Source of the DNA: Neelides folsomi
Lineage: Eukaryota > Arthropoda > Collembola > Neelipleona > Neelidae
Direction: 5' to 3'
Length of the DNA stretch: 64,000 nucleotides
Assembly (NCBI GenBank): GCA_034687125.1
Contig: JAQGBZ010000121.1
Coordinates: 62,001-126,000, forward strand
Positions 1 to 64,000 of this stretch are shown here, piece by piece (the first letter of the stretch is position 1; every line of letters starts with the position of its first letter). Below the pieces are notes generated by a model, which worked only from the letters and a program-made list of their open reading frames with translations, was not told where the DNA came from and ran no database searches. The translations under genes were made by a program, and so were the position numbers.

Positions 1-861
1 AATCAGGTTTAAATAGGGGCAACCGGAGCAGGAGGTGAATTAACGGGTAGAAATTGCCAACAATGTATTTAAGTGGGACCATGGGGAGACCTGCTCCTGA
101 TTAATGAATCTCCGCTATTTGGTTCCCTTGTGGAAAATGAAAGATTTCTCCTCGTATTGACTCATTGGCTCACCAACATGTTGACCCTCACCAAGGTGCA
201 TCATGAGGAGGAGGAAAGGGTTCAATTCCTATAAGTCAAATCGTTTCACGGGGCTTCACCTCAACTCACCATCTCGTCTCGAAAATCAAGATTGGATCCA
301 ATAACAAAGATCCTCATTTCTCTATTGCAATCATCACCAGAACGCGATTTATCTCGTTAAATTGGAAAAAGATTGAATGGGACGTGAGGAGCTTCATGGG
401 GCCGGAACCCATTGCACTTATCGTGGATCTCATCAGCTTTTTAAAACCTCTAAATGGTTCAGACCGCGTCTTGGAAAAGTAGGCAAAGTGGATGATCCCT
501 CAAACCAAATGCAATCTCGAATGGACTCCATTCAAGACCAACTTGCCATTTCAACCTTTGAAGGGTCTCGGGAATTGTTGGTCATTAATATCATAACCTA
601 GCCCAACAGTATTTTAACAATATTAACGTCCTTTAATTCTGACCACATGTAATGCAATGTAATAAATGCATATATAAATAAAATTATAGAATAGTAAAAA
701 AGAAATATACTAAAATAGGTAATAGATAAAAGAGATAAGGATGCAAATTGTGAGAACTTGTGACTTGAAGGTGGAAAGTGATCACAGCCAGGCCAAAATA
801 AAAGACTTGGACTTTCAAAACAGAAAGCCTTTATTTTCAAGTAAACAATCGAATGAAAATC
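1..861. other. Intergenic, no gene identified
   Basis: No coding region is supported here. A 74-codon open frame at 377-601 (+) has an ATG but no family I recognise and no clear splice partners, so it is not called. The right part, roughly 600-861, should contain the 3' untranslated region and polyadenylation region of the minus-strand RPL15 gene. An exon of a gene lying to the left of the window cannot be excluded. Confidence 0.5.
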
Positions 862-1753
862 TTAACGCTTCCTGCGAAGTTGAAGATGGTTACGACGAAG
901 CCATGCGGCATGACGACTTCCACCGATCGTCTGAGTGAACCGATGTCCCTTGCCCAAACCACGGGATTTCCTGTTGGCCGAAGTCTTTCCACGAAGCTCA
1001 CGATGTTTGTGCACCGCTTTGCAGAGCCAGTTCGTCTTAGCATCCCGACGAATTGCCTATTGAATATTTAAAATTAATTATCATGCTCAGGTGTTGTTTT
1101 AAATAATTAAAATGGTCGAACAGCGTACCTTGTGGAAGATGTCTACAAGAATCACTTCGAAGTACTTGTAAGAGGAATCCTGAGCCACCCAGTAGGAATT
1201 CAACACACGAAGTCCTCCTAACCGCTTTCCAAGACGTCCCTCAGCGATCGCCTGAAGATTTCGGACAGGCTTGAGCTGATTCACTCCATGGCTCTTAGGC
1301 TTCCCGTATGTGCAGCCTTTGGGGACTGGACGTTTCCTTCCACCTCGGCGGATTCGAATTCGATAGATCACGAAACCTAAAATTAAAAACCCATTAGTCT
1401 CAACATCAAAATTATTTATAAAATAATTATAAAATATTCACTATGGTTCATAATTCTTTAATATGATTTACAATGATCCTCGAATATACTTTATTACAAT
1501 TGCATAGCTTTTTAATAATTCTTGAATACAAACCATAAAATAATTTTTGAAACTACTAATTAAATTATATATTATCCTCACCTTGCTTGTTCTTGTAACC
1601 AAGACGTCTCGCCTTGTCAGGTCTCGAGGAATGAGGAACCCGGACGATCTTGTTCAGTTGGCGGTATTGCCAACACCGGATTCGGAGAAGGAATCTCATC
1701 ACATCGCTCTGCTTCTTGCGATACAACTCCTGCATATACTTGTAGACTCCCAT
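862..1753 (-). CDS. RPL15: 60S ribosomal protein L15 (eL15)
   Basis: Structural protein of the large cytosolic ribosomal subunit. Three coding exons on the minus strand, 1753-1582, 1376-1129 and 1056-862, join in frame to give 204 residues, the same length as human RPL15. Recognisable blocks are the N-terminus [17 protein letters not shown], the central [11 protein letters not shown] and YGKP motifs, the segment [18 protein letters not shown], and the basic end [20 protein letters not shown]. All junctions have GT-AG ends. The start is secure because an acceptor (ATCAG) directly abuts the ATG. A donor (AAG followed by GTGAGT) at 1820/1819 then defines a 66-nt intron and an untranslated first exon upstream. 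No snoRNA-like C/D boxes were seen in the introns. Family assignment is very secure; exon ends are consensus-based. Confidence 0.97.
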
Positions 1754-1819
1754 CTGATGAAAAGAGGTAAGAAGGGTAAGAACAGCGTTAATAAACCTCA
1801 ATTAAAAACTTTAACTCAC

Positions 1820-1990
1820 CTTAAATTAGATTTGCCGACTCTGAGTGCGAGTGGAGATGAAAAGCACACGGTCAATATGGACGTCTTCCACGCCGTGGTG
1901 AGATCTTGGCCGGTGTGGTTGGGTGGGCAAAAGGAGAACTAACGCTCATATAATATACTTTACAATATAGACTTCGATTACATGTATAGG
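1820..1990 (-). promoter_or_regulatory. RPL15 untranslated first exon and promoter zone (approximate)
   Basis: A strong donor, AAG followed by GTGAGT, at 1820/1819 on the minus strand ends a non-coding exon that splices to the RPL15 start codon. Vertebrate and insect ribosomal protein genes usually start transcription in a pyrimidine tract (TOP motif). Candidate pyrimidine runs exist in this stretch, but I cannot fix the start site. The left boundary follows from the donor; the right boundary is a guess. Confidence 0.45.
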
Positions 1991-2425
1991 TTAGGCTAAA
2001 GAGGGCGCTCGGAAGCAAATTCTTCTTTTTATTAGAAACCTGTCTTCGGAGGATCAAAACTTTTAATTCCAATTCCATCCACTTTAACAAAATTAACAAT
2101 TTCTCTCAAATATTTTAATATAATTTATTAATTACAATTACATTCCGAAATTTTATGTTCCTTGATTTGAATCACTCAAGTTGACTGACTGTCTTTTCCC
2201 CGAACAATTTACAAGTTTACATTTATTCCCGGGATCACGGGGATTAAAGACGTTCTTAGGAATTCCGGGCCTCACGGGTCAACTCATCAGCCTCAGATTG
2301 TAAGATAATTTTATTTGAACTGATTAATGAATAAATTGGTTTGATTAAATATTAATAAACTCTTTTCTCTATTTATGTTTTATGTAGAAGGATGTGAAAG
2401 AGGTGAATGGGAGAAATAATGACAT
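1991..2425. other. Intergenic between divergent RPL15 and ADAT2
   Basis: AT-rich spacer between two divergently oriented genes. A potential splice acceptor (polypyrimidine tract ending TATGTAG) ends at 2387, 39 bases before the ADAT2 start codon. A short open frame starts at ATG 2407 and overlaps the ADAT2 start in another frame. No TATA box or known operator is evident. Confidence 0.4.
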
Positions 2426-2923
2426 ATGACTACTCTTGATCCCAATTTTATGGATGCTGCCTTCGAATTGGCCCAAGAATCTTTAAAAGAAGGCGAGGTC
2501 CCTGTTGGGTGTGTAATTACATTCAAGGGTGAAGTGATTGGATTGGGGAGAAACGACGTGAACAAGACGAAGAATGCAACAAGACATGCAGAGTTTGTAG
2601 CATTTGGATCTGCACGTCTGTGGGCGGAATCAAAAGATTTGTCCTTCCTCGAAGTATTTGCTCACTCGGAGCTTTATGTGACCGTTGAACCTTGTGTCAT
2701 GTGCGCTTCTGCACTTGAACAACTTCGAATTCCGCTCATCGTCTACGGCTGCGAAAATGAGAGATTTGGAGGGACAAGTTCGATGTTCAACGTCTTCACA
2801 AACCCGGGAGCCTTCCAACCGACCATTGTTAAAGGACTGAGGGGATCTGACGCAATTCAACTTCTCAAACTTTTTTACCAAGGGCAAAATCCCAATGCTC
2901 CCCTGTCTAAAGAAAATAATTAA
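2426..2923 (+). CDS. ADAT2: tRNA-specific adenosine-34 deaminase catalytic subunit
   Basis: Catalytic subunit of the heterodimeric ADAT2/ADAT3 enzyme, which converts adenosine to inosine at the wobble position of several tRNAs. It is a single uninterrupted 165-residue frame, close to the family length. The cytidine/deoxycytidylate deaminase zinc site is complete: His54 and proton-shuttle Glu56 in NATRHAE, and Cys90 and Cys93 in TVEPCVMCA. Further family signatures are EVPVGCV near residue 24, IVYGCENERFGG, and the tail FYQGQNPNAP, which resembles the human ADAT2 C-terminus. The ATG at 2426 gives the expected N-terminus. Two upstream ATGs (2407 and 2419) share a different frame and end at 2439. 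The next gene begins 96 bp downstream on the same strand. Identification is secure; the absence of introns is unusual among its neighbours. Confidence 0.95.
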   Translation: MTTLDPNFMDAAFELAQESLKEGEVPVGCVITFKGEVIGLGRNDVNKTKNATRHAEFVAFGSARLWAESKDLSFLEVFAHSELYVTVEPCVMCASALEQLRIPLIVYGCENERFGGTSSMFNVFTNPGAFQPTIVKGLRGSDAIQLLKLFYQGQNPNAPLSKENN

Positions 2924-3019
2924 AAAAAAAGATCTGTAAGCTTTGAAAGATATTCACAAAATGGACTATTACTAAAATCATCATTTCATTGGTTTTTATT
3001 GGTTTTTACAGATTATAAA

Positions 3020-3986
3020 ATGTCCCATCGGAGGTCTCAAGGAAAGGCTGAAGTATTTGAAAGAGTCTTCAAAAGACCCGGAATCGAGGGACGGAGAAAA
3101 GTCCCTTCACAAATCCAAGTCAATTCCCCAAACGTCCCGTATCTACCAAACAGGCCAGTGGCCAAATCTTCCCAACTTCCTCACATTTCAAATGGTTCTT
3201 CCGTTGAATTCCAATCACTCAAATTGGGTAAATTTAACAAATCAATTTTTCTATAAATCAAATTATTTAATTCTAATTATTTAATTTAGAATATTTCTAT
3301 CAAATATTCTAAATCAATTGATTTTATTTAAAACTCAATTTCTTATTTTTGATCATTTTCAGATTCGTTAGGTGCTGTTGAGGAACTTCGCGTAGGCTCA
3401 GACACTCCTGAGTTTTATTTAGAAAAAGAAATGACTTTCGTCAAAAAATACTCAGAAGTATTTAAATAACTACAAATAATTCCATTTAATTTATTTAGCT
3501 AATTTCTTAATTTCTAAATATATTGTCAATGGTTTATAGGAATTGGAAGACAGGAGTAAAATTCTTTCTCCGTCTGATGAAGAACTTGAGATGAAGAATA
3601 ATGTTTTTAAACAACAATTAGTGTTCTTTGATAGGATGAGGCAGTTCCTTTTATTACAGCAATTGTCCCTGAGACAAAATTTGGAGACTCTGCAAACAAA
3701 GGTTGACAAGTACGAAGCTCCGAGGGATTTATCTCAGGAATTCCCAGAAGAAAATAAAAGTTGTGGGAAAAGTAAAGAAGGTATTTAACTTAACTAATTT
3801 TCCCACTTAAACATCCATTATTGATACAATTTATATATGTTGTGTAATTATTTGATTGCAGGCGATGATGTCCAAATATGTCCTCTTTGTGGCCTTGAAT
3901 TTGATAATAGTGAAATTCCCGAAAACTTTGAAGAACACGTTTCGCTACATTGGATTAATTCGACTGAAAATGAGTCCCTTAAATGA
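3020..3986 (+). CDS. Small coiled-coil protein with C-terminal UBZ-like zinc finger
   Basis: Four exons, 3020-3227, 3363-3457, 3540-3780 and 3862-3986, join in frame to 222 residues. The N-terminus is basic and probably disordered. The middle (about residues 105-160) is charged and Gln/Leu-rich, consistent with a short coiled coil. The C-terminus has one zinc-finger motif, CPLCGLEF followed by FEEHVSLH, giving the C-x2-C and H-x4-H spacing of the UBZ1 ubiquitin-binding finger found in TAX1BP1 and CALCOCO-type autophagy adaptors. A polypyrimidine-rich acceptor ends at 3011, nine bases before the ATG, only 88 bases after the ADAT2 stop. A ubiquitin-binding adaptor role is inference from the finger alone; I do not recognise the specific orthologue. 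Splice ends are consensus-based. Confidence 0.75.
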
Positions 3987-4261
3987 CTCGATACATCTTT
4001 GTACATAATTATAAATACAATGTAGATAGCGACCATGCAAATATCGCTAGAAAACAAATGAAGTTCATCGGTTCCACTAATATTAATATGATCTTAATGA
4101 TTAAATATTTATATGTACATTTTATTTAATATTCGGGTATTATAAATTATTATTTACACTAGCTGTTGATCTTGTATTAAACAAATAAAATTTTAATTAT
4201 ATAGATATTCAATTTGGTGCTTAATGATTTAATAAAACAAATTTAATAATTGTTTTTTAAT
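3987..4261. other. AT-rich spacer after zinc-finger gene
   Basis: Holds the presumed 3' untranslated region of the upstream zinc-finger gene, with AATAAA at 4185 as a possible polyadenylation signal. No gene seen. Confidence 0.4.
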
Positions 4262-5113
4262 ACTGTGAGAAAGTTCACCCTTTTTTTAAAGTGTGCAGGA
4301 GCACCATCAAGCTGGAACCACATTTGACGAATGTCGAATGCCCCGTAGAGAGTTAGTAGAACATCTTCCATCATTTCGAGAAATGATTTCCCATTGATGG
4401 TTCTCTCAAAAAAGAACTCCTTCTATTGTGAGTAAGGCCAAAACGTTCAATCTAAGAGATTTCATTTTTCTCTCTCTTATTACATGTGAATTTTCAATGC
4501 CCCAGAAAGTCTGAAAACAAGCAAGGAAGCATAAGCGGGTGTGGCGGGAACAAGGGTTAAAACATGGTTTAATTGCTGGCAGTTAAGCAAAAAAGCAAAC
4601 CTCGCTATGACCGTTCACTGTTCCGTCTAGTCCGAAAGTAGCCTCTTCTGCCCAAATTATCAGTTCGTGAAAGTTAGGATTTTCCTCCGGGTATTTCAAG
4701 AATTTTTCGGAAAATTGGAGTCTGTTTTCTGGATTTCCTTCTTTCAATTCTTGCACTTAAGATGCATGATAAGGCTTAAATGAAAGCTCCTTTACCATTC
4801 GGAAAAGTGAAGTGTGTGGAATTTTAAGTTCAAAAGAAAGCCTCCTCGTTGAAATCACTTGAGTGGGGTTTTCTTCAATTTTCCCCTTTAGCCTGTTAGC
4901 TTCCGTTCTGACTGTTCTTGGATTTCCTGGCTTTTTATTTTCAACACTTCCTGACTCTTTAAACCTTCTAACCAAATCTCTTACTGAAGAACAATTAGGT
5001 ATATTTGTTTCAAATGGCCAATTTCTAACAACCTCAACTGCACTATTAACTCTAGCGAACTCCTCAATAACAAAAACTTTTTCGTCTTTTGTTAATCTGC
5101 CTCGATTATCCAT
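4262..5113 (-). pseudogene. Decayed Tc1/mariner-type transposase relic
   Basis: On the minus strand an ATG at 5113 opens a frame encoding a helix-turn-helix N-terminal region (MDNRGRLTKDEKVFVIEEF, then SSVRDLVRRFKESGSV and NPRTVRT). This is the DUF4817-like DNA-binding part seen in arthropod mariner-family transposases. The frame stops at 4757. Below that, further family segments appear in shifted frames and between stops: an EATFGLDGTVN segment resembling the first catalytic block, FFERTINGKSF, and WFQLDGAPAHFKKRVN resembling the second DDE block. The order is that of a complete transposase, but frameshifts and stops make it inactive. Terminal inverted repeats were not found by eye. It is recognisable as a transposable-element remnant with good confidence; its exact ends are not. 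Confidence 0.8.
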
Positions 5114-5794
5114 AATTTTATAGAAAAAGGAAAATGAATATGCCAATAATGGAAATAGTGAAAGTCTATCTATCTCAAAAAAAGTCTATCATTTCTCAAT
5201 ATTTCAGTATTTAGTTTGATTGACATTAAAATTAACATATTACCCATCATGTTCCTCAAGTATGAAGATTAAATGTTTAATTTTGATAAAGTTATGCTTG
5301 TTTTTTAACAAATCGGGCTAACTCTGAAACAGTGTATAATCTAGCCTTAATAAAATATCAGCTTCTGTTGGAAATTTCCGATTCTCTTTTTACTACGACA
5401 GTTTGGGCTAAATTAAAGATAGCTGACCGGAATCTTTCCAGGACTAAAATGACGGGAGAGATTTTTTAATTTAACCAATCGTCAGTGAGAAATCTGATAC
5501 GATGTGGGTTTTGTAATGGTGTTAGGAAGAAACACTTTTGAAATATTTTGGAAAGGTTGGCAAGTTTAAGTTGATGACAAACGTTTAGAGACAAAAGTTC
5601 CTATGGAACCGTTTCCGGGTTTTTTCTTTCCTAGATCCCTCCCTCATCAAAACTTTGACTTACAAGGCATGGAACCGAGGAACGAGAGAAATCGGATAGC
5701 GATAGCCGTTTGGACGTCGTTAAGGATCGGGTCGCAAATTCCCAGTTCTGGGTGGGTCGTAGGAATGATTTTAAAAGTTGTCGATCGATTGATT
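5114..5794. other. Intergenic, no gene identified
   Basis: AT-rich sequence between the transposase relic and the inverted exon copy. A locally GC-richer patch at about 5600-5790 has an open frame of 64 codons with no recognisable similarity. It is not called as a gene. Confidence 0.4.
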
Positions 5795-6520
5795 TGATAT
5801 ATATAATTTAAATAATATAATTTAATATATATTAAATATTTTTGTAAAATAATCCAGAATTGACCAAAATGTGTGACACAAATGAACATGTGGGGTGTTT
5901 TGTGTAAATGGGGTATTTATGGGAAAGTAGTGTTAAACGATGAAACCTTCAATGGCCCATTGTCTTCCACAAAGATGGAAAGTCGGCCGGCTATTGTCCT
6001 TTTATTTTTTGTTTTCTGGACTGGTCTTGACTGAGGTCCATCCGTCTCTGATCGATCGATCGGATCAGTCTGAACTGATGTTCCTTTTTAAGTTGGGATC
6101 GACGCCGGGGTCGATTGTCGTTCAGTCATAACTGGAAGAAAGAAAAATGCATTCAAATCTCAAATTAAAATTCACTACACAAATAAAAGCCCAAAACTAC
6201 TCAATATACAATTAACTAATTAACTATATATAAATAACCACGAGACATTTAAACATTCCTGTTAATTAACAGTGTTAATCTCTTTGATTTTTTTAGTACA
6301 CGCCATCCCCGACATGCTCCCGAAGGACATTTGGTCAATTGAGTCAAAAGAGAAAAAACATGAAAAAAATGGTCAATTTGATGTGCAATTTCAATTGATC
6401 AATCATTTCAATACTCAGAATGTTCTCTTCAGGTCCTTTGATTCTAATTGATTAAAGATTGAACATTCTTTTAATAAAAGGGAAAGAAATCAAAATAAAT
6501 AAATCAGTGATTGCATTCTT
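5795..6520 (-). repeat. Inverted duplicate (copy A) of the RhoGAP exon region
   Basis: Read on the minus strand, this stretch matches 59325-60020 on the plus strand with point changes and small insertions or deletions. Shared blocks include the run around GTGTACTAAAAAAATCAAAG with the following GTTAATTAACAGG, the sequence GAACATTCTGAGTATTGAAA, and intron sequence on the far side with CATTTTGGTCAATT. The part matching the 167-nt RhoGAP exon (about 5960-6130) keeps a polypyrimidine acceptor and the QSTPA coding start. It then diverges and meets a TAA stop, so this copy is a broken exon. Boundaries are approximate because similarity fades gradually. The genuine exon is the one at 59693-59859, which fits the phases of its neighbours. 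Confidence 0.85.
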
Positions 6521-6579
6521 ATAAATGTATCGTAATAAATTTAATACTTGGAATTAATTTAATACAAATATTAAATTAC

Positions 6580-6644
6580 CGATGGCCACGTAAGCTTCGT
6601 GAGTTTCTCTGAAAGATCTGATGGTCTTTCTCATCTCCGCTAAC
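6580..6644 (-). other. Orphan exon-like segment
   Basis: A 65-nt minus-strand segment is bounded by a good acceptor (TTTATTTCAG) and donor (G followed by GTAATTT). It is open in one frame, reading LAEMRKTIRSFRETHEAYVA, a plausible helical peptide. Its phases fit a putative upstream piece ending at about 6992 (GTGAGCAAAAG before GTAAAC) and the acceptor of the decayed RhoGAP-exon copy downstream. I do not recognise the peptide. It could be a remnant of a truncated gene that received the duplication, or a chance open frame. Confidence 0.35.
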
Positions 6645-7021
6645 CTGAAATAAATATAATTTGCAATGAAATTGAAGTTTTAACTACTCTTGGTACATAG
6701 TTTAGATGTTTGGACAATTAAAATGAATGAAGTCCTACTCTGGACCATCATTTTCTGGATTACTGGTCTCTTATTCATCTCTTTTATTAATGGTGCCAGA
6801 TTCTTCCCCCAAGCCGCTAGCCATCTTGACTTTGAGTAATTATAGATTTTGCAAATATTAGAATAAGCTATTTCGGGTTCAGAGTTAATTTGCAATGAAA
6901 GCGCAAAAGGAAGGGCCAATGCTCAACAATGCATTATTGCGCTTTGGCCCTTTCATTACCAACAATGTAAATTCAAAATCCATTAGTTTACCTTTTGCTC
7001 ACCCCGTCGACGAATACTACC
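6645..7021. other. Spacer with a possible exon fragment next to a MITE
   Basis: AT-rich except near 6990-7020, where a minus-strand open stretch (VFVDGVSK) ends in a donor-like AAAAG/GTAAAC at about 6992/6991 and abuts the palindromic element at 7022. No complete gene can be assembled. Confidence 0.3.
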
Positions 7022-7267
7022 TACTCCCAAAACCAACCTAGCCGTGCACTTCGGGACTTTAGCGTCATATCAATATTTGAATTTCTCAAAATTCCCTTTA
7101 TACCGTTTTGAACATTTTCTCTATAATTTTTTTCTGAACGGAGTAAAAGATAATTTCGATGTCATGTAAATATCATACGTTCATATTGCTTGAGGCAATA
7201 TGAGACATTCAAATCTTGATATGACGCTAAAGTCCCAAAGTGCACGACTAGGTTGGTTTCGGAAGTA
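7022..7267. mobile_element. MITE-like palindromic element, TA-flanked, ~64-bp inverted repeats
   Basis: The left arm (7022 to about 7086) and right arm (about 7203-7267) are near-perfect inverted complements. Both start TACT-CC-AAACCAACCTAG and continue through GTGCACTT and GGGACTTTAGCGTCATATCAA. The ends fall on TA dinucleotides, as expected for the TA target duplication of Tc1/mariner-type transposons. The roughly 115 bp between the arms encodes nothing. It is a non-autonomous element by size and structure; the parent family is inferred. Confidence 0.8.
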
Positions 7268-10200
7268 TATAAATATAGGTACATGTATAATAATGCTCAA
7301 ATTATATTATACTAAGGCCCATTATATAGCTCATCAAAGTAATTGCAAATAGTTAACATGGTTAAAAAATGTAAGTATCTTTAATCCCAGAAATGCTTAA
7401 GAAAAGAACAAAGGAATATTTGTTGAATTTAAGTTAATAAATTTGCCAGTAGATGGAAAATGTTCTCCCCCCTCTCTCTGTTCCTCCTTCTTGTTCTTCG
7501 GGAGGAACCCTCAATGTGAAGACCTCAATAGTCAAAACCCATTTGCCCACACAACTCGACACAGTTTCAATTCCTCTCTTTTCCACCTTCCAATTCACAC
7601 TCATGAGTGACTCATTTAAATATTTACTCATTTAGCCACCCAGCCCTCCACTGTGGCAAACATAGTTAAAGATACCATTGAAGTTAGAAATCAAATTGAA
7701 TTGCAACCTGAAAATTGTTGAAAATAAAAGTTCAAAACAACGATTCCATCATTTCTCGTCTTCACTATCTTCAAGTAAGAAACATTCCAGTATAAAATAA
7801 CTTTAAGATAAATTGAAATCAAAGATTTCTATTAATTCCTATTAATAAATAAAATGAAAAGTATTTGAGATACAAAGAGAATCATCTTTAACTTTGACAA
7901 TCTTGTTATTGATCACAACCTTTGAACTGATAATTACTATCACTTTATCAGTTATCAGTATTGAAAAATAATAAATATTGTCTCAATTTAATAAAAATTA
8001 GTGCTTGTGATACTTGTGAGCTTAAAAATGGATTGTGTGCCAATTGTGTGCTTTTCTCATCATTCACTTACTATAAAGAAAAAAATGTGATGGTGGAACA
8101 GAAGATTCTTAAGAAGCTTATCAACAAATGTATTTTTCAATTATAATTCTTCGTCCAGACTTGTCATTTATTTAAACTATAACTAAAAATAGAGGTAAAA
8201 GGACAGTTGATGAATCAGCGATGATATTTTAAACAAATAACATTTAAAACACATGTTTACAATTATTATTATTTTAATCTGTCACCCAACTTTAATAATG
8301 ACATGGTTTTAATTTTACATTTGGTCAGCATGTAAAGTATAGGAATTTATTAAGAGCTATTATCTATTTACTTCTAACGACAAATTAAACCTTCCACAAA
8401 TAACTCTTTATTTTTGGAGGAAACTCATACAAATATCAAATTTATAATTTATTGAGAATTCATTTCATTAATTGTCTTCCTGATTCGTATTTTAACATAT
8501 TGAGGTTGAGTTTGTGGTTAAATGTCCACACTAAAATGTTTAAAGCATGACTAAATGCTAAAAAGGCATAAACATCAATGTTTAATTTATCGAATTTAAA
8601 AAAGGAAGTGTGAGGATTGATAACAATTCTGAGAAAATTATTTGAAATCTCTTAATTAAGGCCTATAAATAAATAACCATATTTACATACATATTACACA
8701 TAAATTACAGTCCATTTTTCATCGATTTTTTAAAAAAATTTCTTATATTTTAATTTTAACTAAACTTAAACTTTTAGTCTAAAAGATATTGAATCTAAAA
8801 GTAAAATTTATAACACTCAGCAATTCTACATATTTCTATTCAATTGGCTCAAGAGTGTTTTTTTCTACATTGTACTCGCCAATTCTAATAGTTTTATGGA
8901 AAAACTTATTTCCTCGTTGATTTTAATATAGGAAAGGTTTAGTTAGGGGAGCATTGAAATTTATTTCATGTACCCTACAGAATTGTATAAAGTTCACCTG
9001 GGAATCTCATGGGAATTTATTAGCTTCTATCCATACATTGTATGGACTTTACTTTTCTTCATTGTAAAGGCTATATCTATAGGTTTAATATGAATGAATG
9101 GTTAATTTACGTAGATTATATTTAATTCTTCATATCCTGTATTTTTTGCCCCTTCATTAAACACTCGATTGCCCTATGCATTAGACATGAGGGTGATTGT
9201 ACAAGGAACCCAAGGAATTTAAAAGATCTTCAAATAGAAGAAAATTAGTTAGTCAAATACTAGATGTATTTAGAAATTGGAGTATTGGAACACTGGGGCT
9301 CAAAAATGGGATTTTCTCGACCCCACACCTCAACACGCATCATTTCCTTTCCCAGTTCCTCACCCATACCAAGAAAGCGAATCAATAGACAAATGTATGT
9401 CACGGATCTGATATACTTACATAATCTCACTCACACGTGAGTGATAATTAGATTCGGATAATTAAGGAACGTCCCAAAACATCTTTTTTGTGTCACAAAC
9501 TGTAGGTCAAACAACATATAAGTACATATTTTCATATTTGCAAATCAACCCAAGGAAAATATGAATGAGTGCAAATATCTGCCGTTTGGAAGTTAAGAGA
9601 TGTACATATTCAATTTACTATAAGTATACATATATGTAGGATAACTATTTTTAATGAATGAACTCATACCTAAACAATTCGATAAGTTCTTACTGAAATG
9701 TAAGTTAAATAAATAACATAATGCCAATCATAAATATATTTGGTTTGATCAAGATGGGCAATCTCAACTGTATTTTTGAACTCAACTTGAATTTTCATAT
9801 CATTAAATGATATCATAGGTGATTTAATTAATATTACTCATGGCTATTTTGAGCTCAAATCAAACGAGTTAGATTAGTTGTGTATGGATATTACTCTAGT
9901 TTAATTTATTGTTAGAAGTCTTTGGTTTATTATAAGTCTATTAAAGAAACAATTGGGTTCTGAAATGAAAAACCCGCAAATTAATGGAGGTTTAAATTAC
10001 ATTTGCTGATAAGATTCTTTAAGATTCTTCCATCATCATACTTTTCTTAGTGTTTTATGTGATTCACGAGATGAGTATATTTCAACGCATTTAATACACT
10101 TTTATATGCACAAGCACAAATTGAATAAAGACGTGTACTTAGGATTATTTAAATTTATTTATTCTAAATCTTCAATCCTGACTGATAAGCAGATTAAAAT

Positions 10201-13200
10201 ATTAATAAGCTCAAATATATAAGTAGTCATCAATAACAAGACGGTCAAAGTTGACCGTCTTCAAAGATTATTTGTATAAAATATAATAAATATATAATGT
10301 TAATACTTTCATATTTATTTACGTTAGGTATATGTGTAATACATTAGAAGAACCTTGTTGTTTAAAGTTGAAGAAATTATTTATTTGGTTCCTAGTTATC
10401 TTATCCAAGCTAGAGATCTTTTCATGCATATTGGTCAATTAATGCTTAATATTAAAACAGTTGCTTCCTTAAGTTAGAGAAAATAAAATTAATAAAATGC
10501 ATATACAAATAAAGCTATTAAATTTATACTTACCATTAGACCATTTACCATTTAGCTTGTAGCCAAAGAGTTATTCCTTCCTTAACAATTTTATCATTTA
10601 TGGGCCGCCAATTTACTGGCGAGCATAAGTGAGAAACCTTTGTTGGCATTATGACATTGTGAGTGGAATGAAGAGCTTGGCGAATTTCTTCAAGTGATTA
10701 TCTATTAATGTCCTACCAAATCGGAACATATTCTTATACATATATATTTGGTAAGAATTACTTAAAGGCGGTTTACGCGTGTGTCCGTTAATAAACACTG
10801 TGGTTTTACGGCCAATTACATTACACGGAAATTATAAATCGGACAGATTTGAATTCGTCTCATGTGGTATTTCTTTAAGATAGCTCCAACAAATGTTTTC
10901 ATTCAATATGATAGGAATTATCAACAAGAAGCTGTGAATACGATTTTACGGATCATAGAAAGACTCAGGCGCCTAAAAATGATACCCATTTTATTTGTCC
11001 ACTAACTTTGGTAAATATTAGGTATAAGAATATGTATGCATACATTATAAGTGTTGCATATATGTTCATATGTGTAGTAGTGATATACCCTTACTATGTT
11101 AAATAAGTTTTTCGAATTAATCTATCTACTCTATGTAAATAAGGAAAATGTATGCAAAGCAGTCAACATATTTATCGTTGGTGCAATATTTATATAACTT
11201 ATATTATTTCTGATCAAATGTGCTACATACTCGTATTATTAATAAATATGTATACGTGTGTATTATGTATACTAATATTAAGATAAATAATTATCAAAGT
11301 GTTTAGACATTAGGTCATTAGTTCATTCAGTGGGCGATAAATATGTTGAGTGTGTTGAATACTTTTCATTTCTTTCTATCTTAAGCAGACCAATTGGAAA
11401 ATATGGCACTTAAAACTTCAACTTACTTAAACGATCACATTAATATCAAACTTACCAGCTCAATTGTGACATTAAGATGAAAATAATAATAAATATTTAC
11501 AACGGATATTCAAACACTATCATTTTCTTGAATGTAATGCCTAAACGCAATTCGAGATTTCGGTTGGTCGCTACTTTTAAGTCTCGTTAATAATTTTTTA
11601 ATGTGAGTATACCTAACTCCCTATTTATTTGGATTTTGGATATACTGTATGTAGAAGTATTAGGAATTTTGAGGATAAGTTTTAAAAATGATGATGCAAT
11701 GGAATTAAATTTATTATAATTATAAATAATTGAAGTCTGAAGCAATAGATTTTACATCGTGAGATTCTTTTACTCGCCATACTCACATCATAAATAACAA
11801 TATATTCTCAAACAAACTCACAAACAGTCTGTATGTAAAAGAACAAGTATATTTAAAGATACATATATATGTCTAATGTATACAAATAGTATTTATAAAC
11901 ATCATACAAATCTTATTTGCAGTATGCGATTGCTATTCATAAATACCTAGAATACCTTCATACATGTTACATCTCATACATGGTTACACGTGTCTAATTG
12001 TAAGTAATAAATATAAATAATTATTGTTAATCGGCATTTTATATGGGAATAAGAAAGTCATGCTTTTATATAATAAAAAATAATATATATCTAATGTAAT
12101 TTAACACACTGATGCTATTACAATTAATAAAATTAAAATTAAAATAATTTATTTAAAATAAGAAATTCAGACTTGTATCATTTTAAAAAGAAAATGTTAA
12201 ACAATTAAAATTATTTTAATTTCGCCTTATGTTCCCACTGTACAAGAATTGAAGGGTAGAATTATTCGTTAGCATTACCTAAACGCGGAAAATGATACGT
12301 AAATTAGCAAAGAATAAAAAAACGTCATATAATTTGCACATCTCTATGTAATGTTCCGGTGTTCATGTTTCCTCCCAAGACATCTCCTTTGAATAATTTT
12401 AGTAAATACAGAGAAAAACCCTTTCCTTCCTTTCATCCAACGTTGAGGATCAGAGAACTCTGAACAATCAGATGTTTGTTGGAATGTTTTCACACTTCAC
12501 AGTTATGTGGTTGATCCTCTATTTTTATTATTCTTACCATTAACATTGAGCCTTCTAAAAGATGTCTTTGAGTTACAAACGCCATTCCTTTCAGTCCCAA
12601 AACCGTTTGACCACAATTTTATCATCAGGGTTATTTATCCATTACAAACACTTTAACAAGGTGACGTTCCTTAAAAATGAGCTCAATATCCAAAATATTA
12701 ACTTTATGTTTTTCATTAATAAAATCAATTTGAGTAATTTGATAGAATTGGTAATTTGATGAGTCAAATGCCATGATTTATATGTTGATTAATCCTAACA
12801 ATACTGCTAATGTTTCCCAACTAAAAGACGAACATGCCGTTAAATGAATGATTATGTTTATTATTAAAGTGCTTACCTACTCATCATTTCTCTTCCTTTG
12901 TTCTAATATCAATGTCCGAGCTGTGTTAAAGAAACCCATGAGAAAGAAAGAATGCAGGAATCCCAAGATGGATATTCTTAAGCATAAAAGAGAATCACTT
13001 ATTTTAATGTTCATCTACATTTGTTATCTTGAGCTCAATTGATCGAATTACTCGGTAATTGAATCCAATTTAACCCATGTAGACATTTATTCATTCGACT
13101 ATGAACTTTAAAGACTTAAATGGCCAGAAGGGAAGTATTAAACATATATCCATAAATTGCATCATTCTCGTTCAATGTGCTATAATTTTTTCCTTGAATA

Positions 13201-13848
13201 TTTCTTTGAAATGGTTAAATCTTAATTCTTACACTCAGGAAACTCCGCTTACGCAACAAATTCACATTGCAAAAATCTGTAGAAAACTAATATCAAATGT
13301 AGCCAGTATACTATACTTTATAGACAAGCATATACCATATACATGAATGAGAACAGAATGTACAATATTTTATCTTACTACTTATGATAATGTACTATGT
13401 ATATGTATTACCCATGTATAATAATAATAATGAACATATCTAATAAGCTTTCAGAGTCAAATGGGGAAGAGTTCATATCTGAATTCGCATCACAAGTTCA
13501 ATAATCAACGAGAGATAAAAATATCAAAGTGCATATCCGTCATGAAATAGTAAATTAAAGTAATTCAAGTCCAAAATTAATTTTTCACACATTGAATATT
13601 CAAAAATTTCGTTAGGAATTTAAGATTTTGTTAGTGAATTGATATTAAAATCAGTTTAAAAAAATTTTACTAAATACATAACTTGTTATTGATTGTGAAT
13701 TCTAAATATCATAGCAATTAATATGTTGTGATAAACTAAACTATAATATATTAATTTCAATTTTTTGTTAATTTCAGAACTAGTTTAATCAAGTCTCGAC
13801 GAGGGACGTGAAGATAAATGATCTACTCGCAAATCTCGTTTTAATTTT
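7268..13848. other. Long AT-rich intergenic region without recognised genes
   Basis: About 6.6 kb with no coding region I can support. Short open frames (for example 7434-7631 on the minus strand; 7961-8146, 9197-9388, 12562-12759, 12848-13042 and 13101-13346 on the plus strand) lack recognisable motifs, coding-like composition and splice partners. A GC-richer patch near 7455-7600 is noted but unexplained. The right end contains a splice acceptor ending at 13779, 70 bases before the Draper start. Untranslated Draper exons and regulatory DNA may therefore lie here. A 24-bp palindrome is at 10238-10261. Confidence 0.5.
10238..10261. repeat. 24-bp palindrome
   Basis: AAGACGGTCAA and its exact complement TTGACCGTCTT are separated by AG. 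The core GGTCA/TGACC arrangement resembles an inverted pair of nuclear-receptor half-sites, but a single occurrence in AT-rich DNA is weak evidence of function. Confidence 0.5.
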
Positions 13849-16800
13849 ATGAAGGGGAACATTCGAGCGAAGATGAATTTGTCTTCCTATTGGATTCCAT
13901 TTTTTATACTCCTCAGCATCGCTTATGAAGCGAGCTCAAATAGCATATTAAAACCGAAGCTATGTTCCAGAACTGAAAAGTATTTCCGATAATTTCAATT
14001 TAAATCAAACTCCAAATTTCAATATTAAAAATATTAATGGTTTTAATGTAAATTTTATTTAAGGTATAACAAGACAGTTCCTGTGTCAGAATCGAAGTTG
14101 ATTCGAGTACGTGAATATGTAGTCTGCTTCGCTATTCCGCCGAGATGTTCTAAATATACTAACAAACATGAGACAATTACGAGAAACGAGGTATTTTTTA
14201 AAATATTATTTTAATCCTACCATATGTTATAAAACGTATATTAAACACAATGTTAGTGTTAAACTAATTTCAAAATTTCTTTAAGCTATCTTTTTTAAAA
14301 GAATTCTTACTATAATTGTATAGACGATCGAAAAGGTTGAATCCGTAGCTGTGTGCTGTGCGAATTATAAAGAAACTCCAGATAAAAAGAAATGTATTCC
14401 CATTTGTGACCCACCATGTAAAAATAATGGGACATGTCTTGAGCCAAATAAATGCAAATGCTCTTCAAATTATGGAGGCCCCTCTTGTGATATCAGTAAG
14501 AAAATTATTCAATTAATCTATAATACATTTCTACATATATTATTCGGAACATGCAATAAAGTATTTTAAAATTACCAATACTTTTAATTGTAATTATTTA
14601 ATTTATTTTAATTTTCTCAATCTTTTTAGTGTGTCCACCGATGAGATGGGGCGAGAATTGTGAGAAAGAATGTCAATGCGCTCATGGTTCCTCATGCGAT
14701 GTTGGAACTGGCGATTGCACTTGTGAGCCAGGTTGGATGGGACAAAAATGCGACAGAAAATGTACACAAGGAACTTTTGGAACCGATTGTAAAGAAGATT
14801 GCAAGTGCAAATGGGGAACTTGTAATCACATCTCTGGCGAATGTATTTGCAATTCTGGATGGCGTGGGCCTTTGTAATTAATAAAATATAAATTTTCAAT
14901 CAATTAATAAATTCTTTTCTAATCTCTCTGAATTATGACTCTAATTTGTTCAATTACTCTTTATTGTAGGTGTGAGGAGCCGTGCCCTGAAGGAAAGCAT
15001 GGAGACAAATGCTCCAACGACTGCAAATGCCAAAATGGTGGAAGTTGTGACCACACGGACGGCATGTGCTACTGCACTGATGGATGGAGAGTATGACTCA
15101 ATTTAAATTAAATATATTGACTCATCTTAATTTTATTATTAAATTATCATAATTAGTAGTCAACGATTAAGTAGAATAATTTTGTAATATTTTACTCAGG
15201 GTGACGTTTGTGCCAATCCATGTCAGAGTGGCAAATGGGGATATCATTGTGAAAGATCATGCGAGTGCTACAACGGTGGTTTGTGCCATCACATCACAGG
15301 TGATTGTATCTGCCCAGCTGGATACTTTGGAAATAAGGTAATTGATCATTTACTTTTGGAATTTGAAATTGAATTATAAATGAATTATGATTAATTATTA
15401 TTTATGTTTACAGTGCGATCGAGAATGTGTCGCTGGAACATTTGGAGTCAATTGCAGTTCTGAATGTCATTGCCAGAACGGTGCCTTATGCAATATTGAA
15501 AATGGAGCATGTGTTTGTGAGCCTGGATGGACTGGACGAGATTGCGATGTGAGGGCTTGTCCAAATGGATATTATGGCTCAGACTGTCAATGTCAATGCA
15601 ATTGCGACAAAAACAACACTCATTTGTAATTTAAATTTAAACTTTATCTTTAAAATGTAAACAATTTGTTATTTAAGTCTTATTTATCTTATTTATCCAA
15701 TTTAGCTGCCATGCAAAGAGTGGCAAATGTGCCTGTAAACCTGGATGGAGCGGAATTGATTGTAAACGACCTTGCCCGGTTTACAATTGGGGAACTGATT
15801 GTCTCAAAATATGCAATTGTAAAAATGATGCTTTTTGTGATCCTGTTGATGGTCGTTGCATTTGCCCATCAGGTTAGTCTAAATCCTGCTCATCACCATT
15901 GGCAAATCCTCATATTAAAGAATTGGCGAATATCTAATGTAATTAATTTTAACTTTTTCATAAATAGGATTCACTGGGCCTGATTGTTCTGAGCGATGTC
16001 CCCAAGGAACGTTTGGCCTTGAATGTCGACAGGTTTGTAGTTGTCTCCATTCGTCTATGTGTCACTCCGAGAATGGAAAATGTGATTGTCAACCAGGCTG
16101 GACGGACATTTATTGCGACAAAGAATGTCCTGAAGGATATTATGGAATTGATTGTAAGCATACTTGCGATTGCAAGAACGATGGAACATGCGACCCTGCT
16201 ACAGGTAAAATTTAAATTAATAAACAATAGTAATTAATTAATTAACATTGTATCAACAACAATTGTAATTAAATTAAAAATTGTAAAATCATTGAATGAT
16301 ACAAATATGAAAAAATTGTCTTACAGGTAAATGCAGATGTCTGCCAGGATTCCAAGGAGAAAAATGTGAGTCATCTTGTCCAGCTATGATGTTTGGAGTT
16401 GATTGCCAAAAGAATTGTTCCTGTGTACGAGAAAATACTAATAAATGTGATGCGACGACCGGGAAATGCATTTGCAAAGAACCTTTCAGAGGTGCGAAAT
16501 TATTTAAAAAACTTAATTTAAATAATTTAACATCTTTGTAGTTAAAATTAACGTGTTTCTAATTTATGAAGTCTTGTCAAGCATTAAAATAATATTTATT
16601 TTTAAAGGTCTTGAATGCGACACTGAGTGCCAAGATGGGAAATGGGGAGAGAATTGTGATAGAGATTGCGATTGTGGAACCGGAACTTGTGATCAAGTTC
16701 ATGGGAAATGTCATTGTCCACCAGGGAAATCAGGAGAAAGATGTCAAGATTTCTGTAGTGAAGGATTCATGGGAATGGATTGCGCCCAAAAATGCAACTA

Positions 16801-18924
16801 CTGCTCAGGTAAGTTGATTTACAAATCTTATTTGTTTTAATTGAAAATCATATTACTTATAAATGATCTTTAATTTTTTTATTAATTTCAGATGGTAGAT
16901 GTGATCCTATAACTGGGAGATGCAAATGTAGAGATACGTACAGAGGTTGGTTTTGCCAATCAAGGTGTGACAGAGACTATTTTGGATCTAATTGCAAACA
17001 AAAGTGCCATTGTAAAAACAAAGGAGATTGTGACCCGAGAACCGGTATTTAAAAACAACAAAATTATGAAAGCCATTTAGTAATAATTTATTATGTATAA
17101 TTAATCCAATTATTTATAATTTCAGGCTTCTGTAGATGCATGCCTGGCTGGACAGGGAAGGAATGTCAACTCCCATGCCCAACAGGGAAATATGGACTCA
17201 ATTGCACTCAAACTTGCCAATGTGGTGAAGGAGGCTCTTGTCGGCCGAGTGATGGAGAATGTCGATGTGTTCCTGGAAGAATGGGACCACACTGCAGTGA
17301 AGGTTCCACTTTCTTTTCCATTTTAATTATTTGATTCAATCTATCAGTTAAAAGCTCATGTTAAATGTAATCTATCTCTATTAATACTACTTTAACGACA
17401 ATCAAATTTTAATTTCTGTTTCAATAGTTTGTCCAGAAGGATTATATGGAGAACATTGCATGGAATCGTGTTCATGCCAACCTGGTAGCATCTGTGATCC
17501 AGAATTCGGATGCAAATCTTTGGGAACCTTTTATGGTAATTAATATCTTTAATGATCAAAAAAGACTCAAAATCATCACTTGGATTAAATTGTCAGATTA
17601 CGCCAATGAGATTGGAGATCAAAGCGGAGGAAAAGACAAAGATTTTATTTGTTTAAGAGAACTTTATGCTCCTGGTTCTCGTACAAGTCATCCGACTACT
17701 GAAGGTAAAATAATTAATTTTTTTCCTTTTGTCTTTCCTATCTTTTGTAGTTAATTACCTAATTAATAATATCCTTTGTTTCAATGAAAAGCGAGCGAGG
17801 GAGGAAAGCAGGTTGGATCGATTGTTGGCGGCATCTTAGCCATCATTGTTGCTCTTGCTGTCGTCTGCATTGTCCTTTATTATCGAAGAAGGATTGATAA
17901 ATTGAAATCAGAGAGTTCTCAAGTTCACTACAAAGCCAACCCTTCATCAGGAGGTATTTAATCCATTACAATTATAATATAAAATTGTAGAGCTTCAGAT
18001 GGAGCCCAATTTGATATTTGAATGTTAAATAGATCCACACCATTTTGATAATCCTGTCTATGCTGGTGGAATGGATTCCACTTTGAACAACATGAGCCCT
18101 CTCAACAACTTTACTTCCCTCAATATCAAGAATTCTCAAATGGCAAAGAGAGGAAAATATTTCGATGACGAAGATGATCTCAGCAATCGAGGTGAGTCAG
18201 AGTTTAAACAATCATATATGAAACCAAATTTATCTGACACTTTCTTATTTCTCATCTGCTCAATCAACTTGTTGATAATTCCTTTCCTTCTCTTTCTATA
18301 CTTAAGCATTCTTCAATTGGCTTTATGGAAAAGGTATCTCCTTCACATCTTTTATTCCTTTAACCTTTGCTGCTAATTTATTAATGCAATTGGGTTGTTA
18401 AAATAGCTATTGATCATAACAATGTAGAGTTTCTAAATTTCATCTACTGTGTAATAAATTTCAATAAATTTGATAAAATAACATTTTAATGTTTTGTGAT
18501 GATCCAGGAGCATGTAGCAGCTCATATGATTACCCATCTCAGAAGAACCATGAAGCTGATGCCCTCAATCCCAATCTCACCAATACAAATATTTACCATA
18601 GTATTGAAGACATGAGTCCCAAAAACGACGACCATCTTTATGACGAAATAACCCAACAGAAATTGAGTGGTAAGAATATTTAATTTAATTATAGTCAATA
18701 TTGAATCTAATGGGATATGTTTAGTGGGAGATGAAGTGTATGACCATCTCAACTACAGTCGATCTTCATCCGAATTGAATCCCAATTACACAAGAGTCTC
18801 AACAATTCCACGTGGCGGAGGAGGAAAAAGTTCTTCGTCTTCGAGAGCAACGCTTTCGGATGTCTTCGGACCTTCTTCAAGCCAACAAGCTCATGAGAAT
18901 CCCTTCGACAAAAACAACTTTTAA
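13849..18924 (+). CDS. drpr: Draper/MEGF10-family phagocytic receptor
   Basis: Single-pass receptor for engulfing apoptotic cells and debris (Draper in Drosophila, CED-1 in C. elegans, MEGF10/11 in vertebrates). Nineteen exons join in frame to 1047 residues: 13849-13979, 14064-14190, 14324-14495, 14630-14873, 14970-15090, 15200-15337, 15414-15625, 15706-15872, 15968-16204, 16327-16491, 16608-16808, 16892-17044, 17126-17302, 17428-17535, 17597-17704, 17792-17953, 18033-18191, 18508-18669 and 18725-18924. The order is signal peptide, EMI domain ([13 protein letters not shown], then AVCCANY), a long array of EGF/laminin-like repeats, a transmembrane helix at about 828-851 beginning [17 protein letters not shown], and a cytoplasmic tail. 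The tail has NPVY (881-884), an ITAM-like Y957HSI-x11-Y972DEI, YDHL (987-990), NPNY (1000-1003) and a terminal NPF. Most EGF-region introns are phase 1. A second ATG at 13873 is an alternative start. Confidence 0.95.
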
Positions 18925-21124
18925 ACAAGAGTGAAAACACAAATGCAATAATCTGTACTAATAGATACACTATTAATTTGTCTTACATACAAATGATCTA
19001 TTCTACTTAATACGCAGAACAATTTAGAATTTTTTAAAAAAATATTCAAATCTCTATATCTCTGAAGATATGAGCTCATTTTAAAACTAATAACTACTTA
19101 CCTAATAATGTCAACTTTATGTATTCAAAATGTTCTTAGCTCACGGAAAAATACTAGGAATGTAAGTACTATCTGACAGTACTAATATTAACTATGATTG
19201 AGGAGTTAAAGACTTTTGTTATTATACTTATAATTCATTACGTTTTATAATATGTAATTTTATCTCGAGAATTTAATATCATTTTTTAAGATTTTAAACA
19301 TATTTCATTTCATGTCAAACGTCAGTGAGTGTCGAATCCAAAAACAATCGTTGTGGAACTTCACATTTATAAACAATGTTTAACAAACGGATGCTTTTCT
19401 TAGCTTTCATTTCAGACACGTCTGATATACATAAAAAGATTAACATTAAATAATATACGTGCTTAATAAATCAAATATATATTATGTTGAATATCTTTAA
19501 TAGGAAGATTAATAATAATACGAAAAAATGAATAATATCCAAACTATAGTGCCTTTTTAGAATAGGGTAAATTAAAAGAATTTCCAATTGTAATATGTAA
19601 CTAGTAGCAAATAACAAATATTGAACAATGTAATTCACACTGTGCAACTTTTGAGCCAATATACTCTTGTTGTCTCTTAGCTCACAACATTTTTACAATA
19701 TATAACTATAGAATGTATTATATTATATTTACATAGGGACGCTAACAATTTCCGAAACCTTAATATTCCACAATAAGTTATTTTATTCCTAATTTTTATA
19801 TTTATATTTTTACCTTTGTATATACGAGTTCATCAATACTTATTATTATCAATACTTACAATCATAAATATTACAAGTGTGTACTAAACTTACATTTTAT
19901 AAAGCTTATTTTAACCATAATTTTTTAAAAATACCATATGTGTAAATGGAGCATAATTTATTTAAAATTTGATAAAGTAACTCGAATATCGTGTTAAACT
20001 TTAAAGAGATTTTATTTTAAGTTTCTGAACAATTCATTTTATTGATTTATTTAACATTGGTGTGTTTAGTATGAATGATTCAATAATGCGTGTGAATCGT
20101 TTTAATGATTTTAAATTTTATTTGGTTTGAGCCTCTTTGAGTAAGAAATACCATATCTTTAAGTTAATTACTAATTAAGAAATTCTACTAACTAATAATT
20201 TGATACTTGGACTGAAGCGACGTTAAAAGTCTCCTAGCTAATTATATTTTTAAAAGTCTTAAATTTTAACCATATGCTGTGTAGGGGTTTATCATCTCAA
20301 AAGTGTAAAATGACTAGTTGAGCATAATTGCAGTAAAAGATGGTTCTAAGATATTTAATTGTGAGTGTTAAAGAGATGTTTCGAAATTATAATTGAAGAC
20401 TCACAGTCAAAAAATTGTTACAAATCTTGTCGAGAAATTATTAATACCGTTGTGCATAAATTATGAGATTTGTTGGATATGAAACACTGTTTGTGTATAT
20501 TTACATTTTAACTAATCTAATTAGAGTAATTAGCATCGGATAATGAAATACTTATAAATATTATTATATTAGGGCGACAGAGCTTCCCCTGCTTGTGATA
20601 GTTTTAAATATATCGAAAGAATTAAACATATATTGTAATATAAGAATCGTAAATTATATTACACGAAAGATTCCAACATATCCCCAAATTGTATAACACG
20701 AATAATCCTTCAATAGAAGTGCACGATATTTTGAAGCATTTTTAAGCATTTGTAAAATAAATAACGATTTTAAAAAGCGAGTAAAGTACATTATTAGGGT
20801 TCAAGATCCACACGTGCATTAAATATTTATGTATGAATTAAAGGCACTTATTTTAAGATTTCTCATCACCAACGGATGAGTAGTTTACATTTTTGAATAA
20901 AACCGATAATTTATTGTAAATCAATTCCTGCTCTTTATTACTGGCTTAAACAAGTTTTTCACCAAAATGCCAAATGAAAAGTCAGACAAAATTATTTATC
21001 TGTTCTGACTGACATGAGTGAACTTAATGCATTAGTACAAGGAATTAAAAAATATGAGTCTTTTTAATGATGTGATAGTTTATTAGGTTAAGAAAGAGAT
21101 CAATATTATTATTCATTCAATTTA
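18925..21124. other. AT-rich spacer between convergent drpr and LMW-PTP genes
   Basis: No coding region supported. The two flanking genes converge, so both 3' untranslated regions lie here; AATAAA occurs at several places. The sequence is otherwise low-complexity AT-rich. Confidence 0.5.
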
Positions 21125-22053
21125 TTATGGATTCGCATCAAGAAATGCTTGGAGGTCTCTGTAACACTGTTCATAGCAATCGTAAAATCCTTCGTCTCCA
21201 TCGTCCTGCAAATTGAGATTTGACAATTAATTCAAAAACACTTATTATTACTCTCATATATGGATTGGATTAATTTTAGGTATATATATATATATAGAGG
21301 ATAGTTTTAGAACGATAATAATTATATTAAGAATTAAGCAATCGGTTGATGGTTCTTACGTAATAAGGATCTCGCACAATTGCCTTTGCACCTTTTTCAA
21401 CCGGGTCGAAGTCCCCGATGAGATAAGATTTGGCCTTTGCTCCGCTCCCAGAACTCTTCTCGACGCTCTTCAACCCCCGCATGTTTTCGTTATCCATGCC
21501 GAAGATAAAATCGAATTTCTTAAAATCATCACCGGTCACCTGAGACAAATAAAAGACTATACAACCCGCACATTTAACTAATGTTTATGGATAGGGAGTA
21601 AGTATTACTATAAAAGTAATGTGTCAAATGCATAATGACCTTTCTTGCTCGATGTTCGTAGTCAATTTCTTTTTCTTTGATAACCTTTAAGGCCCTATGG
21701 TCAGGTTCATTTCCCACGTGCCAAGACCCCAATGCTGGAAAAATCATTGTTTTAAATAAATGTTACAAAAATATTTCGGATGGAGATAATTATTAAATGT
21801 AAAGAGTTATTTGGCAAATTATTCAAATACCAGCACTATCACAGGCCCATGAGTCTTTCAAATTCCGATCTTTGAGGAGTTTTTCAAATACAGCCTCAGC
21901 GATAGGAGATCGGCAAATATTACCTACAAATGAGAGCAATGAATGTTTGCTTTCAACTGTGTCAATTGTTGAACTGGATCAGGAGTCAATATTAGTTTGC
22001 TTACCAAGACAAATAAAAAGAACATTCCGTTTCCCTTCCTCGTAGCCACCCAT
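21125..22053 (-). CDS. ACP1: Low-molecular-weight protein tyrosine phosphatase
   Basis: Cytosolic class II cysteine phosphatase that hydrolyses phosphotyrosine (human ACP1; Drosophila Primo). Five minus-strand exons, 22053-22005, 21923-21831, 21734-21640, 21539-21360 and 21205-21125, join in frame to 165 residues, slightly longer than the usual 157. The P-loop C-x5-R is intact as C15LGNICR21S. The general-acid aspartate is present in DPYY (136-139), and FDFIFGMDNENM matches the family's FDYILCMDESN. A glycine/lysine-rich stretch (EKSSGSGAKAKSYLIG) carries a short insertion relative to human ACP1. The C-terminus YDCYEQCYRDLQAFL is typical. Intron 1 splits the P-loop after Leu16. All junctions are GT-AG with matching phase. 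Confidence 0.95.
21281..21296. repeat. (TA)n microsatellite
   Basis: A short run of eight TA dinucleotides lies in the last intron of the LMW-PTP gene. Confidence 0.8.
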
Positions 22054-23607
22054 GTTGCACCCTATAATATATAATAGAATTTTATTAGTTAAATGATGCT
22101 TATTAACTTTAAAGCTATTTCCTAGCCATGCGGCCAAGCCAAGAGCGCACGGCATGCTCCGAGCGAGGTGACGACGACAAAATCGCTTAAATATATCATT
22201 AAGAATTAATTGATTGAAATTACAATTGTATTTTACGATGAACGGATTAGTATTGCTTCCATAAATAGTCTTATTTAGAAATTTTAATTACAAATTCCAC
22301 CAATTAACCCCAATTTAATTAGAGGTTGTAAATAAATCATTCATTTAGATATTACTCACAACCAATTTGACGAGAATCTGGTCAGGCTCTAGCCAACTTA
22401 AATTTATTTTCCTATTACGCCCCAATAATACAAAAAATGTTGGAAGTTTTTGCACAGCTAGCGGAACGGCCATTTTTACAGGTATTTATTTACATCCAGA
22501 GATTTTACGCATGAAAATATTTAGTGATACGCAAAAGGGTTCTCCTCTCCAAAACGCAATAAGTTTGTGATAAGATGTAGATGGGAAGAAGTGGCCAATT
22601 GGCTTCAGCGATTTAATTATTTTTATTCAATTCAAAAGAAAGTTATGCGAACATAAAATTGTTGATTATAAATTCTTACGTATATTTAATGTTTGAATTA
22701 CAATTATTAAGTATATTTAATAACAAATCATGAACTGTAATTAATAATATATTTCAAATATAATCAATTAAGATAAGATTTGTATGATTATATATTGTAA
22801 ACCACTATATTTATATTACATTTTAAGGGTCAAACTTTAAAGTTTGGCTTCAATATATTTTTCTCGTTAAATGTTAAACTCATTCATTCGCTCATTTCCT
22901 CACTCTATTCGCTTTCCTAACATCCGCTTCTCGATAAATTCAATAAAATCCACACAGATAATGTATGGGCTAGAGTAAAAGCTAAATATATGATTTATTA
23001 ATTCTAAATATGATTATTGATAAGAGAAAGCAGAAGAGGTGAGAAGAGGCTCAAGATAGAAATGACTTGTTGATATAAAAATGGATTTCCCCCAAGCAGT
23101 TCATGTTGATTAGATCACGCAGGATCAATTCAAATTAATGTAAGAAGTGTTCCCCTACTTTTTATATTTAATAAAACACATTTAAAATAATAATCTCTCA
23201 AAAAATTCCAATATGGTTTCTCGTAAACCTACAGAAATCTGCTATCGTGACTTTTTAATATTTAACAAATAATACGCAAGCGTAAAACGTTAAATATAAA
23301 TTAAACTTAAATGTAAATCTATGTTATAAAGTTGAACGCGAAATACAATTAATTCTCTTAACATCCATTTATATGTTGCATCTCGTCCAAAAGCCGAAAG
23401 GGGGAAAAGATTAATTCATATCGATAGATGTAGATTATCCACACATAACGCCATTCCATCTCTCACCCACCTATTACCGAATTTCGGGGGGGGGGGGTAA
23501 GGGGTAGAATGGCGGGTCATTTCACGGCAAGCCGACAGTATCGCGGGGTCCGGCATGATAAATAAGATCAAAAGGCTCGCCACCGAACCGATTCAAAAAC
23601 ACAAATA
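22054..23607. other. Intergenic between LMW-PTP and UBE2H
   Basis: Contains the upstream region of the minus-strand phosphatase gene, including a GC-rich 60-bp patch at about 22125-22185 that may be promoter or 5' leader, and the 3' untranslated region of UBE2H. A 12-base guanine run is at 23486-23497. An open frame at 22367-22570 has no recognisable content and is not called. Confidence 0.45.
23486..23497. repeat. Poly-G(12) homopolymer
   Basis: Twelve consecutive guanines on the plus strand, 110 bp beyond the UBE2H stop codon, in its presumed 3' untranslated region, where the transcript would read poly-C. Homopolymer length is prone to assembly error. Confidence 0.85.
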
Positions 23608-25535
23608 CTATAGTTCCATGTCTCGGGCCTCGTCTTCGGAGAAATCGGACATAGAGCTCTCCGAATCGGAAGAAAGGTTCCCTGACGCGTTCTTCTCCGA
23701 CGACTCTTTTTCCTGTTCCCTCAGAGCCTCCTCGGTCGCATACTTCCTCACATACTCTGGAAACAAACACAAGGGGTCAATGGACTTTATCTTTCTGCTC
23801 TCAAATTTCACTGACGACATGAACCAACCCACAATAAAATAAACATTACAACTTATCACTCGCCGATAAATTCATCTACTTATACTCATCCGATTAGAAA
23901 TGTCGAGACTAATCATCAGATTACAAAAATAATAAATCATCCATTACATAAAATCACCAGATTAAATCAATAAATGAACTTGTCCTTATGCCATCAAGAA
24001 ATGTTTATTGAAATGTTTATTAATGTTCAAGTTGTGATTTGCCATCATTTGAAGTTCATTGATCTGATATATGAAACTGTATGCGAGGGACTTGATTATG
24101 TATGTGAAAAAATAAAGATCATCTGTCTCACCTTGAACTTTCTTTTTGTACTCTTCTGGCTTGTGAAGGTACATGGCTGCCGCGTCCCCGTTCAGCGGGT
24201 CAATGGGATTCGGGTACGTAAGAAGTTGAGGTAAGAATGACTCAAAAATATTTGACAAATCTGGAAAGAAGTGAATCATAAAAAACCAAAACTCTCAAGT
24301 TTTAAAAACTCTTTAGTTAGTTTGAGGTCAATGGATCTAAACTGACCATAAAGAGCTGTCCAGGCTTGATTGATGACATCGAGGCAGACAGTGCCGGAGA
24401 CTTCGTCGATGTTGGGGTGGTACACTTTATTCATGAATCCGATGGATGGAGATTTAAATGGGTAATGTTCTGGAAGATGAACACGAACTTTCCATATCCC
24501 ACCCTCATAAGGAGCTGGAAATAAATTAATAATTCCCATTTTATTAGATAAGAAATATCCCAACTATTGGTCATAGCTCCCAATATTCATCCATATTGAT
24601 ATGACTCGGATATTTGTATTTTATGAACCCTGAGATTGGTTGGAGTGTTTTCGCAACAATTCCTATACCCAATATAACTAATAGTATACTTGTGAATTAT
24701 TGAGCATAATAATCAGTAGTTACATAACTATTAGGGTCATTAAAGGAAAAAAAGTTATTCGTTCATTTAGTCAAGTTTCTCCTGGAATAACACGATAGGA
24801 AAACTACTAACAATTTATCTACTTATAAGCAGAGATATATCAGATTGTAATACATTCGTTGGCTCAAACCGCGCAGGATTAGACCAACCTCGTTCCTATC
24901 AACCATTGTTCCATTTCATAAGACGGAGTTTGATGAAGAGAAAGTGGACACAATTATATAATCAACACAAGGACCCTTAAAAAAACACCTCTAAGGAGAT
25001 TGGGCATAAAGTGGACATATGGATGAGCATGAGTCATTGAAATATGTTCCGTGGAACCCAAGGGTTGTTCTAAGGGCCTTAAAATTGAAAACCATTCCTC
25101 CCACACGGGGAAGTGGGATGTGGAGGGAATGAGGAAATCATCTGTGTTGGAATCAGCGACTGATGGGGGGCCGTAAATTAGGACAGAGAGAGTCAGCACA
25201 CAAAGAGGAGATCCCTCATAGGGGAAAAAGAGAATTGAAGGACTCACTTCCACGCGGACCGTAGAATTTAACACAGAATTCGTTGAGGCCACCCAAAATG
25301 GTCACTTCATGTTTCGACTCGATCCTGGCCACAATGAAAATAAAATCCCAATTAGTTCCTTCCTTATTATGTAATGGACTTTGGAAGAATTTTAAAATCT
25401 TCCAAGGGCCTCAAAGGGACCCATGGGAGGTTTGACCTCCTTGGGGTGAAATTGTTACAAGAATGGTTGTCTGTCTACTCACAGTTTGATGACATCCGTG
25501 TCCATGCGGCGCTTTCCAGCGCTCGGTGACGACAT
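23608..25535 (-). CDS. UBE2H: Ubiquitin-conjugating enzyme E2 H
   Basis: E2 enzyme that accepts ubiquitin from E1 and works with the CTLH (GID) E3 complex. Five minus-strand exons, 25535-25483, 25324-25248, 24514-24347, 24260-24132 and 23756-23608, join in frame to 191 residues (human 183). Human-like blocks run throughout: [46 protein letters not shown] and [16 protein letters not shown]. The catalytic cysteine is Cys87 in [17 protein letters not shown]. The acidic serine-rich tail [20 protein letters not shown] is the UBE2H hallmark and carries about eight extra residues upstream. The ATG at 25535 matches the family start exactly. The polo start codon lies 271 bp away in the opposite direction. 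Intron 2 (25247-24515) is long and featureless. Identification is certain. Confidence 0.97.
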
Positions 25536-25806
25536 GGTCCTCAGAGGCCCTCCGACATTCGCTGATCTCGATGGTGGTTGTGGGACTGGGACGACGATGG
25601 CCCAGATGATCGCCCCACCTTCTCACCCCTCCACTTCGACTCACCCGCCCCAACACTCCTGCGCACCCCTGGCCAATAAACCCCTCGGCCCTCCTTAAAT
25701 CGGACCAATCAGGGCCCTTCCTTGCCCGTTGCTCCTTTGAAACTCAGCTTGGCCGCGAGTCAACTGTCAGTCCGCTCCACGACACGCGATAAGGAACAAA
25801 CTCCAA
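25536..25806. promoter_or_regulatory. Divergent promoter shared by UBE2H and polo
   Basis: Only 271 bp separate the start codons of two divergently transcribed housekeeping and cell-cycle genes. The interval is much more GC-rich than the surrounding intergenic DNA and has no TATA box, as is common for bidirectional promoters. It must contain both 5' leaders unless one gene has a distant non-coding exon. No individual transcription-factor site is claimed. Confidence 0.7.
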
Positions 25807-29329
<3,523 letters not shown>

Positions 29330-29896
29330 ATATTCACCTATTCTCTTTTTTTAAATTATTTTTTTACATCTTTTCTATCCGTTTCAAAAATGTGTTTTGC
29401 TAACTAATTGTAATTAGGGGAACCTTTTCCCTTTTCCTTTTCAAATCTTCTCCCATTTTGCAGGAGATTGAAGCTGAGCTTTGGATCCAGCATGCAAAAT
29501 AGGTGAAGATGGGGAGGGTGAGGGAACATTTTGGAAATTCAATTCTATTCGTCGATCACGCAGTCTAAATTTTTGTGTAAAGTGTCGTATTTTATAAATG
29601 GTGGATGTTCATGTTTCAATGGTTTTTAATATATTTGATGATCTCGGAATTAAATTTTAACAAAATTTTAAAACATTTCCTTTCGCTAACATTTTATTGT
29701 ATTTACATATGAGAGAAATCGTGACTGTGAGACATTGATAATAAATACGATTTAATCTATCATACTATAACATTTTTATTACCTTTAAGAATAAAACTAC
29801 ATACTTATTGTTGCTAGTGTTGGCTAAACTCTACTTGTAAGAACATGCAGAATATATAACTTCTACCAAATTATGTATTATACCTACCTAAATATT
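29330..29896. other. polo 3' untranslated region and spacer
   Basis: No coding sequence seen. It should contain the polo 3' untranslated region; AATAAA-like signals occur, for example at 29740 and 29791. Confidence 0.4.
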
Positions 29897-29980
29897 TACT
29901 ACCCAAACACAAGAAGGTAGGCGCGCTCTCTTGTTTGGCCAAAATAAGGAGCGCGCCAACCTTCCTGTGTTTTCGTAGTA
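29897..29980. repeat. 84-bp near-perfect hairpin, GC-rich stem
   Basis: A roughly 32-bp arm beginning TACTACCCAAACACAAGAAG and ending GGCGCGCTC pairs with its complement (GAGCGCGCC ... GTAGTA) with about three mismatches, leaving a loop of around 20 nt. The GCGCGC core stands out in AT-rich DNA. Size and pairing fit either a tiny foldback transposon or an RNA hairpin; nothing shows that it is transcribed. Confidence 0.75.
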
Positions 29981-30224
29981 AACAGAAAACTTTCAATTTC
30001 GTTCCACGATTTTATAAATATTTTATATTTCCTATGTACTCTGGACTTGAATTTAGAAAGAATAAACAATACATTATAAAAAATTGATCATTATTTACAC
30101 AAATTACAGTTAACTTAAACCAATGCATCGGCTTTATAATGCAATTAATTAGCTTATTTCATTCTCATATTTAAATTTCTTATTTATCAACTTGCATAAT
30201 GCATAATCCTCGAATTGAATCATT

Positions 30225-30737
30225 TAGGGATCGTTCATAAATATCATTCCGCAGCTGGGGATCGACGATTTTGTAACAAAGTGTAACGAGGGGAGGGAGT
30301 CTAAGATAATGTAACATTACAAAACATTTTGACCAAAATTTCGTAAAAATATTTCTTTTCTCGCAGTTAATTCCCAAATATTATTTATTTTTCTTTCCGG
30401 ACCTCTATCTGACCAAAGTGAATGGGTATTTATATGGGAAATGTATTTAATTATAAATGTATTTATAATTGAGCTATAAAACAAAACCTCGTTTTGGAAA
30501 AATCATCTTTAAGACTTATGCTTGTTGATAACAAAAATCGGCATTCATTGAATTATGTACATTGAATCTACAGTAGGCATATTATACTCTACAATATAAA
30601 ATCTATATACAAAGGCGAACCTTAAAAATCCACCGTAACGTAACGTTACATGGGGGTGGGGGGATAAACAAAGTGTAACACGAGGGGAGGGGGTCCAAAT
30701 CAAAAAATAGGGTAACGATTTTTATGAATGCTCCCTA
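30225..30737. mobile_element. TA-flanked MITE, ~513 bp
   Basis: The left end TAGGGATCGTTCATAAATAT and the complement of the right end TAGGGAGCATTCATAAAAAT match, and the outermost TA fits a Tc1/mariner-type target duplication. Subterminal stretches also mirror each other: AACAAAGTGTAAC followed by GAGGGGAGGG occurs near both ends. Similar GTTCATAAAT-type termini with G-rich subterminal tracts occur in widespread arthropod repeats, as far as I recall. No transposase is encoded. Confidence 0.75.
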
Positions 30738-31310
30738 GTTAATAAAAGTTATTGGATCAAAATTTCATCACAAAGAGTGGCACATGAAGAAGGCGAAGGT
30801 GTTTGAATACAATTCCCGACTATTTCTTCTTTTTCTTCAATTGGTTTTTGTTCCCATATTTATTTATAATAAGTGAAACGCATATTTGAGTTCCCGTTGG
30901 GTTTACATATTTATTGCGTCTTGGGCGTAATAATTGTGTTTCGCTCATTGGCCTAACTCATTCTAATAATGGTCCATGATGTGGAGATGATTGAGTCGAG
31001 GTAAATCACTCCTTAATGGTTTCTATATATCCCCACTTTCGCTTGGATCTTGGAGAGTGGGACCTTGAAGTCTCCCCATTGTGGGTCGAAAAACCGAGTC
31101 GGTGAGGATTTCTCTTTCTGGAGCCAGTCAATTAATTAGGGAGTGAGAGTGGCGGTCCATAATGTGGGCCGGTGGTGAATGGTGTCAGGTGGATGGCTCG
31201 AGCACATTCCTCGAGAACAATGAAGGAAGTAGGTGAGTTAGTTATAGTTTCCCCTCAACCGGAACTTTGGTCCTGGACGGAGAAAAGGAGACTTAAGGCC
31301 CCGCCTCCAT
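30738..31310. other. Upstream region of the clip-like gene
   Basis: Non-coding, becoming GC-richer towards 31386. An open frame at 31172-31390 has no recognisable content and runs through the TATA box, so it is not called. Confidence 0.4.
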
Positions 31311-31321
31311 CCCACTCACTC

Positions 31322-31328
31322 TATATAA
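31322..31328 (+). promoter_or_regulatory. TATA box of the secreted clip-like gene
   Basis: TATATAA in the GC-rich context CACTCTATATAAGAGG lies 59 bases before the first ATG. This spacing fits a transcription start about 30 bases downstream and a short leader. Strong TATA boxes are typical of tissue-specific secreted-protein genes rather than housekeeping genes. Confidence 0.7.
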
Positions 31329-31386
31329 GAGGTCCAAACTGGGGGCCCAAACTCCCCAGGATCCGATCTGGGAGTCTGCGAGAAAG

Positions 31387-34300
31387 ATGATGAGAAAATT
31401 GGTCTTCCTCGCCCTCGCCCTGCCCGCTTGGGCCCTCCAACAATCCCCGTGCCCATGTATTCCAAGGGACGAGTGTCCGAGGGACTATGGGAAAAGTGCG
31501 ACCGACGTTCGGGAACTTGGATTCATCGACCCTTGTGAGGAATATGGGACAGTGAGGTGTTGCGGAGTGACGGTAAGAAATTTAGTTTAATTAACATTCC
31601 TTTAATAATAATATTCCCATTCACCTTCAATTCCAATATCAGTATTACCAATGTAGGAGTATCTTAAATGGCCTTATTTAAGCCTGTAAAGACGTACCGG
31701 GTGTCTTCGAATTTGGAACTCATTAGAACCCATTAAGCTCATGGTTTGGTTCGAGTGGAGAAATTCACTTTGTGCCTGGGGCTTGTTGAGATCGGTTGGT
31801 TGAACTTACAGTTAGGGCGCCTGGAGTTTTATTTTTACACATCTTGACCTGGATCAGACACGAAATGAAAGTCCACCTGTCCTTACAATCATAATTGGGA
31901 GTAAATGTTGGGGAATGAAACAAAGCCCGTTTTTAGATATCCGGAAACTCGGAAAGTTTGTAGAGAACTTTGGAAGATTTTGGCCAAACTCCGAAGGAAA
32001 TGAACTTTCCAAAGTGTCAAACTTCCCACATTTTCCCTTCTTTAATAATTTCCTTCTCTGCCATTTATGAATATAAATAAATATAAAACTGAGGAAAACT
32101 CTTCGGGACAGAGTTGATGAGGAAAATTCTTTCTATTGATTCGCTTCCAAAACAAAGTTTTATGATTAAAAAGGGATTCTTTATGTCATGAACTTTTGTA
32201 ATCCCCACTTATTGCCCAACCAAGTGGAACTTAATGTGAGCATTGATGAGACCAATTCCAAACCTCATTAAAAGCAAGGTTCATTTATTGTTCTGGGAAA
32301 AAATTATTTCCTCCGTTAAAAATGTTTGAATTACCTGAATCCTTTTTATTCTATTTTATTTTTGAAATTAAATGCTTATTTTCTCAGGTGAGCATCAAAT
32401 TGAAAGACGATTCTGAAGACTTCCGAGCCATGGAGGATTTATACACAGCCGAGTCGACCGTAAGTTACAATTACGCTCAGAACTTGAAACCTCGTCGACG
32501 AAACCCTGAAGGGAAATTGGTCGAAAATCCAGAAGAGGTGAAGGCTCCAGAAGTCATTACATGGAAATTGGAAGATGGAGGTCAAAACCCGGCTGAAATC
32601 CCCAAACCCGGGCAATTTGAAAGAGCACGAGCTAAATATCTGAAGCCGTCGTTGAAAACCGCCACTTTACCGAAACAATTCGAGAAGACGAGCACAGCCC
32701 TGAAGGGAATAGCCGGGAGTCGGAGAAAGGAAGAAACATCAACCGAACAACCCGTGCAAGAGATCAAATACCCAGAGCCAACTCCGGAAAATTCCTCTAC
32801 ATCTTTTGCTCAATTGAACAAAGGAGGTCAAATGCGGGTCCCGCCAATTGTGCCCAAAATCAAGCCATTTAATTTGCGAAGATCTCAGATCGGGACTAGC
32901 CTTTTTAAAAGACCGGCTGTTGATCGCCCTGAAGAATCCCAGCCAGCTTCTGATCTCCCCCCAGTTGAGGAAATCCCTTTGAAAGTTACATTGAGGCCTT
33001 TTGTCCGACGGAGGCGTCCTTTGTCCCCGCGCCCGACTCAACCGGTTGAAGTTGAAGGAGAAAAGAATGAAGAAAATCCGGCCCTTGTCTCCCAAACCGT
33101 TGTGAGTGTTGAGCAAAACACCCAGGAAGCTCAACCAGATCAATTTCTCCCGCTCAGTCCGATCAAGACAGAAGGAGGAAGGCGGTTGAGGAAAAGAATC
33201 AGACCAAAACTCGTCAATGGTGTCAATGGGAATTTCCAAAGTCCGTTAGAGGATTTGAAAATGGACAACTCTCCAAGCTCCCCAACGGGATCTGGAGGAA
33301 CTCCCGCTGGGAATTACGAAGAAACTCCCAAACCCATTGAAATCCCTCTGGAAAATGTAAAACAACCGGAAGAGGCAATCGAACCACCACAAGAAGAAAC
33401 CTCTCCGGTCATCAAAACAAAAACTGAGGAGGAGAAACCGATTTTGATCAAAACTCCCACAGAGGAACCGCCAGAAATGGAAAAACCATCTCCAATGTCT
33501 GTTCAACAAATGACCTATGCCCAACCACCACTCCGGATTAGAATTTCCCCCAATTTCTCCACCGATTTCCCTCCAGCTCCATTATTCAAAGAGGAAAACA
33601 TGGATGTGGGGAAATTGATCCGGACTCGTCCGATCCTCCTGGCAGAAAATCTCCCATTACCGAAACAAATCCCAGTCCGACTTTCCAGCCAATATTCCCG
33701 AATCCGCCAGGACAATAACGAAGAAGTGACCGAGGAACGGAAGCCAAGTCGGCGATTCAAAATCCCTGCCCAGCTCCTTCGATCAACAACCCCTGCCTCA
33801 GAAGAGCCAGAAACATACGATGTTGTATTGGACCAAAAATCCCGCCAGCCCCCTCGGAATCGGAATTACCCGATTCGGGGCGATGACTACACGAGGGAAG
33901 AAGGGCAGTCTGAGAATGTTGAAGAAAGCCAAATCCACCAGAGCTACGCACCTGAGGAGAGGAAAAGACCACTCAGACTCCGACTCAAGCCGAAATATGA
34001 AGGCTTTGAAGGGAATCGACCTACTAACCCGAGTGGGATTGAGTACACGGAGAAAGTGGGTCAGACAGGTGGAAGGGTCGCTTCCACGACCCCGACCTCT
34101 GCCGAATCCTCCACGGCCAAATTCGTGTTCCCTCCATTCAGAAAGCCCATTGAGCGGAAGAAGGAAAGTGTGAAATTGGAATTTAAGTACTCGAATAAAG
34201 AAGAAAATGAGGAAACCACTCCAAGGGCCCTTCGTTATCAAATCCCTCCCACCCAGGGAGACCCCCCGACTCAAACAACCCCGCAAGTTTTCCAACCTGC

Positions 34301-35867
34301 AACTTTGCAAACCTTGTCGGTCACCGTGCCAAAGTCAAAGTACACAAGATTCTCCGTTCCAAACAAGTTCGACTTTTCTGTGAAGGGATCCGAAGGGACG
34401 AGCTTCGTCCTCAGTTCCCCCTTCGTCCCGACGACAACTCCGAGGCCTGCGAGGATTAAATTTCCCGAATCCGATCCCCAACAAAACTTCCCGGACAAAA
34501 TCATGACGGAGGTTCACCAGTCGGAAAACGGGACGGAAATCCGGATCACTCAGAAGATGAGGGAAAGCGAGAGGGAAAGACCAGAGGAATCTTCGACCCC
34601 TTCAAGGGAACAAAATCGCCCTATGACTCATATAAGATTTTCTTCATTTGAACAAGACGTCTCTGCCATGAAGCTCAACGAGGAAAAAACCCCCGAGTTG
34701 AAGCCAACCGAAAAAACCATTCCACAATTACCACAAGTTGTGGAAGTCGAAAAAATCCCTCCTTATCAATTCAACCAACCGATAAATGAAGACAAAGAAA
34801 AAGAAGGCGCAAAATTCCAAAGGCCAAACTTTGAAGAGCAAAATTTCCAAAATACGAAGATCGAGAGGCCAAAAATTGAAGGTTCACATTTCGACAGGTC
34901 AAAGTTTGAAGGGTCACATTTCGACAGGTCAAAGTTTGAAACATTAGGTAATCCTGGATCGGCTCAAGATTCCAAGTTGGAAGGTTCCCAATTTGAGGTT
35001 CCAAAGGTTGAAAAATGGGTTCATCCAGAAGTTAAATTCAACTTTTCCTCATTTTCCCCTTCTTTTCCATCACAGGAGTCGAGAGGTGAATGGAAGGAGC
35101 AAAAGCCTTTAAGTTCGCCCTCTCCACAATTTGACAATCAAAGGCCGACTGTTTTGAAAAACGAACGACCAAAAGAATTCCGTCCATTTGAAGAACGTCC
35201 TCAGCAATTCAACTACGGTGGATATAAAGAAACCCCCACGGTACAATTTCAACCCCCGCGTCCATCTCACTACCCGGGAGCCACCAACGACAATAAACAG
35301 CGTCCTTCAAGATTCCCGGTTTCGGATATAAAAAAGTTCATTGATCGGCCCAAAAACCCCGAGGAAAATTACCGCCAACAGGTGAAGCCCTTGAAGTTGG
35401 GTCTTTCCCCCGATGGGCCGATTGGCGGTGGACGACCCCAATTCCCACAACAGTACTATCAAATGAAGCCCAATGGATTCCAACAAGGATTTCAACAACA
35501 TCTCCAGATCCAAAACCAAATCCTCGGTCGGCTCAGAACAAACCCTCGAACCTCCCGAGCGGCCAATTTGACATCTCTCGATCACAATGAACTCCGACTT
35601 GCCAACCTCACCCGGAATGACACGAAGGTCAAGGAATTGGAGAAGAGTTTGATGGCTAAGATCGAACAAGCCCGGAAGGAGGTCAAATCCCCAGAGGAAT
35701 TCCTCGCTGCTCCGCACATTGTCAAAGGGCGGGTGAAGCAAAAGCAAGGAGGGGTTTTCTCCCCGCCAAATAAAATCATCCGCGGGTTTGTTCCCATCCT
35801 TCCTTATAGCGAAAAAGACCCGGGTCCGATCTTCGTCAAAGTCAATTCTCTCCCAATGAAAGTCTGA
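31387..35867 (+). CDS. Secreted clip-like domain protein with very long disordered Pro/Glu/Arg-rich tail
   Basis: Two exons, 31387-31572 and 32388-35867, join in frame (GTG ACG to GTG AGC) to 1221 residues. Residues 1-17 (MMRKLVFLALALPAWAL) are a signal peptide. Residues 22-59 hold six cysteines (22, 24, 30, 50, 58, 59) in a C-x-C-x5-C ... DVR ... C-x7-CC pattern like the clip/clip-like domains of arthropod serine-protease homologues. The remaining ~1160 residues, all in one 3.5-kb exon, lack cysteine and are rich in Pro, Glu, Arg, Lys and Gln. They are predicted to be disordered, with recurrent short basic motifs, a tandem repeat near 34881-34940, and a hydrophobic-ending C-terminus (PILPYSEKDPGPIFVKVNS). 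There is no protease domain. An extracellular-matrix or cuticle role is possible but unproven. The second ATG at 31390 is an equivalent start. Confidence 0.85.
34881..34940 (+). repeat. 30-bp tandem duplication within the coding exon
   Basis: Two almost identical 30-bp units, 34881-34910 and 34911-34940, each encode GSHFDRSKFE. They sit in a wider degenerate series (residue pattern FExxxF/RPKxEG) that suggests past repeat expansion in the disordered tail. Confidence 0.9.
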
Positions 35868-37409
35868 GCTTTTCATGAAAAACTTTCATTCTTTCGTGTT
35901 ATTCCTTTCCTTTGGAGGAATTATTCATTATTATCATTATTAAACCATCTTAATTTATAATATCCTACATTTTTTAAATTGTTTTATTTGTTTTCAAATT
36001 TTTGTTATTCCTTTTTTGTTATTTGTTAGAGGTAGAATAATTTAAGATTAGGATTAGCAAGTAAGGTATTTATTAATTATTCTAAATATGTTGAGACATA
36101 TGAATGACATCATACCCCAAGTATTACTTGTAGTATATAATTTTAACTCACTTACTCCTTCAACTAAATATTTTGATATTACATAAGTACAAATGGTAAT
36201 TCGGCATTTTTTTAATAAATAAGATTGTTCACAAATATTGTATTTTATTTCCATTTAAAACCGAGAAACAAAACACATACATAATATGGCATTCAAATTA
36301 AGGTATGGAAATAAAGGTAGAACGACATAAGATTTGATTACATAATAGCTCCCTTAATAGTTAATCCAAGTTAATATGGGTATATTTGAGGAAACTTCAT
36401 TTGGTTCATCGTGGCTCTAATCATTCACGCTTTTCCAAGTTTGTTCAATTCGGCTCAATTTTAACATTTTCCATACTTGGGATTCTTGACCTGGGATGTA
36501 AACAAAGAAAGTGTTTGGTTGTGATAAACCGGAAGTGAACATGTGTTTTTCTCCTAACCATTTTGTCGGGTTTGATGGGAGGAGTTGGGAAGGTCTGTGA
36601 CTCTACAGACAATCCTTCCAACCCAATGCCCGAATCCAATTCCCCATAAATTTATAATGTTCCATTGATCCAACGTGGTTAAACTGTTTGGCCCAAATAT
36701 TCAATCAATCAAAATGTTTCTTCAGGTCTGCGCCCAACGAATGTCATGAACTTTCTCCTTAACTTTCCAACACTTAAAACTAAAATTAATACAGGCTATA
36801 CATGTATATACCATATATCTGTATATACCATATATGCAATAGTACATTTTTTCATCCTCATAAGTAACATATTCTAACTCAAACCAATAAATAACTGAAT
36901 GTATATTTGTTAAACAAACCATATTAAATTAATTCAATCTTTATTAACAAACGGGCTTTAAATCCATGAAGACGATTGAACAAAGAAACTAAAATGATGA
37001 AATTGTCTATAATGGAAGGTGATGCAAAGGGTGATGGAACTTCCATCAATCTCATTGATCAAATAATAATTCTCGTGTTAAGCTATACATTTGTACTTCA
37101 CAACGTACATAATGACACTGACTTGGTATTCTGAGTGAGTCAAAAAAGAATATCAAAGAAGTAATGAACTTAAATGAACATATAAAACCTACGTGTACAA
37201 AAATGGAGAAATTTAATAGGAAAAGAGTTTTGAATAATTCGTGATTCACGGAAGGGTTCTTTGGACGATTTTGATCCATGAATAAATACACTATAATATA
37301 CTTTTATAAGTATATGCACTTATAAAAAGAGTACATAGAGGTAAACTAATATTACTTATTAGTGTTATTAGGTAATATGCATATGAATTTGTAAACACGT
37401 ATACCTACA
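35868..37409. other. Intergenic, no gene identified
   Basis: AT-rich, starting with the 3' untranslated region of the clip-like gene. A GC-richer patch at 36420-36650 has a 64-codon minus-strand open frame without recognisable similarity and is not called. Short repeats of TATACCATATAT occur around 36800-36835. Confidence 0.45.
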
Positions 37410-37595
37410 TAACTACACATGAACTCGGATATAGTCACCTTGGTTATAGTCACAACTCGGCTATAGTCATTATTTTCAATTGTCCCGGCAGGGAGATAGG
37501 CAATATAATGTCCTCGTTTATAGTCAAACTCGGCTATACTCAATCAAATCCACCCCTCCCTTGAAGTTGACTATATCCGAGTTCATGTGTAGTTA
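37410..37595. mobile_element. TA-flanked MITE, 186 bp
   Basis: The left end TAACTACACATGAACTCGGA, continuing TATAGTCA, recurs as its exact complement at the right end. The inverted repeats are about 27 bp and terminate in TA, as in Tc1/mariner-derived MITEs. The interior repeats the submotif GGCTATAGTCA. No coding capacity. Confidence 0.85.
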
Positions 37596-38082
37596 GAATT
37601 CTTAATTGTGAGGCATAAATAGAGATACATACAGATACATACCATGCATAATATGTAAAAATAATATAAAAGGAATTCCCGTCCTTTCTATTTGATTAAA
37701 GAAGACTTAAAGATAATCTAGATGTATTTTAGAAGGTTGAAATAATAAATGGGCGTTCATGTCTAATTGTCATCAATGAGAGGATTTGTTATTAAATTAA
37801 TCAATTGGGTTTTTTGGACTCCAATCCTGCCAAAATAATTGACTGGTTCCAATCATTTGGGCATTTTTGCAGTGCGAACCCTCTCTTGGAAATTGAGCGA
37901 GGCCGCCTTGGTCTTTTACTGTCACCATGGAAGATAAAACCAAACAAATGGCGCCAACTTGCTAATTTCTTTTCCCCTTCCATTTTCACTTTCTTGGGAT
38001 TTGGGTACAAAGAGAATTTTGCGTATGCTTCAAAACTGGACTCAATTCAAAGCCGTCCATAATTAATTAAATATTTGCAACA
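37596..38082. other. ARL3 upstream region
   Basis: Non-coding or 5' leader of ARL3. An 85-codon open frame at 37805-38062 overlaps the presumed leader; it has no recognisable family content and is not called as a gene. Confidence 0.4.
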
Positions 38083-39983
38083 ATGGTAAATGTCCATTTG
38101 AAAAGAATTCAAATATCTTGAAAATTTCATTAATCCAATATTACAATGCCCCAAGTTATTAATTTCATTTAAGGTCATTTATAAAACATAATTTCCTCCA
38201 ATTGGGAAATTGGTGTTGTTTGAAATCTGTAAAACTGCTTGATTTTTTGAAGGGTTTGCTGTCGTTGTTGAAGAAGTTGGCCGTTCACAGCACGGGGAGC
38301 GGTGGCGCTTCGCAATATCGGATTCTCCTCCTTGGACTTGACAATGCGGGGAAGACGACGTTGCTAAAAATGTTGGCCAATGAGACTGACGATCACATGA
38401 AGACAAGTCCAACCAGAGGATTCAACGTCAAAACGGTGCAAACTGACGGAGGATTTCGACTCAACGTTTGGGACGTTGGGGGGCAGCGGAATATTCGCCC
38501 CTATTGGACAAATTACCTGGAAAACGCTGATGCTTTGGTAGATACAAATTAACCGACAATTAACCGACAATTAACAAATTTTCAAGTAAACATAATTATC
38601 TGTATATGTCACATGTAATAATCTCCATTGCCCATTGGGAGATTCACCCTTATCAAAAAGGAAAGTTTATAAAGGAAGAACTGCACCTTCAGCAATTCAC
38701 ATTAAATTCATTTATGACCCTTTTTGATATTATTAATGATTTAATAATATAATGAATATCATTATACATATTTACATGTATGTAACATATATGCTATATT
38801 CAGTTATTATTTACCATACCTATATGATTGTGTTTAGTAGTTTGAGAAAATTGCTGACTGACATTGAGTCAAAAGTTTAACTTTATGGGTTGATTAAATG
38901 ATTGCACAAGTGAAGATTAAGATAACTCTAGCATTTTGAATTTATTTATTGGATTTATTTATCAATGAGTTGTAAAAATGATGTAATTATGGCATGTTCC
39001 CAGATTTACGTCATCGACAGTGCGGATCGTAAACGGTTGGGCGAAAGCGGCGAGATTCTCTTTGACCTTCTCGAGGACGAGAAGATGAGCGGAGTTCCTT
39101 TGGTGGTGTTTGCAAACAAGCAGGACCTCGCCGACGCAGCCACAACGGCCGAAATTGCCCGATCCCTCAACCTCCACACTGTCAGGGACAGAGCATGGCA
39201 AATCCAGGGATGTTCGGCTGCTACTGGTGAAGGTGTCAGGGTAAGTTAAATATTACAATTACTATTATAATAAATATCCTATTATAATTGCATATCCTAT
39301 ACCATATAATTAAAAAGTGCAAGTTGCATGTGAGGAATCCGAGGAAGTCAATTCAATCTATTTTTTATCCAATGAAACAATGAGCAATTGAGGATGTGCA
39401 GACGAGTTATAAGTCCAATTGAACTATGAGACAACAATCGAACTAATAAAATGGAAAACTGTGCAAATGTACTTTGATGTAGGAAATATAGTGAAAAAGA
39501 AATTTACATTTTCCATATTTGTATTTATATAATCAAATGATGTTCGTTTTGAGTGGACATGTCTTTGTATGTAGATATGTATAATACATTGTGGAATTAA
39601 TCTTATCTGACCAAATTACATTTTTTGAGACTGGGTTAATGAGATTGGGCGAGAGTTCATCCGAACGTGATATTTGTTGAGTGGTTGGGGCATTCGGCGT
39701 GCACATGTTTCCTCACTCCGGTCGCCGGATGAGAACGTGAGAAAGTAAAAGAGAGTTCAAAACTTCAATCACTCAAGATACCAAAGAGGAACTAAAATCC
39801 CCAATAACCAAAACATGTCAAACTTTGACCTCGGCAATTAAATTAACTAAACAACTCTTTGTACTTTATGACCTCTGAGTTCTTAGCATTAATAATGGAT
39901 TGGATGGATTTCTTAGTTGATTTAATGTTTTTTTCTTTCAGGATGGAGTTGAATGGGTGATGAAGTCAATTCGAAAAAAATGA
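38083..39983 (+). CDS. ARL3: ADP-ribosylation factor-like GTPase 3
   Basis: Small GTPase that releases lipidated cargo from UNC119 and PDE6D carriers at cilia. Four exons, 38083-38085, 38253-38537, 39004-39240 and 39942-39983, join to 188 residues (human 182). I place the start at the ATG 38083-38085, which ends exon 1 exactly before a GTAAAT donor. Joined to the acceptor at 38252, it gives [11 protein letters not shown], the conserved ARL3 N-terminus with Gly2. Starting at the unspliced ATG 38202 would replace this with an unrelated 17-residue leader. Motifs: P-loop GLDNAGKT (29-36), switch I Thr55 in PTRGFN, switch II WDVGGQR (74-80), NKQD (134-137), and CSAATGEG. The insertion after residue 12 (HSTGSGGAS) is longer than in human. 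Introns 2 (38538-39003) and 3 (39241-39941) show nothing notable. Confidence 0.95.
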
Positions 39984-40148
39984 TCTTCAATTAATTCGCT
40001 TTGCCTTGAATCTCATTATTTACCAACTTACAAGTGACTCGTTTTGTCATTGTTTTGACGAATCTCAACTTTTCTCTCTTTCTCAACCTTTAGATCTTTT
40101 TCATCTTCGTCCGTCGAAAACAAAGGAAAATCTCATATATATGAAAAT

Positions 40149-40165
40149 TATATATATATATATAT
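40149..40165. repeat. (TA)n microsatellite
   Basis: Pure TA dinucleotide run downstream of ARL3. Confidence 0.8.
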
Positions 40166-40499
40166 TATGTGTATGTTAGTAAATAAATAATATTTTGCTC
40201 CGTTTGAAAGAATATTAAAGATGATGTGACCTTTGATTTCTCTCATTGATTTGTGGAAATGCAGTTGATCTGTATTGAAGGACTGTGGAACAAGTGGTTG
40301 TTCAATTTATTGTACTACTTTCAATCTCCCCTCGTTTAATTATCATTTAAATGAGGAATCATCATCATCTGTCCCAATTCCCGAAGCTCTGCTCAAATCT
40401 TATAGCTAATAAACCTACAACAATTAAATAGTTAAACCCAAACTTTACTGTGGCTACAAAACTTCTTTGGTGGTCGGGTTTAATTTGCATTAACGTATG

Positions 40500-40670
40500 A
40501 GTTAGGATTAATCTTCACTAGTTGAATCTTTGATCGGTATAATGTCTTATTAGTTGAATTTGTGATTAGGTGAATGGATGAATCTTTGATTAGTTGAGTA
40601 TCGTCGATGTTAGTTAAATTGTGATTAGTTAAATCTATGATTGGTTAGGGCTGAGGTTGTAAGAACGATT
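40500..40670. repeat. Degenerate tandem repeat of TTAGTTGAAT-type units
   Basis: Imperfect units combining TTAGTTGAAT or TTAGTTAAAT with TTTGATTAG or TGTGATTAG recur about six to eight times with irregular spacing. This looks like an old minisatellite. Unit length and copy number are approximate because the repeats are strongly diverged. Confidence 0.6.
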
Positions 40671-41521
40671 AGTTGGTTTTGCCATATAAGTAATTTATCC
40701 ATTTCTTTGTTTCATGATCGGCCTTTTGAACATGAGATGAACATGAAGACCTTGACGGACTTTTAAACTCTCTTTTATCACCACTTGTATTAATTTATCC
40801 CGACTAATGCTCCACTTTTTTAAAAAGATCTTTCGAAGGAATCCATTCCATACATATGAAATCAAACATATCAGATATAAACATGCGACTTTATACATGC
40901 AGATATTTTTATCGTATAAATAATATACCCTTGCCATGTTTTGATCAACTATTTTATATATGGAAATATTTGAGCAGATATTTCAATCATGAACGATATA
41001 AAGATATGACCACTTTTCAACCAGTTCCATATTGAAGGCATTTGACACAAAGGACAAGAAGCCCAATTGATCCCATCCACCACTGAATTCACATTTACAT
41101 AAATTATCGGATCTAATTTGAATAATATCGACTATGATTTATTTATTCATATATTAAATGAATGAGTTTAAGTTTGATTCAATAATTGAATTTATTGTTT
41201 CGCCCCACAAAGATCACACTACAAAATAGGGAAGAATGGTGAACAAAGCATTTAATATGAAATCTAACTAATAATGGTTATTTTACAACTCCTGTCTGCA
41301 TTTAATTAAGGGTGAGTGGGATTGGTTGAGGGGTTTTATGATTAACATCAAAGTTAACCAGACGTTGGATGATTTAATTGTGAGGGTCGTTGGGGGAGTG
41401 AGTCGAGGGCGCATGAGCAGCCTTGAAATCTCGTGTTTGTCATTCCGCAGACTGCGCTGCTTGGTTGGGTCGTTGGGTCGTTGGGGATGACGAGTCCGAC
41501 GTGAACGACGTGAAACCGCCG

Positions 41522-44311
41522 ATGGCCGTGTTCGAATCCATCTTCATCCTCCTCCTCCTTGTGCCCTTCGCCCTCTCCCTGGTCCTCGCCGTCTTCCTCA
41601 TCTCCTCCCTTGGGAAGTCGTTGGGGCTGAGGAAGAGATACGTCCAATGTCTCCTATTCATCTTTGAGGTAATTAAACCATTGTCATCTCTTTTTTTAAT
41701 CACCATCATTCAATATTTGATTTCATCATGTACGGAGTTTTGTTGTTTGGGCAGTATGGGCGGGAGCGGATCGAGAGGGCTCAGAAGAAACAGGCCAAAT
41801 ACTCAGAAGAGGAAGATTTTGACACTGGCCCTGTCTACATCGACTCAGACGACGAGGACGAGTTGGGCGAGGACGCCAATGGGAATCGGAGCCAGGAAAA
41901 GTCCACGTGTGCCTCGGAGAAACAAACTCCGCTCAACGGTCTCACCGAGTCTCAATCTCAACTCTTAACCCCGGTAAATCAATTTTATCTAAAAATGACT
42001 CAGACCTCATTTATCACAGTTGTCAATTGAGTGGAATCTAATTTATATAATTGGTTCATTTTACAATTTTGTTAAAACCTTCCATTTCCTATACTTTACC
42101 TACACAAATAATCCTCTTCAGTAAATTTCCCATTCCCAACTAGGTATGTATTATTCAGAATTGAGAGATAGATATTCAGTAGCTAATTCAAGTTGATTTT
42201 AAACCACTTGCATTTAAATTTTTATCGTCCATTTGACTCTTTATCTTATTAATCTCTTGGAGAATTAAAATATTCGTCCATTGTGGATGAAGATAACTCT
42301 CGTTGAAATGATTGATATGATAACGAACAATTTGAGCAAAAACTTCTTTTCTACTCAAACGAGAATTTAATTTTCAATGCAACAACTTTCAATTGAATAT
42401 TCTTTATTATTAAATCCCTGAAAATGGAATTTGAATTCTGATTAATTAAATTAATTATAATTGACAATTAGTCAAATTATTCTTTGATGGCCAAATGAAT
42501 AATTGGATCAGTATTTAATGATTAGCATAACATAATATTTCTAAATGAAATTTGTTCGCAGTCTTCTCAGGACTCCAATGGACTCAAGAAGGAAAAAACA
42601 TTCGACCTCGCCGACACATTTCAATTTATTAAATGTGGAATCGAAGCGATCGTTGAAGATCAGGTCACTCAGCGATTCGTCGCAGAAGAACTAAAGGTCC
42701 GTCCAATGTTGTGTGGAATTTAATTTAACACCTCAACCTGATTGATTCTGATTGAGCTTGAATGAGCATTGGAGATCTGATCAGATTATCTTTTTTTAGT
42801 CTTGGAACATGCTGACTCGGACCAATCGCCATTATGAATTCGTGTCTTGGAGACTTTCTTTCATTTGGGTGGTGGGATTCTTCGTTCGCTATTTCCTCAT
42901 GTTGCCTTTCAGAGTTACCATTTGTTTCCTCGGGGTGAGAATTGAATATAATATTCATTTGTTAATTACAATTACTTTTGGAATTACCAACCTGACGGAA
43001 TCTTAATGGATCAATAAATTAATGGATTTTTCATAGGTCCTGTGTTTAATTATGTCTACTGCCTTGGTTGGGCTTATTCCCAAATATTACAAGAATCTTC
43101 GGAAAAAGCTTTACAATTTCGCGGCTCTGCAGTCTTTCGGAGTTCTTTCTTGGTCCATTTGTGCCATAATTGAATATCACGATTTAGAAAACAGACCTGG
43201 CGGTAATTTGATACAATCAATCTGTTGGTGGATTTATCTCCAATTCAACACATTTGTTCCTGACTATTAATTATGATCGTGGAAAGATTTCCCTCAATTG
43301 TTGGCCATGGATTTGAGAAATGATTCCAAATTTGTTTGCAGGACGTGTTTTGAGCGAAGATAATTCGATAAGAAAAGGAGGTGAAGGCGGAGGTGGAATT
43401 TGTGTAGCAAATCACACTTCCCCAATTGACGTCCTCGTCTTAGCAGTTGACAAGTCTTATGCCATGGTAAGTCCCATTGATTATTTTCTTGATATTTCAT
43501 CATTCCTAATTTATTCCCTTTATGTTGTAAATTTATGTCTCGAATTTTTAGATTGGTCAAAACCATGGAGGATTTTTGGGTGTTTTGCAAAGAGCCTTGG
43601 CGAGGGCATCCTCCCATATTTGGTTTGAACGATCGGAGATGAAAGACCGAGAAGCAGTGACGAGAAGGTAAAAATATTTAACAACTTGTTTATGTGTATT
43701 TATTAAATCCACCTGAGTTTATTTAATTAATAAGCGATTGAGTTAATTTTTGATTTTCTATTATAACAGATTGAAGGAACACGTGGAGGACAGTTCCAAA
43801 TTACCTATCCTCATTTTCCCTGAAGGGACTTGCATCAACAACAGCGCCGTGATGCAATTCAAAAAAGGGTCATTTGAAGTGGGAGGGATTATTTATCCCG
43901 TTGCCATCAAGTACGATCCGAGATTCGGAGATCCGTTTTGGGACTCGAGCCAATATTCGATGCTCCAGTACCTTTACATGATGATGACCTCTTGGGCCAT
44001 CGTTTGTGACGTCTGGTACTTGCCTGCCATGACACGCAAGCCCGATGAGACTGCCGTGGACTTTGCCAATCGGGTAAATTCAAATTCAAAATAATACTAA
44101 TATCTTTTCAACTTATTTAATTCTTAATTTAATTCTATTTATTAAATTTAATTTGTTTTAATAAAATTAGGTGAAGTCTGAGATTGCAAAGAAAGGGGGG
44201 CTAGTCGACTTGGACTGGGATGGTCAGCTGAAAAGGGCCCCGGCCAAAAGAGAGTGGAAGGAGAAGCAGCAGCTCGAGTATTCAAGAAAATTCTCTGCTT
44301 CCACCAACTAA
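41522..44311 (+). CDS. GPAT4: Glycerol-3-phosphate acyltransferase 3/4 (ER)
   Basis: ER membrane enzyme that acylates glycerol-3-phosphate to lysophosphatidate, the first step of glycerolipid synthesis. Nine exons, 41522-41668, 41755-41973, 42562-42696, 42800-42934, 43037-43202, 43342-43466, 43552-43667, 43770-44073 and 44171-44311, join in frame to 495 residues. Acyltransferase motif I is H292TSPID297 in ICVANHTSPIDV; motif III is F364PEGT368CINN. Other family blocks are GQNHGGFLGVLQRALA, HIWFERSEMKDR, VYPVAIKYDPRFGD-like and MMTSWAIVCDVWYLP. There is an N-terminal membrane helix at about 5-29, and two more hydrophobic segments lie between about 195 and 245. Residues 50-120 are an acidic low-complexity linker longer than in human GPAT4. 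A start 33 codons upstream (41423, same frame) is possible but adds sequence not seen in the family. GPAT3 versus GPAT4 is not resolvable here. Confidence 0.95.
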
Positions 44312-44642
44312 ACACGGAAGCCTTCCAATATTTATCTACACATATCGACAATAAAAAAAACAATTGCTATTTTCAACAATGACTAAAATATAAATCATTG
44401 ATCATAAATCATTTTATTGGCTGGGAAGAAAGATGAATACAAAATGAAGTGGACGGAGTCATTCACAATTCACAACACATTCAAATGAAGAGATTCAATA
44501 TTGGTCAAAAGTTTGCAATGTGCAAATTGTGGTTCATATAAAAGAATAGGTATAAAAATGCCCATGAGGGCAATATTAAGTATATTTTAAATATATGTGT
44601 CTTTTACAATGGAATGTAATAATTAATTAAATTAAAGAATAT
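44312..44642. other. Convergent 3' ends of GPAT and transferrin
   Basis: A 331-bp AT-rich spacer between two converging genes, containing both 3' untranslated regions. A possible GPAT polyadenylation signal is the AATAAA at 44350. No gene seen. Confidence 0.5.
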
Positions 44643-48570
<3,928 letters not shown>

Positions 48571-49250
48571 AACTATTATTGTGATGTCAATTGGACGGAA
48601 TGTAAATGTTAAGCCACCGGGTTCACTTCACCAATCACTTTTTTTTATCAAACCATCTGAACAGAGTCAAATGACAATTTGGTTGACTGGACCCAAAATG
48701 TTATTGAATCTCTACAAAGAATCACATGGTTATTAACTAATTGTGATTGAGTGAGTTGAACATCGGCGAGAAGGCGGTTGATTGAGCTGAGGATGACACC
48801 ACCCCAGGTAAAGACAGGTGAAGCATCCCAACAAGTGGAAGAACTACGCCTCCTATGATACAACTCATATCCCAAAGGAGTATTCCAAACAGCCCATCCC
48901 TTCCACCCCAAACCATTTAAATCACAATTAAACCAACTCGCCTAAAATCCCCAAATCATGACCATAATCTTCGTCAATTCATTCATGATCAAGAAGATGA
49001 TAATGGATTGTCCAATGTATCCAATTGCCAATTCCTGAACGAGGGCGAGATTGGGTGGGAAAGTTTGGAGTTGGGGTGAAATGAGAAATTGGCGGGATAG
49101 GCCGAACCCATTTAACAATATAGGATTCACAGTGGAAATATATAGTTTTATATATCCCATAGGAATTGTATATATTTTCCATTATATGGTATGTTTTGTA
49201 TGAATCATACCAGGATCTGTAAGTGATATATACTTGATATATGGTTTGTT
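48571..49250. other. Divergent upstream region between transferrin and the RhoGAP gene
   Basis: Intergenic, without an assignable coding exon. Minus-strand open frames at 48648-48911 and 48942-49182 show no recognisable protein family. The region should contain the promoters of both divergent genes; TATA-like sequences near 49138-49160 and 49220 are indistinguishable from the AT-rich background. Confidence 0.45.
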
Positions 49251-49299
49251 TGGAGTATAGGAGAGAGCATATTGGGTGTATCTGAGAACTCCGCGCTCT

Positions 49300-50270
49300 A
49301 CTTTTGACTCACCAGACTGCGTGAAGTGACAGACGGACTCTCCCAACACCCATCAGTCCAGACATCAAGGTGGAACACACTTGAACTCACCTGGACACCT
49401 GCCCCGATCCTAGCTCATTAGGAGTTAATTGGAGATGAGTCCAGCGGAGATACACCCAGCCAAGGCTCGTAAGTCCCTCCCAAAATAATTAATCCTCTCC
49501 TTGACCCATCCTGAGTCAAAATGGAAAAATGGATCTAATTGGGTTCATTTCCACCTTCGGACCAAATGGGAAGCAATGTTAAGAATTATTCCTCATTTAC
49601 TTTTCTACTCATTTTCACTCTGAGGAATTTGGGTCATTTGGGGAACAATTATTGGTTTTAGTTCTGAAATGGGTAATTCTTTTCTTTCGGGGTTTTAGAG
49701 TCCATTTTGGTTTTTGGTGAGTGAATCGGACCATTTGGACACCTTTGTTGGACATTGGGAAATTGGTAATTCCGATCAACCTTGTGTTGACCTACAATCG
49801 TGGGCTTTGGAGATGATTCATTCACCTTAATATTAATTTTGACCATTAATTGAAGTCATTGGATTGATGACTCAATTCTGGCTACCTAAAATTGTTCAAT
49901 CGTTTGAATCAAACAATTATTCCTCCTTTTATTGTTGTGCAAAAATTTAACTGCTCGTTGATTCATGTGATATTTATTTGCCTCGATATTAAGGTTGGTT
50001 GAGGAAGAATAAATAAACTTTACAAGCGATTAAAATTTCATGGTTATCTTTCCACATGAGTGACAATATTTTATTGGTTCAATCCCAGGTTAATAATCAT
50101 TTAATCATTTTATGAATTGCAAGTTGTTAATTTTGTTAATTCCTTCCAGTTGATTCCTTATGAGAGATTTGGATGCTGACGAGGGATCTCGTCGACGGAG
50201 AAATCCTTTTCAACTGAAGGGTGGAGGTCTCTTCACCCTATGGATAATAGCATAGAAGTTCTCTTTGGAA
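49300..50270 (+). promoter_or_regulatory. Putative 5' leader exons of the RhoGAP gene, with a spliced upstream ORF
   Basis: A GC-richer segment from about 49300 ends at a strong donor (GCTC followed by GTAAGT, exon end 49468). It can splice to an acceptor (TTCCTTCCAG) ending at 50149. A second exon, 50150-50270, ends at GGAAG/GTATTT and can splice to the acceptor at 50617. All frames of the second exon close, so these look untranslated. An ATG at 49435 opens a 15-codon frame (MSPAEIHPAKA, then four residues after the splice) before a stop, i.e. an upstream ORF. The evidence is splice consensus only; the first transcribed base is unknown. Confidence 0.4.
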
Positions 50271-50639
50271 GGTATTTAAAGTTTGATATTTATTTATTTA
50301 TTAAATTGTTCCCTTGCTTCAAAACCCATTGAAGGTTCAGTTTTAGGAGTTATTATTATTATTATTCTGTTTATGTTGATTCAACTTGACTACACGTGTA
50401 AAATATTATCCTTTATCATTCCGGTATTGTTAAAGAGATATCATGTGTCAATTACACGAATGTAAATAAATCAATCTCGGCAGATTAAATTTAATTGACT
50501 CCTGTTTATTAGGTTTAATCATGTGAGAATATTAAACCCAAACTAATATGGAGATTTTAGTGGACTGTTTAAGATTGAATTAAAATAAATATAATTTAAC
50601 AATCTTTGTTATTCCAGGAGTAACGGTGGCGGTCGTATA

Positions 50640-53600
50640 ATGTCGACTTGGGCTCAAAGGATGCATCGAAGGGCAGCGACGTTGGGAACTGTCGTCGTCA
50701 CCTCTTGTGGTCATCCTTCTTCCCCTTACCCACGCCGAATTGAAAAGTGAGTCAAACTCCGATGAAATAAATATATTCATACCCATCAATTACGTTACTT
50801 AAATATAATTAGTTTAATGAGTGTCTAATAATGGGAATATGGTCAATAATAATTGTTAATAATAATTAGACGTAGCTTTCATATTTTAGTTTCGAAAATA
50901 ATTTTATTATTTTATACAAGTTCAACATTTAACATAATTGGGCAAATGTTCTTTTGGGGATTTAAATTCTAAATATTTGTTACTTTCTTGGGTAGTTTTA
51001 TTCGCATCCAAAATATGGAATTAATTGCCAAGTGGTAAATGCCAATTGCTTGGTTCAATTTGGCAAACCGCGAGCGATTTGGTTATATGAAACGGACACA
51101 TGGTGAAGTTAAGTTATAGTGTGCATGTATCTAAATATATTTTAATGGTTTTTCTCTATGCCTATTTATTATTTTCATATATTTTCTTAGTAATGATAAT
51201 TAAAATTGGTTTTTAGCAATTGAGCCTTCACATGGTTAAAGGAATGACATGTTTTCCATTTCATAGTTGTCATAATTAGCTCATGTTTGAACACATCCGT
51301 CCTTAAATTATTCTTAGCTGGATATGGATACAATAATGGAAATGATAACATGACCAATGTGGTTTCTTCATGAGGTTTACAAATATTTCCCATATACATT
51401 TAATAGCATCTTATTTATTTTCATTCTTTATATGTACTTTTATGTATTTACATTTTATTCTTTACTAATCTTTATCATATAGATATATTTAATATTTTTA
51501 TATTACACAAGATAGCTATCTACATGTTTAATATAATGAACATATTTTTATTTGTTTTTATATCATAATATTAATATTGCTGTATTTAATGCATTATTAT
51601 TTTAATATTCATTTGCCATTTTGTTTGGTTAGGTTGTGTTGGATTTTGTAGTTTTCTCTCATTTTAATTTCCAAAGCACTTGGGCTTTTTCAAAAATGAA
51701 AATTGAGTTTTTAAAAGCCTGAAAAATGTTTTTCCAATAAAAAGTTATTTGTTGGGGAAGTTGATAGGAGAGGGAATGAATTATTAATTTTGACTCGAGT
51801 GCATTGGTTTATTTTTCCGAGTGTGTTGGCGGGGATTTGTCGGAATAAAATAATTGGGTGGCGGAGACGGTCCAGGAGCTTCCGAGTAATGATCGGATAG
51901 AGAACCGAGTTGTCGGGGTCGGAGGAACGCAGTCGACTGCCGACAACACATTCATCAACATCTTTTCAAATCACTCCATCTCTCACCTTGACAAACATTT
52001 ACATATAGATACAAACACCTTCTTGGCTCAACTCAGAGACCATTTTATTTCATTGGAATATTAATTGGATTTCAATTCAACATTCAATTATTATTATTTA
52101 TTATATTATTCTAATTGACATTTTTTGATTTTATTAATTTTTCCCGATTTCCATTTTATGAAAGGGCTGAAGTAATAAAACAAATAATTTCATGTAAATT
52201 GATCTTCAATGAATAAATCCAGGAATTAATTATCGTTAGTTAATTGTCTAATCTCCTATTTGTAAAAACTTTGGGAATTTGGAAGGATTCGAGTGTCTCA
52301 TCTTTCCCTCTCTTCCTTAACTCACAAAGGTTTGAACAACAAGAAGATCCTTTTCAATTTATTATCGCCAATTAAACTAATTTGAATCGGAGTCGTCAGC
52401 CGAAGTATTTGGATTCACAGAAGGATGGAAAACATTTGGAAGTTCCATTCGCGTGTTGAAGGGTTTTGTGAGAAAAAGTTCCACATCAAACTTCCGAACT
52501 TGGTCCGAGTGGAAGTGGAACAGTAAGTGGAACTTATTTCTAAATTATTCTCAATCTTGACAAAGAGGATTAAAACAAAAGGACTATTATTATTATTTTA
52601 TATATATACAATATGATTAATATTTCACATAATTTTTAATTATTTTCCCCATGGAATTTCGGAAAACTCAAAAGTTTGAATTTTCCTTTCTTCAACAACG
52701 AACGAAAAGTAGTGAAAGGATCTTGAAATCCTAAATAAGATTAACTTGGTCAACCTGGTTAGACCAATGAATATCAACCAATATAATTTGTAATGTAAAA
52801 AAAGGTGGAGGATGATTAAATGTCCATCTCTTAATTTTGGTCCCATTATGACGTTGGGTTGCCAAGATTTCTTTGATTTATGAGGCCGGAGGGCTATTTT
52901 GATCACATCAACTCCCGAGGTGCATCCCGACAGGTGTTGGGATATTTCAACCGATTGAGTCATCAGCGTATCCCCAGCGTCCCTGGGTTATCTGGAAATT
53001 GATTGTGGTGGTGGGGGAAGGAGATTTGGTCCCTCGTGAGTGTCCTCACTCTTTGCCTCTTTATTCCCGGAGGGGCCGTCGAGGCAGAGAGTTGTTGAGG
53101 ATGCCTCCGCAGGACCTCAACACCAATTTGTATCTTTGTGACTGTGGAAGTGGGATTTTTAATCCGGCCGCTGGAAAATATCAAATTTCAAGGTGGGCCA
53201 AAATATATATTTGAATAATTAATCAACATCTCCTTTGGGGCGGAACTCAATGGTTTGGAATTGGAAGAATCAGAGGAATTCCTACTTCATCTTTCTCCAT
53301 CATTTACATTTTGAACCATTTTCATCTATTTTAGTTTCCATTTTTAATAGCGTTTTTAATAAAGGTTTTATTAACATTTTTATTAATATTTTTCACCATT
53401 GCAAGGGGAGATTTGTCAAATGTTGACTTTTGATTAATTTTACCCTTGGTCTTTAAACCAAATAGATATTTGTTCATGAATGAAATGGATTGATCATTCA
53501 TATGCGTCTATCTTCCCAAACCCAGATTATGTAATTATATGTATACTAATAAACTACTAACATGCTTAAATAGGTATGGTGTAACATTGTGCATTCATTT

Positions 53601-56600
53601 ACTAAATAAATATATTATCTTCAGCTATAAATATATTGGAAGCATTGAACATCTCCATATATTAACTGTTAATGTTGTGTGTCTATAAAATAATATTTAT
53701 TATTTTATTCTACATTGTTTTCAGTACTTGTAGAGAGATAAACGACAATTTATAGATAAATACTTTGAAAATAAAAGTTTTATCACTCACATTGACCAAC
53801 TGATTTTTGGTTATCTTTATTGTTATAAGCCCTTCATAAATGAAATTTTGGGAATATATTGGAAATGTTATTTAGGTATACAATGCATAAATAAATGCAT
53901 TTTTGTAATAATTTGATTTTCTCCATTTGTACTAATTCACTTGTTTTTTTTTCAGAGTTAAATTTGGTGTACCTCTCCTTGAAGTATGCAAGAACGACAT
54001 TCCAGGACCTTTACTGGTAAGGCATTAATTAGTTAATTACTAATTGGCATTCAACTAATGTAACATTTTTCATCATTTCGGATCTTTCACTTTTTCATCT
54101 CTGAATTGAATGTGTTTTAATTTCCAAATGGAGGAATTTGAATATTTTTCAATATTTTGTTGATAAATGGATGGAGGTGTTTGAGAGGGGAAAGAATGCG
54201 CCCAAAATAAACTTTCATGTCTTTGGCATTTCACTTTGGTGGTCGGAGGAGTGTGGCTGAAAAAGGATAAAAACCCCTTTGTGGATCTTCCATGGATCTC
54301 TTTGGGAGCTATCTTGGGCCCATAGGGTGGCACACGTGGCCGTCACCCCTCCCACCCTTCTCCATTCATCACAATCAGCTCAGGTGGATCATCCACAATA
54401 ACATAATTCACATTTAAAATTGAAATAATATACTTCAATAGTTATGTCATAGTTTGGATTTTGAACGGCAATCGACTTATGGTTGAAAAACGGGCGGGAA
54501 AGACCAGAATTTAAAAAACCCTAGAAACCCTTAAACATAAAAATAATTTTTATGTTTTAAGATCCAAATTCATATATTATATTTTTGTATATTCTATTTA
54601 TTATAATTTATATAATGCGGTTATAAAGAGTTAAATTTAACTATGTGATGAGTTTTATTTTAGATTTAACAATTTTTAAAACTCTCATGTGTCTGATAAA
54701 AATTGACCCATTTCTCCTCACATGTGCGGAGTTTATTAAAAGCAAGTGACACGCGGAAGGTCTGAGATTCCAATTGTCTATTTCTTCCGTTCTATTCTTA
54801 CTTTGAGTGAGGAATTTACCCAAACGGGTTTGAGTGTGGGAGTGTGGGAAAAGAAAAATATACCGATCTTTTCCCAATCCCTCCCGAAATCACACTTCAC
54901 TTCATATATATCACTTTAAAGATATATAAATGAAATTAAATTGACATACTTGCATTACAAATAGTTTTAATTTACATTTTCCAACCCCTTATTCTTTTTA
55001 TCCATTTCTATTTTGGTAGATTAAATAGTACAATGTATTTTAATGTATTAAATGTATCAGACGGAGATTTGAATTGGAAAAGATTTTAATTTCTTTCTTT
55101 TGATCGCAAACAATGAAGTTTCTGCTTCATGTCTGAGATGAAATTAATATTCACTTGATCAACTCCTTTTGTACTTTTTTGACGAGGTGGGGAGAAAAGT
55201 TAGATACGATTAAGTACGTTCATTCTTCAAGGGATTCGCATTTGATCAATTGTAGGTCCAGGACAATTTTTATGTGAAATGTATTTTTTATTATTATTTG
55301 TAATTGGATATTTATGTATGTACTATGTACTTTTATCATTGTATGGCTACTACATAATGTTATTATTATGCAATTTGGATTTTTTGAATATTTAAGTTTT
55401 TTCATTAAATATTTTATTTTCATATATTAATGGCTGTTGATAAAGTTTGTAAGATTGTTTAGCTCATTGTTTGGGATGATTTGTCTTGGAATTGCTATTC
55501 CAAACACACGTGGAATGTGATGAATGATTAATTGACATCTTGCCAATTGATTGATTGACATGAGAATCCTTTCCAATCTCACAACTCCTTCCATCCATCT
55601 CTAATCCCATCTTGATTCACATCTATTATATCAATCCCGACTATTTGGATGTGATGACCATGAGGGGATATATGGCGATATTAAAATATCATTGTAATTC
55701 AAATATACATTTTGATTTCGACAATCTGTTGTCATTTTCAACTTTCTCAAACTACCCAAAGGACATCTGCATATAGTTGGAGCATTATTAGAATATTATT
55801 TTCCCTTTGGTCTATCAATGTAATTATGTCCATTTAATAACTATACGAGTTTACGAATAATCATTAGTTAATTATAATTATCGACTTCTTATATAACCTC
55901 TTGTAGTAATAAAAATTAAATATTCATATTTCTACCATACACTTGTCAATCGAATTTAAAGGAGGAGAAATGATCTGAAATATTGAAATAATTTTTACAT
56001 GGACAAACATTTTGATTTTCAGGTGATGATTCTTAAATTGAACAAAGAGGCTCCAAAACGGAAAGATGTGTTTCGAGCTCCGGGTCATCAGGGGAACATG
56101 AAGAAGCTCATTTATTTCCTCCAGCATGGGCGGTTGGTGAATATTGAAAACTTTTCTGTGTATACCATTGCCTCCGTGCTCAAAAAGTTCCTTCGAAAGC
56201 TCCCTGAAGGGATCTTTGGCCGAGAGGGAGAACAACAACTATTCCAAATCATCAATATTGAAAGCGTGGAGGAGCAGAGGGACCAAATTCACTCGTAAGT
56301 TAAACTAACATTCTCACATATCAATTAAATAATGAGAGAAACATTTGGTCAGCATATGTATATCATATATCAAATTTGGAATTTGAGACATTTTTGTACC
56401 ATATTGAACAATTGTATTAAAATATTTATTTTAAATATTTATACTGGTATATACATACCTAGGTATGTTACTATGGTATGTATAATGTATATTGTGAAAT
56501 ATTGGATCGGATTTGAATTGAATTTTAAATTATATTTTTTTTGGTGTTTGATTTCTTCCAGGTTGATTTCATCACTGCCAGTTTACACTCAAAGGCTGAT

Positions 56601-59600
56601 TGTTCTGATGTTTGGGACGTTCCGAGTGATCGCTTCCAATGCAGAGCGATTGGAGACAGGAATGACTTCAGAGGCTTTGGGAGTCTCCGTTGCTCCGAGC
56701 TTCTTCCAAACTTGCGTGTCAGATGGGAAACAGGCAAAAATGGAAGATGTGATGAGATTTAAGGTATTTCAAAATCACGCATACATTGCTAATATTACCT
56801 ATTTAACTTTTCCTTCATTCCATTTTTAATAAATTCTTAATTAATTCTTAATTCCACGATCTGATGGTTTTAATTCAATCACATTTTAATATACACATAC
56901 ACCGTTTTTTTTAATAACAAATTCATTTTTTGCACACTTTTAGCACATTTATGAAAAAATAGTTTTAATTGGAACCTGAAATCTAGTCTAGTTATTGATT
57001 ATTAAATCGCTCGATGATTGTTAATTTTCATGCTTGGTTGATTTTTATCAATGGCTTTAATTCTCTATGTATAAAAATGATAGTTTAATTTATTTTCTCT
57101 CTAACAACTTTTTCTTCCTTTCCTTATCTAACTCTCATTGGCTGTTGGGTAAAAAAGGCCGAGGTGGATGTAAGTACCCTTTTCTCTCTTTCTTTCTATC
57201 AACTTATTCAAATGGGCTTTTAAGGTGGAAAATGGCAATTGAGAAGGAAATGACAATTGGACAATTGAAAATGTAGTCTCAACATTTAATTCTTATATTT
57301 TTTATGTATGAATTAGGAATTGTACGGCATTTGTCTCAATATCTTTTCCTGATGGAAGGAAATGTTGAGAAATATGAATTTAATGAATATTCTCAATTTT
57401 CCAGTTGATCAGGGCCATCCCATGCGAATGTCCTTTTTGGTAAATTGGCTTTGTAATTAATTATTCTCTCTTGAGAGTAATTGAGGAGAATCATTGAGGA
57501 GGAAAGAGGAGGAATCTTAAAATCATTTTCATCCATCTTTCCTCTCTTTCAATTTGAACAAATCTTTTCGTTCAATTCTCTCTCAGATCATTCACCATCA
57601 GATTTGTTTGATCAAATTTGAGAATCATTTTACCTCCAATTAGTTATAATTGCCCCAGTCAAAATTTAAATACCAAAGTGGAGATAAAATTTAAGAAGTT
57701 GATAGAGGAATTAAAATTGACTTTGAATATTATTTTTTGACATTATTGTGTTTGTTTGCAGGTTGCAACGAAGATCATGAAATTTCTCATTGACAACTTT
57801 GGGGTGAGCAATTTGTTCGGACGAGAGAATTATGAATATTATGCACGAATCACTGGGCGGATCTTGAAAGTAGAAGAAGATTGGATCTTTAGCTTTCGCT
57901 ATCCGCCGGACGCCCTCGTCTCACGTAAGTCGCCCATATATTAAATTGAAAAATCCTTTAGTGTCCATGGATATAAACCTTATGAAAAATATGTTTATTT
58001 TGGGAATAATATTATTTACATTAGGTAAAATATGGGGAAATATAAAAGTATAATAAATATATGTGTATATGGACAACATGGGATATTCGTCGTATTATAT
58101 AAAATGTCTCCAAGGAGCCGAAGGATCTTGATGATTTGAATACAATTTGAGTCCTTGGCATTTCCCTTTCCAACCCCAAGGATGAAAATGATCTGAGGAG
58201 TCATTTGTTCCACCGGAAGTCTTTTCATGAGCTCTAATGGATTCTTTTCAATATCATTTATTTTACCATCCACTCACTCAGAGAACAATAAGGGAATTAT
58301 TTGAACCCGCTCATCATTTTATGACCATGTGGACAATAAATATTATTTTAATAATAAATATTTGTCCAGGCTTTAACCAACAAATATTTAGAACAAATAT
58401 ATGGGAATATTACATATATGTATTGATGTAAGTGTATGTATAGATCATTTATGCCCAAAAGTTAGAAATATTTAGGTAAGAGAGAATTGGACCAGTTTGA
58501 TATCATTTTATTTTCCAAGGAAAAGGGTCAATTGAATTAGCCAAATTTTGCTTTCACTTTGTTGCTCATTCAATTTGTATGTCTGACAATTCATCCACGG
58601 CACGTCCAATTATTTCCCATCATTATTATTTTACTCGACAATTTCAAAATGTTGGGGTTTTTTGAAAGTTAACCAAGGTGGGACTTTTATGATTGATAGG
58701 CCAAATTTCACTTGAGGCAGAAAAAACGTGGTTGCAGTTTGAATCGGAGAGGTGGGGTCTCAAATTCAATTTGGAAGGTAGTAAAACAAATTGACAAAAT
58801 TTCGCCTTTTTACTTCTTTTTCAAAAAAAGGTTCATTTTGATGCAAAAAGTATCAATGTGAGAATCATCTCCAATTCTTCTAAAAATCTAAAGAATTTTA
58901 GCTTTTAGTTTCATGTATAATACTTTGCCCATTTTCGATTCACTCTTTACAGTAAAATGAGTATTTTTTTACAAAATGTTAATATACTTATAACAATACA
59001 TATTAAAATACGATATGATATTGTTATTTTTTATAAAATCTTTATATTATTAGTATTTTTAAAATAATTGAAATTCCTATTTTCAACATTTCCCAATATT
59101 TGTCTTTTTGTGTAATTAATTGTTCAGTCTTCTCATTCCATTAATTTAATATTTGTGTCCAATAAGGATTACACGAATTTTGTTTCTGCCTTAAAACTCA
59201 ATGTTTATTAATTTCTTATGTTTGGAGTCAATTTGATCGTCTTTTCTTTGCATAGCCACTTTTAAAATATTAACCTTGGTATTCAAATTTTCATTATTTT
59301 TCTTCTTACTTTGAGACTTTTATTGATTGATCACTGATTATTTTTTTGATTTCTTTGACTTTTATTAAAATGGTTTTATTAAAAGGATCTGAAGAGAACA
59401 TTCTGAGTATTGAAATGATTGATCAATTGAAATTGCGCATCAAATTGACCATTTTTTTCATGTTTTTTCTCTTTTGACTCAATTGACCAAATGTCCTTCG
59501 GGAGCATGTCGGGGATGGCGTGTACTAAAAAAATCAAAGAGATTAACACTGTTAATTAACAGGAATGTTTAAATGTCTCGTGGTTATTTATATATAGTTA

Positions 59601-62600
59601 ATTAGTTAATTGTACATTGAGTAGTTTTGGGCTTTTATTTGGGTAGTGATAATTTTAATTTGAGTTTTGACTGAATGTTTTTTTTCTTTCAGCAATGTCT
59701 CAACAAGAAGAGAGCCAATCGACCCCCGCGTTGATCCAAACTTCCGATCGGGTGGAGACGGAGGAACCAAGCTGCTCACTCACCATCATTCCCGAAAACA
59801 ATTTACTGGACAATTACACCCGACTTTCCATCTCTTTGGAAGACAATGGGCTGTTTAAGGTTTCTTCATTTAACACTACTTTTTCATAAATACCCCATTT
59901 ACACAAAACACCCTTCATGTTCATTCGTGTCACACATTTTGGTCAATTATGGATTATTTTACATAAATATTTATATATATATATATATATATATAACTAT
60001 ATTATTTAAATTATGTACCTTTTATATTTAACTTTTGTTATTCACATTTTCTAATTTTCTAATCATTTGTTTATTTTTTAACCATTTGCCTTATATATTA
60101 TTATTATTATATTGATGTTTACCTATTTATGACTTTAAGTATTAATTTACCTCATAATAGTCGAGATTGTCGTTACCATTTTCTGAGTACAATTTTGATG
60201 AATGATGATTTGATTTCCAGGAATATATTAACTTATGAATATGATTTAATTAATAAGCATGGAGTTTATAAATTATTAGTTTTTCAACTCTCAACTTTCT
60301 CTCGTTAATTTGAGGAATTATTCAATTGGCCCAAATGGCTCAACATGTTTCATCCAAACTCCTTCCATCCTTTCATTTCTATTATTGATAAAAAAGCATT
60401 TAATGTTATATAATTCAACTATATTAGGAAATTCAACATGTTTAAAACAAATGTTCAAGTAAATACTATATTAGCAATGGAGTAACCAATATTGAGGAAA
60501 TGTAATTTTAGTAAATCTTTAGAGTAAAAATCTCGATATTATTAATTGCAAGGATTTTAATTACAATGACTTGGATCAATTGGTGGAAAGATAATGAGTA
60601 AAGCAGTATGATTGTATGATAGCATTATAAATCTTCCATTACTTTCGCTTATTCACTTTCCCCATTATTTTCATTTTCCTTTTTATATTCGTTAATTTGT
60701 CATTAGGAAAAGTTTTACATATTTGTTAACATTCATCCCACATGCTTTTACACCAGAGTTGAGAAAGCGTAGAATTAATAGCAATAATTTTAATTTAGAT
60801 CAGCTTTGTATTCCATAATTGGTTTATTGGTGGTAATGACTATGTAGAGGCAAATGCTGAGTATCGAATCATTTCCACAATACTTTCAATAATTTCCCAA
60901 GGTCCTAAATCTCCCTAAGGTCATTATTAGTCAATTGTTTTACTTATGCACAGGAGTCATTCGAGGAGTCGGCTCGAAGCTCTGCTAGTACCAATTGTTC
61001 GAGTACGAGCTTGAGAATGACTCTGGACGAACTCAGAGCTGTCAATCATTCCGCAGAACTTACTAAGAGCCTTTCTTTCTTGCCCCAGGTATTGATATAT
61101 ACAAAATATCAAAATTCATTCCGTCACAACTCTCAGGTTCAATTTGCAAAAAATGCGTCAATTTAATAATATCGGAAGTTGTGAATTGGACCAATTGTTG
61201 TGACGAGAGTGGTAAGATGTTTGCATAGTGTCGTGTATAGTCCGGGGCTTTTTTCGTCTCCTTGTTGAGGAATGAAAAGAAGTCGTTGAATGCATTTGTT
61301 TGCACTTGAAGCTCCCCCCTTTCTCAAATAAATACCTACACATATTATAAGTATCTCGGTGATTGAAGAGGCATTTGAGGTAATGGACAAACTTGCGTCA
61401 TTTTTTTAATTCCACCTTCAATCACACCCCTTGGAGTTGAAAAGAGATTGAACGGATTTCCCTATAAAAATTCCCAAAGAGTCCCTGGGGACTTAAAATC
61501 GGGAAATGTGGAAGAATTGACGGAGTTGAGAAGCTTGAAATCAACGCCAGTTAAACTAATAGGTTTGTTCCCCCTTCTTATTACCCATTTACACATATTT
61601 GCTTGAGAGTCGAACAATTTGGGAAAAATAAGTTTTTTAAATTGAATTATGTAAATTATCTAACTCAACTTTCAACTTTCCCATGAGTTTGGGAGGAAAT
61701 TCTGGGAAATGGTCTTTATGTGAAATCAGCGAGCTGAGGGGATTTGACATCACTTCACTGCATGCGAAATAATAATTTAATGATCATCATCCCCTGGATG
61801 TTTTTTTCCTATCTAATAAATGCCCCTAGTCTCTCCAACTTGTTCGTCCGGAAATTTAATCGCCCTTGATGTAACTATTTTTAAATCCCGGAATGATCCC
61901 AATCCTAAACGATTTCCGACCTTTCCTCCCTGCATGAAACTTTGGATTTTTCTCGCTAACAATTACCTTTAATGCCCGTGCTTGCAATCATATTTAATAC
62001 CTTTGCTTGCAATTATTTTTAATTCCCCTTTATCCCCCCTGTTGATTCCATCACGGGGAAAGGAGTTTTTAAAAATCTCGAGAGGAATCTCACGGCACAC
62101 AAATTGCATTAGAGGAGATTTATATATATACAACTTTCCACCTCTTTTCACCTGTTGGCTCCAATGAGCCCAACAGGTGGAAAGTTGTTTGAAGTTGTGG
62201 GACTTTTGAAGTTTGATCGTGGAATGTTTTGTAGATTAATTAGCTTTCACTGTGTGTCATTCCATTTGGGATCTGATAATTAGTTGCATGGTTGTCCAAT
62301 GTTCCCATTCTGTTTTTGAAGGGAGTCTTGAGGGTTTTGAGTGTTAAGATAACTTGGTTGGATTGACAGGTTCATGAGAGACAGGCAGCTCGGATGAAGA
62401 CGAGATCTGAATGGTTCCTCTCACCCTCTCCAGGGCCCAAAGTCCCTCACGTGGACGGATCTCCGGCCCAGTACTTCATACTCAGAGAGGAGGCCATCGG
62501 AAACACCCGAGGTCTTTTAATTAAAACATTTAATTTAATGAATGTCCTTGTTCAACCCCATGGTTCAATTCCAGGAGTTGGGAGCGCGTTCAGTTCGAGT

Positions 62601-62939
62601 GCTGAATCGTTAAAGCAACTTCTCCGACGATCTTCGAGCAAAGAGAAAGAACGCCGTCTGGTCCGGAGAAGCTCAAGCAAGAATAACAAAGAAAACGGGG
62701 CGAATGTGAAGAAAGGGGGCGGGTCGCCGACGGGGGGAGGGCGGGAGATGGGCGAGGGGGCCGTGGGGGAAGCCAAGGAGTCCGAAGGGCCCGCCGAGGA
62801 ACCGGCGGAAAAGGGCGGGACGCCGGTGCGTTCCTCTGGCGGTTCTTTGGTCCCAGAGGGCTTGGTCTCCGAAGGCGACTGCACCGAGACAGATGTTCAA
62901 ACGTTCCACGTGACCCTGACCTACAAGCCTAGGATTTAA
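50640..62939 (+). CDS. RhoGAP-domain protein
   Basis: GTPase-activating protein for Rho-family GTPases. The model has ten coding exons: 50640-50746, 52421-52522, 52920-53192, 53956-54016, 56023-56294, 56562-56763, 57762-57924, 59693-59859, 60954-61088 and 62370-62939, about 683 residues. Exons from 53956 to the end are well supported; the first two fit phase and consensus, and the acceptor at 52919 is weak. The RhoGAP domain (about 162-350) begins VKFGVPLLEVCKND. It has the arginine finger Arg199 in KDVFRAPGHQGN and Lys235/Arg239 in VLKKFLRKLPE. The usual Asn of the APN motif is Ser318 in SVAPSFFQTC. The tail is Ser/Arg- and Gly-rich and ends FHVTLTYKPRI. A 63-nt in-frame AT-rich stretch, 62512-62574, may be a further intron. 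Exon 59693-59859 is the source of the inverted copy at 5.8-6.5 kb. The subfamily is not recognised; ARHGAP20/TAGAP-like is a guess. Confidence 0.8.
50747..52420 (+). other. First coding-region intron of the RhoGAP gene
   Basis: AT-rich intronic sequence. A GC-rich block at 51850-51960 is open in one frame (AETVQELPSNDRIENRVVG...) and could be an unspliced alternative first exon, but it has no good donor or acceptor that fits the neighbouring phases. It is left uncalled. Confidence 0.35.
59325..60020 (+). repeat. Inverted duplicate (copy B): functional RhoGAP exon and flanking introns
   Basis: Partner of the minus-strand copy at 5795-6520. It contains the intact exon 59693-59859 with its polypyrimidine acceptor, about 370 bp of upstream intron and about 160 bp of downstream intron. 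Coding frame and splice phases are intact, so this is taken as the parental copy. Confidence 0.85.
59972..59995. repeat. (TA)n microsatellite
   Basis: TA run at the outer edge of the duplicated segment. The other copy has only a short, AT-rich equivalent. Confidence 0.75.
62149..62179. repeat. 31-bp hairpin in the last RhoGAP intron
   Basis: CACCTGTTGGCTC pairs with GAGCCCAACAGGTG across a 4-nt CAAT loop, with one bulged base. Flanking bases (CAACTTTCCACC and GGAAAGTTG) extend the symmetry imperfectly to about 60 bp. The function, if any, is unknown. Confidence 0.7.
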
Positions 62940-64000
62940 GGTCAGGTCGACCGAGGTCGATCGGCAGTACAATTTTTTCTCATTTTGTATTTTTTGGAAG
63001 CCTCTCGGCGTTCGACTCAAATTTCCAAATGATTGGAAATCATTCGAGGGGATTTCTTTTTGTCACCACTAGCCATTCGACTTCTTTTGATTCCTTTCAA
63101 TCACAAAGATATTTAATTATTCTTCTACTCATCCTTTTCATAAGCCGAGGCTATCGCTTTTAAGACTATTTTACACATTTATTAATTATGAATTGATTTA
63201 AGGGCTACTAAAACTTTTGTCCAACGCTTAAAAACACCGTTTTAGAAGTTCAATCAAAACTCTTTTTTCCAATCTTTCCCTTCTTTTAATTCTCCAAATG
63301 ATCTTGATTCATTTTTATTACTTTTTATTATTTAACTATATTTTAATTAATTATAAAACGAGGAAATCTCAACGATTTTACGTTTTGAAGACCATCGATG
63401 GTTCACTCACAAACATTTTCAATGTACAAGGAAACGAGATATTGGCAATTTATTTAACTCATTTAACTATAATTAATTATGTAAGTATCTTTGGTTGGTT
63501 CACGATTTAATACGCAAGCTAAAAGTAAGGCAAGGAACTGGCGGGAATAATAACATGGTGGTTACGTTACCAATTTCAAGAACGGAATGAGGAATGCCAA
63601 TTATTATAAAAATTAAATATATGTGTAATTAAATATATACTCAATCAACATACTGAATTATGTATGTATGAAGGCAACACGCAAAACTGATTCATTCACA
63701 AAATTGTACAAGAATTTATATAAAGGGCTTTATCAACTCATTACCTTTTAAAAATGTCTCACTTGTACAATGATTCGTTCAACGGAATTTATTCAATTGA
63801 TTCACATGGAATGAATGTATATAGTTTCTGTTTAGTTCAAATATTTAAAATTTTTAATTAATTAAATTATAATTAATTATCAGGTAATTATTATAGAGAG
63901 AGATAAATGTTAGGAACTTGTTCAATTCAACCAAATGGATGCTTTTGCATTTAAATGTCCCCAATTAAAATCGGGCTGTGCCGAACAATCAAATGTCCTG
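62940..64000. other. RhoGAP 3' untranslated region and downstream spacer
   Basis: No coding region supported. The first few hundred bases are presumed 3' untranslated region. An open frame at 63298-63510 is AT-driven and has no recognisable content. Confidence 0.45.

Follow-up and report, generated by a model that had tools for sequence, protein, structure and literature searches.

A predicted RhoGAP gene and other features of the window

The window is the whole stretch of 64,000 nucleotides from Neelides folsomi that was analyzed here. On its plus strand, an ORF at 55987-56298 includes an exon encoding part of a RhoGAP domain (PF00620, E 3.5e-15), and when three exon pieces were joined, the best solved relative was Rho GTPase-activating protein 20 (E 8.6e-12). 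From the third joined piece onward, one open frame runs across an exon ending at 57924, a 167-nt exon at 59693-59859, and a putative exon at 60954-61088. The first of these is represented by its end part, 57759-57924, of which the start is set by codon score and not by a determined splice site; it ends in phase 1, with the donor GTAAGT at 57925. The last, in frame and in phase 0, was placed by codon usage and the frame chain. The 167-nt exon between them lies in a segment (59330-60017, plus strand; copy B) that recurs inverted at 5800-6511 (minus strand; copy A), and this pair is the subject of the present analysis.

When the 167-nt exon is omitted, the frame of the tested three-exon chain hits a stop. 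Its codon-usage score is 15.6, with the same frame favored, under a rough model that was trained on 2092 codons of the window and to which many other segments also respond. Because its ORF gives no Pfam match, the exon lies outside the RhoGAP domain itself. The preliminary description had called it a RhoGAP exon, which holds for the gene to which it belongs but not for the domain, since the exon sits downstream of the domain-encoding exons. Taken together, the domain match of the upstream exons, the reading frame, and the splice phases support copy B as the site of a normal internal exon of a predicted plus-strand RhoGAP gene. A genome search at the protein level placed this exon in one location, its own, and copy A was absent from the matches.

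Several other features were recorded in the window. An ORF at 4757-5185 (minus) has a weak, sub-cutoff match to a helix-turn-helix family (DUF4817, E 0.0016, 18.5 versus 22.6 bits), which we take to suggest a decayed mariner-like transposase. A single open frame of 1205 amino acids at 32250-35864 gives only weak Pfam matches under the cutoff (best E 0.0099) and includes a 30-bp tandem repeat at 34861-34940. A Transferrin-family ORF at 46795-47739 (minus; PF00405, E 1.4e-22) has a proline- and asparagine-rich stretch beyond its best-matched part, and repeated segments at 14632-17510 (plus) are ∼40% identical to one another at the protein level.

The inverted pair and the exon in copy A

BLASTN of the window against itself returned three inverted pieces: 6132-6439 versus 59692-59382 (96% identity; the best E among the three, 3e-143), 5815-5986 versus 59994-59820 (90%), and 6469-6511 versus 59370-59330 (91%). 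The pieces are collinear, spanning 5815-6511 versus 59994-59330, and represent the sole long dispersed inverted pair in the window. A global alignment unites them; similarity ends at both sides, and the outer flanks of the two copies are unrelated. The genome search gave 81% identity overall for a continuous collinear match of 5800-6511 (minus) to 59330-60017 (plus), so that the span proposed in the preliminary description, 5795-6520 versus 59325-60020, proved right to about 10 bases on pairwise alignment. The copies lie ∼53 kb apart on the same contig. Searching all 840 contigs of the genome (75.1 Mb) with the copy gave two places, namely copies A and B, and the same two were returned by searches with the upstream intron block and with the downstream part; very common words are skipped in this search, and all place counts are therefore lower bounds. 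Two long collinear inverse matches far above chance, found at two genome places (a lower-bound count) and not as members of a dispersed repeat family, constitute an inverted segmental duplication.

What was copied, besides the exon, is intron sequence on both sides of it. The preliminary description held that both flanking introns were included; only their exon-adjacent parts are, ∼0.36 kb of the 1.77-kb upstream intron and ∼0.16 kb of the 1.09-kb downstream intron, the intron lengths being those given by the splice sites of the tested exon chain. We found no indication of a larger duplication involving other exons. A self-comparison covering 162 kb of the 164-kb contig (BLASTN, E up to 1e-6, dust on) gave no further pair of 100 bp or longer, shorter pairs being present. 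There was no other DNA match between the left and right sides in the contig, and a protein-level comparison of the two sides gave nothing convincing beside the pair among its best 40 matches. Copy B ends outward in an AT-rich, partly self-complementary tract (59958-60013) that matches its own reverse complement at 88%, and another AT-rich tract occupies the corresponding edge of copy A (5792-5832). The tract in copy B may mark a breakage-prone end.

The exon has fared differently in the two copies. Its counterpart in copy A, 6131-5947 (minus), measures 185 nt and not the 167 nt of copy B, the one length that the preliminary description had given, and it keeps the border AG and GT. Stop codons interrupt all three of its frames. 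The frame of copy B has a single TAA, at codon 14, which bears out the earlier report of a gained stop; the net length change of 18 nt keeps the frame. Of 149 aligned bases in the two exons, 37 are mismatched, 11 at first, 14 at second, and 12 at third codon positions, and because of this even spread, the comparison gives no sign of purifying selection on the copy A exon since copying. Given the stops in all frames and the even mismatches, 6131-5947 is best called a pseudoexon. Read across its stop in the old frame, it still has a codon-usage score of 9.0, which, along with the frame-keeping length change, makes a past spell of coding use conceivable. No present function is needed to explain copy A.

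Copy A is flanked on the minus strand by two putative exons, at 6644-6580 and ∼5746-5664, chosen by eye from their codon scores (6.2 and 9.8). Neither has a Pfam match, the best PDB match has an E value of 2.1, and a search of the genome turned up nothing but the exons themselves. As nothing identifies them, it is no more than a guess that copy A sits inside an intron of a putative minus-strand gene. Adjoining copy A is a foldback element (7022-7267) with 67-bp inverted arms that are 91% identical to each other. It recurs widely across the genome (30 scored candidates, with 71 matches in both orientations) and is named here a MITE-like repeat from its form, not from a library match.

Uneven identity between the copies

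Divergence between the copies varies sharply along their length. With gaps left out, the upstream intron (59381-59661) is identical at 274 of 279 aligned bases and the downstream intron at 113 of 124 (91%), versus 112 of 151 (74%) in the exon, where there are four gap events; the preliminary observation that the flanking introns are more alike than the exon is thus upheld. At the outer edge, 41 of 50 bases are identical. Expressed as K2P distances, the outer edge stands at 0.21, the intron block at 0.016, the acceptor side at 0.13, the exon at 0.32, and the downstream intron at 0.10. In one upstream intron stretch of 260 bp, the copies differ at 4 positions. Identity is unbroken over at most 177 bases, and there are 2 mismatches in the best 246 aligned columns. 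Neither value was reached in any of 20,000 permutations of the mismatch positions, a procedure that treats sites as independent. These columns correspond to 6181-6426 in copy A (minus) and 59395-59640 in copy B (plus), which are 99% identical.

A bounded block of raised identity within an otherwise more diverged duplication is the pattern of interlocus gene conversion. Because the block is sharply bounded and nearly identical, it is probably the tract of a later conversion between the copies, and conversion is the simplest cause of the uneven identity. In the parts consulted of a review of conversion among Caenorhabditis paralogs (PMC3966223), surviving tracts are mostly 50 to 200 nt long and can reach into introns; the block described here, at ∼250 bp, falls inside the size range given for tracts and resembles them in its sharp bounds and near identity. 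Unlike them, it is intron-only and shared by inverted copies 53 kb apart. The same parts of the review mention one study in which conversion declines with distance and prefers the same orientation, state that introns may impede conversion, and caution that the distribution of identical bases alone is poor ground for calling it.

The exon has 39 mismatches in 151 bases, a higher rate than the 26 in 220 of the intron beyond the tract (p 0.0008), and a single age for the duplication plus one conversion is insufficient to explain this. The excess calls for a second, older conversion in the downstream part, faster change of the exon in copy B, or misalignment around the indels, and is only partly explained at present.

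An alternative reading of the block is that it represents a regulatory DNA or RNA element selected in both copies, with the exon as a passenger. In its favor, 2 mismatches in 246 aligned columns contrast with differences of ∼10 to 30% in the neighboring parts. However, the window has no Rfam match at the gathering threshold, and the copy B block folds unremarkably as RNA on both strands (z 0.12 and -0.61); a structured RNA or known RNA family thus had no support. A 61-codon antisense ORF in the block likewise lacked support as coding sequence: an ORF of equal length arose in 259 of 1,000 shuffles, and there was no Pfam or PDB match. Searched against the genome, this ORF hit its own location in copy A, then copy B (95%, with two stops), and one insignificant match (E 8.5). 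No third genome place was found for the block, the place counts again being lower bounds. We consider a selected element improbable.

Origin of the pair and its meaning

The preliminary description had inferred duplication at the DNA level as opposed to retroposition, and this stands: intron sequence lies on both sides of the copied exon, and the genome search gave no third place. In a retroposed copy the introns would be absent; here they are present in part, and retroposition is excluded for that reason. A mobile element was also rejected, since the genome search found two places (a lower-bound count).

Inverted duplication from copy B to copy A followed by conversion is the simplest reading of the pair. 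A 0.7-kb piece, comprising the exon and adjoining parts of its introns, would have been copied as DNA and inserted in inverted orientation at a site ∼53 kb away, probably during break repair. The presumed direction is from B to A, and the exon at A would then have decayed into a pseudoexon; later, ∼250 bp of the upstream intron of one copy would have been overwritten by the other. A repair-borne copy of B at site A fits the locus, since the gene that holds B requires it. We regard this account as a whole as fairly probable. It places the pair among dispersed inverted partial-gene duplications, with which it shares an intron-carrying DNA copy in inverse orientation on the same contig and the decay of that copy. 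There is no fundamental difference, the present case being short (0.7 kb) and limited to one exon.

A rival of some weight treats copies A and B as the breakpoints of a fixed 53-kb inversion made by staggered breaks: the overhang from one break would have been filled in at both ends, so that one 0.7-kb sequence came to lie inversely at each breakpoint. The same sequence is indeed duplicated inversely at both ends of the segment, and in the global alignment copies A and B have the geometry expected of staggered breaks. Passages of two reports on Drosophila subobscura (PMC5080602 and PMC7584159) give, as the footprint of this mechanism, duplications in inverse orientation at either end of the inverted arrangement, and the present pair resembles those breakpoint duplications in geometry and in a similar duplicated size. 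For one D. subobscura inversion, overhangs of 58 and 534 nt are discussed; the authors of that passage regard this inversion as not typical and note that repair alone could also yield its duplications (PMC7584159). In contrast to the breakpoints treated in these passages, the RhoGAP gene across copy B appears uninterrupted. The model would make one side of the gene at B new, but the exons to the left and right of B share a strand and a reading frame and look coding-like, and when the two sides of the window were compared as protein, nothing beside the pair stood out among the best 40 matches. An apparently intact gene across copy B counts against a staggered-break inversion, though not decisively, and we hold this origin to be rather doubtful.

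It is very unlikely that the pair is a live recombination site, at which repeated exchange homogenizes the intron block and at times inverts the 53 kb. A crossover between copies A and B, as raised in the preliminary description, is possible in principle and would invert ∼53 kb; given the anatomy of gene and copies, it would split the RhoGAP gene, cutting the domain-encoding exons (inside) from the downstream exons (outside), a consequence that the description had not mentioned. If the site were live, the RhoGAP gene would exchange its 5' and 3' parts with those of the putative minus-strand gene around copy A (6644-6580 and ∼5746-5664), and an inversion polymorphism would be a gene-fusion polymorphism as well. 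In the sequence examined, there is no sign of an inversion event between the copies. The division of the assembly into 840 contigs could raise the suspicion of an assembly artefact, either in one copy or in the near identity of the intron block. Substitutions and indels run along most of both copies, however, with two differences even within the block, and the outer flanks of the copies are unrelated; an artefact is accordingly extremely unlikely.

The preliminary description had also suggested that the two copies might pair as a very long hairpin in a transcript. Read on the minus strand, however, copy A has the sense that copy B has on the plus strand, so a minus-strand transcript through A and the plus-strand RhoGAP transcript could not pair here. 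A single transcript through both would have to traverse ∼53 kb in which each strand has family-matched ORFs (POLO box, Arf, and acyltransferase on plus; transferrin on minus), which makes such a hairpin unlikely.

An inverted duplication that carries one exon and portions of its introns is confirmed, and it is a new example of known processes. Together with its probable conversion tract, it is an event of a known kind and only mildly unusual, and as the evidence stands, it alters no general view. Were the pair the footprint of an inversion, it would account for a rearrangement in this lineage and offer an inversion-prone site open to testing. Read as a duplication followed by conversion, the locus would provide a compact case of a gene fragment that was copied, decayed, and in part homogenized again.
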